Below are positions 1 to 64,000 of a stretch of DNA of 64,000 nt, in pieces; position 1 is the stretch's first letter; the number at the start of each line of letters is the position of its first letter. The position numbers and the translations under genes are program-made. The stretch is taken from assembly GCA_030697165.1 (NCBI GenBank), contig JAUYQQ010000009.1, positions 310,001 through 374,000 on the forward strand, written 5' to 3'. The stretch comes from Acidobacteriota bacterium. Lineage in GTDB: Bacteria; Acidobacteriota; Vicinamibacteria; Vicinamibacterales; UBA2999. The notes beneath the pieces are model-generated. The model worked only from the letters and a program-made list of their open reading frames with translations. It ran no database searches and was not told the DNA's origin.

Positions 1-1005
1 GTTCAGGATCGTGGTTTGCGGCTTGACCGGGAAATTCACGTAGCTGGCCTTGATGTCCTGGTGCCGGTAGGAACCGTACCACCACAGGCGGTCCTTGATC
101 AGGTAGCCACCAAAACCGGCGTTCATGTCCTGGTAGCTGTTGAGACGATTGACGTCCTCGGGGGCGAGGTTGCCGCCGCCACGCAGGCCGCGCGCAATCT
201 GATCGGCGTCGATGTTGAAGGCCTGCCACTTCTCGGGCGAGTAACCGCCGTAGAACGTGCCGCGGAACTGGTTGCCGCCGGACTTGCTGATGAACTGCGA
301 CTGCACACCGGGGGTGGACGCTTCGGCGGAGTGCGCCGCGGTGTTGATCTGCACTTCCTCCATGCCGCCGATGTCAGGGTAATTGCCGAAAGCGCCGGTG
401 GCTTCGGTCGCGTTCAGGCCCTCGAAGATCACGCGGACCTGGCCGCTGGTGCCGTACACCACGAAGCCCTGCTGCGTGCCGTTGGTGCTGCCGCCCACGT
501 CGATGCGCGACATCTGCACCGCCGGTGAACCGGCCAGCAGCGAGAAGTAGTCGCGCGACGTCGGCAACGCCGAGAGTGCCTTGGCGTCGAACGAGTTGCC
601 GATCTGCGTGGCCGAGGTGTCGACCACCGGCGACTGGCCGGTCACGGTGACCGACTCCTCGAGCGAGGCCACCGTCAGTGCGCCATTCACGGTGGCCGTG
701 AATCCCAGGCTGACTCGGATGCCTTCGTTACGGACGATCGAGAAGCCGGCCAGCTCGAAGACGATCACGTATTCACCGGGCGTGACCGCGGTGAAGCGAT
801 ACGCGCCGTCGGCGTCGGTGACCGCGGTGCGAACGCCCATCTGCGATGGGCTGGTCAGCGTGACGGTCACACCCGGCATCAGCGCGTCTGATGCGTCCGT
901 GACCCGTCCGTTGATGGCGCCGGTTCCTGAGGTGACAGCTTGAGCGAACGTGAGGGAGGCCGAGACCAGGAGCAACGACACGGCAAGCGAAAACGTGCGA
1001 CGCAT
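1..1005 (-). CDS. TonB-dependent receptor, N-terminal part (cut by window edge)
   Basis: The reading frame is open for 335 codons from an ATG at 1005 to the left edge. A GGAGGG ribosome site lies just upstream of the ATG. Residues 1-23 form a signal peptide ending in LTFAQA. Residues 28-110 look like a carboxypeptidase-regulatory-like fold (GAINGRVTD, PGEYVIVFELAGF). A plug domain follows, with GLNATEATGAFG and GGMEEVQI. This is the Oar-like outer-membrane receptor type that Acidobacteria carry in many copies; the substrate cannot be told. The beta-barrel lies outside the window. The family call is firm. Confidence 0.9.
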   Translation of the reverse strand, partial: MRRTFSLAVSLLLVSASLTFAQAVTSGTGAINGRVTDASDALMPGVTVTLTSPSQMGVRTAVTDADGAYRFTAVTPGEYVIVFELAGFSIVRNEGIRVSLGFTATVNGALTVASLEESVTVTGQSPVVDTSATQIGNSFDAKALSALPTSRDYFSLLAGSPAVQMSRIDVGGSTNGTQQGFVVYGTSGQVRVIFEGLNATEATGAFGNYPDIGGMEEVQINTAAHSAEASTPGVQSQFISKSGGNQFRGTFYGGYSPEKWQAFNIDADQIARGLRGGGNLAPEDVNRLNSYQDMNAGFGGYLIKDRLWWYGSYRHQDIKASYVNFPVKPQTTILN

Positions 1006-1083
1006 GGGTACCCTCCGGGAAATGAGGCTACGACCGATGGACGAACGGCGAGAGCGACCTGACGACGAGTGAGAAAGTGCCGT

Positions 1084-1111
1084 ATCGTATGCCGAAATCC
1101 CGGCGCCGTAA
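1084..1111 (-). promoter_or_regulatory. Possible promoter of the TonB receptor gene
   Basis: On the minus strand a TTACGG box (1106-1111) and a TACGAT box (1084-1089) are 16 bp apart, about 80 bp upstream of the receptor ATG. The boxes are only moderately close to the sigma-70 consensus. The rest of the gap 1006-1195 shows nothing else recognisable. Confidence 0.3.
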
Positions 1112-1195
1112 CATTGTTTTTCCGCGGACCGCGACACGGCCGACCGCAATGCAGCTTTCAGCCCTTGTGCGCGCAGCAACACCAGCGAGCGGCGC

Positions 1196-3604
1196 TCAAC
1201 GCGTGAGCCGTTGGAGCCGCCGCCGCGCTTCCGCCAGCCGCCCGAGCAGCACCGGCGTTGGCGTGTCGCCGTACGCCTGCCGGACGCGCTGCTCGGCGAT
1301 GTCGAGTGCGGTGAGCAGCTCTTTCCCGGCGCGGGCCGCGGCATCTGGATCGGTGCTGCCGCGCGAGCCGATCCAGAGCGGCGCGGTGTGTGCGAACGGA
1401 TAGCTGTCCATGCCGGGCCACTCCATCCCGCCGCCGTGGACGCGCGCGGCAATCCAGCCGCCTGCCGGTACGGTGACGCTGCCGCGGTGAGCGATCGTGC
1501 CCGCCTGCGCGATGCCGGCGCCCGTCCATACGACCTCGCCGTTGACGAGGACCTCGGCCCGCTCGAACGGCAGGGCGGACGCGACCGACAGCTCGAACCG
1601 GGCGTCGCCGATCTGCTTTAGCACATCACCGGGCCCGGCGCTCGCGACGGTGAACCGGATGAGCGGCCCATTGGTCACGAAGCTCCGACCGGCGCGCAGC
1701 CCGTCGAGATACCGGTCCATCGTCAACCCACCCGGCACGTGTACGTAGACGCGCGTCGTGCCGATCGCCATCGTGCGAAAGAAGTCCACCATCGCGTCGG
1801 TGCCGGCCGAGGGCGTCACCGTCGCGCCGACGCTCAGCAGGCGATACCAGGCGTCGGCCGTGCCCAGTTCGTCGCTCCAGAGACACGCCAGCTCGATCGT
1901 GTCCACGTCGCCCAGGACCGCGTCCGAGACGAGTTCCAGCGGAATGCCCCGCGGTGCGTCTCCCCCGAACGGGTCTCGGCTCGATACCGGATGCACGTAT
2001 GAATTCACGCCCCCCTGCTCGCGGGTGTGACGCAGTGCCGAGACGTTCGACCGATCGTCGCGGCCGTAGACGGGGTAGTTCGGACCCCAGTACCACGGCC
2101 AGAAGAGCGCCTTCACGCCAATGTGCCCGGTGTGGCCGAGGAAGTGCGAGCGGACCTCCTGTCCGAACTGGATGAGGGGCGGTTCGGCGCGCGTCCACGC
2201 GAAGTAGTTCTCGTCGATCCGACGGGTGTGCAGGTTGGCCGAGAGCGGCGTCGCGACGTCGAGGTCCTCCCCGCGCATCATGGGCACAAGCACCTCAGGC
2301 GACAGGCGGACCGGCCCACCGTAGTTCAGGTGGAAGTGATGATCGCCGGAATACCAGCCCTCCATCGACGGGCCGCCGAGCGGCGTGAACTCGAGGACCA
2401 TACCCGATGGCACGTCTGGCGCCGCACGTCCCTCCTGGCGTGCCGGCCGGTACTCGAACCCGTGCGTCGCCACTGCACGATAGGAGCCCACGGGGATTTC
2501 GAATTCCAGCGTCCCGGGCGAATGGCTGAAGATCAACCCCGACTGGCCGTCGAGCCACACCTGTCGCCCGGAGGGAAACGCCGGGTGGCCGTCGCGGTCG
2601 ACGATGTGGACGCGCGCGGGCACTTGGTCGCCTCCCGCGACCTGAGTGCGGACGATGACGCGGGTGGTGGGCTCGCCCCAATCCCAGGACAAAGGCGTGA
2701 CCGCGCGTGGAATGCCGCCACCGTTGTCGATTCGCCAGAGGCCGAAGACACCACTGGCATCGGCTCGCGCGAACAGGATGCTGCCGTCAGGGCCCCAGGC
2801 CGGCATGATCGCGAAGGCGCCGCCGGAGGTGATCGCGGTCATGGGGCCGCCGCCCACGTCCATAAGCTGAAGCGCCCAGTCGGTGCCCGACAACACCGGC
2901 AGCGGCACGGCGAGGCGCCGTCCGTCCGGTGACACCGCGGGCCGCGCAAGCGACGCCACCGCGGCGATCGCCAGCACGCGGCGTGTCCCCGTCGGATCGA
3001 TCACCGCGACTTCGTCGCCGCTGCCGCGCTTCGAGATGTGCATGACGCTGCCGTCAGCGAGCGGCTGAGGACGAAGATCCAGTCCGAGGGCGTTGGTGAT
3101 GCGCGACGGTGCGCGCGTCGCGAGATCCATTCGATAGAGCTCGAGGTCCCCGGTCTCGGCCGACGCATAGTAGAGCGCCCCGCCGTCAGGCGAGTACGCG
3201 GGATCCAGTGCCGCCGCAGGACCGTCCACCAGGACGGTCTCGACGCCCGTAGCGAGGTGTACTTCGAGGATGTCGGTGGTGCGCGTATCGTCGCGGACGA
3301 ACGCGATGCGCCCTCCACCGGGATGCCACGCCGGCCGCGAGTCGAGGCCCGCGCCCCTCGTCATCCGCCTCGCTGTCCCACCCTCAGCGCCCATGGTCCA
3401 GATCCACCCGCGCGCCGAGAAGGCAATGGTGCGCCCGTCGGGCGACACCGCGGGATAGGTGGGGCCAACGGAGTAAGTGGGAAAGTCGTAGCCCTCGACG
3501 TAGACGTGGTGCCCTTGACCGATCCGCTGGTATCGGTTGGTCCACTGAGCCGAGAGGGGCAGGGTCAGCACGACAAGCGCGAGGGTGACCAGGAGTCGGC
3601 GCAT
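1196..3604 (-). CDS. Secreted TolB-propeller plus CehA/PHP-type metallohydrolase
   Basis: 802 aa, starting MRRLLVTLALVVLTL with a signal peptide cut near SAQW. Residues about 30-310 carry PD40/TolB propeller repeats (PAVSPDGRTIAFSARG, PAYSPDGGALYYAS, PAVSPDGRRLAV). The C-terminal half is a CehA/McbA-type PHP hydrolase with a GDHHFHLNYGG metal-binding motif, YVHP and SAGTDAM. The second part probably hydrolyses a phosphoester or related bond with metals; the propeller may bind a ligand. The same PHP family appears without a propeller at 46219-47274. It lies upstream of the TonB gene on the same strand with a 190 bp gap. No good ribosome site precedes the ATG. The substrate is unknown. Confidence 0.8.
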   Translation of the reverse strand: MRRLLVTLALVVLTLPLSAQWTNRYQRIGQGHHVYVEGYDFPTYSVGPTYPAVSPDGRTIAFSARGWIWTMGAEGGTARRMTRGAGLDSRPAWHPGGGRIAFVRDDTRTTDILEVHLATGVETVLVDGPAAALDPAYSPDGGALYYASAETGDLELYRMDLATRAPSRITNALGLDLRPQPLADGSVMHISKRGSGDEVAVIDPTGTRRVLAIAAVASLARPAVSPDGRRLAVPLPVLSGTDWALQLMDVGGGPMTAITSGGAFAIMPAWGPDGSILFARADASGVFGLWRIDNGGGIPRAVTPLSWDWGEPTTRVIVRTQVAGGDQVPARVHIVDRDGHPAFPSGRQVWLDGQSGLIFSHSPGTLEFEIPVGSYRAVATHGFEYRPARQEGRAAPDVPSGMVLEFTPLGGPSMEGWYSGDHHFHLNYGGPVRLSPEVLVPMMRGEDLDVATPLSANLHTRRIDENYFAWTRAEPPLIQFGQEVRSHFLGHTGHIGVKALFWPWYWGPNYPVYGRDDRSNVSALRHTREQGGVNSYVHPVSSRDPFGGDAPRGIPLELVSDAVLGDVDTIELACLWSDELGTADAWYRLLSVGATVTPSAGTDAMVDFFRTMAIGTTRVYVHVPGGLTMDRYLDGLRAGRSFVTNGPLIRFTVASAGPGDVLKQIGDARFELSVASALPFERAEVLVNGEVVWTGAGIAQAGTIAHRGSVTVPAGGWIAARVHGGGMEWPGMDSYPFAHTAPLWIGSRGSTDPDAAARAGKELLTALDIAEQRVRQAYGDTPTPVLLGRLAEARRRLQRLTR

Positions 3605-3697
3605 TGGGGAAGCTTAATCGACCTGCCGACCGTCGAGCACGGGACCCGCGGGCCGGCAGGAGGCGGCAAGCGGACAGGCCGCCGACGGAGCGCACGA

Positions 3698-5395
3698 TTA
3701 CGGCGTCAGCCGCCCGCCCTCATACCCCGGGCCGCGGACGACGCGGCCGGGCGTGGCGCCGGTGTGTTCGCCAGCACGCAGCACCGGCGTCCCGTTGACC
3801 AGCACGTGCACGACCCCGGTGGCGTACTGGTGCGGGCGCTCGAACGTCGCATGATCCTGGATGCGTGCGGGATCGAACACGACGACATCCGCGAAGTACC
3901 CCTCGGCGAGCCGCCCGCGCTCCTTGATCGACAGATGTTCCGCCGGCATCGTCGTCATTCGGCGGATGGCCTCTTCGAGCGGCACCAGCTCCTCGTCGCG
4001 CACGTAGCGTCCGAGCCAGCGCGCGAAGTTACCGTAGGCGCGCGGGTGCGGGTTCGACCGCAGGAACACGCCTTCTGGCGCCATCGACCCCGAGTCCGAA
4101 CCGAAGCTCACCCACGGCAGTCGCAGCTTCTTGCGCAGGTTGTCCTCGGACATCAGGAAGTACACCGCTTCGACGCGGCTCCCGTCTTCGATGACCAGAT
4201 TGATCGCCGTTTCCTCCGGCGACGTACCGCGGGCCTTTGCGACCTGCGCCAGCGTCTGTCCGGTCAGCGGCTTCAACGCCTCCGTCTTGAAGCCTGACAG
4301 CAGGATGCCCTCGGGGCCGGCGCCGACGAAGAAGTTCTCCCACTCGGTCGTTGGCGTCGTCATCTCTGTCATGACGCGTGCGCGAGTGGCGGGATCCCTC
4401 AGCCGCGAAACCCAGCGGTCGTGGCCGCCCTCCTGCACCCACGGCGGCATCGTCGCGTTGAGCCCGGTTGCACCGGCAGGATAGGTGTAGACGTCGGCGG
4501 TGATGCGCAGCCCCTCGCGGCGTGCCGCCTCGATCCGGGCGATGGCCGCGTCGGTCTTGTCCCAGTTCTCCCGCCCCGCGGCCTTCAGGTGATAAATCTC
4601 TGCGGGCACGCCGGCGTCGCGCGCGATCTGAATCAACTCGTCGATTGCCTCGAGCAGGCGCGAGCCCTCACTGCGCATGTGCGAGATGTACATCCCGCCG
4701 GACTCGCCGGCGGCGCGCGCCAGCGCGACGAGCTCTGGCGTCTTCGCGTAAAACGCGGGCGCGTAGATGAGCGACGAGCCGACGCCAAGCGCGCCCTCGC
4801 GCATCGCCCGGCGGACCAGCTCCTTCATCCGCTCGAGCTCCTCTGCCGTCGGATCGCGATCCTCGTAGCCGATCTCATGGATGCGCAGCGTGGTCGCGCC
4901 GACAAACGACGCGACGTTGGTGGATACGCCCTTGCGGATCAGCCCGTCGAGATACTCGCCGAGCGTTGTCCAGTCGATTGGAAACTTGAGGTCGCCCTGG
5001 CCGGCGAGCTGCTCGGTCTTCATCCGCTCGTTGAGCGGCCCCATCGACCAGCCTTCGCCGAAGACTTCGAGCGTCACGCCCTGGCGGACGTTGCCTTGCG
5101 ACCGCCCGTCCACGAGCAGCGGCTCGTCCGCCCAGCTGAGCATGTTGATGAAGCCGGGGGCGACGACCAGCCCCGTCGCGTCGAGCGTCTCGCGCGCCGT
5201 GGCGTCGGCCAGCGGCCCGATGGCGACGACGCGGTCGCCGCGGATGGCGAGGGATGCGTCCACTCCCGGCGCGCCCGTGCCGTCGATGACACGGCCGTTG
5301 CGGATGAGGATGTCGTACTGCGGCTCGGGCGTGGCACACGCCGCCAGGGCCAGGATTGCGATTGCGGAGCAGAGGAGGCTGAGCAGGCGGGACAC
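3698..5395 (-). CDS. Lipoprotein D-aminoacylase / N-acyl-D-amino-acid deacylase family amidohydrolase
   Basis: 565 aa from a GTG. The N-terminus is a lipoprotein signal with lipobox LAAC (residues 17-20). The body is an amidohydrolase of the N-acyl-D-amino-acid deacylase family: RNGRVIDGTGAPG at the start, APGFINML, YISHMRSEG, IYHLKAAG, GSDSGSMAPEG, then the C-terminal composite strand with DVVVFDPARIQD. The HxH found in many relatives reads NML here, so metal binding may be altered at that site. The likely role is hydrolysis of N-acylated D-amino acids or a related dipeptide, anchored in the envelope. It is followed by the PHP gene 93 bp downstream. Confidence 0.82.
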   Translation of the reverse strand: MSRLLSLLCSAIAILALAACATPEPQYDILIRNGRVIDGTGAPGVDASLAIRGDRVVAIGPLADATARETLDATGLVVAPGFINMLSWADEPLLVDGRSQGNVRQGVTLEVFGEGWSMGPLNERMKTEQLAGQGDLKFPIDWTTLGEYLDGLIRKGVSTNVASFVGATTLRIHEIGYEDRDPTAEELERMKELVRRAMREGALGVGSSLIYAPAFYAKTPELVALARAAGESGGMYISHMRSEGSRLLEAIDELIQIARDAGVPAEIYHLKAAGRENWDKTDAAIARIEAARREGLRITADVYTYPAGATGLNATMPPWVQEGGHDRWVSRLRDPATRARVMTEMTTPTTEWENFFVGAGPEGILLSGFKTEALKPLTGQTLAQVAKARGTSPEETAINLVIEDGSRVEAVYFLMSEDNLRKKLRLPWVSFGSDSGSMAPEGVFLRSNPHPRAYGNFARWLGRYVRDEELVPLEEAIRRMTTMPAEHLSIKERGRLAEGYFADVVVFDPARIQDHATFERPHQYATGVVHVLVNGTPVLRAGEHTGATPGRVVRGPGYEGGRLTP

Positions 5396-5465
5396 GGCGG
5401 GAATTATGTGCCGCCTCCGGCGACAAGGTCAAAACAGGTAACCGCCACGTTCAGAACCCGTGGCC

Positions 5466-5520
5466 GGTCTCCTGACCTCTTTATCTCCTGTTCACGCGCC
5501 TACACGTTGAACTTGAACAG
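5466..5520 (+). repeat. ychF 3'-end repeat, copy A
   Basis: 55 bp that match 9222-9276 at 52 positions. On the minus strand the last bases still read LFKFNV plus a stop, the end of YchF, with the stop changed from TAA to TAG. The core TACACGTTGAACTTGAACAG (5501-5520) is identical in copies B (9257-9276) and C (10950-10969). The ychF match ends abruptly at 5520. Confidence 0.85.
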
Positions 5521-5553
5521 CGTTAGGCACCGGTGGCGTTCTCGCCTGGGGGC

Positions 5554-5582
5554 TTGACAATCTACTAATCGACTAGTACTAA
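5554..5582 (+). promoter_or_regulatory. blaI promoter
   Basis: TTGACA (5554-5559) and TACTAA (5577-5582) are separated by 17 bp. The -35 box is a perfect sigma-70 match. The spacer and -10 box are covered by the dyad at 5563-5578, so a repressor bound there would block transcription. Confidence 0.6.
5563..5578. promoter_or_regulatory. Putative BlaI operator, site 1
   Basis: TACTAATCGACTAGTA is palindromic at 14 of 16 positions. It overlaps the blaI spacer and -10 box. A near copy (14 of 16 bases identical) lies at 7594-7609, ahead of the third gene of the module. BlaI/MecI repressors bind short dyads of this kind. The assignment to this BlaI is inferred from position and repetition. Confidence 0.6.
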
Positions 5583-5612
5583 TATTGACGTAGACGACTG
5601 AGGGGAGGTTTC

Positions 5613-5999
5613 ATGGCGGCGCCGCATCCTACTGAAGGCGAACTGGCGATCCTGCGCGTGCTCTGGAGCCGCAAAGGACCGACGACCGTTCGCGAAGTGC
5701 ACGACGAGTTGCGTCGCACCAAGGACACCGCCTACACCACGGTGTTGAAGATGCTGACGATCATGTCCGACAAGGGCCTGGTACGACGCGATGAATCCGA
5801 ACGCACCCACACGTACGTCCCGGTACATGCCGAGCGGGTGGTGCAGACATCTCTCTTGAAGGACCTGATGCGTCGCGCGTTTTCTGGCTCGGCCTTGAAG
5901 CTGGTGCAGCGCGCGCTCGATGACGACACCGCCAGCGCCGAAGAGCTCGACGCCATCTCGAAGCTGATCGCACAAGCCAAGGCCAAGCGGAAGCGCTGA
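5613..5999 (+). CDS. blaI: BlaI/MecI/CopY-family transcriptional repressor
   Basis: 128 aa with a strong AGGGGAGG ribosome site. Residues 6-80 form the winged helix (PTEGELAILRVLW, TVREVHDEL, AYTTVLKMLTIMSDKGLV). A short helical dimerisation tail follows. In this family the repressor is cleaved after signalling by a partner M56 peptidase. That partner is the next gene, and its ATG overlaps the stop codon by one base. Autoregulation is likely through the dyad at 5563-5578. Confidence 0.92.
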   Translation: MAAPHPTEGELAILRVLWSRKGPTTVREVHDELRRTKDTAYTTVLKMLTIMSDKGLVRRDESERTHTYVPVHAERVVQTSLLKDLMRRAFSGSALKLVQRALDDDTASAEELDAISKLIAQAKAKRKR

Positions 6000-7576
6000 T
6001 GGACATGCTGTGGAACGTGCAGTTCGGATTCGCGCCGGCACTGGCCCAGGCGCTGCTGCATTCGCTGTGGCAGGGAGCGCTGTTGGCGGCGATGGCGGGG
6101 CTCGCACTGAAGTTGCTGGGCCGCCACGGTGCGGCATTGCGCCACTCGGCCGGGATGGCGTTCCTGCTGGCGATGATTGCGGTTCCCACATTGACCTTCT
6201 CGCGTTTCTGGTCGCAGCCCTCCGCCGAAGTGAACGCCGGAATACTGCCAGCGATGACGGCACCCGCGATCGGCGTCACGCCGGGCGTGTTCGTGCAGCA
6301 ATCCAGCGGATTGGCCGCGGCACTGAGCCTGCTGTGGCTGCTTGGCGTGGCGGTGATGCTGCTGCGGCACTTGGGCGGTTGGCGCCTGATTGGCGCGTTG
6401 GAGCGCCGCCCGTTCCACCCCTTGCCGCCGGAATGGCAGCAGCGGGTGGACGCGCTGCAGCGGGCACTGCGGATTTCGCGCACGGTAGTCGTGCGCCTTG
6501 CCGACGATGTCGGGTCGCCCTTCACCGCGCGTGTCCTTCGGCCGGTGATCTGGTTGCCGCTGTCGTTGTTGACCCGGCTACCGCATGAGCAAGTCGAGGC
6601 GCTGCTCGCGCATGAGTTGGCACACATCCGTCGCCTGGACTGGCTCTGGAATGGCTTGCAGTGCGTGGCCGAATCCCTGTTGTTCTTCCACCCGTGCGCG
6701 TGGTGGTTGAGCCGGCGCATCCGGCAGGAACGCGAACACGCTTGTGATGATCTGGCGGTCGCGGCCGGCGGGGACGCCATCGCCTTGGCGGAGGCGCTGG
6801 CCGATCTCGAGCGCCACCGCTCTTTCGTCCCCCACTTGTTGCTCGCAGCCCAAGGAGGCTCACTCATGAATCGCATCAGCCGTCTTCTGTCCCGTCCGCC
6901 AACTCGCAGGAGTTGGTGGGTGCCGCTCGGCCTTGTTGTTGTGTTGGCTTCTGGCTTCGCGATCGCCACATGGCTGGATCCTTCCAAGCACCAACTGCCT
7001 CTACTGCGCATCGAATCGTCCACCGAAGGCACCCTGCGTCCCGGCGATTACCGCGAAATCACGGCCCGCGGCCTCGACAAGCAGCGCTACTACCGCGCCA
7101 GCGTCGACGCACGCGGCCGCATTGCCGAGGTCTACAAGGAGGATGGCACGCCGCAGGTGATCGACCCGGCGGTGCGCTCGTGGATCGATGAAGTGGCGCG
7201 CCTGAGCGTTCCGGCACCTCCGCCGCCGCCACCACCGCCATCGCCAACCGAGGCAGGTGGTCCGTCAGCACCACCCGCACCGCCAGTGCCACCCCCGCCC
7301 CCCTCGGTCGCGGACTCGGCCGACTTCAAGGCGATACTCCGCCTGGTCGCTGCGAGTTCGTCAGTGGGCAAGAGGATCGGCAACCCGATTGCAGTGATGC
7401 CGGACTCCATCGACGGTGAAATGCGCCTATCCGGCAATAACGACGAACACGGCAATGCGAGTCTTTCGTTCATGCTCAGTGGCCCCCATGGCCTGGCGCA
7501 GATCGTCGTGTTCGCAACGCGTGCGCATGGGACCTGGGCCATCACCACCTTGGATGTGCAGCCACTGGCCGGCTGA
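5999..7576 (+). CDS. BlaR1-like M56-family membrane metallopeptidase
   Basis: 525 aa. The N-terminal part has several membrane segments (about 20-40, 52-68, 105-123). The M56 zinc site is HELAH at 205-209, with EREHACDD near 244-251. A further membrane segment lies at 307-324. The C-terminal part is a proline-rich stretch (about 400-435) and a 90-residue domain I do not recognise. The penicillin-binding sensor domain of true BlaR1 is absent, so the signal is probably not a beta-lactam. It would cleave the BlaI encoded just upstream. The two genes overlap by one base. Confidence 0.88.
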   Translation: MDMLWNVQFGFAPALAQALLHSLWQGALLAAMAGLALKLLGRHGAALRHSAGMAFLLAMIAVPTLTFSRFWSQPSAEVNAGILPAMTAPAIGVTPGVFVQQSSGLAAALSLLWLLGVAVMLLRHLGGWRLIGALERRPFHPLPPEWQQRVDALQRALRISRTVVVRLADDVGSPFTARVLRPVIWLPLSLLTRLPHEQVEALLAHELAHIRRLDWLWNGLQCVAESLLFFHPCAWWLSRRIRQEREHACDDLAVAAGGDAIALAEALADLERHRSFVPHLLLAAQGGSLMNRISRLLSRPPTRRSWWVPLGLVVVLASGFAIATWLDPSKHQLPLLRIESSTEGTLRPGDYREITARGLDKQRYYRASVDARGRIAEVYKEDGTPQVIDPAVRSWIDEVARLSVPAPPPPPPPPSPTEAGGPSAPPAPPVPPPPPSVADSADFKAILRLVAASSSVGKRIGNPIAVMPDSIDGEMRLSGNNDEHGNASLSFMLSGPHGLAQIVVFATRAHGTWAITTLDVQPLAG

Positions 7577-7593
7577 GGTTTTTTGCGTTTATG

Positions 7594-7609
7594 TACTAAC
7601 CAACTAGTA
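7594..7609. promoter_or_regulatory. Putative BlaI operator, site 2
   Basis: TACTAACCAACTAGTA has TACTA/TAGTA arms and matches site 1 at 14 of 16 positions. It lies between the M56 stop and the hydrolase start, over a possible promoter (TTGCGT at 7583-7588, TAGTAG at 7605-7610, 16 bp apart). This suggests the hydrolase gene is a second target of the same repressor. Confidence 0.55.
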
Positions 7610-7649
7610 GACGCCCGCGCGACTTGTCGCTTTTGAATAGGTGATTCCC

Positions 7650-9014
7650 GTGATCAAGACCCGGTTTCCTGCTACTAACCTCTGGACCTGCGTGCTGGCT
7701 TGCTCGCTGGCACTTTCCGCCGATTCGCTTGCAGTAGCGGCACAAGAAAGCAACCCGGTCCACGCGAATTCCGTACAGCAATTCCTGTTTTCGGCGGATA
7801 CATCTGCGGGAGTCCAAGCGGAGTTCGCCAACATGGGCGTGCTTCTCACTGATGCGCTGGCAGCGCCAGCGCAGGGCCGAACAGTCTGGGTCACCGGGAC
7901 CGGTCCGAGCGGGTTTCCCGCGCCTTACCGGATCGACCATGTCGGTGGTCGTTTTCATGTCTATGCCGAGCGACGCCGACCCCAGCATCCCGTCGCGCCG
8001 TTCCCGTACGTGAGCCAGGAGGTCAGGTTCAAGACGCCCGATCCCGGGGTGGCGCCGGTGGGCACGCTCACCTACCCGAAATCGAGCGGCTCTTTTCCGG
8101 CCGTCGTGCTGGTCGCCGGAACCGGAGCTCACAATCGCGATGCCGGCATGTCACTGCACAAGACGCTGCTGGTGCTGGCCGATCACCTGACCCGACAGGG
8201 GTTCGCGGTGTTGCGCTATGACAAGCGCGGGGTCGGCCTGACGGGAGGTGAGCGCCATCCAGGCCCCACCACCGATGACTACGCCGCCGATGCCTTGGCC
8301 GCGGTGCGGTTCCTGAAAATGCAACCGAACATCGACCCTCGGCGAATCGGAATCGCCGGCCACAGTGAAGGCGGCATCATCGCTGCCATGGTCGCGGCCG
8401 AAGCGCCGGAGGACGTGGGATTCATCGTGATGCTTGCGGGAACCGGTCTGCCCGGCCAGGAGAACCAGAGCCTGCAGGGTGCCGCATTCGCGCGTGCCGA
8501 CGGAGTGCCGGAAGCGCTGATCCTCCTCAACCAGAAGCTGGAGCGGGGACAGCTCGAGATCGCGGCCAGCAAGCTGGGGCGTCAGGAAGCGCTGGATGCG
8601 ATGCGCACGGCGACAAGAGTACTGCCGGCGGAGGACAAGGAAACACTGGAAATTCCGGCCGAAGGACTTCCTGCCGAGGCGTTCGAGGCTCTGCTTTCGC
8701 CATGGTTTCGTCGCTTCCTGGCGCTGGACCCGCGCTCGTACCTTGAAAAGGTGAAATGCCCGGTCCTTGCGATTGTGGGCGAGAAAGACCTGCAGGTGCC
8801 GCCTGCCGAAAATCTTCAGGGGATCGAGCGGGCGCTCGAGCGTGGCGCCAACCGACGCGCAACCGTGCGTCAACTCGCGGGTGTCAACCACAACCTCCAG
8901 ACCGCCAGAACGGGCAAGTTGAGCGAGTACTTCCTGATCGAGGAAACCGTCGCCCCGTCAGTGCTGGAATTGCTGTCGAGCTGGATGAAGGACGTGACGC
9001 ACCACAAAGACTGA
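7650..9014 (+). CDS. Secreted alpha/beta-hydrolase (GHSEGG type)
   Basis: About 454 aa. GTG codons lie at 7641 and 7650; I prefer 7650 because AGGTGA (7639-7644) sits five bases before it. A signal peptide ends near AVAAQ. The first 150 residues are a beta-rich region of unknown function. Then comes an alpha/beta hydrolase with VLVAGTGAHNRD, RYDKRGVG, nucleophile elbow GHSEGG, and the acid/His region VGEKD and AGVNHN. It is a distant paralogue of the protein at 48135-49805. It probably acts on an ester or peptide outside the cytoplasm. The operator at 7594 suggests BlaI control. Confidence 0.85.
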   Translation: MIKTRFPATNLWTCVLACSLALSADSLAVAAQESNPVHANSVQQFLFSADTSAGVQAEFANMGVLLTDALAAPAQGRTVWVTGTGPSGFPAPYRIDHVGGRFHVYAERRRPQHPVAPFPYVSQEVRFKTPDPGVAPVGTLTYPKSSGSFPAVVLVAGTGAHNRDAGMSLHKTLLVLADHLTRQGFAVLRYDKRGVGLTGGERHPGPTTDDYAADALAAVRFLKMQPNIDPRRIGIAGHSEGGIIAAMVAAEAPEDVGFIVMLAGTGLPGQENQSLQGAAFARADGVPEALILLNQKLERGQLEIAASKLGRQEALDAMRTATRVLPAEDKETLEIPAEGLPAEAFEALLSPWFRRFLALDPRSYLEKVKCPVLAIVGEKDLQVPPAENLQGIERALERGANRRATVRQLAGVNHNLQTARTGKLSEYFLIEETVAPSVLELLSSWMKDVTHHKD

Positions 9015-9056
9015 GGGATCCGGGCCGAGGTCGCCTTCGGTTGTACCTACCGGTGT

Positions 9057-9215
9057 ATGAGCACGACCGTTCGCGAACTGGCGCTCGCCGGTGTACGCAC
9101 CCGATTCCCGAATGCCGGCGCTCGAGAGCAGTTCTTGAAACTAGCGGTGGTGACGTTGGGGCTTGAGTTGGCGAGAGCAGTCTACTCGGAGATCGCTTCC
9201 CTGGATCCGCTCTAA
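9057..9215 (+). CDS. Small hypothetical protein (52 aa)
   Basis: ATG at 9057 to TAA at 9215. The sequence MSTTVRELALAGVR, then FPNAGAREQF and LGLELARAVY, resembles the small helical proteins (RFP...A..E...L...LG.EL...Y) often encoded near nucleotidyltransferase-type genes; that similarity is from memory. It has no clear ribosome site and could be a gene remnant next to the ychF repeat. Confidence 0.4.
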   Translation: MSTTVRELALAGVRTRFPNAGAREQFLKLAVVTLGLELARAVYSEIASLDPL

Positions 9216-9221
9216 CCGGTT

Positions 9222-9423
9222 GGTCTCCTGACCTCTTGATCTCCTGTTCAAGCGCTTACACGTTGAACTTGAACAGCAGCACATCGCCGTCCTTGACGAT
9301 GTAGTCCTTGCCTTCCATCCGGTAGAGGCCTTTGTCGCGCGCCGCGGCGACTGAACCGCACGCGACGAGGTCGGCATAGGCGACGGTTTCGGCCTTGATG
9401 AATCCCGGTTCGAAGTCGGAGTG
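9222..9423 (-). repeat. ychF 3'-end repeat, copy B
   Basis: Bases 9225-9423 align without gaps to 10918-11116 with about nine differences, some of them silent. The repeat includes the last 54 codons of ychF and about 30 bp beyond its stop. Confidence 0.9.
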
Positions 9424-9432
9424 CAACGCCAT
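9256..9432 (-). pseudogene. Detached C-terminus of YchF
   Basis: From an ATG at 9432 this encodes 58 residues. They match the end of the YchF TGS-like domain ([18 protein letters not shown] to LLFKFNV*) with two substitutions, Pro for Arg and Asp for Glu. The GTPase part is missing. Because several base changes are silent, this piece looks like an older or foreign allele and not a very recent copy. A longer open frame runs back to 9510, but its upstream part has no relation to YchF. Confidence 0.75.
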
Positions 9433-9579
9433 CACGACCGACTTCCGGCAGAACCTCGACGCGGCCTCCGCAGGGAGTCGTGGGATATGTTCGGGAAGAC
9501 GGGGACGCAAAGGGGCAGGCGGTCCAGATCAACCACCGGTCACACGGTTCGGCCTGGTGCCGCATTCGACGCATCCTGG

Positions 9580-9608
9580 TTGGCGCGGCCTGCAGCCGGG
9601 GCTATAAT
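9580..9608 (+). promoter_or_regulatory. Promoter of the DUF6152 gene pair
   Basis: TTGGCG (9580-9585) and a perfect TATAAT (9603-9608) are 17 bp apart. A GGAGGG ribosome site follows at 9618-9623. Confidence 0.65.
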
Positions 9609-9633
9609 CCGCGGCACGGAGGGATTCGTGAGG

Positions 9634-10011
9634 ATGAGTCACGTCGCCTTGCTGGTGCTCCTGTCGGCGGCCGTTGCTGACGCACATCACAATTTCCGGT
9701 CTGAGTTCGACATCAACGCCCCGTTCACGGTCGCGGGCACGGTCACGAAAGTTGAGTGGACCAACCCTCACACCTGGTTTTATCTCGACGTCAAAGACGA
9801 GAAAGGAGCGGTCGTCAATTGGGCGATGGAGATGGGCAGCCCCAACGCGCTGATGCGTGCCGGGTGGAAGCGAACCTCCCTGAACGCCGGCGACGTTGTC
9901 AGCGTCGACGGATATCGGGAGTGGGATCGGAAACACACCGGCAACGCGCGGAGCGTGATTCTCACCAAGACCGGCCAGCGATTGTTCGCGGCATCGAGCA
10001 GCGGCAAGTAA
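9634..10011 (+). CDS. DUF6152 family secreted protein
   Basis: 125 aa from ATG 9634; a GTG at 9628 is an alternative. The signal peptide ends at ADAHHNF. The mature protein is a small beta-rich domain: FDINAPFTVAGTVTKVEWTNPH, then WAMEMGSPN, LMRAGW, GDVVSVDGY. This domain is common in Acidobacteria and Proteobacteria, often next to larger secreted proteins that begin like the next gene. Its function is unknown. The TAA stop overlaps the next ATG by one base. Confidence 0.75.
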   Translation: MSHVALLVLLSAAVADAHHNFRSEFDINAPFTVAGTVTKVEWTNPHTWFYLDVKDEKGAVVNWAMEMGSPNALMRAGWKRTSLNAGDVVSVDGYREWDRKHTGNARSVILTKTGQRLFAASSSGK

Positions 10012-10802
10012 TGGCCCGCCTCGCACACGTCATCGTGGCAGTCTTGCTGCTAGCGGCCGCGGCGCAGGCGCAGTGGCTCGGCTACCCAGCGAAGCACCTG
10101 CCGCGCAATGCCGACGGCACTGCGAACCTCTCGGCCCCGGCACCACGGACCGCGGATGGCAAGATTGATCTGTCCGGGGTGTGGGAAGCCGCCAAGGGCG
10201 ACGATCCGCCCGGTGGCATCGAAGCCGTCGGCTCGCCACGGTATCTCATTAACGTAATGCGCGACTTCAAGGGTGGCGCGCCGTTTCAACCATGGGCCGC
10301 CGAGATTTTCCGGCAGCGGCAAGCGAACAAGCTGCGCGACAACCCGAGGATTCGTTGCCTGCCGACTGGCGTGCCGGGCTTGGTCGCGTACACCCACCCG
10401 TACAAAATCGTTCAGACCGCCGATCTGATTGTAATCATGTATGAGTCGCAGACGCTGTTCCGGCAGATCTTCATGGATGGGCGGTCGCACCCGGTGGACC
10501 CCGAGCCCACCTGGTTGGGATATTCGATCGGCAAGTGGGAGGGCGATACCCTGGTTGTCGACACCTTGGGCTTCAACGACAAGACCTGGCTGGATGGCAT
10601 TGGCCATCCCCATAGTGAAGCGATGAGAGTGACGGAGCGGATGCGCCGGCGCGACGTCGGCCACATGGACATCGAGGTTGTCATCGACGACCCTAAGGCC
10701 TATACCCAGCAGATCCGCTACGTTCAGCCGCAACAGCTGGTGCCGGATGGCGATTTGATTGAATACATCTGCAACGAGAACGCTAAGCCAGTGGGTCAGT
10801 AG
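10011..10802 (+). CDS. Hypothetical secreted protein co-encoded with DUF6152
   Basis: 263 aa with a signal peptide ending at AQAQW. The N-terminal motif APRTADGKIDLSGVWE is typical of acidobacterial secreted proteins found beside DUF6152. Later motifs are RCLPTGVPG, YESQTLFRQIFMDGR and GYSIGKWEGDTLVVDT. No catalytic signature is recognised. It is translationally coupled to the upstream gene, so the two probably act together in the envelope. Confidence 0.65.
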   Translation: MARLAHVIVAVLLLAAAAQAQWLGYPAKHLPRNADGTANLSAPAPRTADGKIDLSGVWEAAKGDDPPGGIEAVGSPRYLINVMRDFKGGAPFQPWAAEIFRQRQANKLRDNPRIRCLPTGVPGLVAYTHPYKIVQTADLIVIMYESQTLFRQIFMDGRSHPVDPEPTWLGYSIGKWEGDTLVVDTLGFNDKTWLDGIGHPHSEAMRVTERMRRRDVGHMDIEVVIDDPKAYTQQIRYVQPQQLVPDGDLIEYICNENAKPVGQ

Positions 10803-10917
10803 AGCCGATCATGGCTGGCCGCGGCGCGAGAGCCGACTTGAACGCTTTCTCAGGCATACCACTCGAGGCACGTTCCGGGCGGTTCGCCACCTCGCGTCAG
10901 CGCCGCAACCGATTCGC

Positions 10918-11116
10918 CTCCTGACCTCTTGATCTCCTGTTCAAGCGCTTACACGTTGAACTTGAACAGCAGCACATCGCCGTCCTTGACGATGTATTCC
11001 TTGCCTTCCATCCGGTAGAGGCCTTTGTCGCGCGCCGCGGCAACTGAACCGCACGCGACGAGGTCGGCGTAGGCCACGGTCTCGGCCTTGATGAAGCCGC
11101 GCTCGAAGTCGGAGTG
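10918..11116 (-). repeat. ychF 3'-end repeat, copy C (within intact ychF)
   Basis: This is the native copy: the last 54 codons of ychF and about 30 bp after its TAA. Copies A and B match it. The 16-mer CTCTTGATCTCCTGTT just outside the gene (10926-10941) also occurs at 9233-9248 and 62563-62578, so it belongs to a wider intergenic repeat. Confidence 0.85.
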
Positions 11117-12052
11117 GATCACACCGGCCGCCTTCGGCGCGGTGTCGCCCTGGTGAATGGTCCAGGCGCGCACTTCCTTCTCACCGGCGGTGAAATAGGT
11201 CTGCAGGCCCAGCAGGTGGTAGGTCGCGCGAATCAGCGCGCCCATGCCGCTTTCGTCGACGCCGAGCTCCTTGAGGAAGTCCTGCGCCTCGGCTGGCTCC
11301 AGGTCCACCAGGTCGCTCTCGATCTGCGCACTGATCACCACCGCTTCGCATGACAGGTGGGTGCTGACGTACTCGCGCACCTTCACAACGTACGGATTGG
11401 AATCCGCCGTCGCGAGGTCCCCTTCCTTCACGTTGCAGGCGAAAATCGTCGGCTTGTCGCTCAGCAGGAAGAACTGCGTTGCCAGCACCTTCTCCTCCGG
11501 CGTCAGCGTCACGGTGAGGGCCGGCTTGCCGGCATCGAGCGCGGTTTCGATCTTGGCCAGCACCGCATCTTCCGCGGCGGCCGTCTTGTCGCCGCGTTTC
11601 ACTTCCTTGGCGACCCGCTCGCGTTTCTTGCGGACGGTCTCGAGGTCGGCCAGCATCAGCTCGGTGTTGATCACCTCGATGTCGCGGACCGGGTCCACCG
11701 AGCCCGATACATGCAGCACATCTTCATCGTCAAAGCACCTTACCACCTGGACAATGGCGTCGACCTCGCGGATGTGGGTCAGGAACTTGTTGCCCAGGCC
11801 TTCGCCGTCGCTGGCGCCCTTCACCAGGCCGGCAATGTCGACGAACTCGACGGCCGCCGGGATGACCACGTTGGTCTTGGCAATGCCCTGCAGCACGGCC
11901 AGCCGGGCATCCGGGACGGTGACAATGCCGACGTTGGGGTCGATGGTGCAGAAGGGATAGTTGGCAGCCTCGGCCTTGCGGGTGCGGGTCACCGCGTTGA
12001 ACAAGGTGGACTTGCCGACATTGGGTAGACCGACGATTCCGGCTCGCAACAT
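10949..12052 (-). CDS. ychF: Redox-regulated ATPase YchF (Obg family)
   Basis: 367 aa, full length. The P-loop is GLPNVGKS at residues 8-15, followed by [11 protein letters not shown] and [10 protein letters not shown]. The fourth motif reads NVKE in place of NKxD, which in this family goes with ATP specificity. The coiled coil and C-terminal TGS-like domain ([13 protein letters not shown]) are present. YchF binds ribosomes and is conserved in nearly all bacteria. Its 3' end is duplicated twice downstream. Confidence 0.95.
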
Positions 12053-12086
12053 AGCCTTTCAGGATACCTCACGGTCAGCGATTGGT

Positions 12087-12092
12087 TATAGT
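12087..12092 (+). promoter_or_regulatory. Possible -10 box for a leaderless transcript
   Basis: TATAGT ends six bases before the GTG at 12099. No ribosome site fits in between, so transcription may begin at or next to the start codon. No good -35 box is visible. Confidence 0.3.
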
Positions 12093-12098
12093 TGGCAT

Positions 12099-12725
12099 GT
12101 GAGGCGCGGAGTTCGAAGGGCAGTAGTAGCTGTGGTGGCGGTTGCGGCCGTGGCGGTCGGGGCGGCGTGCGGCCAACCCGAAGACTACTCGTCGACGATT
12201 GCGGCACAGCGCGCGGCCAAGGACGAAGCCTTCAAGGCCCAGCCCGGCAACCCCGTGCCGGCCGACAAGATGGCGGCGCTCGTCCCCCTGGCGTACTTCC
12301 CCATCGACGAAATGTATGCGGTGCCGGCATCGCTCGACCCGGCGGCCGAGCGCACCCGGCTGAAGGTGCCGACCTCCACCGGCAAGATTCGCGACATCGA
12401 GCGGATCGGCACGCTGAGGTTCATGGTCAAGGGCCAGAAGATGAGCCTGACCGCGTTCCACGAGCTGGACCAGCCGCGAGTCACGCGCCTGTTCGTGCCG
12501 TTCTCGGACCCGACCAACGGCGTCGAGACCTACTCGGCAGGCCGCTACATGGAGCTCGACCCGACCCCAACCGGCATCTACGTCGTCGACTTCAACGTCG
12601 CCTACCACCCCTACTGCTACTACAACGAAGAGTTCGACTGTCCGTATCCGCCCAAAGAGAACCGGCTCGAGGTGCCGATCCGTGCCGGCGAGAAGCTGGC
12701 CAAGGGCGAATCGAGCATTCCATGA
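12099..12725 (+). CDS. DUF1684 lipoprotein
   Basis: 208 aa from GTG 12099, chosen because it opens a clean lipoprotein signal (RRAVVAVVAVAAVAVGAAC) with Cys near residue 25. The mature part shows the DUF1684 pattern: GTLRFMVKGQ, LFVPFSDPTNGVETY, GRYMELDP, VDFNVAYHPYC and CPYPPKENRL. The fold is beta-rich and the function unknown. An earlier in-frame start at 11961 would lie inside ychF and is unlikely. The ATGA overlap with the next gene indicates one operon. Confidence 0.8.
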   Translation: MRRGVRRAVVAVVAVAAVAVGAACGQPEDYSSTIAAQRAAKDEAFKAQPGNPVPADKMAALVPLAYFPIDEMYAVPASLDPAAERTRLKVPTSTGKIRDIERIGTLRFMVKGQKMSLTAFHELDQPRVTRLFVPFSDPTNGVETYSAGRYMELDPTPTGIYVVDFNVAYHPYCYYNEEFDCPYPPKENRLEVPIRAGEKLAKGESSIP

Positions 12726-13456
12726 CTGATTCAGCCGGGAGTCGGGAGTCGGGAGTCGGGAGTCGGACGGGGGCACTCCAGGCGATCGTGTTCGATTTCG
12801 ACGGCGTGATTGCCGACAGCGAGCGGCTGCACCTCAAGTCGTACCAGGACATTCTCGCGCCCGAAGGCCTCACCATCTCGAACGAGGACTACTACGCGAA
12901 GTACCTCGGCTACGACGATGTCGGGGTGTTCAAGGCACTGGGGAAAGACCAGGGCGTGCCGATGGATGACGGCCGCGTGCGGTCGCTGATCGAGCGCAAG
13001 GGCGAACGCTACGAGACGCTGGCGGCAGCCGGGGAAATGCTGTTTCCCGGCGCGGCAGACTTTATTCGCGCGGCTGCCGCAGTGGTGCCCATCGCCGTGG
13101 CCTCGGGAGCGCTGACCCACGAAATCGACCACGTGCTCGAGCGGGCGGGGCTGCGGTCGCTGTTTGCGGTCGTGGTCGGTGCCGATCAGACCGAACGCAG
13201 CAAGCCCAACCCCGAGCCGTACCTCACCGCGTTCGCCCAACTGCGCCAGCGCTCGGGCCTGGACCTGGTGCCGTGGCGATCGGTGGCCATTGAAGACTCG
13301 AAGTGGGGCCTGGTCTCGGCCCGCGGCGCCGATCTCCGCTGCGTGGCGGTGACCAACACCTACTCCGAGGCGGAACTGCGGGGTGATGCTGAGCTCGTTG
13401 TGCCCGGCCTGCATGCGCTGACCATTGCCGACCTGGATGCGCTTTGTGCCGACTGA
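12722..13456 (+). CDS. HAD-superfamily (subfamily IA) phosphatase / phosphoglucomutase-like
   Basis: 244 aa. Motif I is DFDGVIADSE, followed by a helical cap, ASGA (motif II) and the Lys and acidic region ERSKPNPEPYL...IEDSKWG. The sequence is closest in style to beta-phosphoglucomutase or Gph-like phosphatases; the substrate is unknown. Residues 5-13 (GSRESGVGS) are encoded by a 4 x 7 bp tandem repeat placed between the start codon and the HAD fold. The ATG overlaps the previous stop by 4 nt. Confidence 0.83.
   Translation: MTDSAGSRESGVGSRTGALQAIVFDFDGVIADSERLHLKSYQDILAPEGLTISNEDYYAKYLGYDDVGVFKALGKDQGVPMDDGRVRSLIERKGERYETLAAAGEMLFPGAADFIRAAAAVVPIAVASGALTHEIDHVLERAGLRSLFAVVVGADQTERSKPNPEPYLTAFAQLRQRSGLDLVPWRSVAIEDSKWGLVSARGADLRCVAVTNTYSEAELRGDAELVVPGLHALTIADLDALCAD
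12737..12764 (+). repeat. Tandem repeat, four copies of GGGAGTC
   Basis: Four perfect 7 bp units lie just after the HAD start codon and are translated as a Gly/Ser/Arg/Glu/Val tail. Copy number changes that are not multiples of three would shift the frame. Confidence 0.9.
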
Positions 13457-14336
13457 ATCCCAGACTTCGCTCGCTGATCTCATTACCGAAGCGGCTGACC
13501 GGCCGGGCCAGGATCTGGCGGGGCCGGCGTTCCTGGTCGCGCGCATCGAGTATCCGAAGCTCGATGCCGGTCCGTATCTCGATCGCCTGAACGTCATGGG
13601 CGATGCCGCGTTTCACTTCGTGGCCAAGGATCCGGGACACGATGCGCCGATTGCCGCCCGCATCGACGCGGTCAACCGCTATCTCTTCGGCGAACTCGGC
13701 TTCACCGGCAACCGCGAGCAGTACGACGACCCGCGCAACAGCTGCCTGAACGAAGTAATGGATCGGAAGAAGGGCATTCCGATCACCATGGCCCTGGTCT
13801 ACATCGAAGTGGCACGGCGAGCCGGGCTGCGCGCCGAGGGCATCAACTTCCCGGGCCACTTCCTGGTGCGCGTGTTGCACGACCTGCACAGTGGCAATCC
13901 CGGCGACGGCCTGATCGTCGATCCGTTCCACGGCGGCGCCATCCTGAACGAGGCCGATTGCCGCCGGTTGCTGAGCCGCGTCGGCGAAGGCTCGGCGTTC
14001 GAGCCGTCGCTATTGGCCCGTGCCACGCGCCGCCAGGTGCTGGTGCGGATGCTGAATAACTTGAAGCGGCTCTATGTGAAGATGCACTCGTTCCCGCAGG
14101 CGCGGGCGACCACCGACGTGCTGCTGGCGCTGCAGCCCTCGTCACTGGCGGACCTCAAGGACCGGGGACTGCTTGCCTACAACATGAACGACTTCTCGCA
14201 CGCGTTGCGCGATTTCGAGGAATACCTCAAGCTGGCGCGCCTGTCGGAGCAGGACGACAGCGACGACCGCAAGGAAACCGAGCAGGTCTGGGAGCACGTC
14301 AAGACGCTGCGCCGCCGCGTCGCCCAGCTGAATTGA
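13437..14336 (+). CDS. SirB1-family transglutaminase-like/TPR protein
   Basis: 299 aa from ATG 13437, which overlaps the HAD gene by 20 nt. The SirB1 domain shows NSCLNEVMDRKKGIPI, then ALVYIEVARRAGL, GINFPGHFLV and VDPFHGG. A C-terminal helical repeat part (about 190-290) resembles TPR (LKDRGLLAYNMNDFSHALRDFEEYL). The family is widespread and its molecular role is not well established. A GTG at 13446 is an alternative start. Confidence 0.8.
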   Translation: MRFVPTESQTSLADLITEAADRPGQDLAGPAFLVARIEYPKLDAGPYLDRLNVMGDAAFHFVAKDPGHDAPIAARIDAVNRYLFGELGFTGNREQYDDPRNSCLNEVMDRKKGIPITMALVYIEVARRAGLRAEGINFPGHFLVRVLHDLHSGNPGDGLIVDPFHGGAILNEADCRRLLSRVGEGSAFEPSLLARATRRQVLVRMLNNLKRLYVKMHSFPQARATTDVLLALQPSSLADLKDRGLLAYNMNDFSHALRDFEEYLKLARLSEQDDSDDRKETEQVWEHVKTLRRRVAQLN

Positions 14337-14357
14337 AACCACGATGGACGCGAAGGC

Positions 14358-14381
14358 CACGAAGACCAATTGGTTTTCGTG
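14358..14381. terminator. Inverted repeat between convergent genes
   Basis: CACGAA..CCAATTGG..TTCGTG forms a 24 bp dyad between the SirB1 stop and the end of the dipeptidase. It belongs to a CACGAAG-rich stretch (14340-14402) that resembles the repeat at 40216-40340. It could act as a two-way terminator, though there is no long T run. Confidence 0.4.
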
Positions 14382-14405
14382 AGCTTCGTGTCTTCGTGGT
14401 TGCGT

Positions 14406-15779
14406 TTAGACTTTCAGCGCCCCGATCTCTTGGTAGAGGTAAGCCGACGCGATCACGCCGTTGTGGAAGTTTCCCAGGTCGAGCTTCTCGTCGGGGGCGT
14501 GGGCGTTTTCGTCGGGCAAGCCGATCCCGAACAGCACGCACGGCACGCCAAGCTCCTCCTGGAAGGTCGATACCACCGGGATTGATCCGCCCTCGCGGTT
14601 GAACACCGGCCGCTGGCCGAAGCCCTGCTCGATGGCGCGGCCGGCCGCCTGCACGAACGGGTTGTCGAACGCCGTCATCCAGGGTTTGCCGCCGTGCATG
14701 CGGGTGATCTTCAGCTCCACCGTCTTCGGCGCGACCTTCTTCACGTACTCCTCGAACAGGTCGCCAATTTTCTGGGGATCCTGGTTCGGCACCAGCCGCA
14801 TGCTGACCTTGGCCATGGCCACGGCCGGCAGCACGGTCTTGGCGCCTTCGCCGGTGAAGCCCGACAGCAGGCCATTCACTTCAAACGTGGGCCGCGCCCA
14901 CGTGCGTTCGAGCGTGGTGAAGCCGGTTTCGCCGAACAGCTTCGGCGCCCCCAGGTCCTGCTTGTACTTCTTCTCGTTGAACGGCAGCCGCGCCCACTCG
15001 TCGCGCTCCTCCTGCCTCAACTCGACCACATCGTCGTAGAAGCCGTCGATCTTGATGCGGCCGCCCTTGTCCTTCATCTGCGCCAGCATTTGCGCCAGCA
15101 CCATGGCGGGGTTGGCGACCGCGCCGCCGAAGGAGCCCGAGTGCAGGTCCGACTTGCTGCCGCGCAGGTCGATCTGGAAGTACGACAGGCCACGCAGGCC
15201 GTAACAGATCGAGGGAATACCGCGGTCGAACATCGGCGAGTCCGAGATCACCACGACGTCGGCTTTCAGCAGGTCCTTGTGCGCGCGGATGAAGTTGTCG
15301 AGGTTGGCGCTGCCGACTTCCTCTTCGCCCTCGATCAGGAACTTCATGTTCACGGGCAGGCTGCCGTGTTGCTTCAGGTGCGCCTCGACGGCCTTGAAGT
15401 GCATGAACACCTGGCCCTTGTCGTCGGCGGAGCCGCGCGCGTAGATCTCGCCGTCGCGGATGGTGGCCTCGAAGGGCGGCGACGTCCACAGGTTGACCGG
15501 GTCCACCGGCTGGACGTCGTAATGGCCGTAGAACAGGATGGTGGGCGCCCCGGGTGCGCCGAGCCACTCGCCGTAGACGCACGGGTGGCCGGGCGTCTCT
15601 TCGAGGCGCACGTTCTGGAGGCCGATCCGCCGCATCTCGTCGGCGGTCCACTCGGCGCAGGCGCGCACGTCGCCCTTGTGCTCGGGCAGGGCGCTGATGC
15701 TGGGGATGGCGAGGTACCGCTTCAGCTCGTCGATGTAACGGTCGCGGTTCACGTTGATGAAGTCGACAATCTTGTCCAT
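14406..15779 (-). CDS. M20-family dipeptidase
   Basis: 457 aa, cytoplasmic (no signal). Zinc-peptidase motifs are GHYDVQPVDP (His and Asp ligands), ARGSADDKGQ, EGEEEVGS (catalytic Glu and ligand) and the dimerisation domain with DLHSGSFGGAVANP. The C-terminal ligand His lies in FGIGLPDENAHAPDE. The enzyme would hydrolyse dipeptides or related amides. It is the last gene of a minus-strand run; the histidine kinase stop is 8 bp upstream of its start. Confidence 0.92.
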   Translation of the reverse strand: MDKIVDFINVNRDRYIDELKRYLAIPSISALPEHKGDVRACAEWTADEMRRIGLQNVRLEETPGHPCVYGEWLGAPGAPTILFYGHYDVQPVDPVNLWTSPPFEATIRDGEIYARGSADDKGQVFMHFKAVEAHLKQHGSLPVNMKFLIEGEEEVGSANLDNFIRAHKDLLKADVVVISDSPMFDRGIPSICYGLRGLSYFQIDLRGSKSDLHSGSFGGAVANPAMVLAQMLAQMKDKGGRIKIDGFYDDVVELRQEERDEWARLPFNEKKYKQDLGAPKLFGETGFTTLERTWARPTFEVNGLLSGFTGEGAKTVLPAVAMAKVSMRLVPNQDPQKIGDLFEEYVKKVAPKTVELKITRMHGGKPWMTAFDNPFVQAAGRAIEQGFGQRPVFNREGGSIPVVSTFQEELGVPCVLFGIGLPDENAHAPDEKLDLGNFHNGVIASAYLYQEIGALKV

Positions 15780-15787
15780 GTCTTTGC

Positions 15788-18028
15788 CTAGCCGATGGTA
15801 TCCGGAGTCCGGGCGCCTGTCAGCATGTCCACCGCAGCCGTCAGGCGGTCGAGGTTGAAGGGCTTCATGAAGTAGCTGCAGCGTGACTGGTCGAGGAACT
15901 CGCGCGTGTCTTCGCCGTCGATATCGCCGGTGATGAAGACAAATCGCCGCGCCATTTCGGGACGAATCTGGCAGACCCGGCCGTACAGCTCCTGGCCGCT
16001 CAACTCGGGCATCTTGACGTCGCAGATCACCGCGTCGTATGCGGTCCGCTCGATCATCACCAGCGCCCGGCGCGACAGGGTCGTGCTTTCGACATCGTAG
16101 CCGGCGCCGGCGAGCACGCGTCGTACCAGCGCCGCGTTCGATTCCTCGTCATCGACCACCAGCGCCTTGCGCTTCCTGGTCTCGCGACCTAGGTCGTCAA
16201 CAGGCGGCTGCACCAAGGCGAACGACGGCGACGGCACCACCGATCGCGGGTTGGCGGCCATCGCGGGTACGGCGGCGGCGGCGGTGGCCGACGCCAGCGA
16301 CTCGGCCATGACCGGCAAGTCGATCGTGAAGACGGCGCCGCCCACCTCGGCGTTGCGCACCGTGATCTGGCCGCCATGCTCGCGGACGATGCCGTAGCAC
16401 ACCGACAAGCCGAGGCCGGTGCCCTGCCCCACTTCGCGGGTCGTGAAGAACGGGTCGAAGACCCGCGGCAGGTCCTCCTCGCGCAGGCCGCTGCCGTTGT
16501 CGGCCACGTCCACCAGGATCCTGTCGGGCTCACCCTGCCAGCGTGTCTGAATCACAATCTCGCCTGGCGTCTGCCGCGGCACGCCCGAGGCCGGCACCGT
16601 GCCGTCGCGCCGCGACGCGATCGCCGCCTCGGCGTTCTGGATCAGGTTGACCAGCACGTCCTCGAGGCGGGCGTGGTCCACGTAGACGAGCGGCAGCCGA
16701 TCGGCCACTTCGAGCCGCAGCTCGATGCCGCTGGTCTGGAGGTGGGGTTCGCGGACGGCGACGGCATCCCTGACCACCCGGTTGATCTGCTGCCAGCCGC
16801 GCGCGGACGAGGTGCGGCCGGCAAAGGTCATCAGGTTGCGAACAATGCCGGCCGCCCGATTGGCGTTGTCGCGAATGGCAGTCAGCTCTTCCGTGTCGCG
16901 GGATGAAGGCCGTGCCGCCAGCATCAGCTCGGCGTAGCCCAGCACGCCCTGCAGCGGGTTGTTCAGTTCGTGGGCCACGCCCGAAACGAGCTGCCCCACC
17001 GCGGCGAGCTTCTCCTTCTGCACCAGCTGCTCGCGGGTGGACACCAGTTCCTGGCCGGCGCGCAGCAAGGCGCGCCGCGACAGAAACTCGCGAACCACGA
17101 CGACCAGGCCGAAGGGGATCATCATCGACAGCGCCAGCCGCGTCCGCAACGTGCCGGTCGCCGGCGACACGTCGAGCAGGCGGCGGGCGATCTCGTCGAT
17201 CGCGGGAATGGCGACAAGCAGCGTGATGGCGATCAACGACACCACCGGCAGCCGGGCCAGAGGCGGCGCTTCCTCCTGGGGCTCGAACAGCTTCTCGTCG
17301 TAGGCCACCGCCGCGGCCAGGCCCATGAACACGAACGGCAGGATCCAGGACAGGTCCCACAGCGCGCCGGGCACGTACACGCCGGCCTGATCGACGACGT
17401 CGTAGACAATGCCGCCCGCGAACGACAAGGTGAGTCCGATGGCATAGACACCGAACATGCGGCGCCACGCCGGCGTCGGCGCCGTGCGCCAGAGCCAGAT
17501 GCCCCAGATCGCCAGCGCCAGGTTGCGGGCGTTCAGCAGCTGCGTGAGGTTGGTGTGGTAGAGCGCCTCGTTGCCGTCGGTGATCGCGATCGAGACGACG
17601 AAGTAGAGGTAGACAAACGCCGAGAACAGCGCGATCAGCACCAGGTCGAGCAGCACGATGTCGAACAGCCAGCGCGGGCGATCGCGTTCGGGACGGCCGT
17701 AGAGAGCGGCGGCCAGCGGGATGCTCGACACGAAGAACAGCGGGTCGGTCGGCGAGATCACCGGCACCCCGCCGTGCACGAGGTCGTAGTACGTCCACAC
17801 CGTCTGGCCGATCGCCCACGCCACGCCGTGAATCGCGTTCAGGTTCCAGAAAATACGCACCTGTCCGCGGCAGCGGCGGGCGAGTTGGAAGGTGAAGGCG
17901 GCGAACGCGAGCGGAGGAATCAGCTGGGCCAGGTCGCCAAGGGCCACGACCCGCTGGCCGGTCAGGACCGCCAGGACGCCGTAGAGGAGGACATAGCCCG
18001 CCCCGGCGAGGCCCACGGTTCGAATCAT
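15788..18028 (-). CDS. Membrane hybrid sensor histidine kinase with receiver domain
   Basis: 746 aa. Residues 1-320 hold about nine hydrophobic segments. Then come a HisKA domain with the H-box HELNNPLQGVLGY and an ATPase domain with NLIQNAE (N box), DNGSGL and GTGLGLSVC (G boxes). After a linker, the C-terminal receiver (about 620-740) has VVDDEES, the phospho-acceptor Asp in DVKMPELSG and Lys in MKPF. No separate DNA-binding regulator sits nearby, so the output is unclear. It is probably in one transcription unit with trmL and the dipeptidase. Confidence 0.9.
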   Translation of the reverse strand: MIRTVGLAGAGYVLLYGVLAVLTGQRVVALGDLAQLIPPLAFAAFTFQLARRCRGQVRIFWNLNAIHGVAWAIGQTVWTYYDLVHGGVPVISPTDPLFFVSSIPLAAALYGRPERDRPRWLFDIVLLDLVLIALFSAFVYLYFVVSIAITDGNEALYHTNLTQLLNARNLALAIWGIWLWRTAPTPAWRRMFGVYAIGLTLSFAGGIVYDVVDQAGVYVPGALWDLSWILPFVFMGLAAAVAYDEKLFEPQEEAPPLARLPVVSLIAITLLVAIPAIDEIARRLLDVSPATGTLRTRLALSMMIPFGLVVVVREFLSRRALLRAGQELVSTREQLVQKEKLAAVGQLVSGVAHELNNPLQGVLGYAELMLAARPSSRDTEELTAIRDNANRAAGIVRNLMTFAGRTSSARGWQQINRVVRDAVAVREPHLQTSGIELRLEVADRLPLVYVDHARLEDVLVNLIQNAEAAIASRRDGTVPASGVPRQTPGEIVIQTRWQGEPDRILVDVADNGSGLREEDLPRVFDPFFTTREVGQGTGLGLSVCYGIVREHGGQITVRNAEVGGAVFTIDLPVMAESLASATAAAAVPAMAANPRSVVPSPSFALVQPPVDDLGRETRKRKALVVDDEESNAALVRRVLAGAGYDVESTTLSRRALVMIERTAYDAVICDVKMPELSGQELYGRVCQIRPEMARRFVFITGDIDGEDTREFLDQSRCSYFMKPFNLDRLTAAVDMLTGARTPDTIG

Positions 18029-18051
18029 TGGGGAACCAGTATATCGTCCGG

Positions 18052-18546
18052 CTAGCGGATCGGGAGACTCGCGCGGCGCTGCCGCAGCACTTCATAGGCG
18101 GCAATCGCCACGCTGTTCGACAGGTTCAGCGAGCGGACCCGGGTCGACAGAATTGGCATCGCGACAAAGCGATCGCGATACTTCTCGTGGAGTTCGGCCG
18201 GCAGGCCGGCGGTCTCGCTGCCAAACACGAGCACGACGCCTTCCGGTGCGCCCAGCGGCGCGTCCCAGAACGAGCGCGTCGCCTTGGTCGAGAAGAAATA
18301 CGGCTCGCCGAGCGCCGGCAACTGCGCCTCGAAGGCCTCCCAGTCCGGCCACACGCGCAGGTCCACGTGCTCCCAGTAGTCGAGACCGGCCCGCTTGACG
18401 CGGCTGTCGTCGAGGGAGAAGCCCAGTGGCTCAATCAGGTGCAGGCTCGCGCCCGCCGCCAGGCAGGTGCGGCCGGCGTTGCCGGTGTTCCAGTGGATGT
18501 CGGGATACACGAGAACGACGTGCGTCACCTCGTCAGGCCTCGACAC
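18052..18546 (-). CDS. trmL: tRNA (cytidine(34)-2'-O)-methyltransferase, SPOUT family
   Basis: 164 aa, the usual TrmL length. Motifs are YPDIHWNTGNAGRTC at the N-terminus, then VFGSETAGLP and the knot-forming PILSTRVRSLNLSNSVAI. TrmL methylates the wobble ribose of tRNA-Leu. The start overlaps the end of the PilB-like gene by 14 nt, indicating coupling. Confidence 0.92.
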   Translation of the reverse strand: MSRPDEVTHVVLVYPDIHWNTGNAGRTCLAAGASLHLIEPLGFSLDDSRVKRAGLDYWEHVDLRVWPDWEAFEAQLPALGEPYFFSTKATRSFWDAPLGAPEGVVLVFGSETAGLPAELHEKYRDRFVAMPILSTRVRSLNLSNSVAIAAYEVLRQRRASLPIR

Positions 18547-20542
18547 TGACGACGCTCATCACGTCCTCGACCGTGGCCAACCCCGTGGTCAGCAGCAGCG
18601 TGGCGTAGCGTTTCAAGTCGATCATGCCCTGCTCGACCGCGGCGGCATGAAGCTCCTCGGCGCGAGCGCCCGCGCCCACCATCGACCTGAGCTGCGCGTT
18701 CATTCGCATCACTTCGTAGATGCCGATCCGGCCCTTGACGCCCTTGCCGCCGCAGATCGCGCACCCGACCGCCCGATACAGCGTCGTGTTCGGCGGCAGG
18801 TCGAAGTAGCGGATGGCGTTGGCGTCGGCCGGCACGGGCTCCCTGCACTGCTGACACAGACGGCGGGCCAGCCGCTGCGCGATCACGCCGATGGTCGACG
18901 ATGACACCAGGAAGGGCTCAATCCCCATTTCGTGCAGCCGGGTGAATGCCACGGCGGCGCTGTTGGTGTGGAGCGTCGTGAACACCAGGTGCCCGGTCAG
19001 GGCGGCTTCGACGGCGGTGTGCGCCGTCTCTTTGTCGCGGGTTTCGCCGACGAGCAGCACGTCGGGATCCTGCCGCAGAAACGCACGCAGGACGGCCGCG
19101 AACGTCAGGCCGATGTCGGGGGCCGCCTGGATCTGGGTCACGCCAGGCAGGTCGTACTCCACGGGATCTTCGGCGGTTGAAATATTGACGCCGGGATCGT
19201 TGATTTCCGCCAACGCCGAATAGAGCGTGGTCGTCTTACCCGAGCCGGTGGGCCCGGTCACATAGATGATGCCGTAGGGCTGCTGGATCATCTCCCGCAC
19301 TAGCGCCAGCACCGGAGCGTGGGTGATCAGCGTGTCGAGACCTAGCGCCGTGTTCGATTTGTCGAGCAGGCGCATGCACACCTTCTCGCCCCATTTGCCA
19401 GGCACCGTCGAGACGCGAAAGTCGATCGGCTTGCCCTCCATCGTCACGCTGATGCGGCCGTCCTGGGGCAGCCGTTTTTCGGCGATGTCGAGCCGGCTCA
19501 GGATCTTGAATCGCGAGATCACGCCCATCTGCACGCGCTTGGGAAGCTTCTGCACCACTTGCAGAACCCCGTCGATCCGGAAACGCACGGTGACGTCGCC
19601 TTCCATCGGCTCGACGTGGATGTCGCTGGCGCCTTGTTTGATGGCGAGCCCGAGAATCGAGTTGACGAGCCGGATGATCGGGGCGTCCTCCGACGCGCTC
19701 ATCAGGTCCTGCTTGGTGTCGGCGGCCACGACCTCGGCGTCGGCCGCCAGCTGCAGCTCGCGGATGAGATCCGCCTGCAACAGGTCAACCGACGCGGCCG
19801 GCGACGGCGGCGCAGTTGTGGCCGGTCGCGGGGCGGCGGCCTCGGTCTTCGCCACCAGCTGAGGATAGGTACTCGCCATGAAGCGCTTGAAATCGTCTTC
19901 GGTGACGATGGCCGGCTCGATCATCACGCCCTTGATGGCGCGCCGGACATCGTCGAACGCCACCAGGTTGTTCGGGTTGGTCATCGCGAGCGTGAGCCGG
20001 TTGTTCGCGAAGGCGATCGGCACGACCTTGTGGGCGTTGATCATCGCCTGCGGCAGCAGCGTCACCACGCGTGGGTCGACCTGCATCTTGGCCAGGTTGA
20101 CGAAGTCCACCCCGGCGTGCCGGTTGGCGTCGATGAGACGTTCGGCGAGCATCCGCATCATCGCCGCGGCCAGTTCGGGATGGGCCGCCAGGGCCTGCTC
20201 GAAGTCGGCATGCTCGAGCACGGCACACGTCGTCTCGTCGATGGCCAGCACGGAGGCAGTGCGGGGCTGGCCGGTGAGCAGGGCCATTTCGCCAAACATC
20301 TGTCCGGGCCCAAGCTCGGCGAGCACGAAGTCGACGCCGGTGTCCGGGTCGCGCCGCCGGACCACGACCCGGCCCGACAGGACAAAGTAGGCCGCGCCAT
20401 CGGCGCTGCCCTCGCGAACGATGGTCGACTGCGGCAGGAAGTCGCGCCGCCGCGTGCGGCGTTCGAGGAGTGCACACGCCTCGGCGGACAGGGCGCTGAA
20501 GAACGGCACCTGGTGGAGGAACGACGGGCTGGCTGGGTTCAT
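18533..20542 (-). CDS. GspE/PilB-type secretion ATPase with N-terminal cyclic-nucleotide-binding domain
   Basis: 669 aa. Residues 15-135 are a cNMP-binding fold (ESGS-like REGSADGAAYFVLSGRV, LGPGQMFGEMALLTGQPRTAS). Residues 150-230 resemble the GspE/MshE N-domain. A proline/alanine linker follows. The ATPase (about 285-660) has Walker A GPTGSGKTTT near 430, an Asp box, Walker B and the His box (TGHLVFTTLHTNSA). The zinc-type Cys pairs are LCQQC and CAICGGKG. It should power a type II/IV pilus-like machine. No pilin or secretin genes are in the window, so it may be an orphan controlled by a nucleotide. Confidence 0.9.
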   Translation of the reverse strand: MNPASPSFLHQVPFFSALSAEACALLERRTRRRDFLPQSTIVREGSADGAAYFVLSGRVVVRRRDPDTGVDFVLAELGPGQMFGEMALLTGQPRTASVLAIDETTCAVLEHADFEQALAAHPELAAAMMRMLAERLIDANRHAGVDFVNLAKMQVDPRVVTLLPQAMINAHKVVPIAFANNRLTLAMTNPNNLVAFDDVRRAIKGVMIEPAIVTEDDFKRFMASTYPQLVAKTEAAAPRPATTAPPSPAASVDLLQADLIRELQLAADAEVVAADTKQDLMSASEDAPIIRLVNSILGLAIKQGASDIHVEPMEGDVTVRFRIDGVLQVVQKLPKRVQMGVISRFKILSRLDIAEKRLPQDGRISVTMEGKPIDFRVSTVPGKWGEKVCMRLLDKSNTALGLDTLITHAPVLALVREMIQQPYGIIYVTGPTGSGKTTTLYSALAEINDPGVNISTAEDPVEYDLPGVTQIQAAPDIGLTFAAVLRAFLRQDPDVLLVGETRDKETAHTAVEAALTGHLVFTTLHTNSAAVAFTRLHEMGIEPFLVSSSTIGVIAQRLARRLCQQCREPVPADANAIRYFDLPPNTTLYRAVGCAICGGKGVKGRIGIYEVMRMNAQLRSMVGAGARAEELHAAAVEQGMIDLKRYATLLLTTGLATVEDVMSVVSVEA

Positions 20543-20564
20543 CGGGTTGGGGGCATCATAGCCG

Positions 20565-21161
20565 TTAAGGCACGATGGTCGCGCCGCGAGCGAGCATGGT
20601 GACCAGGTCCGCGATCTTCTTCGCGCGGCCGGCCGGGGTCTTCATGTTGTTGGTACGGAAGGTCAACGCGAACAGGTTCATCTTGCCCAGGGAGTGGAAC
20701 GTCTTGCGCGCCCGCGGGTTCGCCTCGATGGCGGCGCGCAGGTCGGCCGGCACGGTGTCCTTCGACGCACTGCGAATGGGCGCGTAAGCCGCCGCCCATC
20801 GGCCATCGGCCTTGGCGGCGTCCACCTGCGCCTGCCCGGGCGGCTGCATCAAGCCGGCCTTGGTCAGGCGAACGATGTGGTCGCGATTGATCTGGCTCCA
20901 CATGCTCTTCTTGCCTCGCGGGGTGTAGCGCTGCAGGAACGCTTCCGCGTCGAGTCCTTTGCGAATGGCGTCGATCCAGCCCCAGCAGAGCGCGACGTCG
21001 AGCGCTTCAGGGCACGTCACCGACGGCACGCCGGAATCCTTCTTGTAGACCTTGATCCAGATCTCAGTTTCGCGCGCGTGGTTCTTCGCCAGCCACGCGG
21101 CAAACGCCGCCTGGTTCTTGAACGGCTTGATCTTCTTGGGGTCGGGAATGATCGGTGCCAT
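20565..21161 (-). CDS. YdeI/OmpD-associated family protein
   Basis: 198 aa. Typical family stretches are NHARETEIWIKVYKK, PEALDVALCWGWIDAI, FLQRYTPRGKKSMWSQIN and the C-terminal NPRARKTF...RTNNMKTPAGRAKKI. No catalytic function is established for the family. It lies 22 bp after the PilB-like start on the same strand. Confidence 0.85.
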   Translation of the reverse strand: MAPIIPDPKKIKPFKNQAAFAAWLAKNHARETEIWIKVYKKDSGVPSVTCPEALDVALCWGWIDAIRKGLDAEAFLQRYTPRGKKSMWSQINRDHIVRLTKAGLMQPPGQAQVDAAKADGRWAAAYAPIRSASKDTVPADLRAAIEANPRARKTFHSLGKMNLFALTFRTNNMKTPAGRAKKIADLVTMLARGATIVP

Positions 21162-21339
21162 GGGGAAGGTCTTCAGACTTACAGGGAGCCATCATATGCC
21201 GGCCACAATGGCGATGCGTCCCTTGTCGCGCCTCAGCGGGCGAGAGCACGCTCCTCTGCTCGTTCCACCGGAGTGCTATTGATTCGTATGACTCAAGGTT
21301 GGTCGATGACATCAAGAGGTTGAGGTTCATCAAAGAGTG

Positions 21340-21691
21340 TCACGCCGGGGGCCCCATGACGAAGATGGTGTTGTCGAATGGGTCGATGACGCTGAATGTG
21401 CGCCGCACCCCAGTCTTCGTTGCGCGGCGGTCGCGGCACACTCACGCGTTGCCGCCACTCGTCATAGTAGCGGTCCGCGCGCTCCACCTCGAGCGACACG
21501 CAGGCCTTTCGGCCGTGTCCGTCCATCGGGCTGTCGAGGGTAATCGCAATCGAACCTCGTCGCACGCCAAGCAGGCCGGACTTGCCGTCGGCGGTGGACT
21601 CGAATGAAACCTCGAATCCGAGCCCATTGACATAGAACTGCTTCGCCGTGGCGAGATCGTCGACGGGTAGAACGGGAACCGCGCGCTCCAT
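21340..21691 (-). pseudogene. VOC (glyoxalase-like) protein with a frameshift
   Basis: A good ribosome site (GAGGAGAG) precedes the ATG at 21691. The frame reads a VOC fold (AVPVLPVDDLATAKQFYVNGLGF, GSIAITLDSP) up to NEDWGA near 21405. There one extra base shifts the frame. Removing it restores RTFSVIDPFDNTIFVMGPP and a stop at 21340-21342, the expected end of such proteins. It is either a real disrupted gene or a single-base sequence error at 21398-21408. Confidence 0.7.
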
Positions 21692-21702
21692 TTTGCTCTC
21701 CT

Positions 21703-22437
21703 CTAGGTGGAAGCGGGCCCAGGCTGGGGCGGGTGTGATCCTGAGTCCAGCATCGCACCGCTGTCGGCCCTACGCATTCGGACCAGGAGCAACGCCGCGA
21801 TCACTAATGAGACGCCAACAGTCGCCCAGGCCACCAGTGAGCCCTCGAGCGACATGGGGTTAGCTGCATCTGGCACGGCCGCCGGCACGATGCCGGTCGT
21901 GTTGTTCACCGAGGCGTGCATCACCATCACGAGCAGCAGACTGCCCTGGGCCCTCCAGTAGAGCCAGGCCATCGCCACCGACAGCGCCGTCACGTGCAAC
22001 AGGTAGATCGGGAACGACTGGCCGTCACTTCCGCTGCCCTGCAGGAAGAACAGCGGCAGGTGCCAAAGCGCCCAGACGACGCCGAGCAGAACGCTGGCGC
22101 CGCCGAGGCCCAGATGCGTGGCGAGACGCGGCAGTGCATATCCCCGCCATCCCAGTTCCTCGCCGGCTTGCGTCCAGGTCGACAGCAGTATCCCACCGAG
22201 CATCAGGGGCAATGGTGTATCGCCGAAGGCGGGCCACGCGCCCACGGCCATTCGATGGATCAGGGCGGCGAGGAGCTTGGTAGCCGCCAGATAGCCGATC
22301 GCGAACAGATACAAGTGCGCGCCCACTTGCCACCTGCCGATGCGCGCCAGCAGGCGGGCCACGCCGGCGCGACCTTCGTAGTACGCGGTGAAGGCGAGCG
22401 CCACGAACCCTGGAGCGAAGACACCCAGCAGGAACAC
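21703..22437 (-). CDS. CPBP-family intramembrane protease (CAAX-like)
   Basis: 244 aa from a GTG at 22437. The CPBP motifs are EELGWRGYALPRL and WALWHLPLFFL, inside a bundle of hydrophobic segments. The frame is open and protein-like for another 120 bp upstream (VARITLVIFLLLTFALTW, a first membrane segment), but that stretch contains no ATG, GTG or TTG. The true start may be a rare codon near 22560, or the normal start has been lost. Confidence 0.75.
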   Translation of the reverse strand: MFLLGVFAPGFVALAFTAYYEGRAGVARLLARIGRWQVGAHLYLFAIGYLAATKLLAALIHRMAVGAWPAFGDTPLPLMLGGILLSTWTQAGEELGWRGYALPRLATHLGLGGASVLLGVVWALWHLPLFFLQGSGSDGQSFPIYLLHVTALSVAMAWLYWRAQGSLLLVMVMHASVNNTTGIVPAAVPDAANPMSLEGSLVAWATVGVSLVIAALLLVRMRRADSGAMLDSGSHPPQPGPAST

Positions 22438-22611
22438 CGGACCGCCAAGGCCGAAGAACCAGGCATTGCCCGGCGTCAGGAACGCCGCAGGAACGATCCA
22501 GGCCGTCCAGGTCAGGGCAAACGTGAGCAGAAGGAATATGACCAGGGTGATGCGCGCTACCTTTCTGCCGTCGGTCTGCCTTGGGCCACGCGCGTTGGGC
22601 CCCCGTTGACT

Positions 22612-23121
22612 CTACCTCTGTCGTTCACCAGGAATTGGGAGCCTGAAGGCATGCAAGACGGCGGCAAACCCGACCAGACCCACGGCGAAACGGACTCTGT
22701 CAAAAAGAATCCACTGGTTTACCAGCGCCCGGATCTCATCGGCGCTTTGAGCGCCCCCGGCCTGTTCAAACAGCACCGCGTTGATTGGATACACATACGC
22801 GACCGTGAAGATTGCCCCGAACACGGTAAAGCAGGCCGTTGCGATGAGCAACGCTCGCCGATGTCGCGGCAGGTGCCATCCCGCTATCAAAGCCGCTAAT
22901 ACCGGCACATTGCGCGCGACGATAAAGGGTGGCCCAAAAAAGTTGAAGATGGTCCGATTCCAGTCCGTCCCCTGGAAAAACGCGCGGACTGATTCCGGGG
23001 GTGACGCGTTCCACAAGGGAACGATCACCACCATTTGGTAGAGCGTGCCACCGACCCAGGTGGTCAACGCAACCACTGAGAGCCACAGGGAGACCAGAAG
23101 TATCCGATCGCGAGCAGTCAC
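22612..23121 (-). CDS. DUF1772 family membrane protein
   Basis: 169 aa with four hydrophobic segments. Residues such as WVGGTLYQMVVIVPLWNASPPE and FFQGTDWNRTIFNFFGPP, plus the C-terminal WILFDRVRFAVGL, fit the DUF1772 (anthrone-oxygenase-like) family. The role here is unknown. It starts 3 bp after the kinase-like gene ends, so the two are probably cotranscribed. Confidence 0.75.
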   Translation of the reverse strand: MTARDRILLVSLWLSVVALTTWVGGTLYQMVVIVPLWNASPPESVRAFFQGTDWNRTIFNFFGPPFIVARNVPVLAALIAGWHLPRHRRALLIATACFTVFGAIFTVAYVYPINAVLFEQAGGAQSADEIRALVNQWILFDRVRFAVGLVGFAAVLHAFRLPIPGERQR

Positions 23122-23124
23122 GTT

Positions 23125-23613
23125 CTACCAGGACGAAGTGAGCACGGTCGTGTGCTCGACTTTGTTACCCCTATGTGTATCGAAGATTCGTCGATGCGCC
23201 TGGTACGACCACTGGTCGCTGCGGTGGTAATAGCCGGTGACCCAGGCCTGCAGGTTGGCGAGCATAGCGTTCTGAGCTTCAGACGAGGAGTACTTGTGCG
23301 GCTCCCACGGCCGCTGGCGATTGTTGGCCAGACAGGCGTCGAGGCCAGGATTGAGGAACACCAGCTCCGTGGCGTGCCTTGCTGAGGCTTCGACCAGTTC
23401 GCCATAGCAGCCTTCGATCACCCAGGTGTCATGCGCCGCGAGAAAATCCGCCAGCGACTGCTGGATAGCGGCGGCCGGGCGCAACACTGCGACCTGGTTC
23501 GGTTCCCACACGATCGAGTCGAGGTCCAGATGCGGAATGCCCTCGCGAGCCGCCAACGCTTGCGCGTGGGTGCTCTTGCCCGAGCCGGAGTTGCCGAAGA
23601 TCAGGACTCTCAT
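23125..23613 (-). CDS. Small P-loop NTPase (adenylate/shikimate-kinase-like)
   Basis: 162 aa. Walker A is FGNSGSGKST at residues 6-15. LDLDSIVWEP and VIEGCYGEL are typical of a group of P-loop kinases annotated as AAA or shikimate kinase-like. The specific substrate is unknown. It is the last chromosomal-type gene before the integron array. Confidence 0.8.
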   Translation of the reverse strand: MRVLIFGNSGSGKSTHAQALAAREGIPHLDLDSIVWEPNQVAVLRPAAAIQQSLADFLAAHDTWVIEGCYGELVEASARHATELVFLNPGLDACLANNRQRPWEPHKYSSSEAQNAMLANLQAWVTGYYHRSDQWSYQAHRRIFDTHRGNKVEHTTVLTSSW

Positions 23614-23682
23614 CGTGCGTGACTGGCGTACAACAAGTAGTCGGCGGACCCGGGTAGCGCTCCGCCAATCATGACGAAGGGA

Positions 23683-23775
23683 GTCTAGTGCCGGGGCAAG
23701 TCGGCGTCAAACATCGGCGGGTGTCGTTGTTTCAACTACTTCCACCGTGTCAGGCCCCGCGCTTCGGGACTAGAC
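23683..23775. repeat. Degenerate attC-like inverted repeat
   Basis: GTCTAGT (23683-23689) and ACTAGAC (23769-23775) are exact complements, and GGGGC/GCCCC arms sit just inside. The position matches an attC: the toxin stop codon at 23770-23772 lies in the outer arm. However the invariant AAC/GTT bases are replaced by AGT/ACT, so this may be a dead or diverged site marking the far end of the array. Confidence 0.35.
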
Positions 23776-23913
23776 CGCTCCGAGGGTCTCTCGCGCTCCG
23801 TGATGAACGGTCAGCACGTGAATCTCGCTGGGGTCATGCGTCGAGTCTGCTTCGATGAACGCGTGGATGGCTGCCACGTCATCCTGGGCGCGCTCGGTCC
23901 AGTAGATAGTCAC
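23770..23913 (-). pseudogene. RelE/ParE-type toxin with internal deletion
   Basis: The GTG at 23913 overlaps the antitoxin stop (GTGA). The 47-residue product starts like a ParE toxin (VTIYWTERAQDDVAAIHAFIEADSTH) and jumps to the normal C-terminus (SEIHVLTVHHGARE). Full-length members are about 95 residues, so roughly 45-50 central residues are missing in frame. The toxin is unlikely to be active. Confidence 0.7.
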
Positions 23914-24092
23914 GCCAGAAGGCGCTTCTTGACCTCGTCGTGACTCACCACCTGCCCGGCACGAGACTGCTGAAGCCCCTCCTCGATCTTGGCGATAAAG
24001 CACAGCCGTCCGATCGCGTCCTCAATAGTGGCGCTATCGGGTAACGAACGGATGGCGTCCAAGGCGCGTTGTTTATCCGTTTCGGTGGGCAT
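23910..24092 (-). CDS. Antitoxin of a RelBE/ParDE-type module
   Basis: 60 aa, starting MPTETDKQRALDAIRSLPDSATIEDAIGRL and ending with SHDEVKKRLLA. This helical antitoxin type usually precedes a ParE/RelE toxin. It resembles the antitoxin at 25276-25485 in layout (ATIEDAIGRLCFI versus SLDEVQYHLYVV). It is the fourth gene-pair cassette counting from the integrase. Confidence 0.75.
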   Translation of the reverse strand: MPTETDKQRALDAIRSLPDSATIEDAIGRLCFIAKIEEGLQQSRAGQVVSHDEVKKRLLA

Positions 24093-24135
24093 GAGGAAAT
24101 CCTAGCATCGTCGCGTCAAGAATGCTCGTCAGTGC

Positions 24136-24230
24136 GCCCAACGCCTTGCCGCTCAGCCGCGAGCGGCAGTCGCAATCATGCGAAGGAGTCTAAACCATCT
24201 GCCGCTCGTCGGCTGCAGCGGCTGTTAGGC
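24136..24230 (-). other. Integron attC site 3
   Basis: 95 bp. On the minus strand it runs from GCCTAAC (24230-24224) to GTTGGGC (24142-24136). Inner arms AGCCGACGAGCGGC and GCCGCTCGCGGCT pair with small mismatches, as in attC folds. The stop of the HigA-like gene (TAA, 24225-24227) lies inside the first core box. Confidence 0.85.
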
Positions 24231-24530
24231 CGCGCCGCGCCACCCATGGAGCGCTTCGGCAACCGCGATCGGGTTCTTCGCCGCGACACGAAGGAGCGCC
24301 AATGCGGGTCCGTCTGGAACACGACGACCTTGCTCCCAGTTGCGCAACGTCGACACATTGACACCGATCATGAGCGCGAATTCGGTCTGCGAGGCGCGCA
24401 GCTTCTTTCGAACTGCCTTGATGTCTGCCGGCTTGAACGTGGTCACTCGAGACGCGCGCAGGGTGCCCCGACGAATGCGACCGGCCTGTCGAACGCTGGC
24501 GACCAACTCTTGAAACGCATCGGCTTTCAC
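24225..24530 (-). CDS. HigA-type XRE antitoxin
   Basis: 101 aa. The Cro/C1-type helix-turn-helix is at about 40-85 (RASQTEFALMIGVNVSTLRNWEQGRR). It follows the toxin gene with a 4 nt overlap, the toxin-first order usual for HigBA. It probably represses its own promoter at the palindrome 24853-24869. Confidence 0.88.
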   Translation of the reverse strand: MKADAFQELVASVRQAGRIRRGTLRASRVTTFKPADIKAVRKKLRASQTEFALMIGVNVSTLRNWEQGRRVPDGPALALLRVAAKNPIAVAEALHGWRGAA

Positions 24531-24844
24531 TTGAACTCCTTCCGGATGAGCGCCGCCAGAACTCGCGCCTGGTCGCGCGTCAGGTCGCCCTGCTCGTTCT
24601 TGGCGTAGGCGTAAAGCATGTAGAACGCCGCTTCACGCACCGCCCAGTAGTAGATCACTCGAATTCCGCCACGCTTCCCGGCACCCGGCCGGGCCCATCG
24701 CACCTTTCGGGCACCATGGGTGCCGCCGATGGTCGGCCCCTGCTCGGGTCGGCGCATGAGCGCGGACTGCAGGCTTCGATATGACTCGTCGTCGAGAAGC
24801 GCCGTGATTACCTTGGTAAAGATCGGCGTCTCGACAAACCGCAT
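24527..24844 (-). CDS. HigB-type RelE-superfamily toxin
   Basis: 105 aa, starting MRFVETPIFTKVITALLDD. The RelE-like core is GARKVRWARPGAGKRGGIRVIYYW with YMLYAYAKNEQGDLT, typical of HigB2-like mRNA interferases. Its own promoter and palindrome lie directly upstream. Confidence 0.88.
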   Translation of the reverse strand: MRFVETPIFTKVITALLDDESYRSLQSALMRRPEQGPTIGGTHGARKVRWARPGAGKRGGIRVIYYWAVREAAFYMLYAYAKNEQGDLTRDQARVLAALIRKEFK

Positions 24845-24849
24845 AAGCG

Positions 24850-24877
24850 ATTATACGCCAATGGCGTATGAGAGCAA
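24850..24877 (-). promoter_or_regulatory. higBA promoter with autoregulatory palindrome
   Basis: On the minus strand TTGCTC (24872-24877) and a perfect TATAAT (24850-24855) are 16 bp apart. The 17 bp palindrome ATACGCCAATGGCGTAT (24853-24869) fills the spacer and enters the -10 box, a standard place for repression by a HigA antitoxin. Confidence 0.75.
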
Positions 24878-24904
24878 ATTGGGAGAGGTGTGGCTTTGAT
24901 GGCG

Positions 24905-24970
24905 GCCTAACGCTACGAATGAGCCGCGCGCACAAGCGACATCGCGCGTCGGCTCCATTCGTTGTTAGCC
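24905..24970 (-). other. Integron attC site 2
   Basis: 66 bp. On the minus strand it runs from GGCTAAC (24970-24964) to GCGTTAGGC (ending at 24905). The paired inner boxes are GGAGCCGACGCGCGA and GCGCGCGGCTCA. The TAA stop of the RelE toxin (24965-24967) is inside the first core box. Confidence 0.88.
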
Positions 24971-25300
24971 TGCGTCGTTCAGATCCCGCCCCTGTTCGCG
25001 TCGCCATGTTGAAAAGTCGCGTGCTCCGTGAAGAAATGCCCGGATCACGACGCGGTCCTCTCGAATTCGGTAGAGCAATCGGTATTCGTAAACGAACAAT
25101 TCTCGAAGGGTCGACTCGCCGATTTCCGGGACCACACGCCCACGTTCCGCGAGAGTCGACAAACTGTCCGCGACTTCTATTGCACGCGTCATCACGCGAA
25201 TCGCGCCATCGAGGGAACTCTCAGCAATGCCGCTGAGCGCTTCGTCGAGGGCGGCTTGGGCCGACTCGCCCCAAACTACCCGGCGCGTCCCAGCAGCCAC
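24965..25300 (-). CDS. RelE/ParE-type toxin
   Basis: 111 aa from a GTG, overlapping the antitoxin by 25 nt. The core RVVPEIGESTLRELFVYEYRLLYRIREDRVVIRAFLHGARD is complete, so unlike the related toxin at 23770 this one looks intact. It would cleave mRNA on the ribosome or poison gyrase; sequence alone does not decide. Confidence 0.87.
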   Translation of the reverse strand: MAAGTRRVVWGESAQAALDEALSGIAESSLDGAIRVMTRAIEVADSLSTLAERGRVVPEIGESTLRELFVYEYRLLYRIREDRVVIRAFLHGARDFSTWRREQGRDLNDAG

Positions 25301-25485
25301 TTGCGCCGAAGCTCCGTCGCCACTTGTTCATGTGGAATCACGCGATCCGCGTGCTCGTCAGCCTCGCCTTGGGCCACCGCCTGAACGACGTACAAGTGGT
25401 ATTGCACCTCATCGAGGCTGCAATCGTCCGGCAAGCGATCGAGAAGCGCACGCACCGTGTCTTTGGCCGTCATTGGGAGCCTCAC
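25276..25485 (-). CDS. Antitoxin of RelBE/ParDE-type module
   Basis: 69 aa: MRLPMTAKDTVRALLDRLPDDCSLDEVQYHLYVV, ending HEQVATELRRKWLLGRAG. The sequence is of the short helical antitoxin type paired with RelE/ParE toxins. A second ATG at residue 5 is possible. It is transcribed from its own promoter (25502-25530). Confidence 0.78.
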   Translation of the reverse strand: MRLPMTAKDTVRALLDRLPDDCSLDEVQYHLYVVQAVAQGEADEHADRVIPHEQVATELRRKWLLGRAG

Positions 25486-25501
25486 CCTAGGAACTCAAGC
25501 C

Positions 25502-25530
25502 AGAATACGCCCTGGTCAATGGAAACTCAA
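25502..25530 (-). promoter_or_regulatory. Promoter of the RelBE-type cassette
   Basis: On the minus strand TTGAGT (25525-25530) and TATTCT (25502-25507) are 17 bp apart, upstream of the antitoxin start at 25485 and inside the cassette. This supports cassettes that carry their own promoters. Confidence 0.5.
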
Positions 25531-25568
25531 ACAGGCAATTCTTGGGCCATGAAGGTGCTGGTTTAGCA

Positions 25569-25656
25569 GGCTAACGCTTCGGCCTGAGCCGCGGCGGAAC
25601 AGTGCTGCGCCAACTGGCCAACGGTTGAACGCCGTCGGCTCCAGGCCGTGTTAGCC
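25569..25656 (-). other. Integron attC site 1
   Basis: 88 bp. On the minus strand it runs from GGCTAAC (25656-25650) to AAGCGTTAGCC (ending at 25569). The inner arms GGCCTGGAGCCGACGGCG and CGCGGCTCAGGCC pair closely, with one unpaired base as expected. The MazF stop (TAA, 25651-25653) lies inside the first core box. Confidence 0.88.
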
Positions 25657-25980
25657 CTCGGACGGTGTGACCTTAAGACCCAGCCACGCGCATACGGACG
25701 TTTCAACCTGCGACAGTTGTGCGTCCGACAACTTACCGAGCCTTCGCAATAGCCGCACCGGCGGCACCGTGACTAGCCCCTGCGCGTCGAAGGCGCCAGC
25801 CTTGAGAAACCCAACGGTCAACGCAGTCTCGAAACCGGACTGGCGAACACTCGTGGTATGCGGCACCAGCGTGACTAACGCGCGGTCGGCATCGGTTGGT
25901 GGCACGCTGAGAACCAACGCGGGCCGCACCTTCGCGGTCATGCCCAAATCGACGAGCCATACCTCGCCGCGCGCCGCCAT
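25651..25980 (-). CDS. PemK/MazF-family mRNA interferase toxin
   Basis: 109 aa. RGEVWLVDLGMTAKVRPALVLSV and the C-terminal LGKLSDAQLSQVE are hallmark MazF/PemK regions. It starts one base after the antitoxin stop. It forms the first cassette next to the integrase. MazF toxins cut single-stranded RNA at short sites. Confidence 0.9.
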   Translation of the reverse strand: MAARGEVWLVDLGMTAKVRPALVLSVPPTDADRALVTLVPHTTSVRQSGFETALTVGFLKAGAFDAQGLVTVPPVRLLRRLGKLSDAQLSQVETSVCAWLGLKVTPSEG

Positions 25981-25981
25981 G

Positions 25982-26170
25982 TCACTGACCGGCTTCGCGT
26001 TTGTCGAGGTCGAGAAAGACCTGGTCAGCCAACCCGATGAGATCGTCGTCCGTCGGGAGGTCGTGATCCGATTGGGCCGCCCGCCGCAACAATTCGGCCA
26101 GCACTTCTTGCCGCTCAGCAGGTGCCAGCGCCTCGATGGTGTCGATCGCGCGTTTGGCTGCTTGCGTCAT
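25982..26170 (-). CDS. Antitoxin partner of MazF
   Basis: 62 aa: MTQAAKRAIDTIEALAPAERQEVLAELLRR, then an acidic middle (SDHDLPTDDDLIGLADQVFLDLDKREAGQ). It is a small helical antitoxin of the kind often paired with PemK/MazF. It precedes mazF by one base. Confidence 0.75.
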   Translation of the reverse strand: MTQAAKRAIDTIEALAPAERQEVLAELLRRAAQSDHDLPTDDDLIGLADQVFLDLDKREAGQ

Positions 26171-26227
26171 CGGTGAAGAGTGGCAGTACCTGTTCCGTTG
26201 GTCAAGCTCCGGTTCGGCTTTCGGAAG

Positions 26228-26234
26228 GGCTAAC
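26228..26234 (-). other. Probable attI/cassette junction
   Basis: GTTAGCC on the minus strand, the same core as the attC ends, lies 58 bp before the first cassette gene. It is the only such core between the integrase 3' end and the array, so attI probably occupies the adjoining stretch toward 26300. No attI consensus can be verified by eye. Confidence 0.45.
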
Positions 26235-26260
26235 TGTATCTAGGCCGCGAGTCCGTCAGC

Positions 26261-26374
26261 CTACTTCTTCTCCTCCTTGGCTGCAATCCACGCAGCCAAG
26301 GAGCTGCCTGATCCCGACAGGACCTTCACCGTAAGCTCCAGACCGCGCGGATGATACCACCCAATGCTGGACAG
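26261..26374 (-). pseudogene. Orphan C-terminal reading frame between integrase and array
   Basis: 37 codons open between an upstream TAG and a TAG at 26261, with no ATG. The translation LSSIGWYHPRGLEL then TVKVLSGSGSSLAAWIAAKEEKK is protein-like with a lysine-rich tail, so it may be a gene remnant. It also contains an 11 bp perfect hairpin (26274-26284 with 26292-26302). The rest of the gap 26171-26408 shows nothing else. Confidence 0.3.
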
Positions 26375-26408
26375 CTATCCTCTGCTTCCTTTGCTGCGGG
26401 GCAGGCAG

Positions 26409-27359
26409 CTAGGGTGCGTCCCGAGGCACCTTTGCACTCTTGACTGGTAACCCGTCAGCCGGGCTCCTCACGCCCATTGCCCCACGGCTCAACACATGCG
26501 TGTAGATCATCGTCGTGCTGACATCCTTGTGCCCCAGCAGTTCCTGCACCGTCCGGATGTCAGACCCGCTCTCCAACAGGTGGGTCGCAAAGCTGTGACG
26601 AAACACGTGACACGATACCCGCTTGTCGATTTGAGCCAGCTTCGCCGCCCCCGACACCGCCCGCTGCACCGCGGACTCGTGCAAACGATACCGGCTCGGC
26701 GGTCCCCAGCGGCGGTCGCGGCAGATCCGCGCCGCTGGAAACACGAACTGCCATCGCCATTCGGCGGCCGCATTCGGGTACTTGCGCGCCAGCGCATCGG
26801 GCAGCACCACGCGACCATGACCCGCGGAGAGATCGCGCTGGTGTAATCGCCGGACATCGTCCAACTGCCGAACCAGCGCCTCCACGACCATCTCCGGCAA
26901 CGGCACGGGCCGGTCCTTGGCCCCCTTGCCGTCCCGCACCGTAATCTGGCGGCGATCGAAGTCCACGTCCTTCACGCGAAGATCGAGACATTCGCTCAGG
27001 CGCAAACCCGCGCCGTACAGCAACACCGCGCTCACCCACATCACCCCTCGCAGATGCTTGAGGACCCGTGCCACTTCATCCCGCGAAAGAACCACCGGCA
27101 CGGTGGTCCCCTTTTTCGCCCATGCCACGCCGGCCAGCGGGCCGAGTGGCCGATCGATGACGTGGCGATACAGGAATAACACCGCGCACAGAGCCTGGTT
27201 CTGCGTCGATGCCGATACGTTGGCTCGTTCCGCAAGGTGGCTGAGGAACATGGCCACCTCAGACGACCCCATGTCCAGGGGATGCCGCTTGCCGTGAAAT
27301 ACGATGTACCGGCGAATCCAGCCGGCGGAAATGTCGCCTGAATGGCTCGTCGAGGGCAA
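26409..27359 (-). CDS. intI: Integron integrase (tyrosine recombinase, IntI type)
   Basis: 316 aa from a TTG. Tyrosine recombinase residues are present: Arg120 (GAGLRLSE), His251 and Arg254 (HVFRHSF), His277 and Tyr286 (TTMIYTHV). The IntI-specific insert is clear at 193-209 ([17 protein letters not shown]). The usual N-terminus, a motif like YSIRTEQAYVDWI, is replaced by [11 protein letters not shown] and no ATG lies upstream in frame, so the 5' end may be truncated or altered. The array lies beyond its stop codon, the inverted arrangement known from a few other phyla. Confidence 0.9.
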
Positions 27360-27411
27360 CTGGGGTCGCAGAACCTGCGATCCGATCTGCGGGCCGATGT
27401 GGAAAGAACTG

Positions 27412-28206
27412 CTACCGCATGCTGGACCAGCGGCCCTCGCCGCGCAGGGCCCGGCCCTCGCCTTCGAGCTTCACGAGATGCGCCAGCACGCTTTCGCGCG
27501 CCATGGGCGTCAGGGCGGGTTTGAGGTCGGCGTAGATCCGAGCAGTGATTGCGTCGACCGTCTGCAGTCCCGCGGCGAGCGCCTCAAGCACCTGCTCTTC
27601 GCGCTGGCGGCGGTGATCCAGGTAGTAATTAATGAGCGCCAGCGGATCCTCGATCACCGGCCCATGCGCCGGCCAGGCGCGAACCGGCGCCAGCTGCAGC
27701 AAGCGGTTCAGTGACGCCAGGTAATCGACCAGGCTGCCGCCGGCGGAGGCCGGGATGAACACCGTGGTTCCCATCTGCAAGAGGTCGCCGACGAACACCG
27801 TCCGCGACTCCGCGTGCCAGAGCGCGAGGTGATCCGGAGAGTGCCCGGGCGTGTGCAGCACTTCCAAAGGGCCGGCGCCGGTCATCACGGTATCGCCGTC
27901 GCCCATCGGCGTCCACGCCACTTCGGCATCACGATCCGGCCAGGGCATTTTCGAGAGGCGCACGGAGGGCCATCGTACTTGGATGGCCGGCGCGCCGGCG
28001 GCGTGATCCGAATGACCGTGGGTGACCAGCACCTCGGCCAGTCCGCCCGCGGCCTCGGCGGCAATGGCAGCGAGATGCGCCGGCTCGCCAACACCGGCAT
28101 CGATCAGCACCGGACGCGCGCCGGGAATCAGGTAGGTCCAGTTGCCGTCGCCGGTGTACGGACCGGGGTTACCCGCGTGCAATGGGAACAAAGACGCCGG
28201 GTTCAT
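27412..28206 (-). CDS. MBL-fold metallo-hydrolase (LACTB2-like)
   Basis: 264 aa from ATG 28206, which overlaps the MFS stop by 4 nt. The zinc site is [10 protein letters not shown], with [18 protein letters not shown] and AWPAHGPVI. The C-terminal winged-helix-like tail ([22 protein letters not shown]) is typical of LACTB2-like hydrolases, some of which are nucleases. A longer open frame to 29154 exists but its upstream part is an out-of-frame reading of the MFS gene. Confidence 0.88.
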
Positions 28207-29384
28207 TTCCTGGAACCGGCGGCGGAAATTGAACCCGGCGTCATCGCCCGGAGTCCGACGAACGACACCACGAACGCGACGAACATCAATCCCGACGCGC
28301 TCACGTACGGGGTCGTCATGCCATAGGAATCGTAGAGGAACCCGCCCCAAGCCGGTCCGATCACGCGGCCGAGGCTGGCGAGGGATGACGCGAGGCCGAG
28401 AATGCCGCCCTGGTCGTCGGCGTCGGAGAGCCGCGACACCATCGACGTCAGCGACGGGTTGTTGAAACCCATGCCAACGGCCAGCACGCCAAGCGCCACG
28501 AGCAGCGTCGGCACGCTCCACGCGAACGGCACCATGCCAATGCCGAGCGCGATGCAGAAGATCGCCACCGGAACCAGGCGCGCCTCGCCCACGCGCTTGA
28601 CCACCTTGTGCACCAACACGCCCTGGATGGTGGCCAGCACCAGGCCGATGAAGGCGAACAGGAAGCCGATCGACGTCGAGGTGAAGCCAAACCGCGCCGC
28701 ACTGAACAACGCGAACGTGGCCTCGAAGCTCGAAAACGCCATGGTCACGATGAAGAACAGCGACAGCAGCAGCACCAGCGCCGGCTTGGTCAGGGCGTGC
28801 CTGAAGGCTTCCATGCGGCCCAGCGTCCGGGTGGCCGACGAGACCCGCCGCGACTCGGGCAGCAGGAACCAGGCGCCGATGAAGTTGGCCAGGCACAGCG
28901 CCGACGCAAACCACATCGGCGCTTCGGGGCCAAAGCGGCTCAGCAACCCGCCAATGGCCGGCCCGAAGATGAAGCCCAGCCCGAACGCCGCGCCGACCAT
29001 GCCCATGCCCTTCGCCCGGTTCTCGGGCGTGGTCACGTCGGCAATGTAGGCCTGGGCCGTGGGGATGTTGGCGCCGGCAATGCCGCCGATGATGCGGGCG
29101 ACGAAGATCAGCGTCAGCGAGGTCGCGAGCGCGAGGGTCAGGTACGACAGGCACGATCCCATCAACCCGAGCAGGATGATCGGCTTGCGGCCGATCTTGT
29201 CGGACCAGCGGCCCCAGATCGGCGAGAACACAAACTGCATCAGCGAGAAGCTGGTGCCGAGCAACCCGATGGTCAGCGCCGACGCCCCGTACGACTCGGC
29301 ATAGAACGGCAGCAGCGGGATGATGATCCCAAAGCCAAGCAGGTCGATGAAAACGGTAACGAAGATGATTACAAGAGGCGACAC
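28203..29384 (-). CDS. MFS transporter (TetA-like drug exporter)
   Basis: 393 aa with 12 hydrophobic segments. Family motifs are DLLGFGIIIPLLPFYAE in TM1, GRWSDKIGRKPIILLG in the 2-3 loop, ARIIGGIAGANIPTAQAYIAD and GAAFGLGFIFGPAIGG. It is a likely proton-driven exporter of small molecules; the substrate is unknown. The stop overlaps the MBL start. Confidence 0.88.
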   Translation of the reverse strand: MSPLVIIFVTVFIDLLGFGIIIPLLPFYAESYGASALTIGLLGTSFSLMQFVFSPIWGRWSDKIGRKPIILLGLMGSCLSYLTLALATSLTLIFVARIIGGIAGANIPTAQAYIADVTTPENRAKGMGMVGAAFGLGFIFGPAIGGLLSRFGPEAPMWFASALCLANFIGAWFLLPESRRVSSATRTLGRMEAFRHALTKPALVLLLSLFFIVTMAFSSFEATFALFSAARFGFTSTSIGFLFAFIGLVLATIQGVLVHKVVKRVGEARLVPVAIFCIALGIGMVPFAWSVPTLLVALGVLAVGMGFNNPSLTSMVSRLSDADDQGGILGLASSLASLGRVIGPAWGGFLYDSYGMTTPYVSASGLMFVAFVVSFVGLRAMTPGSISAAGSRK

Positions 29385-29388
29385 AGCA

Positions 29389-29425
29389 GGTTCACGGGTT
29401 CACGGGTTCAAAGGTTCACGGGTTC
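29389..29425. repeat. Tandem repeat of GGTTCACGG
   Basis: About four imperfect 9-10 bp units between the MFS start and the phosphatidyltransferase end. The TGA stop (29400-29402) and the last residues (REPLNP) of the latter are made of this repeat. Confidence 0.75.
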
Positions 29426-30095
29426 GGCCGTGGAGCCAAAGCGAGAGCGCGACGTAGTACACCGGGAAGACTGCCGACAGCGCGAGCCAGGGGCCGTCAG
29501 TGGCCGGCAGGCGCCAGACCATCCAGGTGAAGATCATCGCCCAGAACGCGCCCAGCACCAGCGTCGGTACTTTCAACGTGGTCGTGCGTGAGGGATAGAC
29601 GTAGCGGATCGGCACGAACACCAGCACCGCCAGCACCAGCAGGATCACCGCGTTGATCACGGGAGCCAGCTGCCACACGTAGAGATAGACGACGACGATG
29701 TTCCAGTAGGAGGGGAAGCCGGTGAAGAAGTGATCGGTGCTCTTGATCTTCGCATCGGCCTGGGCAAAGCCGTACGCACTCGACAGCAGCATGGCCGCGC
29801 ACACCGGAAACGGCACCGGCACTAACTCTGCCTGCCACACGATCAGCACTGGCACGAAGACGTAGGTCAGGTAGTCGACGATGTCGTCGAGGCGGGCGCC
29901 GTCGTAGCGAGGCAGGCGCTCCTTGACCTTCAGCGCGCGCGCCAGCACGCCGTCGGTGGCATCGACGAAGGTCGCGATCGCCAGGTAGATGAAGGCAGCG
30001 CGGAAGTTGTGGGCGAAGGTCACGCCGGTGGCGAGCAGCGCGATCACCGCGCCCGAAGCGGTGTAGGCATGCGCGATCCAGGGCAGGATCTGCAC
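29400..30095 (-). CDS. CDP-alcohol phosphatidyltransferase (phosphatidylcholine synthase-like)
   Basis: 231 aa from GTG 30095, 4 bp after the thyX stop. The CDP-alcohol motif is D-A-T-D-G-V-L-A-R followed by GARLDDIVDY, in about seven membrane segments. FFTGFPSYWNIVVVYLYVW is typical of phosphatidylcholine synthases, which join choline to CDP-diacylglycerol. The exact alcohol substrate is an inference. Its C-terminal tail comes from the tandem repeat at 29389. Confidence 0.82.
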   Translation of the reverse strand: MQILPWIAHAYTASGAVIALLATGVTFAHNFRAAFIYLAIATFVDATDGVLARALKVKERLPRYDGARLDDIVDYLTYVFVPVLIVWQAELVPVPFPVCAAMLLSSAYGFAQADAKIKSTDHFFTGFPSYWNIVVVYLYVWQLAPVINAVILLVLAVLVFVPIRYVYPSRTTTLKVPTLVLGAFWAMIFTWMVWRLPATDGPWLALSAVFPVYYVALSLWLHGRTREPLNP

Positions 30096-30099
30096 GGCC

Positions 30100-31647
30100 T
30101 CAGAGGCGGCGTTCGGCGTTCGGGAACGAATTCCAGACCGGCACGCCGCAGAAATGAGAGCCCTCGGTGCACCGCGGCGACACGATCTTGTTGCGCAACA
30201 CGCACGGCGGGCCCAGGTAGCGGCCCAGCTGCGGATGGATGGCCTTGACCTGGCTGATCTCGTCCATCGACGCGATGTAGATCTCCTCCTGCGCGTTGAA
30301 GCAGGTGCGCAGCGTCCACTTGTGCTGCAGGGCGATGAACGACCCCGACTCGACCAGCCGCAGCGCCTTGGCGTTGGGCACCACGTAGAGCGCGTACTCG
30401 AGCGGCACACCCAGCGCGAGCAGCTTGTTCTTGGCGGTCCACGCCTCGCTCATGGCCTGCTCGTAGACCGCCAGCGCCTCGGCGTTCTGGCGGATCAGCC
30501 GCGGGGTGATGTAGTCGGGCTGCGTGGTGTCAGCCAGCGTCATCATGGGCCGCGAAGCCGGCACCATGCGGTGGCGCTGGTCCTGCGAATCGGCGGTGTG
30601 ACTCAGCTTCTTCTCGAACACGTAGTTGGCGTGGTTGAGCGTGCGCATCATCGGCGAGTGATACGCCACGTCGAGCATGTCGACCCGGTACGGGTTGCGG
30701 GCCGGGTTCATGACGCGGTCGATCGCCTCCTCGTCGCCCATCTCGACCGTGGTGATGCCGAAGGTGGCGCGCACGGCGTCGGCCACCACCCGCTCGGCGC
30801 CGGCCGACCAGTCGCGCAGCCGCGAGACCCGGCCCTGCAGGCGGCGGTCGAACTCGGCCGCAAAGGCATCGCCCGACGCGCGGGTGTTCGGGAACTGCAG
30901 TTCGGGCATCGACTCGCGCGCGAAAGTGTCGAGACCGATCTTCTCGAAGAACATCGGGTCGACCTCTTTCACGAGGTCGACCATGGCGCCAATCACCATC
31001 GCCGCTTCGTACGGCACGTCGCCGGCGTTCAGCATGCGGTGCAGCCGGTGCAAGACGATGCCCGACACGGTGTGGACCATCGAGGTAAAGGCGCCGATCG
31101 GAATCACGTAGCGCGCGGTTTCGATCGCCTTCTTCTCGGCCTCCCGCTCCACGGCCTTGAGCCGGGCCGGGGTGTTGGTCGGCCTGACGTAGCGCAGTTG
31201 TTTCAGGATGGCCCAGGCGTCATCCTTGAGCAGCGCCGACAGCTTCGCGTACGAGTCCCACGCCCGCAACACGGCCTGCTCGTACACCTCCAGCGCCTCG
31301 CCGCTGAGCGGCGGCACGAACGCGCGCGGCTCGTTGAGCTTCACGTAGCGCTGGCTGGACTGTTCCGAGTTGTAGAAGGGGTACGAGTGCAGGACGCTCC
31401 ACACCAGCTGGCGCGAGATGTTCTCGAGGCCAAACTCGAAGTGGGCGTGCTGAAAGACCGTGTGGTGACCGCCCTCGAACGTGAGCGGACCGATCGAATC
31501 CCGCTGTTTATCGGTGATTTCGCTGCGTTCGATGACGCGCGGCGAATAGCACGTCCGCGCCGCGGCAATCGCGCCGTCGTACGGCACGGACGGCGACGAC
31601 AGTAAGGTGACCTTCGGGGGAGCGGTACCGAGCGCCAGGGCAGGCAT
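30100..31647 (-). CDS. thyX: FAD-dependent thymidylate synthase, two-domain form
   Basis: 515 aa, about twice a classical ThyX. The N-terminal half has HHTVFQHAHFEFGLENISRQLVW and YNSEQSSQRYV. The C-terminal half has DQRHRMVPASRP, the ThyX-type motif, and ALPLEYALY-like elements. Each half seems to carry part of the active-site signature. The enzyme makes dTMP from dUMP with FAD and methylene-folate. A TATAAT box (minus strand of 31661-31666) lies 13 bp before the ATG. Confidence 0.87.
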   Translation of the reverse strand: MPALALGTAPPKVTLLSSPSVPYDGAIAAARTCYSPRVIERSEITDKQRDSIGPLTFEGGHHTVFQHAHFEFGLENISRQLVWSVLHSYPFYNSEQSSQRYVKLNEPRAFVPPLSGEALEVYEQAVLRAWDSYAKLSALLKDDAWAILKQLRYVRPTNTPARLKAVEREAEKKAIETARYVIPIGAFTSMVHTVSGIVLHRLHRMLNAGDVPYEAAMVIGAMVDLVKEVDPMFFEKIGLDTFARESMPELQFPNTRASGDAFAAEFDRRLQGRVSRLRDWSAGAERVVADAVRATFGITTVEMGDEEAIDRVMNPARNPYRVDMLDVAYHSPMMRTLNHANYVFEKKLSHTADSQDQRHRMVPASRPMMTLADTTQPDYITPRLIRQNAEALAVYEQAMSEAWTAKNKLLALGVPLEYALYVVPNAKALRLVESGSFIALQHKWTLRTCFNAQEEIYIASMDEISQVKAIHPQLGRYLGPPCVLRNKIVSPRCTEGSHFCGVPVWNSFPNAERRL

Positions 31648-31660
31648 CAGAATTCACGCA

Positions 31661-31709
31661 ATTATACGCGTTCGCCCGCGATTTCCAGTGGTCGAGCTAG
31701 TGCTATTAT
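31661..31709. promoter_or_regulatory. Back-to-back -10 boxes in the thyX/secreted-protein gap
   Basis: On the minus strand TATAAT (31661-31666) serves thyX; on the plus strand TATTAT (31704-31709) serves the secreted-protein gene. The -35 regions would overlap. No clear -35 box is visible for either. Confidence 0.45.
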
Positions 31710-31719
31710 CCGCAGCTAT

Positions 31720-31740
31720 CCGCCGGGATGCGCCCGGCGG
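31720..31740 (+). promoter_or_regulatory. 5' leader hairpin
   Basis: CCGCCGGG and CCCGGCGG pair around a 5-base loop. The hairpin would sit a few bases from the predicted mRNA start, ahead of the secreted-protein gene at 31760. It may stabilise the transcript. Confidence 0.4.
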
Positions 31741-31759
31741 GCACCAACAAGGACTCACC

Positions 31760-32155
31760 ATGGCACGCCTGATCGGAACACTTGCTTTGGCGCTCGTGCT
31801 CTCACCACTCGTGGCTTCGGCGCAGCTCGCATCGGCCGACGCCGGCAACTACATGGGCAGCTGGACGCTGACCCTCGACGGTCCACAGGGAGCATTCGAA
31901 CAATCGATGATCCTCAAGGACGAAGGCGGCAAGGCCGTCGCGGAACTCTCGAACGAGATGCAGCCCGAAGTGCAGAAAGTCACCGACGTCACGAAGGCGG
32001 CCGAAGACCTGGTGCTGAAGTTCGCGGGGAACTTCCAGGGCCAGCCGTTCGACGCCGTGATCACCCTGACGCCGGACGGCGCCGACAAGGTGAAGGTGGT
32101 GTTCGACATCAACGCCGGCCAGTTCTCGATGAGCGGGACCGGCGTCAAGAAGTAG
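31760..32155 (+). CDS. Small secreted hypothetical protein
   Basis: 131 aa with a signal peptide ending VASAQLA. The mature part is a small beta-rich domain (GNYMGSWTLTLDGPQGAFEQSMILKDEGGK, AVITLTPDGADKVKVVFDINAGQF) that resembles lipocalin-like stress or binding domains only in general form. I do not recognise a family. The function is unknown. Confidence 0.7.
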   Translation: MARLIGTLALALVLSPLVASAQLASADAGNYMGSWTLTLDGPQGAFEQSMILKDEGGKAVAELSNEMQPEVQKVTDVTKAAEDLVLKFAGNFQGQPFDAVITLTPDGADKVKVVFDINAGQFSMSGTGVKK

Positions 32156-32165
32156 CGCCTGCACT

Positions 32166-32193
32166 TCCCGACGGGAGACACATCCCGTCGGGA
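32166..32193. terminator. Strong hairpin between convergent genes
   Basis: TCCCGACGGGA and TCCCGTCGGGA form a perfect 11 bp stem with a 6-base loop, 11 bp after the secreted-protein stop. Further GTCGGGAGG units follow to 32228. It is a possible two-way terminator without a T run. Related GTCGGGAGGGC units occur inside hpnC at 43199-43241. Confidence 0.55.
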
Positions 32194-32229
32194 GGGCACT
32201 TCTTGTCGGGAGGAAGGTCCCAGTCGGGA

Positions 32230-32868
32230 TTAATCCTTCGCCAGGTTCGACGCCAGGAGCGATCCGCGAGTGGCCGCGGAGGCCGCACGCGCGCGGTGCG
32301 CCGTGGCCGCCGCCCCCTGTGTCATCAGCGACGCGGCGAACTCCATTTCCGCCGTCGAACCACCCATCGCGATCGCCTTCTTCACGAATCCATAGCCATC
32401 CACGCGAAGGGTCTCGTCGGTGGCCGCCCACGCCGCGGCGTCGAACCGGCCGTTGGTACCCCGCAGGTGCACCGCCTGGCGATAAGCTTCGATCAAGTAG
32501 CCGGCATCAAACCAGGCGCGCGCGGTGGGCGTGGTGCTGAGCGCGCGCCCGATCAACGCCGACAGCAGGTGGTGCGCCGCCGCCGGGTCCTGCAACCCGT
32601 AGACGGTGGCGCGGCGCAGGTTCTCCATGCGGCTCAGAACGGCCGCGTCGGCATCCAATGCGCGAAGCGTTTCGGCGGTCAGCGTCTTCAGGTCGAACGA
32701 TCGGTCGGGGGTGTTCCAACCCGAGCCGGATCCCCAAGTCAGCAGCTTGGTGGACCCGGTCTCGAAGGGAATGCAGACGAGCGCCGGACCGGCCAGCGCG
32801 GGGCTGGCCGAAACGAGGACGATTGCGAGCGCGAGAGCGTTGAGCAGGGTCTTGGGTGTCTTGAACAT
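32230..32868 (-). CDS. Secreted hypothetical protein
   Basis: 212 aa. ATG 32868 is chosen because AGGAGG lies seven bases upstream and a signal peptide follows (MFKTPKTLLNALALAIVLVSASPALAG). The mature part is helical and alanine-rich (LSRMENLRRATVYGL, HHLLSALIGRAL, AYRQAVHLRGTNGRFD). I do not recognise a family. Confidence 0.68.
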   Translation of the reverse strand: MFKTPKTLLNALALAIVLVSASPALAGPALVCIPFETGSTKLLTWGSGSGWNTPDRSFDLKTLTAETLRALDADAAVLSRMENLRRATVYGLQDPAAAHHLLSALIGRALSTTPTARAWFDAGYLIEAYRQAVHLRGTNGRFDAAAWAATDETLRVDGYGFVKKAIAMGGSTAEMEFAASLMTQGAAATAHRARAASAATRGSLLASNLAKD

Positions 32869-33002
32869 CAGTGCCTCCTGGCGGATGAGACGAGACTCAT
32901 GGCCGCAAGGGTGGCGCGGCAAGTGACTGAATTGGAGCAAGTTACGGTTGCTGTAACGGTTACTTTGCTCCTCCCGGACGATAAGTCACCGATCGATTCG
33001 TT

Positions 33003-33008
33003 CATACT
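33003..33008 (+). promoter_or_regulatory. Possible -10 box, leaderless type
   Basis: CATACT ends six bases before the GTG at 33015, with no ribosome site between. Confidence 0.25.
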
Positions 33009-33014
33009 GGCCAG

Positions 33015-33884
33015 GTGCAGCCAGACCCGGACGCGGTACACGAGCAGCTCGATCGGATTCTCGCTAGCAAAGGCTTCGTCTCCGCCGGGCGGCTCAGTCG
33101 TTTGCTGCGCCACATCGTCGAGCGGACGCTCGCGGGCGAGACGGATCAGCTGAAGGAGTACTCGGTCGGCATGGAGGTGTTCGACCGCGACGACAAGTAC
33201 GACCCCCGCATTGATTCGATCGTTCGCGTTGAGGCCGGCCGGCTGCGCAGCCGTCTCGAGGAGTACTACGGCACCGACGGCGCGGCCGACGCGGTGCGCA
33301 TCTCGCTCCCCCGCGGCGCCTACGTGGCGCTGTTCGAGCCCCACCAGGCTGCGCCACCTGCCCCAGCGCAAGAGCCGGAAACGATCGAGTCGCCCAGGCG
33401 GGTGTGGGCGGCGTGGGCGCTCAGCACCGGCGTCGTCGCGCTCGTCGTCGCGGTCGTGACCTGGGTGGGCTGGTCCCGATCGGCCGAGGGGCCGCCATCA
33501 GTGGCCGTGCTTGCGTTCGAGCAGTATTCCGCCAGTGAAGAAGACGGCGCGACCGCGGCCCAGTTGACCGACCACGTGACGGCGGAACTGGCCCGCCTCG
33601 GCACCGTGAGCGTGGTGTCTCACACGAGCGCCATGCAGTTTGCCGGCGAGCGCAAGCCGCTGCGCGAGATCGCCCAGGCGTTGAACGCCGCGTTCGTGGT
33701 GGAAGCGTCGATCGAGAACGTCAGCGGCGGCATTCGCGTGATGGCCCGCGTCGTCAACGCCGCAACCGACCGCAAGATCTGGGTGGAAGACTACGGCGGC
33801 CGCCCCGGCGACTTAGCTGGGCTCAGCCGGCAGATCGCGGCCGGCGTCAGCGCCGCGGTCTTACGAGCACCCCGAGCACCTTAG
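33015..33884 (+). CDS. Membrane protein with TolB-like periplasmic domain
   Basis: 289 aa from GTG 33015. Residues 1-110 form a domain seen at the start of many acidobacterial signalling proteins (LLRHIVERTLAGETDQLKEYSVGMEVF, RLEEYYGTDG, ISLPRGAYVALF). One membrane segment lies at about 137-157. The outer part (160-285) is TolB/FlgO-like (VAVLAFEQYSASEEDGATAAQL, NAAFVVEASIENVSGGIRVMARVVNAATDRKIW). Longer relatives add TPR repeats; here the protein stops inside a tandem repeat. Function unknown. Confidence 0.7.
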   Translation: MQPDPDAVHEQLDRILASKGFVSAGRLSRLLRHIVERTLAGETDQLKEYSVGMEVFDRDDKYDPRIDSIVRVEAGRLRSRLEEYYGTDGAADAVRISLPRGAYVALFEPHQAAPPAPAQEPETIESPRRVWAAWALSTGVVALVVAVVTWVGWSRSAEGPPSVAVLAFEQYSASEEDGATAAQLTDHVTAELARLGTVSVVSHTSAMQFAGERKPLREIAQALNAAFVVEASIENVSGGIRVMARVVNAATDRKIWVEDYGGRPGDLAGLSRQIAAGVSAAVLRAPRAP

Positions 33885-33919
33885 GCACCCTAGGCACCTT
33901 AGGCACCTTAGGCACCCTA
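33866..33919. repeat. Tandem repeat of TTAGGCACC
   Basis: About five 10 bp units between two convergent genes. The stop codons of both genes are TAGs made by the repeat (33882-33884 and 33917-33919). The same unit occurs at 37405-37436 and 42533-42597. Confidence 0.85.
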
Positions 33920-34462
33920 TTCTTCCTCTTCGTCGTCCTTCTCTCGACGTGCGTGATAGCGCGAGTACTCCTCGAGATAGGTGAGGGTCTCGAGCGACTT
34001 CATGCGGTCGAAGAACAGCACGCCGTCGAGGTGGTCGGTCTCGTGTTGGACGACCCGCGCCGGAAAATCCTTGAGGTCGAGTTCGAAGCGCTTGGCGTTG
34101 CGGTCGAGCGCTGACACCTTGATGTGCTGGGCGCGAGGCACGCGGCCGCGAATTTCGGGAATGCTCAGGCAGCCTTCCCAGCCCTCGACCGTCGCATCGC
34201 CGATCACCGTGATCTCGGGATTGATCAGCACCACCGCATCGCCGTCGCCCTGGTCATCGGAATCGAGCATGGCCACAAACAGGCGCAGGCTCTCGTGCAC
34301 CTGCGGCGCCGCCAGGCCGACCCCTGAATACTCGTACATGGTGTCAATCATGCTGTCGATAAAATCCTGGATCGACGGGTTCTTGATCTCGGCCTTGTCG
34401 ACGGTCCGGGCCACGGCACGCAGGACGGGATGGCCCATTCGGGCCACTTTAAGGATCGACAT
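33917..34462 (-). CDS. def: Peptide deformylase
   Basis: 181 aa. All three metal-site motifs are present: GVGLAAPQ, EGCLS and QHETDH (HExxH). It removes the formyl group from new proteins. The C-terminus is an acidic tail (EKDDEEEE) ended by the repeat-derived TAG. Confidence 0.95.
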   Translation of the reverse strand: MSILKVARMGHPVLRAVARTVDKAEIKNPSIQDFIDSMIDTMYEYSGVGLAAPQVHESLRLFVAMLDSDDQGDGDAVVLINPEITVIGDATVEGWEGCLSIPEIRGRVPRAQHIKVSALDRNAKRFELDLKDFPARVVQHETDHLDGVLFFDRMKSLETLTYLEEYSRYHARREKDDEEEE

Positions 34463-34472
34463 GTAAGAATTC

Positions 34473-34478
34473 TATACT
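34473..34478 (+). promoter_or_regulatory. Possible -10 box, leaderless type
   Basis: TATACT ends seven bases before the TTG start at 34486. GAGGG lies too close to the start to be a good ribosome site. Confidence 0.3.
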
Positions 34479-34485
34479 GAGGGAC

Positions 34486-35052
34486 TTGGGGCACTCGCAC
34501 GACCTGAACCCGCCGTACAAGTTCTGCCCGGTCTGTGGCAGCCCGCTCGAGCCTCGCGTGCTGAAGGTGACCGAGCCGAAGCGGCTGGTCTGCACCAACC
34601 AGGCCTGCGGGTTCGTGTTCTACCTGGATCCCAAGATCGCCGTGGGCACGATCATCCGCGTCAACGAGGGCCGGCAGATCGTGCTGGTCAGGCGCGCCAT
34701 CGAACCGGGCTACGGCAAGTGGGTGTTTCCGGGCGGCTATGTGGACCGGGGGGAGGAGATCACCCTGGCCGCCATCCGCGAGGCGCGCGAAGAGGTCGGG
34801 CTCGACGTGCGGCTCGACCACCTCGTCAACATCTACTCGTACGCCGGCCGGGCGCCGGTGATCATCGTCTATGCCGCCACGAAGATGTCGGGCGAGCTCG
34901 CCGTGGATGACGAGGGGATTGAAGCGAGGGAGTTTGACCTCGACGCGATTCCATGGGACGACCTCGCCTTCCGCAGCACCAACGAAGCGCTCAGGGATTA
35001 CCTCGCACGGCCGAAATCGGATCCACGCCAAGGGCCTGGCACGCCGGACTGA
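34486..35052 (+). CDS. Nudix hydrolase with N-terminal zinc ribbon
   Basis: 188 aa from a TTG. The zinc ribbon is CPVCG...CTNQACG (residues about 12-37). The complete Nudix box is GGYVDRGEEITLAAIREARE then EVGL. This form resembles NudC/ADP-ribose-type hydrolases with a zinc ribbon. The substrate is a nucleoside diphosphate derivative, not specified by sequence. It is divergent from def. Confidence 0.88.
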   Translation: MGHSHDLNPPYKFCPVCGSPLEPRVLKVTEPKRLVCTNQACGFVFYLDPKIAVGTIIRVNEGRQIVLVRRAIEPGYGKWVFPGGYVDRGEEITLAAIREAREEVGLDVRLDHLVNIYSYAGRAPVIIVYAATKMSGELAVDDEGIEAREFDLDAIPWDDLAFRSTNEALRDYLARPKSDPRQGPGTPD

Positions 35053-35086
35053 GCGACGGCCATCGAGACACCGTCGGGCTGGGGTA

Positions 35087-35572
35087 CTACCAGACGCTCG
35101 CGGGGTCTTTGATTCGCCCCGCAAGAATGGCTTTCCGCACTTCATCGTCGGTCGCCAAGCCGCCCGGCGCCGTGCCGCCCCACTCGAACCGGGTCGCGTC
35201 CGGTGTCCAGTGAAACAGCGCGACATGCCAGGTGGGGTTATCGCCGAGGCGCTGGTAGTAGACGAGGCAGTAGTTGGTCGAGCACCCGGCCGCAACCAAC
35301 CGCCGGGTTGGCGGCACGTGGGTCACACCCGTCGGCTGGAGCTCGGCCCCGGGATCGGCGATATCCAGGGTTTGGCTGCCGAATAATTCCTGCAACCCAT
35401 CGCGGACGCCGAGCGGCAAGCCCCTGATGGCGGTGACCATTTGAAACCGCTCGTTCTGCAAGTCAGCCCGCAGCGGCGCCGGCAGCGCGCCGGCGTCAGT
35501 CGCCTGGCTCCCTGTAGCCGTGCACGCGGACAGGGTCACGCCGATGACGCAGAGAAGTAGTGCGTGCCGCAT
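35087..35572 (-). CDS. Hypothetical lipoprotein
   Basis: 161 aa with lipobox LSAC (Cys at about residue 17). The mature part includes CSTNYCLVYYQRLGDNPTWHVALFHW and ends EVRKAILAGRIKDPASVW. No family is recognised. It starts 6 bp after the RibD-like gene, so the two are likely cotranscribed. Confidence 0.65.
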   Translation of the reverse strand: MRHALLLCVIGVTLSACTATGSQATDAGALPAPLRADLQNERFQMVTAIRGLPLGVRDGLQELFGSQTLDIADPGAELQPTGVTHVPPTRRLVAAGCSTNYCLVYYQRLGDNPTWHVALFHWTPDATRFEWGGTAPGGLATDDEVRKAILAGRIKDPASVW

Positions 35573-35578
35573 CCAGGG

Positions 35579-36136
35579 TCAACCTCTCACGTCGTAGCGT
35601 AGCGCCACCATGCCGCTCTCGTATCCCTTCACCTCGACCAGGTGCAGCGCCACGTCCTGGTCGAGCCGGTCGAAGAACGAGACGCCGTCGCCAATCAGGA
35701 TGGGCAGGATCGAATAGCGGACTTCGTCGGCCAGTCCGCGGCGAAGGCATTCGCCGCACACAGCGCCACCGCCAACGAACCAGATGCTGCGGAAGTTCGG
35801 CTTCAGCCGCTCGTTCACCAGTTTCGCGAGATCGCCCGAGTAGAACTCGACGGTCTCCCGGGTCCGTGGCAGCTTGCGACTGGTGAGGACGAAGGTGGGC
35901 TTGTCGCCGTAGGCCCAGCCATGGCCCCTGGCCTCGAAATCAAGCGCGGTCTCGTAGGTGCGCGAGCCCATGACGTAGCAGTCGATGGTCGCGAGAAACT
36001 CCGCGACCAACTCCGGTGACATGTTGTCGCCGCCCTCGAACTCGTCCGAGGTCTCCATCCAGTCGACGCGGCCGTCTTTCCGGGCGATGAAGCCGTCGAG
36101 GCTGGCCGCCATGTGGATCGTGACGCGAGAATCCAT
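35579..36136 (-). CDS. Dihydrofolate reductase / RibD C-terminal family protein
   Basis: 185 aa. The start MDSRVTIHMAASLDGFIAR is the usual opening. YVMGSRTYE, PTFVLTSRKL and IWFVGGGAVCGECLRRGLADEVRYSILPILIGDG are the NADPH-binding and core motifs. It probably reduces a pterin-like or other small substrate; it is unlikely to be the main DHFR. Confidence 0.87.
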   Translation of the reverse strand: MDSRVTIHMAASLDGFIARKDGRVDWMETSDEFEGGDNMSPELVAEFLATIDCYVMGSRTYETALDFEARGHGWAYGDKPTFVLTSRKLPRTRETVEFYSGDLAKLVNERLKPNFRSIWFVGGGAVCGECLRRGLADEVRYSILPILIGDGVSFFDRLDQDVALHLVEVKGYESGMVALRYDVRG

Positions 36137-36153
36137 GTGAATCGTGCCGTCGG

Positions 36154-37883
36154 CTACTCTAACCCAACGTCTCGGCGACGGGCGTATCTCTCCTGGGGCG
36201 AAATCTGCAGAACGCGGCCCTGGGGCGTCTCGAGCATCGGGATCACCTGCAGCCCGTCGAGTTCGATCGCTCGCGGCAGCCAGGGCGCCGAGTGGCCAAC
36301 CGGAAAGTCCTTGAAGACATCCACGATCAGCACGCGATCGGGCAAGGTGCCGTCGGCATTCGGCGTGAACAGGTCGCCGGGACGGAACACGGCCGGTGCA
36401 CCAGTGTAGACACCGGCTGACGTGCCATCCGGCCGCGTAACCAGGAAGCGATCGCGGACGAAGTCGTCGAGCGCGAGCCACCGGTCAATTCGGCCGACCA
36501 GCATGAGACACGCCAGTTCGTCGGTGCAGGCGACGCGATCCGCCGGCAGCAGGCCGGCGCGCACTTCGTCCATGCCGGGAATGTCGATGGTGGGTCGCGC
36601 GGCTTCGAGGCGATCGTCAATGGAACCCGAGCCACGCCATTGATCCAGCCCCAGGGCCAACGCGACGAGGGCGACCACGGCGAAGGCGACACGGCGTGGG
36701 AGCAAGCGCCCGACGATGGCATCAACGTCGATGGCAATAGCTGCCAGCATCAGCACGACCGGCAGCAGCAGGTAATTGGTGGTGATGCCGGAATCGATCA
36801 CCCCAAACCAGAGGACCCAGAACAGCCACAACAGGTGCGCGCCGCGCTCGTGCAGCCGCCACTCGCCACCGGCGCCCAGGAGGCGCGCGCCGAGCGACGC
36901 CAGCGCCAGCATCGTCAGCACCGGGTGCGCTGCGGCGAGGTGACGGAACATGTCCAGCGGGTACACGGCGCCGTCGGAGGCCACTCGCGCCACCGTGGCC
37001 ACGTCCAGGGGACCCAGATTCGACGCGCGCGCGATCGAGAACGAGAGCACCATGGCCGCGAAAGATAATCCGGCGACGGTGGCAAGTCCGGCGCGGGCGG
37101 GCACCAGCAGCCACGCCACCACCATCGCGGCCAGCGTGTGGCCGTACTGGCCGCTGGGCGGCACCTCGAACAGGTTCAACACCTGCCACAGGAAGAATCG
37201 CCTCACCATGGTCTCGCCGCTGGACGGTTCGAGCGCATGCAGCAAGAACAGGAGCCCCTGAGCCGCCACGAGACCGGTGACGATGGCGGCGGCGGCGGCC
37301 AGCCACGCCCGTCGCTTGGCGCGCACACCCAGTAGCGCGCACACGAGGGGGATGGCCGGCAGCGTGAATGCGAGTTCGTGGGTTAAACGCGAAACGAACG
37401 CGATGGTGCCTAGGGTGCCTAGAGTGCCTAAGGTGCGCTGGCCTCGGGTGCTCAGCAGCCACAACACCGCCAGATACGAGGCGAGGAACGGCGCGTAGAA
37501 GCGGCCGGTGGTGGCGGTGGCCCAGAAGGGCAGCGACATCGATACCAACGTCGCGGCGAGCACCGCGGCGCGATCGGTTGCGTGCCGGCCGACGATGGCG
37601 AAGACCAGGAGCACCGACACCAGCGCGCTCAGCAGGCTCAGTGCACGATAGGCTGGAAGTTGCGAACCGGTGAGCCAGCCGGCCATCCAACTGGCGTAGG
37701 AGTAGGCGAGGCCGCGGTCGTAGAGAAGCGCTGACGGCAGGTGCGGCAGGCCGCCGAGCTCGATGCCGCGGACGGCGAAGAGGGTGAACTCCTCGTCAAC
37801 GGAGTAGCCGGCGCGCGTCAGTTGCGACGCGCCGGCCAATAGGACTATTGCAGCAAGGACCGCGACCCAGGTCGAGGGCCGCG

Positions 37884-37887
<4 letters not shown>
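36154..37887 (-). CDS. Multi-pass membrane protein, GT39-like (GT-C glycosyltransferase fold)
   Basis: 577 aa with about 10-12 hydrophobic segments. The first loop has VDEEFTLF, matching the acidic motif of GT-C transferases. The C-terminal soluble region is about 150 residues. Residues near 153-164 ([12 protein letters not shown]) are encoded by the GGTGCCTAG tandem repeat at 37405-37436, inserted in frame. The ATG overlaps the aldolase stop by 4 nt. The sugar donor and acceptor are unknown. Confidence 0.7.
37405..37436. repeat. Tandem GGTGCCTAG repeat inside coding sequence
   Basis: Three to four units, translated as [10 protein letters not shown] in the membrane protein. The same unit sits at gene ends at 33866 and 42533. 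Confidence 0.85.
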
Positions 37888-38933
<1,046 letters not shown>

Positions 38934-38979
38934 GCCGAATTACTTTATCACCGGCAACACAGATGACGCAGATCCCGCG

Positions 38980-39031
38980 GTCCGGCTAAAGCCGGACGCT
39001 ACATCGATGTGGCGTCCGCCTTCAGGCGGAC
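38980..39031. repeat. REP-like pair of palindromes
   Basis: GTCCGGCTAAAGCCGGAC (38980-38997) and GTCCGCCTTCAGGCGGAC (39014-39031) flank GCTACATCGATGTGGC. The stop codon and last ten residues of ThiI (VRLKADATSM) are encoded by this element. Related single palindromes occur at 44032, 51038, 51074 and 58594. Confidence 0.9.
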
Positions 39032-40204
39032 CATTGCCGGCCGCGGGTGCACCAGGTCTTCCACCACGGCCTGGGCGGCCGCGGCCTTGACCATCTCGGC
39101 AATGGGCAGCCCGGCCTCGACCTCGTCAATCTGGTGCCGGCGGGCATGGGTCTCTGGATGGCGAGGCGTAAACAGGGTGCAGGTGTCCTGGTCGGGCTCG
39201 ATCGAGATTTCGAAGGTGCCCAGCCGCTGCGCCTGGCTCATGATCTCCTCCTTGTCCATGCCGACCAGCGGCCGCAGGATCGGCAACCGGGTCGCGCTGT
39301 CGGCGGCGGCGAGGTTGTCGAGGGTCTGCGACGCGACCTGGCCAATCACGTCACCCGTCACCAGCGCCTTCGCCCTGGCGTCGCGGGCGATGCGCTCGGC
39401 GATGCGCAGCATGAAGCGCCGGTAGATGATCACCCGCAGGGCGCCGGGCACGCCGAGCGTCACCTCACGCTGCAGCTCGCCAAACGGCACCAGGAACAGC
39501 CGCGACCGCAACTGGTAGCGCGTCAGGACCTCGGCCAGCCGGCGGGCCTTTCCCTGCGAAATGTTCGACAGGAACGGCGCGCTATGAAAATGCACCAGCG
39601 TCACGTGGCAACCGCGCTTCATCATGCGCCACGCCGCCACGGGCGAATCGATGCCGCCCGACAGCAGCGCCGTCACGCGGCCGGCCGTACCGGTCGGCAA
39701 TCCGCCGGGCCCCGCCTCCTTCTGCATGTAGAGGTACGCCTGCCCCGGCACGATCTCGACGCTGATCACCAGGTCGGCATGATCCAGGTCCACCTTCCAG
39801 CCGCGCGCGCGCCAGACCTTCGAGCCCAGGTCGCGTGCCAGGTCGGGCGAGGGCGTCGCGAACTGCTGATCGGCGCGGCGCACGTACACCCGAAAACTCG
39901 ACGCACTTTCGCGCGGCGGCAGCCGCGAGACAATCGCCTCGGCCATGCCGTCGAAGTCGAGCGGCACGCGGGTCGCCACCGAGTAGTTGGCAATGCCGAA
40001 CACGCGCGACATGCGATCGCGAATCTCGCCGGCCGTCGCCTCGCGGCCGAGCACGATCTCGATCCGGCCCATCGGCGTCCGGATCTCCTTCACGCTCAAT
40101 CCGGCCAGCGCCATGTGCAGATGGCGCACCAGCCGGCCAATGAACCACGGGCGGTTCTTGCCCTTGAGCGCGACCTCCGAATAGTGGGCAAGTATTGATG
40201 TCAT
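38999..40204 (-). CDS. thiI: tRNA 4-thiouridine synthase ThiI
   Basis: 401 aa from ATG 40204. The start MTSILAHYSEVALKGKNRPWF is the standard one. It has the N-terminal ferredoxin-like and THUMP domains and the PP-loop SGGIDSPVAAW. No rhodanese domain follows, as in many bacteria. The C-terminal ten residues come from the REP element at 38980. It inserts sulphur at U8 of tRNA and may feed thiamine synthesis. Confidence 0.92.
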   Translation of the reverse strand: MTSILAHYSEVALKGKNRPWFIGRLVRHLHMALAGLSVKEIRTPMGRIEIVLGREATAGEIRDRMSRVFGIANYSVATRVPLDFDGMAEAIVSRLPPRESASSFRVYVRRADQQFATPSPDLARDLGSKVWRARGWKVDLDHADLVISVEIVPGQAYLYMQKEAGPGGLPTGTAGRVTALLSGGIDSPVAAWRMMKRGCHVTLVHFHSAPFLSNISQGKARRLAEVLTRYQLRSRLFLVPFGELQREVTLGVPGALRVIIYRRFMLRIAERIARDARAKALVTGDVIGQVASQTLDNLAAADSATRLPILRPLVGMDKEEIMSQAQRLGTFEISIEPDQDTCTLFTPRHPETHARRHQIDEVEAGLPIAEMVKAAAAQAVVEDLVHPRPAMVRLKADATSM

Positions 40205-40215
40205 TTCCAAAAGGC

Positions 40216-40340
40216 AACCACGAGGGACACGGAGATCCACACGAAGGACACGAAGAATCTAATTTTAATAGTGGTTGGCGTGCTTCGTGGCTTCGGTCTT
40301 CGCGTGCTTCGTGGTTTCTGTCTTCGTGTGCTTCGTGGTT
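40216..40340. repeat. CACGAAG-type degenerate repeat
   Basis: Several imperfect copies of CACGAAG/CTTCGTG in both orientations between thiI and hpnE. Bases 40271-40340 are translated as the HpnE tail TTKHTKTETTKH and onward. A relative lies at 14340-14402. Confidence 0.8.
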
Positions 40341-41692
40341 GAGACAAGGGCTGCCGCGCGGTGGCCCGACACCGCCGCCGATTCAATCGTCGCCGGGAGG
40401 CCGGTATCGATCCAGTCGCCCGCCAGCAGGAACCCGGCAATGGCAGTCTCGGTCTGCGGCCGGGGCGGCGCGTCCGGCGCCAGCGAAAAGGTCGACCGCT
40501 TCTCGCGCACGGCCAGGCCCTTGCGCAGCACCGCGCTGCGAGCTGCCGGCAGCGCCGCTCGCACGTCGGCCAGCGCCAGCGCGATCAGTTCGTCGTTGCC
40601 CATCGCGACGATCGTCTCGGCGCCGCTCGAGATCATCGACAGGTGGGAACTGGCGCCGCCGACAATGGCGCGGCGATCGAACACCCACTGAAACGCGCGC
40701 CCGGGCAATCCGATCAGCGCTTCATGCATCACCGGACGATCGAACCACAGGTTCACCGTCACGATCGGCAGGCTGCCCAGTGCCGACGCATTGGCGATGG
40801 TGCCGGCCAACGCAGCGGGGGGCTCCTCGAACACGGCGCCGAGCGCATGCCACGGCACGGTGGAGATCACGACCGGCGCTGAAATGTGCTCGCCGCGCAC
40901 GCGCACGCCGGTCACGCGATCGCCCTCGACCACCACCCTGGCCGGCGCGTTGACCCGCACCTCGTGGCCGCGCGCCTCGAGCCACGCCCGCGCCGGTTCG
41001 GCATACAGTTCGTCGAGCGGCACCACTGGCATTACCAACGCGGCCGACGAAGGATCGGGGCCGAACATCCGCTCGAGAATGCCGACAAAGTACGACGCCG
41101 CCGCCTGGTCGATCGACTGGTTGAGCGCGGCCAGCGCCAGGGGTTCCCAGAACAGCTCGCAGAGGCGCGGCGCCTGGCCGAGTCGGGTGAGCCATTCGCG
41201 GACGGTTTCGCGGGACGGTTCGGTGGGGATGTAGCGTCCGCCTTCTTGACCGCCGTAGCCTTGGCGAAGGTGGTTAGGCGGACCAAGGGCTGCGCCCACG
41301 CGAAGAATCGATAGGCGCTCGGCCCAGCTGAGCGCGTCCCACGCGAGCACACCGCCGAGCAGGTGCAGCGGCGACGGCAGGGGCGGCAACTTCAGCACCG
41401 ACTCGCGGCCCTGCTGGTCGACCATGGTCAGCGCAAGACCCGCCTGCCACCGCACGCGGTCGAGCGCGTTGATGCGCGCCAGCAGCGCCAACGTGTCAAC
41501 GTAACAGCCCATCAGGATGTGCTGGCCGTTGTCGACGCGTTCGCCGGTTTCCGGATCGGTAAAGGCCGTGGCGCGGCCGCCCAGCCCTGGACGGGCTTCG
41601 AGCAGCAACACCCGCGCGCCGGCTTCTGCCAGCGCGGTGGCGGCACTGAAGCCGGCCACGCCGCCGCCAATGACTACGGCGTCGGCGGTCAC
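40265..41692 (-). CDS. hpnE: Hydroxysqualene dehydroxylase / squalene-associated FAD desaturase
   Basis: 475 aa from GTG 41692 (GTGA overlap with hpnD). FAD motif AVVIGGGVAGFSAA, then EARPGLGGRATAF and the C-terminal LAGDWIDTGLPATIESA. It removes the hydroxyl group from hydroxysqualene in the three-step bacterial squalene route. Two repeats have altered it: an 18-residue in-frame insert (LRQGYGGQEGGRYI region, 41231-41284) and a Lys/Thr/His-rich tail from the repeat at 40271. Confidence 0.9.
   Translation of the reverse strand: MTADAVVIGGGVAGFSAATALAEAGARVLLLEARPGLGGRATAFTDPETGERVDNGQHILMGCYVDTLALLARINALDRVRWQAGLALTMVDQQGRESVLKLPPLPSPLHLLGGVLAWDALSWAERLSILRVGAALGPPNHLRQGYGGQEGGRYIPTEPSRETVREWLTRLGQAPRLCELFWEPLALAALNQSIDQAAASYFVGILERMFGPDPSSAALVMPVVPLDELYAEPARAWLEARGHEVRVNAPARVVVEGDRVTGVRVRGEHISAPVVISTVPWHALGAVFEEPPAALAGTIANASALGSLPIVTVNLWFDRPVMHEALIGLPGRAFQWVFDRRAIVGGASSHLSMISSGAETIVAMGNDELIALALADVRAALPAARSAVLRKGLAVREKRSTFSLAPDAPPRPQTETAIAGFLLAGDWIDTGLPATIESAAVSGHRAAALVSTTKHTKTETTKHAKTEATKHANHY
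41231..41284. repeat. REP-like element inserted in frame in hpnE
   Basis: 54 bp with inverted ends GTCCGCC and GGCGGAC. The inner part TAGCCTTGGCGAAGGTGG is also found, with small changes, at 47171-47199. On the minus strand it reads PPNHLRQGYGGQEGGRYI, a peptide I associate with repeat-derived inserts in acidobacterial proteins. Confidence 0.85.
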
Positions 41693-42531
41693 GCGCGTGA
41701 AAACAGGCGATAGCCGAGCGCCGACAGCTGCCCACGCGCCCAGATCGCGAGCGCAATTCGCGCCCGCACGGCCTTGGGTACGCGAATCAACTCGGCGAAC
41801 ACGTCGTAGTGGCGGCGCTCGATGCGCTGGAGGATCTCGAAGTAGATGCCGCCCATGATCTCGGCCGCAACCAGCTTGTGCGCATCGGCGTGGGGCATGG
41901 CCTGCGCGGCGGCGGTGTAGAACTGGCGCGCGCGCTGGCACTGGTGCGCCAGCAGGTTGCGCATGGCCGGGGTGACGACACCGGCGCGCAAGTCGGCTTC
42001 GCATACGCCGAAGCGCGCGAGGTCTTCTTGCGGCAGGTAGACGCGGCCATTCTTGAGGTCAACGGCCACGTCGCGAATGATGTTGGTGAGCTGCAGGGCC
42101 AGGCCCAGGTTGAAGGCGTAGTCGCGCGAGCGCGAGTCGCGCGCGCCGAAGATTTCGATGCACATCAGGCCGACCGCCGAGGCGACGCGGCGGCAATAGC
42201 CGGACAGCTCGTCGAAGGTCTGGTACGTCTTGTGACGAAGGTCCATCTCGACGCCGTCGACCAGGTCGTCAAACGGCTGCCGCGACAACGAAAAGGCCGC
42301 CACTACCGGTGCCAGGTTCTGCCCCTGCGGCGTGAGCGGGGCTTCGCCGCCGAACAGTCGGCCCACCTCTTCGCGCCACCGGCCAATCTCGCGTGCCGCG
42401 GTCACCTCATCCGGCGCCTCATCCACCGCATCGTCCACGGCGCGGCAGAAGTCCCAGACCAGGCCAATAGCCTGACGCTGCTCGTCTGGCAGGACTAGGA
42501 ACGAGTACGAGAATGATGTGTCTCTTGCCAC
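41689..42531 (-). CDS. hpnD: Presqualene diphosphate synthase
   Basis: 280 aa. The first Asp motif is DDAVDE and the second is DVAVDLKNGRVYLP; both bind Mg-diphosphate. It condenses two farnesyl diphosphates. Its start lies directly beside the tandem repeat that separates it from hpnC. Its stop overlaps hpnE. Confidence 0.92.
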   Translation of the reverse strand: MARDTSFSYSFLVLPDEQRQAIGLVWDFCRAVDDAVDEAPDEVTAAREIGRWREEVGRLFGGEAPLTPQGQNLAPVVAAFSLSRQPFDDLVDGVEMDLRHKTYQTFDELSGYCRRVASAVGLMCIEIFGARDSRSRDYAFNLGLALQLTNIIRDVAVDLKNGRVYLPQEDLARFGVCEADLRAGVVTPAMRNLLAHQCQRARQFYTAAAQAMPHADAHKLVAAEIMGGIYFEILQRIERRHYDVFAELIRVPKAVRARIALAIWARGQLSALGYRLFSRA

Positions 42532-42532
42532 G

Positions 42533-42597
42533 GGTGCCTAAGGTGCCTAGCGTGCCTAATGGTGCCTAAGGGGTTGGTGCCACGGTGCCAGCGTGCC
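42533..42597. repeat. GGTGCCTAA tandem repeat at the hpnC-hpnD junction
   Basis: Six or more imperfect units. It encodes the last residues and the stop codon of hpnC (TAG at 42566-42568) and forms the whole hpnC-hpnD spacer. Confidence 0.88.
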
Positions 42598-43468
42598 GGC
42601 GCCAAAGGGCTGTGCCAAACGCTATCACTAATGCATCGCTGGTGCCGAGCGCCGGACGCGACGTGAAGACGTCGTAGTGGCCGGCTTCGAGGCGATCGAG
42701 AATGCGGGAACCGCCGAGCCAGGTGGCGCGCAGCTCGTAGCGAAGGCGGCCGCCGACCCCGTCGCAGACCGGGCGGCCGGCGGCGAACAGTTGCCGCGTG
42801 CGTGCGCCGCAGGCGCGCATGGCCGCCGCCCACTCCGGCGTCAGGCGGCCGCGATCGAGGGCTGTCGGGTCGGCGCCGGCGGCCCGCCAGGTTTCTTCGG
42901 GCACGTAGAGCCGGCCGCGCGGCCAGTCGATGGCCAGGTCCTGCCAGAAATTGGTGAGCTGCAATGCCGTGCATACGGCATCGCTGGCGCGGTCGAGCGC
43001 CCCATCGCGATAGCCACTCAGCCGCAGGACCAGGCGGCCCACCGGGTTTGCAGATCGCCGGCAGTAGTCCAGGACGTCGTTCCACGACGCATACCGAGTC
43101 GTTACGACATCCTGCTTGAATGCACTCAACAGGTCGTGGAACAACTCCGCCGGGAGGTCGAAGCGTTCGCGCGTGTTCGCCAGCGCGCTGAAGATCATGT
43201 CGGGAGGGCACTGCTGGTCGGGAGGGCGCTTTGCGTCGGGAAAGTGCTCGCCATCAAGCCGCCTCCCCCACTCATCCAGTAGTCGCAAACGCTCGTCCGG
43301 CTCGCGGCCGGGCTCATCCGCGAAATCGTCGGCGGTGCGGGCAAAGGCATAGATGGCGGCGACGTGTGGACGCAGCCGCGCGGGCATCAGGCGCGAGGCG
43401 ACCGGAAAGTTCTCGTAGTGGGATTCAGCCAGCCGCTGACAAGCCGCGTAGGCTTGCTCGAGGTTCAC
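42566..43468 (-). CDS. hpnC: Hydroxysqualene synthase-like protein
   Basis: 300 aa from GTG 43468, GTGA overlap with pduO. Motifs are HYENFPVASRLMP, DDFADEPG (first Asp motif) and QDLAIDWPRGRLYVP (second). HpnC turns presqualene diphosphate into hydroxysqualene. Residues HFPDAKRPPDQQCPPDM come from a GTCGGGAGGGC repeat (43199-43241), and the C-terminus ends in the GGTGCC repeat, so both a loop and the tail are repeat-derived. Confidence 0.9.
   Translation of the reverse strand: MNLEQAYAACQRLAESHYENFPVASRLMPARLRPHVAAIYAFARTADDFADEPGREPDERLRLLDEWGRRLDGEHFPDAKRPPDQQCPPDMIFSALANTRERFDLPAELFHDLLSAFKQDVVTTRYASWNDVLDYCRRSANPVGRLVLRLSGYRDGALDRASDAVCTALQLTNFWQDLAIDWPRGRLYVPEETWRAAGADPTALDRGRLTPEWAAAMRACGARTRQLFAAGRPVCDGVGGRLRYELRATWLGGSRILDRLEAGHYDVFTSRPALGTSDALVIAFGTALWRRHAGTVAPTP
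43199..43241. repeat. GTCGGGAGGGC repeat inside hpnC
   Basis: Three imperfect units in frame within hpnC. The same unit GTCGGGAGGGCACT occurs at 32187-32213 after a hairpin in a non-coding gap. Confidence 0.8.
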
Positions 43469-44004
43469 CACTGAGTTTCTTGGACACCGGCTCGATGGTT
43501 TGCCGCCCTGGCGATCGTGAACAGCAAATCCGACAGCCGGTTCAGGTAGACGATCACCACCGGTTCGACGGCGTCGGCGCCGAGCAGCAGCACCGACCGC
43601 TCCGCGCGGCGGCACACGGTGCGCGCGTAGTGGAGCGCCGCGCCGGCCGGGCAACCGTCAGACAGGATGAAGTGGCGCAGTGGCGCGATTTGCTCATCCA
43701 GTTTGTCGATCCAACCTTCGAGGCGACTGATGCTCTCGTCGTTGATCACGATCTTCTCGACCCGCCTCGCGATCTTGTGCGACGGGTCGGCGAGCCGCGC
43801 GCCCAGCGCGAACAGGTCGCGCTGGAGAGACACGCACATCTCATCCAGGTCCGGTGGCAGGCCGGCGGCGCGCACCATGCCGAGGCACGCCTGCACCTCG
43901 TCCACGTCGCCGTACGCGATCACCCGCGGGTGGGTCTTCGAGACCCGGGTGCCGTCGAACAAGCTGGTATCGCCGGTGTCGCCGGTTTTTGTGTAGATGG
44001 ACAC
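43465..44004 (-). CDS. pduO: Cob(I)alamin adenosyltransferase, PduO type
   Basis: 179 aa: MSIYTKTGDTGDTSLFDGTRVSK (ATP site), YGDVDEVQACLG, and the C-terminal CRRAERSVLLL with YLNRLSDLLF. It makes adenosylcobalamin. It leads the hpn genes with a 4 nt overlap; the link to squalene synthesis is not obvious. Confidence 0.92.
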   Translation of the reverse strand: MSIYTKTGDTGDTSLFDGTRVSKTHPRVIAYGDVDEVQACLGMVRAAGLPPDLDEMCVSLQRDLFALGARLADPSHKIARRVEKIVINDESISRLEGWIDKLDEQIAPLRHFILSDGCPAGAALHYARTVCRRAERSVLLLGADAVEPVVIVYLNRLSDLLFTIARAANHRAGVQETQW

Positions 44005-44031
44005 TGGTAGGATTATAGGGCGTCGCAGCCG

Positions 44032-44049
44032 CTCCGGCTAAAGCCGGAG
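44032..44049. repeat. REP-like palindrome
   Basis: CTCCGGCTAAAGCCGGAG followed by GCTACAT, between the divergent pduO and mutY-like genes. Confidence 0.8.
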
Positions 44050-44078
44050 GCTACATTGCGGCTTACTGATCACCACAC

Positions 44079-44786
44079 TTGCCGCCTAAACCACGCACCC
44101 CACCCCTGCCGGCGCCGGCCTTGCGGCAGCGCTTTCGCCGAAACCTGCTGGCCTGGTACCGCAAGAACGGCCGCGATCTGCCGTGGCGCAACACCAGCGA
44201 CCCGTACCACATCCTCGTGTCGGAGATCATGCTGCAGCAGACGCAGGTCGATCGCGTGCTGCCGAAGTACCTTGAGTGGCTCGGTAAGTACCCGAGCTTC
44301 GCCGTGCTCGCCGAGGCGCCACCGGCCGAGGTCACCAAGACGTGGTATCCGCTGGGCTACAACATCCGCCCGAGGCGGCTGCAGTCGATCGCCCAGCAGG
44401 CGGTCGAAAAGTACGACGGCCAGCTGCCGTCGGACCGCGAGACGCTGCTGTCGTTCAAGGGCATTGGCGAGTACACCGCCGGCGCGGTCCGCAGCTTTGC
44501 CTTTCGTGAGCGCGCCGCTATTCTCGACACCAACGTGGCGCGGGTGCTGTTTCGCATCTTCATCGGCAAGGGCGATCCGAAGAGCCACGCCATGAAGAAA
44601 CGTCTGTGGGCGCACAGCGAAGCCGTGCTGCCGCACAAGCACGTGTTCGACTTCAACCAGGCGTTGATGGATTTTGGCGCCACGCACTGCAGCGCCCGCA
44701 AGCCGAAGTGCTCGTCCTGCCCCATGATCCGCCTCTGCCGGTCCCGCACGGGGCTAGCAGCCGTCATGAACCGAGCGCGGTCTTGA
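44079..44786 (+). CDS. A/G-specific adenine glycosylase-like (MutY catalytic domain only)
   Basis: 235 aa from a TTG. HhH-GPD fold with the catalytic Glu in SEIMLQQTQV, helix-hairpin-helix GIGEYTAGAV and Asp in LDTNV. The iron-sulphur Cys pattern is C-x6-C-x2-C-x5-C at the end. The C-terminal Nudix-like domain of full MutY is missing, so recognition of 8-oxoG may differ. Such short MutY proteins occur in several phyla. Confidence 0.87.
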   Translation: MPPKPRTPPLPAPALRQRFRRNLLAWYRKNGRDLPWRNTSDPYHILVSEIMLQQTQVDRVLPKYLEWLGKYPSFAVLAEAPPAEVTKTWYPLGYNIRPRRLQSIAQQAVEKYDGQLPSDRETLLSFKGIGEYTAGAVRSFAFRERAAILDTNVARVLFRIFIGKGDPKSHAMKKRLWAHSEAVLPHKHVFDFNQALMDFGATHCSARKPKCSSCPMIRLCRSRTGLAAVMNRARS

Positions 44787-45018
44787 GCCGCTCGGCAATC
44801 TCGGCAGGCACCGGTTCAGGTTCGCGGAGCCGCGCCCGCACGGCGTCGACCATGCCGCCAAAGGCCTGGCCGAATGCGGCGCAGGCCTGACACTCGGAAA
44901 CATGTGCCTCGATATTGCCGCGCCGGTCAGGCGCCAGCTCACCATCCAGGTACGGCGACAGGTCCGCCAGGACTTCAGAGCAAGTCAGCCCGGCCACTGT
45001 GCGCTCACTTGGTCGCAT
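44764..45018 (-). CDS. Zinc-finger anti-sigma factor
   Basis: 84 aa with a short ZAS motif (CSEVLADLSPYLDGEL, HVSECQAC). No membrane segment, so it is a cytoplasmic anti-sigma. The start overlaps the sigma gene by 14 nt. It overlaps the convergent mutY-like gene end by 23 nt. Confidence 0.87.
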   Translation of the reverse strand: MRPSERTVAGLTCSEVLADLSPYLDGELAPDRRGNIEAHVSECQACAAFGQAFGGMVDAVRARLREPEPVPAEIAERLKTALGS

Positions 45019-45589
45019 GCATCGTCCCTCCCCTCACGGCCTCGGCCAGGCGTAAGCGCGCCCGGTGCAGCCGGCTCTTCATGGCCGCCGTAGTCAGGCC
45101 CAGCATGGCGGCCACGTCCTCGCCGCTCAGTCCCTCGAGGTCGCGCAGCGTGAGGACTTCCCGTTCGTCCGGGGCAAGGCCAGCGAGCGCGGCAACCAAG
45201 CGACCGTGCTGTTCCGCCGCCACCGCCAGTTGTTCAGGATTCGGCCCACCCCAGCCGGCGCGGATGCCGAGGTCGTCGAGCGGCGTCGCGTCAATCGGTT
45301 CGCGCGCCGCGCGGACGCGGCGGGTCACCGCCGCGTTGCGGGCAATGGTCAGCAACCAGGTCCGCACGCTCGATTCCCCGCGGAACCGAGACACGCCCTG
45401 CCAGGCCGACAGGAATGTCTGCTGCAGCACGTCTTCGGCTTCGTCACGCGTCCCGGCCACGTGCCGCGCCAGCCGGTAGACGCTCGCCTGGTGCCGCGTG
45501 ACCAGCGCGGAAAACGCCTCGCGGTCGCCGCCGCCAGCTCGGCGCGCCAACTCGAGATCGATCAGGCCTTCGTCTTGGGCATCGGACAC
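45005..45589 (-). CDS. ECF RNA polymerase sigma factor
   Basis: 194 aa. Region 2 (YRLARHVAGTRDEAEDVLQQTFLSAW) and region 4 (LAPDEREVLTLRDLEGLSGEDVAAMLGLTTAAMKSRLHRAR) are complete. It is paired with the downstream zinc-finger anti-sigma. The target genes are unknown. Confidence 0.92.
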   Translation of the reverse strand: MSDAQDEGLIDLELARRAGGGDREAFSALVTRHQASVYRLARHVAGTRDEAEDVLQQTFLSAWQGVSRFRGESSVRTWLLTIARNAAVTRRVRAAREPIDATPLDDLGIRAGWGGPNPEQLAVAAEQHGRLVAALAGLAPDEREVLTLRDLEGLSGEDVAAMLGLTTAAMKSRLHRARLRLAEAVRGGTMHATK

Positions 45590-45774
45590 GTGGAAATACC
45601 AAAGACACTATAAAGGGGGCAGGTGCCGGCGAGGCCGGTGACGATCGGCACCAGGCCGATGTAACCCCACACCCCGATCGTGCCCATGGCCGCCATGGCC
45701 ACCAGCGTCACGCCCAGTGCGACCCGAATCACGCGCTCCGCCGGATGTTCGTTGGTTTTCAGGAATCCAGTCAT
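45562..45774 (-). CDS. DUF2892 (YgaP-like) membrane protein
   Basis: 70 aa from ATG 45774, preferred over the GTG at 45777 because GAGGAGG is well spaced. Pattern NEHPAERVIRVALGV, two membrane segments, GLAGTCPLYSVFGIST with the conserved Cys. It overlaps the sigma gene by 28 nt. Confidence 0.85.
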   Translation of the reverse strand: MTGFLKTNEHPAERVIRVALGVTLVAMAAMGTIGVWGYIGLVPIVTGLAGTCPLYSVFGISTCPMPKTKA

Positions 45775-45784
45775 CACGTCCTCC

Positions 45785-46186
45785 TCAATTGCGGTCTGAG
45801 GATATAGAGTTGGGCGCTTCAGAAAGGATTCTAATGAGGTCCCGATCGGCGTCGGGAAACGGCAGGCCGGCCAGCTCGCCGCGCGGCACCCACCGCATCC
45901 CCTGTCCCATCATCGGCTTCGGCTCGCCCTCGAACCCGCAGCGATAGAAGTGCAGCTCGACGGTCTTCTCCGGGTACGCATGGGTGACGGTATGAACGGC
46001 CTCACCCACGGTGGCGACGATGTCGAGTTCTTCGAACAGCTCGCGACGAAGGGCCTCGACGTGAGTCTCGCTGACGTGGACCTTCCCGCCAGGGAACTCC
46101 CAATGATCCGCCAGGTGCGTACCCGCCTGCCGCAGCGTCAGCAGAAACGCATCGTCACGTTCGATGACGGCAGCCACGACCACCAC
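45785..46186 (-). CDS. MutT-like Nudix hydrolase
   Basis: 133 aa from GTG 46186. Nudix box: GGKVHVSETHVEALRREL then FEELDI. WEFPGGK is typical of MutT-type enzymes that clear oxidised nucleotides. The longer frame to 46261 begins with MDSTGAGRCRW and includes the REP hairpin; the GTG right after the hairpin gives a normal MutT start. Confidence 0.87.
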   Translation of the reverse strand: MVVVAAVIERDDAFLLTLRQAGTHLADHWEFPGGKVHVSETHVEALRRELFEELDIVATVGEAVHTVTHAYPEKTVELHFYRCGFEGEPKPMMGQGMRWVPRGELAGLPFPDADRDLIRILSEAPNSISSDRN

Positions 46187-46206
46187 GGGCGGGCATAAGC
46201 CCGCCC
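46187..46206. repeat. REP-like hairpin GGGCGGGC/GCCCGCCC
   Basis: A perfect 8 bp stem with an ATAA loop, followed by CTAC. It separates the PHP gene end and the MutT-like start. On the minus strand GTAG then GGGC matches the GTAG-plus-palindrome form of the other REPs. Confidence 0.8.
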
Positions 46207-46218
46207 CTACGGGGTCAC

Positions 46219-47274
46219 TCACCTGGGGCCAGCGGCACCGACCGGCACCGGTTGAATCCACGCGGCCTTGCCATTGGATTCCATGACCTTCGCGCGCACG
46301 TAGCCCTCGTCGCCCTTGAAGGTGTAGGTCGCCGTGGGCGTGGTCACTTCGCTCAGCACGCGGCCCTGCCGGCCGATGAACTGGATGCGGTACTTGCTCG
46401 CCGGCTCAGTCCTCACCGACAGCGACAGAGAGGATGCGCTGGCATCCACAGCCTGCATCTGGACGCCGGTGGACGAGTAGAAGTCGCCGCGCTCGAGCGC
46501 CTCGACCAGCGCGCGCGGCTCCAGCCGCGCCGCGCGCACATGGACCCAGCCCTTGCCCGGCCGCGGCGCCGCCGGATCCTCAGGCCGCTTGAAGTAATGC
46601 GCATCGTCCACGGCAATGCCGTACAGCAGCTTGCCGCTCGACAGGATGCGATCCCACGTTTCCTCGAGACTTGGCACGCCACCACCACCGAGGTTGTTCA
46701 CCGTGGGATGGCCGTTGAACACCTCGAACAGCTTCGTGCGCTGCACCTGTCCCAGTTCGTCGGGCGAGATCGCCCATCCGAAATTCGGGTGGTTGATGCT
46801 CGGCACGCCGCGGGCCGCGCGGATGCCGTCGACCATCTGCTGCAGGACATCCAATACCGAACTGCCACCCTCGGGCGGCGGCACGAAGCGCTCGATCTCG
46901 AGCCCGTTGACGTGCAGCGGCTTGTCACCGAACCGGCTGGTGACCTCTTCACCCTTGACGACCAGGAACTTGTCGTCGGCGCCATGGAGGGCGTTCAAGC
47001 CCTCGACGCTGGTCAGGTAGTTGTGATCGGTCAGCACCAGGAACTGGTAATTCCGCTCCCGATACCACGTCACGACATCGTCCGGCGTCGAGTCGCCGTC
47101 GCTGTTCACGGTGTGGGTGTGCAGGTTGCCTTTGAACCACAGGGCTTGGGGCTTGGTGGTCGGGGCTTGCTTGCCAGCCGGAGCCTTGGCGAAGGTTGGA
47201 GCAAGAGGCACAGCAACTACTGCCGCTGCCAAGAACGCCGAACCCAGCAGGACGAGCCGTTGCCTCGAAATCAT
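46219..47274 (-). CDS. Secreted PHP-domain metallohydrolase
   Basis: 351 aa with a signal peptide. PHP motifs are GNLHTHTVNSDGDS, LTDHNYL, INHPNFGWAIS and IAVDDAHYF. Residues 27-34 (FAKAPAGK) come from a repeat related to 41231-41284. It probably cleaves phosphoesters or related bonds. The ATG overlaps the ygfZ stop by 4 nt. Confidence 0.83.
   Translation of the reverse strand: MISRQRLVLLGSAFLAAAVVAVPLAPTFAKAPAGKQAPTTKPQALWFKGNLHTHTVNSDGDSTPDDVVTWYRERNYQFLVLTDHNYLTSVEGLNALHGADDKFLVVKGEEVTSRFGDKPLHVNGLEIERFVPPPEGGSSVLDVLQQMVDGIRAARGVPSINHPNFGWAISPDELGQVQRTKLFEVFNGHPTVNNLGGGGVPSLEETWDRILSSGKLLYGIAVDDAHYFKRPEDPAAPRPGKGWVHVRAARLEPRALVEALERGDFYSSTGVQMQAVDASASSLSLSVRTEPASKYRIQFIGRQGRVLSEVTTPTATYTFKGDEGYVRAKVMESNGKAAWIQPVPVGAAGPR
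47171..47199. repeat. Repeat fragment within the PHP gene signal region
   Basis: TTGCCAGCCGGAGCCTTGGC then GAAGGTTGG resembles the core of the element at 41231-41284. It is translated as TFAKAPAGK just after the signal peptide. Confidence 0.6.
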
Positions 47275-48119
47275 TCGATGGTCACCTTCGACCGGGAATC
47301 ATTCCATACGACTGTGACTTCCGTACCCGCGGCGACGAAATCCCGATGCACATAGCCCAGCCCGACCACGGCCTCGCGCGCCGGCGAGAATGCGGCGCTC
47401 GTGACGCGACCGATGTCCTTCTCTCCCTCTCCGGCAAAGATGCGGGAGCCGGGAAGCGGCACGACGGCGGCTGACGGATCCGCCTTCCAGCGCACCAGTT
47501 TCTTCGCCACGCGCCCGCCGCCGCGGTGCGTGACCCGGACGATCACCTCCTGGCCGACGTAGCACCCCTTAGTGAACGAGATGGCGCGGTCTTCGATGCC
47601 GGCCTCGAGGGGGATGGTTTCGTTGTCCATGTCGACCAGGAACCGCGGGATGCCGCGCTCAATACGCACCACCTCGAAGGTGTCGAGGCTGATCTCCGGA
47701 TACGGCAAACCGTGTGGCTGGCCAGCATCCACGATGGCATCGACCAACGCGCCGCGTTCGCCGGGGAGGATCGCCGTCCACAGCTCGAGGGCGTCGCCCT
47801 GCTCGCTCACCTGGGCGTCTTCGGCGAAGATCAAGCCGTCGAGCCGCTCGCAGAGCGCCGCGGCGAGCGGCGCCGGAACGTCCAGCAGCAGCCGGTCGGG
47901 CCGGGCCGTCACCGTCAGGTCGGTGATCATCCGGCCCTGGGGCGTCAGATACGTCGCATACCGGCTGTCGCCGGGCGCAAGCGAAGCCACGTCGTTGGTC
48001 ACCAGACCCTGCAGCCAGGCCGCCCGATCGGAGCCGGTAATCGCCAAAACGGCACGGTCAGTTCGCCTGGCCACGCCGCCGTCCGTCCGGAGGGCCCGGT
48101 AGCCGTCGAGGGAAAACAT
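47271..48119 (-). CDS. ygfZ: Folate-binding protein YgfZ (iron-sulphur cluster assembly)
   Basis: 282 aa of the GcvT-like fold. The signature KGCYVGQEV carries the conserved Cys, followed by RVTHRGG. WLQGLVTNDV and GRMITDLTV fit the N-terminal part. It helps maintain some iron-sulphur enzymes. Confidence 0.92.
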   Translation of the reverse strand: MFSLDGYRALRTDGGVARRTDRAVLAITGSDRAAWLQGLVTNDVASLAPGDSRYATYLTPQGRMITDLTVTARPDRLLLDVPAPLAAALCERLDGLIFAEDAQVSEQGDALELWTAILPGERGALVDAIVDAGQPHGLPYPEISLDTFEVVRIERGIPRFLVDMDNETIPLEAGIEDRAISFTKGCYVGQEVIVRVTHRGGGRVAKKLVRWKADPSAAVVPLPGSRIFAGEGEKDIGRVTSAAFSPAREAVVGLGYVHRDFVAAGTEVTVVWNDSRSKVTIE

Positions 48120-48134
48120 GTTTTAAGCTGTTGT

Positions 48135-49805
48135 GTGACTCTCTTCCATCTTACCGGCGTTGCCCTCACGGTTCTCCTGATGGTCTCGGGCGCCGCCGCC
48201 CAGGCGCCGCGGCCGGCGGCCGACGCAGCCGACACCCAGTTCCTCGTGTTCTTCCGCTCCCAGCCGATCGGCCGCGAGGAAGTGGTGGTGGTGCGCAGCG
48301 GCGACGAGTGGGTCGTGCGCGGCTCGAGCCGCCTGGGTCCGCCGATCGACATCACGTCGCGGACCGCCGAGGTGGTGTACGACGCGCAGTGGCAGCCCAA
48401 ATCGCTGCTCGTTGACGGCGTCGTCCGCGGACAGGACGTGACCGTGAAAACCATCTTCGCCAAGGGCCAGGCCTCGAACGTAATCTCGGTACAGGGCGCG
48501 CCGCAGACGAAAGTCGATCCGGTGTCCGCCGATGCCGTGGTGCTGCCCAATGCGTTTCTCGGTTCGTACGCGGCGCTGGCCATGCGCCTGCAGGGCTTGA
48601 AGCCCGGCGTCGAGCTGAAGGCCTACGTGGCGCCGCAAGCCGAGGTGACGATCAGGCTGCTGGCGACGGCGGCCGAACGCATCGACACGCCTCGCGTGAC
48701 CATCAATGCCACGAAATACTCGCTGCTCTTCATCAATCCGGCCCCGGCGGGCGAGTTGCCGTTCGAACTGTGGACGGGTCCGGCCGGCAACCTGCTGCGC
48801 CTGAGCATTCCATCGCAGACGCTGGAAATGGCGCGCGAAGACATTGCCTCTTCGGCATCGCGCACCGCCGCGTTCTCGCTGCCAGGCGACGAGGCTGTGA
48901 CCATCCCGGCCACCGGCTTCAACCTCGCCGGCTCCATCACCAAGCCGGCCAACGCCACGGCGCCGCTGCCGGCGCTAATACTGATCGGCGGCTCGGGGCC
49001 GACCGATCGTGACGAGACGGTCGCGGGGATCCCGGTGTTCGGCCAGCTCGCCCGCGACCTCGTCGCCGCCGGCTTCATCGTGGTGCGGTACGACAAGCGC
49101 GGGGTTGGCCAGAGCGGCGGCCGCTCCGAGTCGGTGACCATTGCCGACTACGCCGAAGATGCGCGGTCGGTGCTGGTGTGGCTCGAGAAGCGCAAGGACG
49201 TGGACAAGGAGCGCATTGGTCTGGTCGGTCACAGCGAGGGCGCGCTCGTGGCCATGCTGCTGGCGGGCCGCGAACGCGGCAAGGTCGGCGCCATGGCCCT
49301 GCTCGCCGGTCCATCGGCCAGCGGCGCCACCATCGTGCTCGAGCAGCAGAAACATTTGCTCGATCAGATGAAGATCGACGATGGCCAGCGGGCCGAGAAG
49401 GTGGCGCTGCAGGAGAAGATCAACGCGGCGGTCGTCTCGGGCCGCGGCTGGCAGGACCTGCCCGAAGAGGCCCGCAAGGTGGCCGACACGCCGTGGTTCT
49501 ACAGCTTCCTGACCTTCGATCCGGAGCGGGCCATGCGCGACACGCGCCAGCCGGTGCTGATCGTGCAGGGTGAACTCGACACGCAGGTGAAGCCGCACCA
49601 CGCCGACCAGCTCGCCGAGTACGCGAGGGCGCGCCGAACCAAGACGGAAACGGAAGTGGTGAAGGTGCCGGGCGTCAATCACCTGCTGGTCGCGGCGAAG
49701 ACCGGCGAGGTGGCCGAGTATGCGTCCCTCGGTCCAACTGCCAAGATCGCGCCCGAGGTGGGCGCCGCGATTGCCGCCTTCATGACCAGGGCGCTGCGGG
49801 ATTGA
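48135..49805 (+). CDS. Secreted alpha/beta-hydrolase (GHSEGA type)
   Basis: 556 aa from GTG 48135, giving a signal peptide that ends GAAAQA. About 230 N-terminal residues form a beta-rich domain. The hydrolase part has LILIGGSGPTDRD, RYDKRGVGQSGG, nucleophile GHSEGA, then VQGELD and PGVNHL. It is a paralogue of 7650-9014. The divergent ygfZ ATG is only 15 bp away. The stop overlaps serB by 4 nt (TTGA). Confidence 0.85.
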   Translation: MTLFHLTGVALTVLLMVSGAAAQAPRPAADAADTQFLVFFRSQPIGREEVVVVRSGDEWVVRGSSRLGPPIDITSRTAEVVYDAQWQPKSLLVDGVVRGQDVTVKTIFAKGQASNVISVQGAPQTKVDPVSADAVVLPNAFLGSYAALAMRLQGLKPGVELKAYVAPQAEVTIRLLATAAERIDTPRVTINATKYSLLFINPAPAGELPFELWTGPAGNLLRLSIPSQTLEMAREDIASSASRTAAFSLPGDEAVTIPATGFNLAGSITKPANATAPLPALILIGGSGPTDRDETVAGIPVFGQLARDLVAAGFIVVRYDKRGVGQSGGRSESVTIADYAEDARSVLVWLEKRKDVDKERIGLVGHSEGALVAMLLAGRERGKVGAMALLAGPSASGATIVLEQQKHLLDQMKIDDGQRAEKVALQEKINAAVVSGRGWQDLPEEARKVADTPWFYSFLTFDPERAMRDTRQPVLIVQGELDTQVKPHHADQLAEYARARRTKTETEVVKVPGVNHLLVAAKTGEVAEYASLGPTAKIAPEVGAAIAAFMTRALRD

Positions 49806-51034
49806 CCGCGCCAAGCGCCCTGCTGATCCGGGTGACCGGTCACGACCGGCCCGGGCTGACGCACGCCCTCACCTCCATTCTCGCGCGCTACGACGTGCGC
49901 GTGCTCGACATCGGCCAGGCGGTGATCCACGACGGTCTCGCCTTCGGCATCCTGATCGAGCTGCGCGAAGAACTGCGCTCGTCGGCCCTGCTCACCGACC
50001 TGCTGCTTGAATCGCATGCCCTGGGTGTCGAAGTGAAGTTCTCGGCCTCGACCGCCGAGGAATACGCCGCCTGGGTCAACGCGCAAGCTCGCCGGCGATT
50101 CATCGTCACGCTGCTTGGTCCCGCCATCGGCGCGTCGCACATCGCCCAGGTTTCGGGCGTGCTGGCGCAGGCCGGGCTCAACATCGACCGCATCGACCGC
50201 CTGTCGTCGCGGGTGCCGTTGCAACTGGACGAGGCGCAGCCTCGGTTTTGCGTGGAGTTCACGGCGACCGCGCCGAGCGCGGCGACGCTGGTCGATGAAG
50301 ATGCCGTGCGCACGGGCTTAGCGACGCTGACGGAGTCGGGCGACGTGGACGTTGCGTTCCAGCACGACTCTATTTTTCGCCGCAACCGGCGACTGGTGGC
50401 GTTCGACATGGACTCGACGCTGATTCAGGGCGAAGTGATCGACGAACTGGCTGTGCTGGCCGGCGCCGGCGACCAGGTACGCGCGATCACCGAGGCGGCC
50501 ATGCGCGGCGAACTCGACTTCCAGCAGTCGTTCCGCAGGCGAGTGGCGCTACTGAAGGGCCTGCCGGAAGCGGCGCTGCAGCAGGTGATCGCGCGCATAC
50601 CGCTTACCGACGGCGCCGAGCGCCTCGTCGCGACGCTGCAGCGGCTCGGCTACAAGACGGCCATCCTGTCTGGCGGTTTCACGTTCTTCGGCAGCGTGCT
50701 GCAGCAGCGGCTCGGCATCGACCACCTGCACGCCAACACGCTGGAGATTCGCGACGGCGTGGTCACCGGCGAGGTAGTGCTGCCGATCGTGGACGGCGCA
50801 CGCAAGGCCGAGATGCTGCAGGTGATTGCCGCGAGCGAGGGCCTGAGCCTCGAGCAGTGCATTGCCGTCGGCGACGGCGCCAACGACCTGCCGATGCTAC
50901 GGTTGGCCGGACTAGGGATCGCCTTCCGGGCCAAGCCGCTGGTGCGCTCGAGCGCGAAGCAGTCGATTTCGTCGATGGGCCTCGACGGGATTCTCTACCT
51001 GATTGGCGTCCGCGATCGCGATATCGGGGTCTGA
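49802..51034 (+). CDS. serB: Phosphoserine phosphatase with two ACT domains
   Basis: 410 aa from a TTG. Two ACT-like domains (LIRVTGHDRPGLTHALTSIL at about 7-90, IVTLLGPAIGASHIAQVSGVL at about 100-190), then the HAD phosphatase with DMDSTLIQGE, LSGGFTFF and GDGANDLPML. It performs the last step of serine synthesis; the ACT domains probably bind serine. Confidence 0.93.
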   Translation: MTAPSALLIRVTGHDRPGLTHALTSILARYDVRVLDIGQAVIHDGLAFGILIELREELRSSALLTDLLLESHALGVEVKFSASTAEEYAAWVNAQARRRFIVTLLGPAIGASHIAQVSGVLAQAGLNIDRIDRLSSRVPLQLDEAQPRFCVEFTATAPSAATLVDEDAVRTGLATLTESGDVDVAFQHDSIFRRNRRLVAFDMDSTLIQGEVIDELAVLAGAGDQVRAITEAAMRGELDFQQSFRRRVALLKGLPEAALQQVIARIPLTDGAERLVATLQRLGYKTAILSGGFTFFGSVLQQRLGIDHLHANTLEIRDGVVTGEVVLPIVDGARKAEMLQVIAASEGLSLEQCIAVGDGANDLPMLRLAGLGIAFRAKPLVRSSAKQSISSMGLDGILYLIGVRDRDIGV

Positions 51035-51037
51035 ATG

Positions 51038-51091
51038 GTCCGGCTAAAGCCGGACGCTACATCCTAATGTGGTGTCCGGCTTTAGCCGGAC
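51038..51091. repeat. Inverted pair of REP palindromes
   Basis: GTCCGGCTAAAGCCGGAC (51038-51055) and GTCCGGCTTTAGCCGGAC (51074-51091) face each other across GCTACATCCTAATGTGGT. They lie between the convergent serB and AMP-ligase genes. The second supplies the TAA stop of the ligase. It is a likely two-way terminator. Confidence 0.9.
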
Positions 51092-53757
51092 ATTCCCCAC
51101 ATCTCGACCACGCGCTCGCGGAGCTGCGCGGTACTGTCGGCGTAGCTGGCCTTTTCGTCAAACCTCATCGGCTCGCCGAACGCCACCGTCACGCGGTGGC
51201 CGCTGAACGGCAGCAGCCGCCGCCAGTTCAAGGGACGGTTGCGCGGCCAGATTTCGTAGACGCCCTTGATCGCCACGGGAACGATCGGCACGCCGAGGTG
51301 CTGTGCCAGGATTGGCGCGCCCTTCTTGAACTTCTTGACCGTGCCGTCGATGGAGCGCTCCCCTTCGGGGAACAGCACCAGCACCTTGCCGTGCGACAGG
51401 CCGAACGCGCCGGCCTTCATGGCCGGCACCAGGTTTGAGTCGGCGTCCACCGGCACCAGGTTGACGGTGCGCGCGAACCACCGGGTGAACGGCGTCTCGA
51501 AGTACTCAACCGCGCCCACGTAGAACAGCTGGCGCCACACGCGGTACGGCAGCACGCCGCTGACAAAGAGCGGATCGAGGTAGCTCTGGTGATTCGGGCT
51601 GATGATGAACGCGCCGCGTGCCGGCAGCTGGTCGAGCCCGGTCACCCTGACACGGCCCAACGCCACGCGCGCGACCTTCGACAGCACGAACGTGAGTGGC
51701 GTCACGATGGGCTTCCGTTCGAGCAAGCCCCCGAGCACCGGGTCGGTTACCGGCGGCAGGTCGCGCAGCAAGACCGACCACGACTCGTCGCTCGTCGACA
51801 GCCCTTTGGTGTGGGGGTCGTTCTCGAGGCCTGGCCGCACCGCCTCCACCAGTTGCGCCACGGTGAAGATCTCGTGGGTCGCGGCCTGCGGCACCCTGAC
51901 ATTGAAGCGCTGCTCCAACTCGGTCAGCAGTTCCACCCGCTCCATCGAGTCGAGCCCGAGGTCCAGCTCGAGGTTCGCGTCGGGACGCAGCCTCACGCCG
52001 TCGCGCAGGCGCGCCTGGATCACCGCGGCCGCGTCCCCCACATGCGCGTCGTCCAGCCACGCCTGGTGCTGATCCGACAACGGCGCCGCGGCGTCCGCGG
52101 TCGCCGCCAGCTGGCGCTCGCACACCCGCCGCTCGACCTCGTGCCGCTTGATCTTCTGGGTGGTGGTACGCGGCAACGGCTCGAACCAGATGTCGTAGCC
52201 GAGCACGCGCTTGTGCGCCGGCAGGCCGACCGCGAGGCCTTCGAGCTCGAAGCGCAGGATGTCGCCGGCGTTGACGATCTTCCGCTCGCGCATCAGGTCC
52301 ATGTCCGGCACCACCGCGGCAAACAGCCGCTCGGTACTCGGCCGGCCCGGCTCGGCCAGGCCCATCACGCAGATCTCCTTCACGAAGGGCGACTGCCGGT
52401 AATGCGCTTCGATCTCTTCGGGATAGATGTTCTTGCCCGAGGCCAGGACGATCATTTCCTTCTTGCGGCCGGTGATCTGCAGCCGGCCCTCGGCGTCCAT
52501 GCGGCCCAGGTCGCCGGTCAGGAACCAGCCATCCTGCATGACCTGCGCGGTCACGTCGGGCCGGTTGTAGTAGCCCGCCATCACGATCGGGCCCTGCACC
52601 GCGATCTCACCATCGGCCGCTCCGGCCTCGGGCGGCAGGATCTTGATCGCCATGCCCGGCAGCGGCTTGCCCACGGTGTCGATGTGGGCCTCGTCCGGCG
52701 TGTTGATGCTGGCGCAGGCGCTCGTCTCGGTCAGGCCATAGGCCTGCAGGATGGTGAAGCCCAGCGAGTAGAGGTCGCGCCCAATCGCCGGGTCGAACTT
52801 GGAGCCGCCGGTGACCAGCAGCCGCATCTTCCGGCCCATCACGTCGTGCACCTTGCCGAAAAACACCGGCCCCAGGTTGAGACCCATGCGGCGCAGGCGA
52901 AAGTTCAGGGCGAGCAGTGCTCGGAAGACCACGCGCGTCACCAGGCCCGACTTCTGCACCTGCTGCATCACCCGCTGGTGGATCAGGTAGAAGAACTGCG
53001 GCACGCAGCAGAAGATCGTGATCTGCCGCTCCTTGAGCGCGCGCACCAGGTCGGCGGAGTTGACAGTCTCCAGGTAGACGACGCGGGCGCCGGCGGCGAA
53101 TGGCAGCAGGAGGTTGGCCAGCTGCGCCAGCGAGTGGAACAGCGGCAACACGCCCAGCAGCGCGTCCTGGTCGGTGACCGTCACCACCTTGAAGGCGGCA
53201 TCGCGCTCGGCCAGCAGGTTGGCGTGCGTCAACACCACGCCCTTCGGGTCCGACGTGGTCCCCGAGGTGTACAGGATCACCGCGGGTGCCGTAGGTGGGT
53301 ACTGCGCCTCGGGTGACAGAGCCGTCGCCGTGCCCGGAGACGAGTGGACGTCGGCGATGTCGATCTGGGGATCGATCAGTCCGGCATTGAGCGCTTCAGC
53401 CACGACCGGCCGGAGTCGCTCGCTGACGAACAGCAGGCGCGCGCCCGAGTCCTTGACGATGGTCGCGACCTGTTTGGCCGAGTAGTTGGTGTCGAGCGGT
53501 ACCGCGGTGGCACCGGCCCGCAGGATCCCCAGGTAGACCGCGCACCAGTGCGCGTCGTTGTGGGCGAGGATGGCGCAGCGGTCGCCCGGCTGCACGCCGC
53601 CAGCGGCCAGCCACACGCCGTGGGCGACCGCCAGGTCGTAGAGCTGCTGGTAGGTGAAGCGATCGACGCGGTCGGGGCGCTGCACTTCGATCGCCACGCG
53701 CTTGCCGAACCGGGCGACCGTGGCAGCAAAGACTGTCCAGACAGTTTGAGGGGCCAA
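51082..53757 (-). CDS. Acyl-AMP ligase / acyl carrier / PlsC acyltransferase fusion
   Basis: 891 aa. The AMP-binding domain (about 10-530) has ILYTSGTTSDPKGVVLTH and GYYNRPDVT plus WFLTGDLG. A carrier domain (about 565-640) has the phosphopantetheine Ser in LGLDSMERVELL. A C-terminal acyltransferase has NHQSYLD (HX4D) and FPEGERS. One chain could activate a fatty acid, load it and transfer it to a lysolipid. It probably works on membrane lipids; the exact product is unknown. Confidence 0.9.
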   Translation of the reverse strand: MAPQTVWTVFAATVARFGKRVAIEVQRPDRVDRFTYQQLYDLAVAHGVWLAAGGVQPGDRCAILAHNDAHWCAVYLGILRAGATAVPLDTNYSAKQVATIVKDSGARLLFVSERLRPVVAEALNAGLIDPQIDIADVHSSPGTATALSPEAQYPPTAPAVILYTSGTTSDPKGVVLTHANLLAERDAAFKVVTVTDQDALLGVLPLFHSLAQLANLLLPFAAGARVVYLETVNSADLVRALKERQITIFCCVPQFFYLIHQRVMQQVQKSGLVTRVVFRALLALNFRLRRMGLNLGPVFFGKVHDVMGRKMRLLVTGGSKFDPAIGRDLYSLGFTILQAYGLTETSACASINTPDEAHIDTVGKPLPGMAIKILPPEAGAADGEIAVQGPIVMAGYYNRPDVTAQVMQDGWFLTGDLGRMDAEGRLQITGRKKEMIVLASGKNIYPEEIEAHYRQSPFVKEICVMGLAEPGRPSTERLFAAVVPDMDLMRERKIVNAGDILRFELEGLAVGLPAHKRVLGYDIWFEPLPRTTTQKIKRHEVERRVCERQLAATADAAAPLSDQHQAWLDDAHVGDAAAVIQARLRDGVRLRPDANLELDLGLDSMERVELLTELEQRFNVRVPQAATHEIFTVAQLVEAVRPGLENDPHTKGLSTSDESWSVLLRDLPPVTDPVLGGLLERKPIVTPLTFVLSKVARVALGRVRVTGLDQLPARGAFIISPNHQSYLDPLFVSGVLPYRVWRQLFYVGAVEYFETPFTRWFARTVNLVPVDADSNLVPAMKAGAFGLSHGKVLVLFPEGERSIDGTVKKFKKGAPILAQHLGVPIVPVAIKGVYEIWPRNRPLNWRRLLPFSGHRVTVAFGEPMRFDEKASYADSTAQLRERVVEMWGMSG

Positions 53758-53797
53758 GGGTTCGAGTTATATCATCCCCTCGGCAAGGGCCAGCCGG

Positions 53798-55093
53798 ATG
53801 TCACTTCGCCTGACCATCGCGCTCGTCATCCTCGCCTTGTCCGCGGACGGCGAGGCCGGGCAGTCTGCTGCCGGGCCCCCGGGGTTCAAACCCCTGCCGC
53901 CCGGCACCGGCTCCATCTCGGGGCGCGTCGCTGACGCGCAATCCGGAGAACCCTTCGCAAACGTTGCTATAAGTCTGGCAGCGCTGAGGACTGTTGGCGG
54001 GAGCCAACAAACCACGACCGACGCAACGGGCTTCTACCAGTTCATGAACCTGGCCGAGCACGAATACCACGTCCTCGCCATGGACTCGTTGTATCTGCGA
54101 ACTTGTTACGGCGCGACAGATGCGACCCAAGCCGTCTGCGGCCCGGTCGTCGTCGGGCACGATCAGCATCGAACGGGGATCGACTTCCGGTTGAGTCTCG
54201 CTGCCGTGCTTCGTGGCCGCGTCATTGACGCAGAGGGCCGGCCGGTGGGCGGAGCGACGGTCAGTGCCGCCCTTGGACCTTCGGTGTCGCCGTCAATCTT
54301 CCTCGGGTCAACGGCTCAGACCAAGGCTGACGGTACGTTCGAGCTCCTTCGGCTGCCGAGCGGTGACACCGTGTTGTCGCTGGACCTGCCGGTGACCGCC
54401 GACCGGCCACGGGCGCCAACCGTCTTCTATCCCGGAGTCGCCGCCACTGAGTCGGCCGAAACCATCCGTGTGAGCGGCGGCCTCGTAACCTCGGGCATCA
54501 CCTTCAGGTACCCAAAGATTACGGCCCGTTCGCTCACCGCCCGCATCTCGGTTCCCGCAAGCGGTGCGACGGGCATCAAGGCCTGGCTCTACCGCGTCGA
54601 GCCGCGCATGGTCCGGGCGATCGCGCTCGACGCCGACGGTGCGGGCACGGTTCCCGGGCTGCTCGAGGGCCGCTATTTCATCGCGGCACACGCGCAAGGC
54701 GACAGCGAGCCGTTGGTGGCGTTCGAGGTGGCCAACGTCCTCGACGACACCGTGGAGCTGGGGCTGCTGCTACAGGAACCGGGGCGAATCACCGGCCGGA
54801 TCGTGGCAGAGAAAGACGGCTTGCCCCCTCTAACCGACCTGCGTGTGGCGGCGGAGTGGATCGACGATGGCGAAGAGATCAATCCGCTGGCTGCGGACGA
54901 TGTGGAGGTTAGTGCCGATGGCGCGTTCCGCATCGACGGCCTGTTTGGGTTGCGTCGCGTGCAGTTGCTCGGCCTGTCACCGGAGTGGCGGGTTCAATCC
55001 ATTCGGCAGGGCCGCAACGAGGTACCCGCGACTGGCATCACCGTCGCCTCGGGAGCAACGCTCGACGTCGTGATCACCGTCGGCCGGCGATAG
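53798..55093 (+). CDS. Secreted carboxypeptidase-regulatory-like protein
   Basis: 431 aa with a signal peptide. GSISGRVADAQSGEPFANVAIS and VLRGRVIDAEGRPVGGATV are two carboxypeptidase-regulatory-like (Ig-like) domains, and a third is probable at GRITGRIV. No catalytic domain is seen. Such proteins are abundant in Acidobacteria and probably bind surface components. Confidence 0.75.
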   Translation: MSLRLTIALVILALSADGEAGQSAAGPPGFKPLPPGTGSISGRVADAQSGEPFANVAISLAALRTVGGSQQTTTDATGFYQFMNLAEHEYHVLAMDSLYLRTCYGATDATQAVCGPVVVGHDQHRTGIDFRLSLAAVLRGRVIDAEGRPVGGATVSAALGPSVSPSIFLGSTAQTKADGTFELLRLPSGDTVLSLDLPVTADRPRAPTVFYPGVAATESAETIRVSGGLVTSGITFRYPKITARSLTARISVPASGATGIKAWLYRVEPRMVRAIALDADGAGTVPGLLEGRYFIAAHAQGDSEPLVAFEVANVLDDTVELGLLLQEPGRITGRIVAEKDGLPPLTDLRVAAEWIDDGEEINPLAADDVEVSADGAFRIDGLFGLRRVQLLGLSPEWRVQSIRQGRNEVPATGITVASGATLDVVITVGRR

Positions 55094-55132
55094 GGTTGGC
55101 CCTTTCCAACAACGGTATGATGGATTCCGCCG

Positions 55133-56104
55133 ATGTCAGCACCCCTCCGCATCGCCTTCCTGGGCTGTGGCTTCATCACCCGGGTGCACAGCCGCAACCT
55201 GCGGCGCTTCAGGAGCGAGATCGTCTGCGGCTACGCCAGCCGCGACAAGGCCAAGGCCGCCGAGTTTTGCGGCAAGTTCCGCGGCAGCGGGAGCTACGGC
55301 GACTACGCCGAGGCCATCAACGACCCCAACATCGACGCCGTCGTCATTGCCGTGCCGCCGAGCTTCCACTTGAACCTCACGCTGCAGGCCCTCGCGGCCG
55401 GCAAGCACGTGCTGGTCGAGAAGCCGGCCTTCCCCACCATGGGCGATTACGAGGTAGTGAAGGAAGCGCGAGACCGGGCTGGCAAGGTGGTGCTGATCGG
55501 CGAGAACGATCACTACAAGCCGCTGGCGATCAAACTGCGACAGCTCCTCGCGGACGGCGTGATCGGCGAGATGGTCTTCGGCCACTTCAGCACCATCGTC
55601 AGGCGATTGAAGGCGGCCGACGATTGGCGTAACGACGAGTCGATGGCGGGTGGTGACGCCTTCTTTGAGGAAGGCATCCACTGGCTGCACATCGCCGGGA
55701 GCCTGGGACCGAAGATCACGAGCATCAGCGGCTTCCAGCCGACGCCGTCGCGCGAGGGACCTGATCGACGCGCCAAGAGCATGATGGTGGCCTTCCACTA
55801 CGACAACGGCGCGGTTGGCTCGCTGTACTACTCGCGCGAGATTCCGTCGTTGCTGAAAGGCTTGCGCCTGTCCAAACTGTTCGGCCGCAAGGGTGTCATC
55901 ACGTTTGAATCGAACGGCATCGTCCTGCTCGCGCGCGGCCAGGGATTTCCCCGCATCATCTTCCCCGGCTTCCGCGACATTCGCGGCTACCAGGCGATGT
56001 ATCGCGACTTCCGCCAGTCGATCTGCAACGGCACCACACCCGAGATGAGCCTCGAGCGAGCGATGGAAGATCAGCGGCTCATGGACCAGATCTACGCGAA
56101 GTGA
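55133..56104 (+). CDS. Gfo/Idh/MocA-family oxidoreductase
   Basis: 323 aa. NAD(P)-binding LRIAFLGCGFITRVHSRNL, then VLVEKPAFPTMGDYE (the EKP motif) and DAFFEEGIHWLHIAGSL with the catalytic His. It oxidises or reduces a sugar-like substrate. It overlaps the GMC gene by 4 nt, and the two probably act on the same molecule. Confidence 0.9.
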   Translation: MSAPLRIAFLGCGFITRVHSRNLRRFRSEIVCGYASRDKAKAAEFCGKFRGSGSYGDYAEAINDPNIDAVVIAVPPSFHLNLTLQALAAGKHVLVEKPAFPTMGDYEVVKEARDRAGKVVLIGENDHYKPLAIKLRQLLADGVIGEMVFGHFSTIVRRLKAADDWRNDESMAGGDAFFEEGIHWLHIAGSLGPKITSISGFQPTPSREGPDRRAKSMMVAFHYDNGAVGSLYYSREIPSLLKGLRLSKLFGRKGVITFESNGIVLLARGQGFPRIIFPGFRDIRGYQAMYRDFRQSICNGTTPEMSLERAMEDQRLMDQIYAK

Positions 56105-57594
56105 CGACGACGTTCGACATCGTCATCATTGGCAGTGGCGCCGGCGGCGGCACCATGGCGCGCGAGCTCGCCGACACCGGCGCAAGGATCCTCGTGCTCG
56201 AACGCGGCGGCTTCGTTGCGCAAGAGGAGCAGAACTGGAGCGCCGACTCGGTGTGGCGGCAGTTACGCTACCGCACCTCCGAAACGTGGCTCGACGAGAG
56301 CGGCACGCCGTTCCGGCCGTACACGCATTACTGCGTCGGCGGGAACACCAAGTTCTGGGGCACGGTGATGTATCGCCTGCGGCCGGAAGACTTCGGCGAG
56401 GTCCAGCACGTCGATGGCGTTTCGCCGGCGTGGCCGATCGACTACGCGACGCTGGCGCCGTACTACGAACGCGCGGAGCAACTGTACGGTGTGCACGGCG
56501 AAGCGGGCGCGGATCCCACTGAGGGGCCGCGCGGGCCCTATCCGCATCCGCCGGTTCCACACGCGCGGATGGTCGGCGAAATCGTCGATCGGCTGAAGCT
56601 GCAGGGACTGCACCCGTCGGCGCTGCCGCTCGGGCTGCAGCCAAACTGCATTCTCTGCAACACGTGCAACTCGTTCCCGTGCAAGATTCACGCAAAGAGC
56701 GACGCCGAGGTGTGTGGCATCAGCCCGGCGATCAAGCAGTCGAACGTCACGCTGTGGACCACCGCCCTGGCCCGCCGGTTGATTACCGACGCGACCGGCA
56801 AGCGGGTTGAGGCGGTGGAGGTCGAGCGAGCCGGGGAAACGATCCGGGTATCGGCGCCGCTCGTGATCGTCTCGTGCGGCGCGGTGAACTCGGCCGCGCT
56901 GCTGCTGCGGTCGGCCAACGACAAACATCCCGGAGGCCTGGCCAACTCGTCGGGTCTGGTCGGCAAGCGCTACATGGCGCACCTGGCGACCATGATGCAG
57001 GGGTTTCATCCCTTCCGGGTGAACGACACCGTCTTCCAGAAGACCGTTGCGATCAACGACTTCTACTTCAAGGGACCGAACCGCCCCTTTCCGCTAGGCC
57101 AGATCCAGTCGCAGGGCCGAACGCACGGCGTGATGGCGCAGACCGTGGTACGCCAGGTCCCGGTGTGGGCCTACGACATGTGGGTGGCCCGGGGCGTGGA
57201 CTGGCTGGCGATGACCGAAGATCTGCCCCGCGCCGAGAACCGGGTGACGCTGGCGCCGGACGGAACGATCCGGCTGCACTACCGGCCCAACAACCTGCGC
57301 GCCCATGAGCAGTTGGTGCGCGAAACCAAGCGGATGCTACGCAGGCTTGGCGCCTGGATCGTCGTGGCGCACTCGCACAAATCCAAGAACACCACCCACC
57401 AATGCGGCACGCTGGTGTTCGGCACCGACCCCCGCGAATCGGTGCTCGACACCTATTGCCGCGCCCACGACGTCGAGAACCTGTTCGTCGTGGACGCGTC
57501 GTTCTTCCCGTCATCCGCGGCGGTCAATCCGGGGCTGACGATCGTGGCGCAGGCATTGCGCTCGGCCGAACACATCCGCGCGTCCCATCTTTAG
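56101..57594 (+). CDS. GMC-family FAD oxidoreductase
   Basis: 497 aa from GTG 56101. FAD motif DIVIIGSGAGGGTMA, CVGGNTKFWGTVMYRL, and the C-terminal active-site region HQCGTLVFG with VDASFFPSSAAVNPGLTIVAQ. The Cys-rich piece CILCNTCNSFPCKIH may hold a metal or cluster. It probably oxidises an alcohol or sugar. Confidence 0.9.
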   Translation: MTTTFDIVIIGSGAGGGTMARELADTGARILVLERGGFVAQEEQNWSADSVWRQLRYRTSETWLDESGTPFRPYTHYCVGGNTKFWGTVMYRLRPEDFGEVQHVDGVSPAWPIDYATLAPYYERAEQLYGVHGEAGADPTEGPRGPYPHPPVPHARMVGEIVDRLKLQGLHPSALPLGLQPNCILCNTCNSFPCKIHAKSDAEVCGISPAIKQSNVTLWTTALARRLITDATGKRVEAVEVERAGETIRVSAPLVIVSCGAVNSAALLLRSANDKHPGGLANSSGLVGKRYMAHLATMMQGFHPFRVNDTVFQKTVAINDFYFKGPNRPFPLGQIQSQGRTHGVMAQTVVRQVPVWAYDMWVARGVDWLAMTEDLPRAENRVTLAPDGTIRLHYRPNNLRAHEQLVRETKRMLRRLGAWIVVAHSHKSKNTTHQCGTLVFGTDPRESVLDTYCRAHDVENLFVVDASFFPSSAAVNPGLTIVAQALRSAEHIRASHL

Positions 57595-57680
57595 AGCAAC
57601 GCCCCACCTTAGCCAGTCCCGAGTTTGACTGAATCGAATCGACGATGGCATCGTCGTCAGCATGTTCTGCCTGAGCCGTC

Positions 57681-57938
57681 ATGCCTGAAATCTCCCGCTT
57701 TCTCGGCATCGTGATCGGCATGTTCTACCGCGAGCATGGTCGCGCCCATTTCCATGCCGTCTATGGCGATTTCGAGGCCTCCATTGAAGTCGTCCCCGTG
57801 GTTGTTCACGGCGAGCTGCCGCCGACGGTTCTGCGGCTGGTCCTTGAATGGGCGAGCCTCCACGAGGCAGAATTGCTGGAGAATTGGCAGCTTGCCCGTG
57901 GAGGGCAGCCGCTCAAGAAGATCAAGCCGTTGGAGTAA
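57681..57938 (+). CDS. DUF4160 protein
   Basis: 85 aa: MPEISRFLGIVIGMFYREHGRAHFHAVYGDFEA and ELLENWQLARGGQPLKKIKPLE, the standard DUF4160 pattern. It is followed after 5 bp by a DUF2442 gene. The pair often travels together and has been suspected to act as a toxin-antitoxin-like unit. Confidence 0.9.
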   Translation: MPEISRFLGIVIGMFYREHGRAHFHAVYGDFEASIEVVPVVVHGELPPTVLRLVLEWASLHEAELLENWQLARGGQPLKKIKPLE

Positions 57939-57943
57939 ACGAG

Positions 57944-58189
57944 ATGAACTATCACATCGTTGAAGCGCGGCATGTTCGGGCGCACACACTGTGGCTAAGG
58001 TTTCGGGATGGGACGGCTGGCGAGATTGATTTGGCTCCTGAGCTGCTCGGGCCAGTTATGGAGCCGCTCAAGGACGTCGCGTTCTTCGCTACCTTCGCGA
58101 TTCATCCCGAGTTTCACACGCTGACCTGGTCGAACGGAGCAGACTTCGCGCCCGAGTTCCTGCACGACAACGTCCAGGTGGTCGCCTAG
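57944..58189 (+). CDS. DUF2442 protein
   Basis: 81 aa. LWLRFRDGTAGEIDLAPEL, PEFHTLTWSNGADFAPEFLHDN is the DUF2442 pattern. It is coupled to DUF4160. Function unknown. Confidence 0.9.
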   Translation: MNYHIVEARHVRAHTLWLRFRDGTAGEIDLAPELLGPVMEPLKDVAFFATFAIHPEFHTLTWSNGADFAPEFLHDNVQVVA

Positions 58190-58260
58190 TCACTGCGCTG
58201 ACGCCGGCGAAGCCGGCATGAATCCGGCGACCACGCTCGCGACCAGGGTGTTGCGCATGT

Positions 58261-59640
58261 TCAGTCCCTTTCGATCAGTTCCAGATCGCCGCCGACTTCG
58301 AGCGCGAAGCGGCCGCGGCCCCTCGGTACCAGGCGAATGTCGCCCGCCTTCTCATCAAGCCGCCGGCGCAACAGCAGCAGTCGCGTCTCGAGGTTGTCCT
58401 TGAAGGCCGGCAGGCCCAGCGACTTGTCGAGGCGCAGTTCGCGGTTGGTGAACTCGGCCCGGCCTTCCTGCCGGTGCGCCTGCAACAGCTTCCAGAGAAT
58501 GCGCGCCGGCAGGCTGCGGATCAGGTACTCGCCGTCGAGCATCACGACTTCCTCGCCGCGATAGTAGGTGAGCTCGCGCCGGGACGCACTAGCGGGCCGG
58601 CTAAAGCCGGCCCCTGCTCTGCCGACGTCGTCCCGATCATCGTCTTCGTCCTGTTGCAGCTGCATGTTCTGGATCGCCACCGCCAGGTAGGAACCGAGCA
58701 GCTCGATCGCGGTCTTGTCTTCCTCGTGAAAGCGATACGGCGTCTCGCTCTCGATGCACAGCACGCCGACCAGCTCGCCGCGCACCATCAGCGGCACGCC
58801 CAGCTGGCTCGACGGGTTCTCGAGTCCCGGCAGCGGCACACGACGGTCGTCGGAACACCAGCCCTTCTCCTCGGCGCGCCGCTTGGCCGCGTAGGCGTGC
58901 AGCATGCCGCGCAGCAGGCCCGAGATGCGGATCGGCTTCTTGGCTTCAGCGACGAGGCCCATGATGCCCTCGCCGAACTGAATCTCGGCGCCGGCGCCGC
59001 TCTGCTCGTAGCCGCGGCTGGCGATCATCACGAGCGTGTCGGGCTTCTCGGTCGCCAGCGCGATCATCGAATGGCTGAAGTTGAAGTGACGCTTCAGCCC
59101 GACCACGATCGAGTCCAGCAGGTGCTCCAGGCTGTCGGCGGTGTTGATCTGCATCGACAGGTCCTGCAGCGCCTTCATGGTGAAGACCGGATCGGGCGGC
59201 TTGGCGCGCAGCGGCGGCGCCGAGCGATCGACCTGACCCTCCTCTTCGGGGACCTTCTCGACCGACTCCACCGTGTAGATGTCGGCGGCGAGCAGCTTGA
59301 AAATGCCCTTCATGCCGGTGTACGAGGCAATCGCCTCGATGCGCCAGAACATGCGCTCGAAGATCGGGCCGGAGGTCTCCGACCGCTCGAACCGCAGCCG
59401 CAGCGCCCACCCCTGCGCGGTGTCGGGATCGGTGACGTGCACCACCGCCTGCGGGTTCTCGGCAATGTTGCGGCGGCTCTTGTTGAAGAACTGGAACGAC
59501 AGCGCGACGTGCGTCGGATCCACGTACTCCACCTGGCTCAGGTACGCGGCGTTGGGCGTGCCGTCCTTCGCGCACGTGTAGAGCAGCGCCGGGACAATCC
59601 CCTGGAAGCATGACGCGAGCTTCTCCAGTCCCAGGCTCAT
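58261..59640 (-). CDS. Three-domain protein: PPOX-like, GAF and C-terminal winged-helix-like
   Basis: 459 aa from ATG 59640 (ATGA overlap with the upstream gene). Residues 1-140 resemble a pyridoxamine-oxidase-like flavin domain (CFQGIVPALLYTCAKDGTPNAA, QFFNKSRRNIAENPQAVVHVTD). Residues about 165-340 form a GAF domain (LEHLLDSIVVGLKRHFNFSHSMIALAT, GVPLMVRGELVGVLCIES). The C-terminal 100 residues look like a DNA-binding fold (GEYLIRSLPARILWKLL). An in-frame REP (58594-58613) encodes AGAGFSRPAS in the linker. It is probably a redox or ligand sensor. Confidence 0.75.
   Translation of the reverse strand: MSLGLEKLASCFQGIVPALLYTCAKDGTPNAAYLSQVEYVDPTHVALSFQFFNKSRRNIAENPQAVVHVTDPDTAQGWALRLRFERSETSGPIFERMFWRIEAIASYTGMKGIFKLLAADIYTVESVEKVPEEEGQVDRSAPPLRAKPPDPVFTMKALQDLSMQINTADSLEHLLDSIVVGLKRHFNFSHSMIALATEKPDTLVMIASRGYEQSGAGAEIQFGEGIMGLVAEAKKPIRISGLLRGMLHAYAAKRRAEEKGWCSDDRRVPLPGLENPSSQLGVPLMVRGELVGVLCIESETPYRFHEEDKTAIELLGSYLAVAIQNMQLQQDEDDDRDDVGRAGAGFSRPASASRRELTYYRGEEVVMLDGEYLIRSLPARILWKLLQAHRQEGRAEFTNRELRLDKSLGLPAFKDNLETRLLLLRRRLDEKAGDIRLVPRGRGRFALEVGGDLELIERD
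58594..58613. repeat. REP-like palindrome inside coding sequence
   Basis: GGGCCGGCTAAAGCCGGCCC, a perfect 20 bp stem-loop, translated in frame in the GAF protein linker. Confidence 0.88.
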
Positions 59641-60095
59641 GACAACGCCGCTCCCGCGTCCGGGCCCGGCGTCTGGTTGAAGAGCGCCGTCACCTTGAGC
59701 CGGACCGCGACGCACGGGAAAACCCGCCACGAACTGGTCGCGACGCCGGGCAGGCCAATGCCGTCGAGCTGGCCCAGGAAGCCGCCCCATTGCACGCGCG
59801 CAAAGGCCTCTTCGTCGGGCTTCGCGTCCCAGGAGAACAGCATCAGGCCTTTCACCTGCACCGCCCGCTCGTCGGCCGGTCGTGACATGGAAACGGCCAC
59901 CTGTCCGTTGGTCCGCAGGTTCTCGAAGATCTGCGGGGACGCATGCCTCGGCACGAACACCACGACATGCTTGCCATCCGCTTCCACCTTCACGGCGGTG
60001 GCGCGGCAGCCGCATGGTTCGAGCTGCTCGTTGCGGGTTCCCAGGTGGATGCCGAGGCCAGATTGAAGGAATTCGGCCAGAATTTCGTCGATCAT
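59637..60095 (-). CDS. Pyridoxamine 5'-phosphate oxidase-like (FMN-binding) protein
   Basis: 152 aa. VVVFVPRHASPQIFENLRTNGQVAVSMSRPADERAVQVKG is the split-barrel flavin/F420-type pattern. It overlaps the next gene by 4 nt, which starts with a related domain. The substrate is unknown. Confidence 0.78.
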   Translation of the reverse strand: MIDEILAEFLQSGLGIHLGTRNEQLEPCGCRATAVKVEADGKHVVVFVPRHASPQIFENLRTNGQVAVSMSRPADERAVQVKGLMLFSWDAKPDEEAFARVQWGGFLGQLDGIGLPGVATSSWRVFPCVAVRLKVTALFNQTPGPDAGAALS

Positions 60096-60223
60096 GGGGC
60101 GAAGGCAGTCAGTAAGAAAAACTGAGTATAGCCGGTTAGCATTTTCTTAAGAATTTACTAATGAGGGGTTAGGGTTCGGCCGCCGTTCTGCTCCGTCCAA
60201 CCAATCACGGAGACAGAACAATC

Positions 60224-60811
60224 ATGAAAAAGACCGACCTTCTCATAACGGCCATCCTCATTGCCGCCGCCGCCATCCTGACCAGCGTGCTCGCCACCGC
60301 CACCGTCCGGGCAACCGCCGCCGAACCATCGGCCAGCGCGCCCGGCACGATCGCTCGCGGCAAGTATCTCGTCGACATCATGGGCTGCCACGACTGCCAC
60401 ACGCCGTGGAAGATGGGCCCCAAAGGTCCTGAGATGGACATGACGCGCGCGCTCAGCGGCCATCCTGAAGATCTGAAGATGCCGCCCGCGCCAGTGATCC
60501 CGCCAGGGCCGTGGATGGCAACCGCCGCCGCCACCATGACCGCGTGGGCCGGCCCCTGGGGTGTGAGCTACACCATGAACCTCACGCCCGACAAGGAAAC
60601 CGGGCTCGGCGACTGGACGCTCGAGCAGTTCGTCGCGACGATGAAGACGGGCAAGGACCGCGGCAAGGGCCGCGCGCTGCTGCCGCCCATGCCGTACTTC
60701 AACCTGGCGAAACTGACCGATGAAGACATCGCGAGCGTGTTCGCGTACTTGCAGTCGCTGCCGCCGATCAAGAACCGTGTGCCGCAGCCGATTGACCCAT
60801 CGGAGAGTTGA
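60224..60811 (+). CDS. Secreted c-type cytochrome (single haem)
   Basis: 195 aa with an N-terminal signal/anchor (about 7-28). Haem motif CHDCH at about residue 56. GKYLVDIMGCHDCHTPW and the C-terminal LTDEDIASVFAYLQSLPPIKN are typical of monohaem cytochromes paired with dehydrogenases. The following gene is a probable partner. Confidence 0.88.
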   Translation: MKKTDLLITAILIAAAAILTSVLATATVRATAAEPSASAPGTIARGKYLVDIMGCHDCHTPWKMGPKGPEMDMTRALSGHPEDLKMPPAPVIPPGPWMATAAATMTAWAGPWGVSYTMNLTPDKETGLGDWTLEQFVATMKTGKDRGKGRALLPPMPYFNLAKLTDEDIASVFAYLQSLPPIKNRVPQPIDPSES

Positions 60812-60854
60812 AAGTTGAAGAGTTAATAGTTGGTAGTTGTCGAGACACTGGCCA

Positions 60855-61991
60855 ATGAAGGTGAACTGGCTCATCGCAGGCGCGCTCGTGGCGCTCATGG
60901 GAGCAACCGGTCTCTCGAAGATTCCGGAGCAGGCGCAGGCGCCGGTGGCGCCGCGGCTGCTCTCGGAGACCGGTTTGTATGCGGGCGAAGGCACGCGCGT
61001 TCTGGACGTTCGCAACCGCCCCTTCGCTCCGCAGTACCCGCTGTGGAGTGACGGCGCCGGCAAGCGGCGCTGGGTGCGCTTGCCCGAGGGCACGACCATC
61101 GATGTCACGAACGCCGACCGCTGGGACTTTCCGGTCGGCACCAGATTCTGGAAGGAGTTCGATTTTGACGGACATAAAGTGGAAACGCGGTTCCTGTGGA
61201 AAGTAAGCAAGACCAACTGGGTGTTCGCGTCGTACGCGTGGAACGCCGAACAGACGGAGGCGATGCGGGTGCCGGAATCCGGACAGCCGGATGCGGCACT
61301 CATCGCCCCAGGCAAGCGCCACGGCATTCCATCGGTGATGGAATGCCGGGCGTGCCACGATTCGTCGCGCACGGAGATCCTCGGCTTTAACGCCCTGCAG
61401 TTGTCGGACGATCGCGACCCGAACGCGTTGCACGCCGACCCGCTGACGGCCGACATGATCACGTTGCGGACGCTGGTGGACGAAAGCCTGATCTCACCCA
61501 GGCGCACCCACTTCACGACCAACCCGCCGCGCATCACGGCGGCCACGCCCGAGGCGCGAGCCGCGCTTGGTTACCTCTCGACCAACTGCGGCAGCTGCCA
61601 CAATCGCGAAAGCTCGATCGCCTCGCTCGGTCTACTGCTTAAACACGATCTCGGTGGAGGCAACCCTTCGTTGTCCGCCGAAGCGCGCAGCGCGAAGGTG
61701 GAAGTCCCTCCTGTCACCGAATGCACACCTGCACTCGCAACCACCGTCGGCCGCAGGGGCCACTGGCTGGTGCCCGCCAACCCGGACGAGTCGCGCGTGA
61801 TTAATCCCGGCAAGCCCGAGCTGAGCTCGTTGATCGAGCGGGTCCGCTCGCGCCGCCCGTCATCGCAAATGCCGCCCATCGGCACCGTCGTCCGGGATCG
61901 CGCCGCCGTGGAGCTGCTGACGGCGTGGGTCACGGCCAGCCCGGACGAGTGGGCACGGCTGGCGGCGACGTGCGGACCAGGCAGGAGCTGA
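60855..61991 (+). CDS. Diheme c-type cytochrome-like protein
   Basis: 378 aa from ATG 60855 with a signal peptide. Two CxxCH motifs (CRACH, CGSCH). The body resembles periplasmic proteins that carry a beta-rich N-domain (FAPQYPLWSDGAGKRRWVRLP). It is probably an electron carrier or enzyme in the periplasm. The gap before it contains AGTTGAAG-type micro-repeats. Confidence 0.78.
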   Translation: MKVNWLIAGALVALMGATGLSKIPEQAQAPVAPRLLSETGLYAGEGTRVLDVRNRPFAPQYPLWSDGAGKRRWVRLPEGTTIDVTNADRWDFPVGTRFWKEFDFDGHKVETRFLWKVSKTNWVFASYAWNAEQTEAMRVPESGQPDAALIAPGKRHGIPSVMECRACHDSSRTEILGFNALQLSDDRDPNALHADPLTADMITLRTLVDESLISPRRTHFTTNPPRITAATPEARAALGYLSTNCGSCHNRESSIASLGLLLKHDLGGGNPSLSAEARSAKVEVPPVTECTPALATTVGRRGHWLVPANPDESRVINPGKPELSSLIERVRSRRPSSQMPPIGTVVRDRAAVELLTAWVTASPDEWARLAATCGPGRS

Positions 61992-62006
61992 GCGACAATA
62001 GCGCTC

Positions 62007-62546
62007 ATGAGAGCGCGCTCCTTCAGTCACGTCGGGATCACGGTCCGCGACTTCAACACCTTCGTCCGCTTCTACTGGGATGTGTTCGGCTGTCCGCTGG
62101 TCGGCGTGTCCGACACGCCTTCGGATCGGGTGCGGAGTTTCTTCGGCATCGACGCGCCAACGCCGCGCTGCAAGATTGGCTGGATCCGGGTGCCGGGTGG
62201 AGCTGTACTCGAAATCTTCGAGTTCCAACCGCAGACACCGCTGGTGCAAGGCCCGTGGAACCGCGTCGGCCTTACCCACTTCAGCCTCAACGTGCGCAAC
62301 ACCCAGAAGTGGTACGACTACCTGGTCAGCAAGGGTGTGGAGTGCGTGTCGAAGCCCGAGAAGTCACCACGCGGCCACACGTTCTTCTTCGCGAAAGACT
62401 GCGACGGCAACCTGATCGAGCTGATGGACCTCGGCTTCATGCACTACGTCCTCGATTGGGGAGGGCCACTGGGCGGCTTCCTGTTCCGGCGGGGAATGTA
62501 CAAGAAGTACTACGAGCCAAAGAGTTCACAGGAGACCAAGAGTTAA
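62007..62546 (+). CDS. VOC-family (glyoxalase-like) protein
   Basis: 179 aa. ARSFSHVGITVRDFNTFVRFYWDVFG opens the first half; LTHFSLNVRNTQKWYDYLVSKGV and FFFAKDCDGNLIELMDL close the second, with metal-type His and Glu. The last residues (SSQETKS) come from the intergenic GAGTT-type repeat. Confidence 0.85.
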   Translation: MRARSFSHVGITVRDFNTFVRFYWDVFGCPLVGVSDTPSDRVRSFFGIDAPTPRCKIGWIRVPGGAVLEIFEFQPQTPLVQGPWNRVGLTHFSLNVRNTQKWYDYLVSKGVECVSKPEKSPRGHTFFFAKDCDGNLIELMDLGFMHYVLDWGGPLGGFLFRRGMYKKYYEPKSSQETKS

Positions 62547-62575
62547 AGAGTTACTCCTTATCTCTTGATCTCCTG

Positions 62576-63076
62576 TTAAGACTCCTGATCTGGGGGCGGC
62601 ACCGACAGGAACTGGAACGCCACATTTGAAACCAGGCAGTATCCCGTGAAGTAGTAGAAGCCTGTCCCGATCACCGCATCGAGATTGTCGATGGCAATCG
62701 ACGCCATGAAAGCAATGAACACGCCGACCGCGAACACGTCGGCCATCGCCCATTTGCTGATCGAGCGCGTGAACAGGTACATCTGGTACCTCGGCCCCGG
62801 CGCCTTGATCGTCAGGATCACCGCCAGCATCGCCATCTTGATGAACGGCACGATGATGCTGAACAGGAGAATGAGTCCGGCGACGAAGTAGTTTCCGGTT
62901 TCATTGAGGCTGCGCACCGCCTCGATCACGTTCTGCGTCTGGCGGAAGATCTCGGTGGGCTTGTTGAAGATCGGAATCGACGCGACGATGGTCAGGGCCG
63001 GCTGGGTCAGGCCGGGAATCAGGAGGACGAGGGACACCAGTGTCAACCCAACCGCCACCTTGTTTCGCATCGTCAT
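62576..63076 (-). CDS. Paraquat-inducible protein A-like membrane protein
   Basis: 166 aa with four hydrophobic segments. The PqiA-type signature TRSISKWAMADVFAVGVFIAFM is clear, then TGFYYFTGYCLVSN. PqiA proteins take part in envelope lipid transport. Only one half-domain is present. The 35 bp to the next gene holds the divergent starts. Confidence 0.82.
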   Translation of the reverse strand: MTMRNKVAVGLTLVSLVLLIPGLTQPALTIVASIPIFNKPTEIFRQTQNVIEAVRSLNETGNYFVAGLILLFSIIVPFIKMAMLAVILTIKAPGPRYQMYLFTRSISKWAMADVFAVGVFIAFMASIAIDNLDAVIGTGFYYFTGYCLVSNVAFQFLSVPPPDQES

Positions 63077-63111
63077 CGGGGCAATCTAGCACATGCGCAC
63101 GGGCGCTGGTC

Positions 63112-64000
63112 GTGCTGGCGTGGCTCATCGCCCTGTGGCTGCAGCCGTCGGCGCAGGCCCAGGTCACCACGCCCTACGCGGGGGTGACCTATATCGACCG
63201 CTGGATCGACACCCCCCGGCGCGTTCACATGCATGTCGCCCAAATCGATCTGCAGACACCGGGCTTGCGGTTCAAGGTGTCGCCACCGGCCAGCGACCGC
63301 GAGACGGTCCGCCAGTCGACGCTGGACTTCCTGAAACAGGAAGGCGCCCAGCTGGCCGTCAACGCTCACTTCTTCCTGCCCTTCCCGTCGACCGACGGCA
63401 CCGCCTGGGTCATTGGCCTGGCCGCGTCCGAGGGGCACGTGTATTCGGCCTTCGAAACGCCTGAACAGCGCTATGCGCTGGTCTCCAACGCGCCCGCCCT
63501 CAACCTCGATCGCAATAACCGGGCGTCGATCGTCCACCACGATCCGTCACAGCCTGGTGGTCTGCGGGTCCGGGAACCGGTGACGTTGTGGAATGTCGTG
63601 GCCGGCTCGTCGCAAATCGTGACCAGCGGTGCGGCGACCGTGCCGCTCTACCGGGATGCCACCCACGTGACCGGCTTGCTGGAACCAGGCGGGCCGAATG
63701 CGTACTCGAACGCGAAGGCCTGGGCCGACGTGCACACGGCGAGAACCGCGATTGGGCTGTCGCGCGATCGCCGCATGCTGACGTTGTTCACGGTTGATGT
63801 GCGAGGCGGCAGTGAAGGCATGGCGCTAGCGGAAGTCGCTCGCGTCCTGATCGACGACTACGGTGTGTGGGACGCGCTCAATCTCGACGGCGGCGGCTCG
63901 ACATCAATGGCGCTGGCCGATCCGCAAACCGGCCAGGCCACCCTCGTCAACTCATCGTCCGACAACCCGGCCGGCCGCGCCGTGGCGACCAGCCTGGCCG
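63112..64000 (+). CDS. Phosphodiester glycosidase (NAGPA-like), cut by window edge
   Basis: The open frame runs from GTG 63112 to the right edge. A signal peptide ends near SAQAQ. The NAGPA core follows: QLAVNAHFF, ARTAIGLSRDRRMLTLFTVDVRGGSEGM and LNLDGGGSTSMAL. Such enzymes remove GlcNAc or related groups from phosphodiesters. The C-terminus is not seen. Confidence 0.85.
   Translation, partial: MLAWLIALWLQPSAQAQVTTPYAGVTYIDRWIDTPRRVHMHVAQIDLQTPGLRFKVSPPASDRETVRQSTLDFLKQEGAQLAVNAHFFLPFPSTDGTAWVIGLAASEGHVYSAFETPEQRYALVSNAPALNLDRNNRASIVHHDPSQPGGLRVREPVTLWNVVAGSSQIVTSGAATVPLYRDATHVTGLLEPGGPNAYSNAKAWADVHTARTAIGLSRDRRMLTLFTVDVRGGSEGMALAEVARVLIDDYGVWDALNLDGGGSTSMALADPQTGQATLVNSSSDNPAGRAVATSLA

Follow-up and report, generated by a model that had tools for sequence, protein, structure and literature searches.

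A 30-nt hairpin unit nested in a GTAG-tagged REP inside hpnE of an Acidobacteriota bacterium recurs in about ten phylum-level groups

The gene hpnE, encoding hydroxysqualene dehydroxylase, occupies 40265..41692 on the minus strand of the window, the whole 64,000-nt stretch of an Acidobacteriota genome that was analyzed. Its product matched NCBIfam TIGR03467 with 371.8 bits (cut-off of 283.05). The likely start (GTG at 41692) was inferred from homologs, and a longer open reading frame (ORF) reaches 42004. As the original prediction stated, 54 bp with inverted ends (GTCCGCC/GGCGGAC) lie in the frame of this gene at 41231..41284, and the coding (minus) strand across them translates as GPPNHLRQGYGGQEGGRYI. 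The single element that was expected proved to be two nested repeats, namely a 24-nt GTAG-tagged REP (41231-41244 and 41275-41284) and a 30-nt unit in its loop. The plus strand reads GTAG-CGTCCGCCTT / CTTGACCGCCGTAGCCTTGGCGAAGGTGGT / TAGGCGGACC; its outer segments pair into a GTAG-tagged hairpin, and a second hairpin is made by the 30 nt between them. From the sequence, the left part of the host REP (41231..41244, plus strand) comprises the GTAG tag (41231-41234) and the arm GTCCGCC, and the right part (41275..41284, plus strand) contains the arm GGCGGAC. The unit (41245..41274, minus strand; coding strand ACCACCTTCGCCAAGGCTACGGCGGTCAAG) and the composite were delimited from the sequence and a congener alignment. 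The expected gain of about 18 residues agrees with the 18 codons of the composite; relative to a congener in which the bare REP is already present, the gain in HpnE is 10 residues. A search of Rfam with the window stretch 38900-47400 (E up to 1) returned no relevant match, and three weak matches elsewhere were far under the gathering scores. The HpnE reading frame closes with a repeat-derived tail, TKHTKTETTKHAKTEATKHANHY (40265-40345), and runs of 9-mers resembling GGCACCTTA were seen in both orientations near gene ends at 33867-33919, 37405-37441, and 42499-42559.

The insert in HpnE is probably in a loop, as had been suggested. In the predicted structure (mean pLDDT of 81.1), residues 139-158 had a pLDDT below 50 and were placed between helices 123-135 and 164-170. 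In the congener alignment, L098 and L105 have a bare REP in frame at the same place, translated as GPAKAGHYI or GPAKAGRYI, and downstream of it both carry additional REPs in inverted orientation (MWRPALAGP). Another congener (L102) carried a degenerate REP plus the unit (DHLRQGDGDQEAGR), and L101 and L104 carried different hairpins having a TAAA loop in common. As bare REPs, a REP plus unit, and other TAAA-loop hairpins all occur there, this loop is a repeated landing place. Among 30 HpnE loci of the same family, LRQG-type residues were present only in the own copy and in a degenerate copy of genome G004. In an HpnE tree built with the loop left out, the own copy grouped with those of G002, G003, G006, and G008 in an order that was not settled; the tree thus leaves undecided whether a REP came first and the unit followed, or the unit was lost or replaced.

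The outer element is a dispersed, high-copy REP. GTAG at 41231-41234 is followed by GTCCGCC/GGCGGAC, the consensus in congeners is GTAGCGTCCGGCTTTAGCCGGAC, and 234 sites were counted in the genome at up to one mismatch (each palindromic site being counted on both strands), with none for the control. Bare copies of the host REP (repeat family D4, plus strand) were located in the window at 38979..39005, at 44031..44057 with a variant stem end, and at 51037..51063 with an inverted partner at 51067-51091 (repeat families D4 and I20). A weaker REP-like relative of family D4 (74%) lies at 58594..58620 on the plus strand. Two of the six Y1 genes of the genome (L094 and L095) were flanked by TAAA-loop hairpins with other stems. 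In L094, a minus-strand ORF starting from about 1913, beside the Y1 gene, opens with tandem ETPATAEAIAL-type peptides.

The inner unit has the 30-nt form N-CCNCC-TTCGCYAARGCTWC-GGN'GG-N'-CARG. It consists of a hairpin with a 6-bp stem, two pairs of which covary, and a conserved 14-nt top pairing as GCY/RGC; DNA folding yielded a 6-bp stem with an internal loop. The unit does not carry GTAG. Its 4-nt tag is CARG, which on the other strand reads CYTG directly 5' of the hairpin. CARG followed units with pair 6 formed in 49 of 62 copies from the own genome, 53 of 102 from other genomes, and 33 of 56 from IMG/VR.

Covariation was evaluated in three sets (61 own, 86 non-acidobacterial, and 50 IMG/VR copies), collected in fetched loci by the 14-nt top alone and compared with 2000 shuffles. 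Pair 3 was formed in 34/61 own copies (shuffle mean of 24.3), 70/86 non-acidobacterial copies (56.2), and 44/50 IMG/VR copies (33.0). The corresponding counts were 34/61 (15.3), 75/86 (37.7), and 43/50 (20.3) for pair 6, and 60/61 (52.6), 77/86 (45.3), and 50/50 (27.7) for the inner Y-R pair. None of the 2000 shuffles reached the observed count for any of these pairs in any set, and pairing ended beyond pair 6. Pairs 1, 2, 4, and 5 are uninformative in the non-acidobacterial and IMG/VR sets because they were fixed in the pattern by which those loci were retrieved. Most of the slid control pairs were flat; pair -6/20 exceeded its shuffles in the own and cross-phylum sets, which we ascribe to a 31-nt form of the unit.

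With up to three mismatches, the 20-nt core of the unit was found at 110 places in the 5.39-Mb genome, 55 on each strand, and the reversed pattern at one. About 30 of 100 own copies were 31 nt long. Among 56 stem-verified own copies, 25 were REP composites and 31 lacked REP arms. The unit was also nested in copies of itself (L163, L052, and L190). No clear target motif was detected; there was a weak CT preference, with CT before many copies having N0=T. Targeting of flanking hairpins was considered as a general rule and rejected outside the REP composites, as flanking stems of at least 6 bp were present at none of the 31 own copies without REP arms and most non-acidobacterial copies lacked a flanking stem.

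Other genes of the genome and its congeners record clean gains. A PHP-type metallohydrolase is encoded at 46222..47274 on the minus strand (NCBIfam CehA/McbA family, 101.9 bits, cut-off of 80; Pfam PHP below its cut-off). What had been taken for a related fragment in this gene (47171-47199) is a whole second 30-nt unit (47170..47199, minus strand; coding strand CCAACCTTCGCCAAGGCTCCGGCTGGCAAG), which lies around FAKAPAGK just past a signal-peptide-like start. The gene differs from that of congener L366 by exactly the 30-nt unit, and L361-L365 also lack it. The own copy of a MazG-family protein has 10 additional residues opposite an exact 10-residue gap in six of seven congeners; the seventh (L307) has seven unrelated residues at that place. 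No target-site duplication was seen at the MazG insertion. In a xanthine-dehydrogenase-like FAD subunit, the 54-nt composite (18 residues) was present in two of eight genomes and wholly missing from the other six. An agmatine-deiminase-like protein (AguA) carried the unit in the own genome, G002, and G003; the unit was absent from four others, G006 showed a drifted-looking stretch at its place, and the gap was 9 residues, not 10. The latter two names denote family resemblance, as both proteins scored under the NCBIfam cut-offs. The gains in MazG, PHP, and the FAD subunit bear out the expectation that this repeat family can insert into genes and add a peptide without disturbing the frame. In a membrane-protein ORF of L008 (902-2221), two in-frame units are separated by 63 bp (VASGFLVRRSLGEGGSR twice).

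With its 30 nt the unit adds ten codons, and five of the six frames are free of stops in its commonest variant (inner C-G, W=A), so that insertions into genes leave the frame intact; in the T-A variant, two frames are closed. The placement of 100 own copies relative to putative genes was scored by a codon-usage measure trained on the window. Twenty-six copies fell within ORFs, 16 and 17 were close to N- and C-termini, respectively, and 41 were intergenic or unclear. ORFs enclosed 26 of 67 copies when the unit was 30 nt long and none of 30 when it was 31 nt long, a comparison that is partly circular because a 31-nt insert breaks the ORF. The test was therefore repeated without asking for phase. 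When coding signal was required on both sides and on one strand (threshold of 15), 27 of 67 copies of the 30-nt form vs 2 of 30 of the 31-nt form qualified (Fisher p of 0.0006), and 22 of these 27 were in phase.

Of 396 Acidobacteriota genomes, 26 contained a degenerate 24-mer of the unit core, and 23 of these belong to the own order of the window; the control gave no match. The unit is not special to Vicinamibacteria, as had been presumed; by record title, the 24-nt core occurs in about ten phylum-level groups among the matches listed. The genome scan identified at least 117 stretches, and the core was usually multicopy. The 80 stretches listed bore titles of Alphaproteobacteria, Acidobacteria, many kinds of Patescibacteria, Omnitrophota, Elusimicrobia, Bacteroidota, Verrucomicrobia and Kiritimatiellae, Planctomycetota, Marinimicrobia, Geobacter/Geomonas, and Deltaproteobacteria. 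Phylum assignment follows these titles; a bin may be titled wrongly, as happened in one case here. The record titled Cyanobacteria bacterium (L188, genome G465) was rejected as a cyanobacterial carrier, as its elements occupy the same places as in the acidobacterial genome G005 and the bin is mislabeled. Isolate records carried the unit in three phyla (Bradyrhizobium, Niastella soli, and Geomonas). In 50 genomes picked for having a match, 1 to 105 copies each were counted at one mismatch, and the control gave none in all 50. The scan of viral contigs retrieved 42 stretches with the unit, which may therefore also travel on phage or provirus DNA.

In loci with a GC content of 0.55 or less, 10 of 30 copies were inside ORFs. 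In-ORF copies in genes confirmed by Pfam or NCBIfam affected tRNA-guanine transglycosylase (TGT, twice), thymidylate synthase, LeuRS, PheT, a glycosyltransferase, a ThuA/GSDH protein, and a DUF2298 protein. The inserts of Patescibacteria in TGT and thymidylate synthase fill gaps of 10 and 9 residues, respectively, in solved relatives. LeuRS was dropped as a clean example, since its solved relative shows no net gap. A Patescibacteria PheT frame (L210, 233-2584) had NlpC/P60 domain matches mid-way (residues 343-412). The unit was also found in the RNase P RNA of L147 and L208. In L147 (Geobacter MAG, 2586-2977), it caps an early helix, and a second helix is tipped by a reversed-sense relative; we take these helices to be P3 and P12.

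The unit is therefore a dispersed, high-copy sequence that was gained cleanly as 30 nt in single lineages. Its sites include REP loops, genes, copies of itself, and RNase P RNA, and about ten phylum-level groups contain it. The insert in HpnE is very probably explained as a nested pair of small palindromic repeats, a GTAG-tagged REP outside and an independent 30-nt hairpin unit inside; the description of the unit, taken apart from the step that mobilizes it, we hold with somewhat greater confidence.

The unit would spread as a non-autonomous, single-stranded, tagged hairpin. The most likely agents would be HUH Y1 transposases of the RAYT/TnpAREP type, which may mobilize it in trans as they do REPs; we propose this step tentatively. 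The unit may in part be a passenger of REPs, and insertions in tolerant loops would survive and drift. In Acidobacteriota, a Y1_Tnp match was obtained in 24 of 26 carriers vs 234 of 370 non-carriers (p of 0.002, kinship being ignored), and within the own order in 21 of 23 carriers vs 9 of 19 non-carriers, for which the p value likewise ignores kinship. No Y1_Tnp match was found in 2 of the 26 acidobacterial carriers or in 8 of 49 carrier genomes elsewhere, which include one isolate record (Geomonas) and some genomes with many copies (21, 19, 12, and 10). In the own genome, none of the six Y1 genes had the unit beside it. The unit adjoined 3 of 40 Y1 loci from 16 genomes. In L339 and L350 (Planctomycetota by title; about 1322-1975), the Y1 genes lie between inverted unit copies inside larger palindromes, and in L338, the unit is on one side only.

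Spread of the unit through an RNA intermediate and reverse transcription, a route reportedly suggested for small dispersed repeats of cyanobacteria, is unlikely but the best placed of the alternatives. It would suit the copies in transcribed places (including RNase P RNA), the eight carrier genomes without a Y1_Tnp match, and the lack of a target-site duplication in MazG. The GAA/GWA internal loop and the tag, however, suit single-stranded DNA equally well, and Y1 genes are enriched in carriers.

We consider it rather improbable that selection, and not selfish spread, has maintained and multiplied the unit as a functional site for a DNA- or RNA-binding protein. The near constancy of the 14-nt top across phyla, the covariation of the hairpin, and the frequent position close to a gene end (33 of 100 copies, N- or C-terminal) are what such a site might display. 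Against this, presence varies between congeners at each of the five genes compared, in-gene copies look drifted (HpnE of G004 and AguA of G006), and the two orientations are used equally (55 and 55).

It is still less probable that the unit is a long-loop variant of the GTAG REP, moving solely as a part of the REP. Large-loop REPs have been reported in Bradyrhizobium (PMC3733652), nearly half of the stem-verified own copies (25/56) are composites, and the composite entered the xanthine-dehydrogenase-like gene as one 54-nt piece. The other 31 copies, however, have no REP arms, MazG and PHP gained the unit without a REP, most non-acidobacterial copies are free of a flanking stem, and the unit has its own tag and a covarying pair 6. 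An assembly or contamination artefact of metagenome bins, which the many MAGs among the carriers and the mislabeled record sharing places with G005 might bring to mind, has next to nothing in its favor given the isolate records in three phyla and copies that are diverged, nested, and set in local genes with local codon usage.

An independent unit that may spread as a tagged hairpin has several known counterparts. The small dispersed repeats of Nostoc punctiforme that Elhai described in 2008 are reportedly 21-27 nt long, with compensatory changes in a hairpin and nested insertions, and are said to be confined to a group of cyanobacteria. They resemble the unit in size, compensated hairpin, and nesting; by this description, the unit is set apart by its spread. 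GTAG- and CGTC-tagged REPs with their RAYT/TnpAREP transposases are likewise short tagged hairpins at high copy in several phyla (PMC3733652, PMC8266576). The outer element shares their GTAG tag. The unit differs from GTAG REPs in lacking this tag, in its conserved 14-nt top, in being nested in REPs, and in having a Y1 partner that is only a candidate; its in-gene form is, moreover, always a multiple of three. IS200/IS605-type HUH elements have a tetranucleotide 5' of a hairpin and are read as single-stranded DNA, as one article describes (PMC8266576). CYTG plus the hairpin of the unit resembles this arrangement by analogy; in contrast, the unit has no enzyme, and no fixed target was found for it.

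In-frame palindromes as such are a known kind, since REPs in ORFs and Rickettsia elements in proteins and RNase P RNA have already been published. REPs inside ORFs, in eight phyla overall and with suggested positions in linkers or loops, were reported by Di Nocera in 2013 (PMC3733652). Palindromic elements of Rickettsia lie within numerous proteins without breaking the frame, and the genes of tmRNA and RNase P RNA contain them too (Delihas 2007, PMC2229807; a review of MITEs, PMC10969869). The unit, too, inserts in frame in protein genes and into structural RNA genes. The Rickettsia elements are described there as about 105-150 bp and Rickettsia-specific, whereas the unit has 30 nt and occurs in about ten phylum-level groups, and it is by this description that the two are set apart. 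In the running text of the papers covered, searches by string (LRQGYGGQ, five further peptides, and six DNA stretches from the unit) gave no match, and searches by topic did not find the unit. We thus take the unit, as characterized by its length and tag, its conserved top, and its nesting and spread, to be probably new.

On balance, we lean slightly towards a broader reading, in which the unit represents a hitherto undescribed, phylum-crossing class of frame-neutral hairpin elements. Such a class, defined by 30 nt, a conserved top, and a CYTG tag, would jump into REP loops, itself, structural RNAs, and protein genes, would seed ten-residue peptides in enzymes including thymidylate synthase and aminoacyl-tRNA synthetases, and would be among the smallest mobile DNA known, with a 31-nt sister nearly shut out of genes. 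If this is true, selection on frame could be gauged against the 31-nt form, which nature supplies as a control. In the annotation of unrelated bacterial proteins, HLRQGYGGQ, FAKATADK, RRSLGEGG, and similar peptides should be recorded as repeat-derived, not as domains. A single, defined DNA sequence could be tracked across many phyla as it inserts into protein genes, and the question of whether selfish palindromes supply raw protein sequence would become countable, with the same insert in many hosts, clean empty sites, and a frame-breaking 31-nt control.
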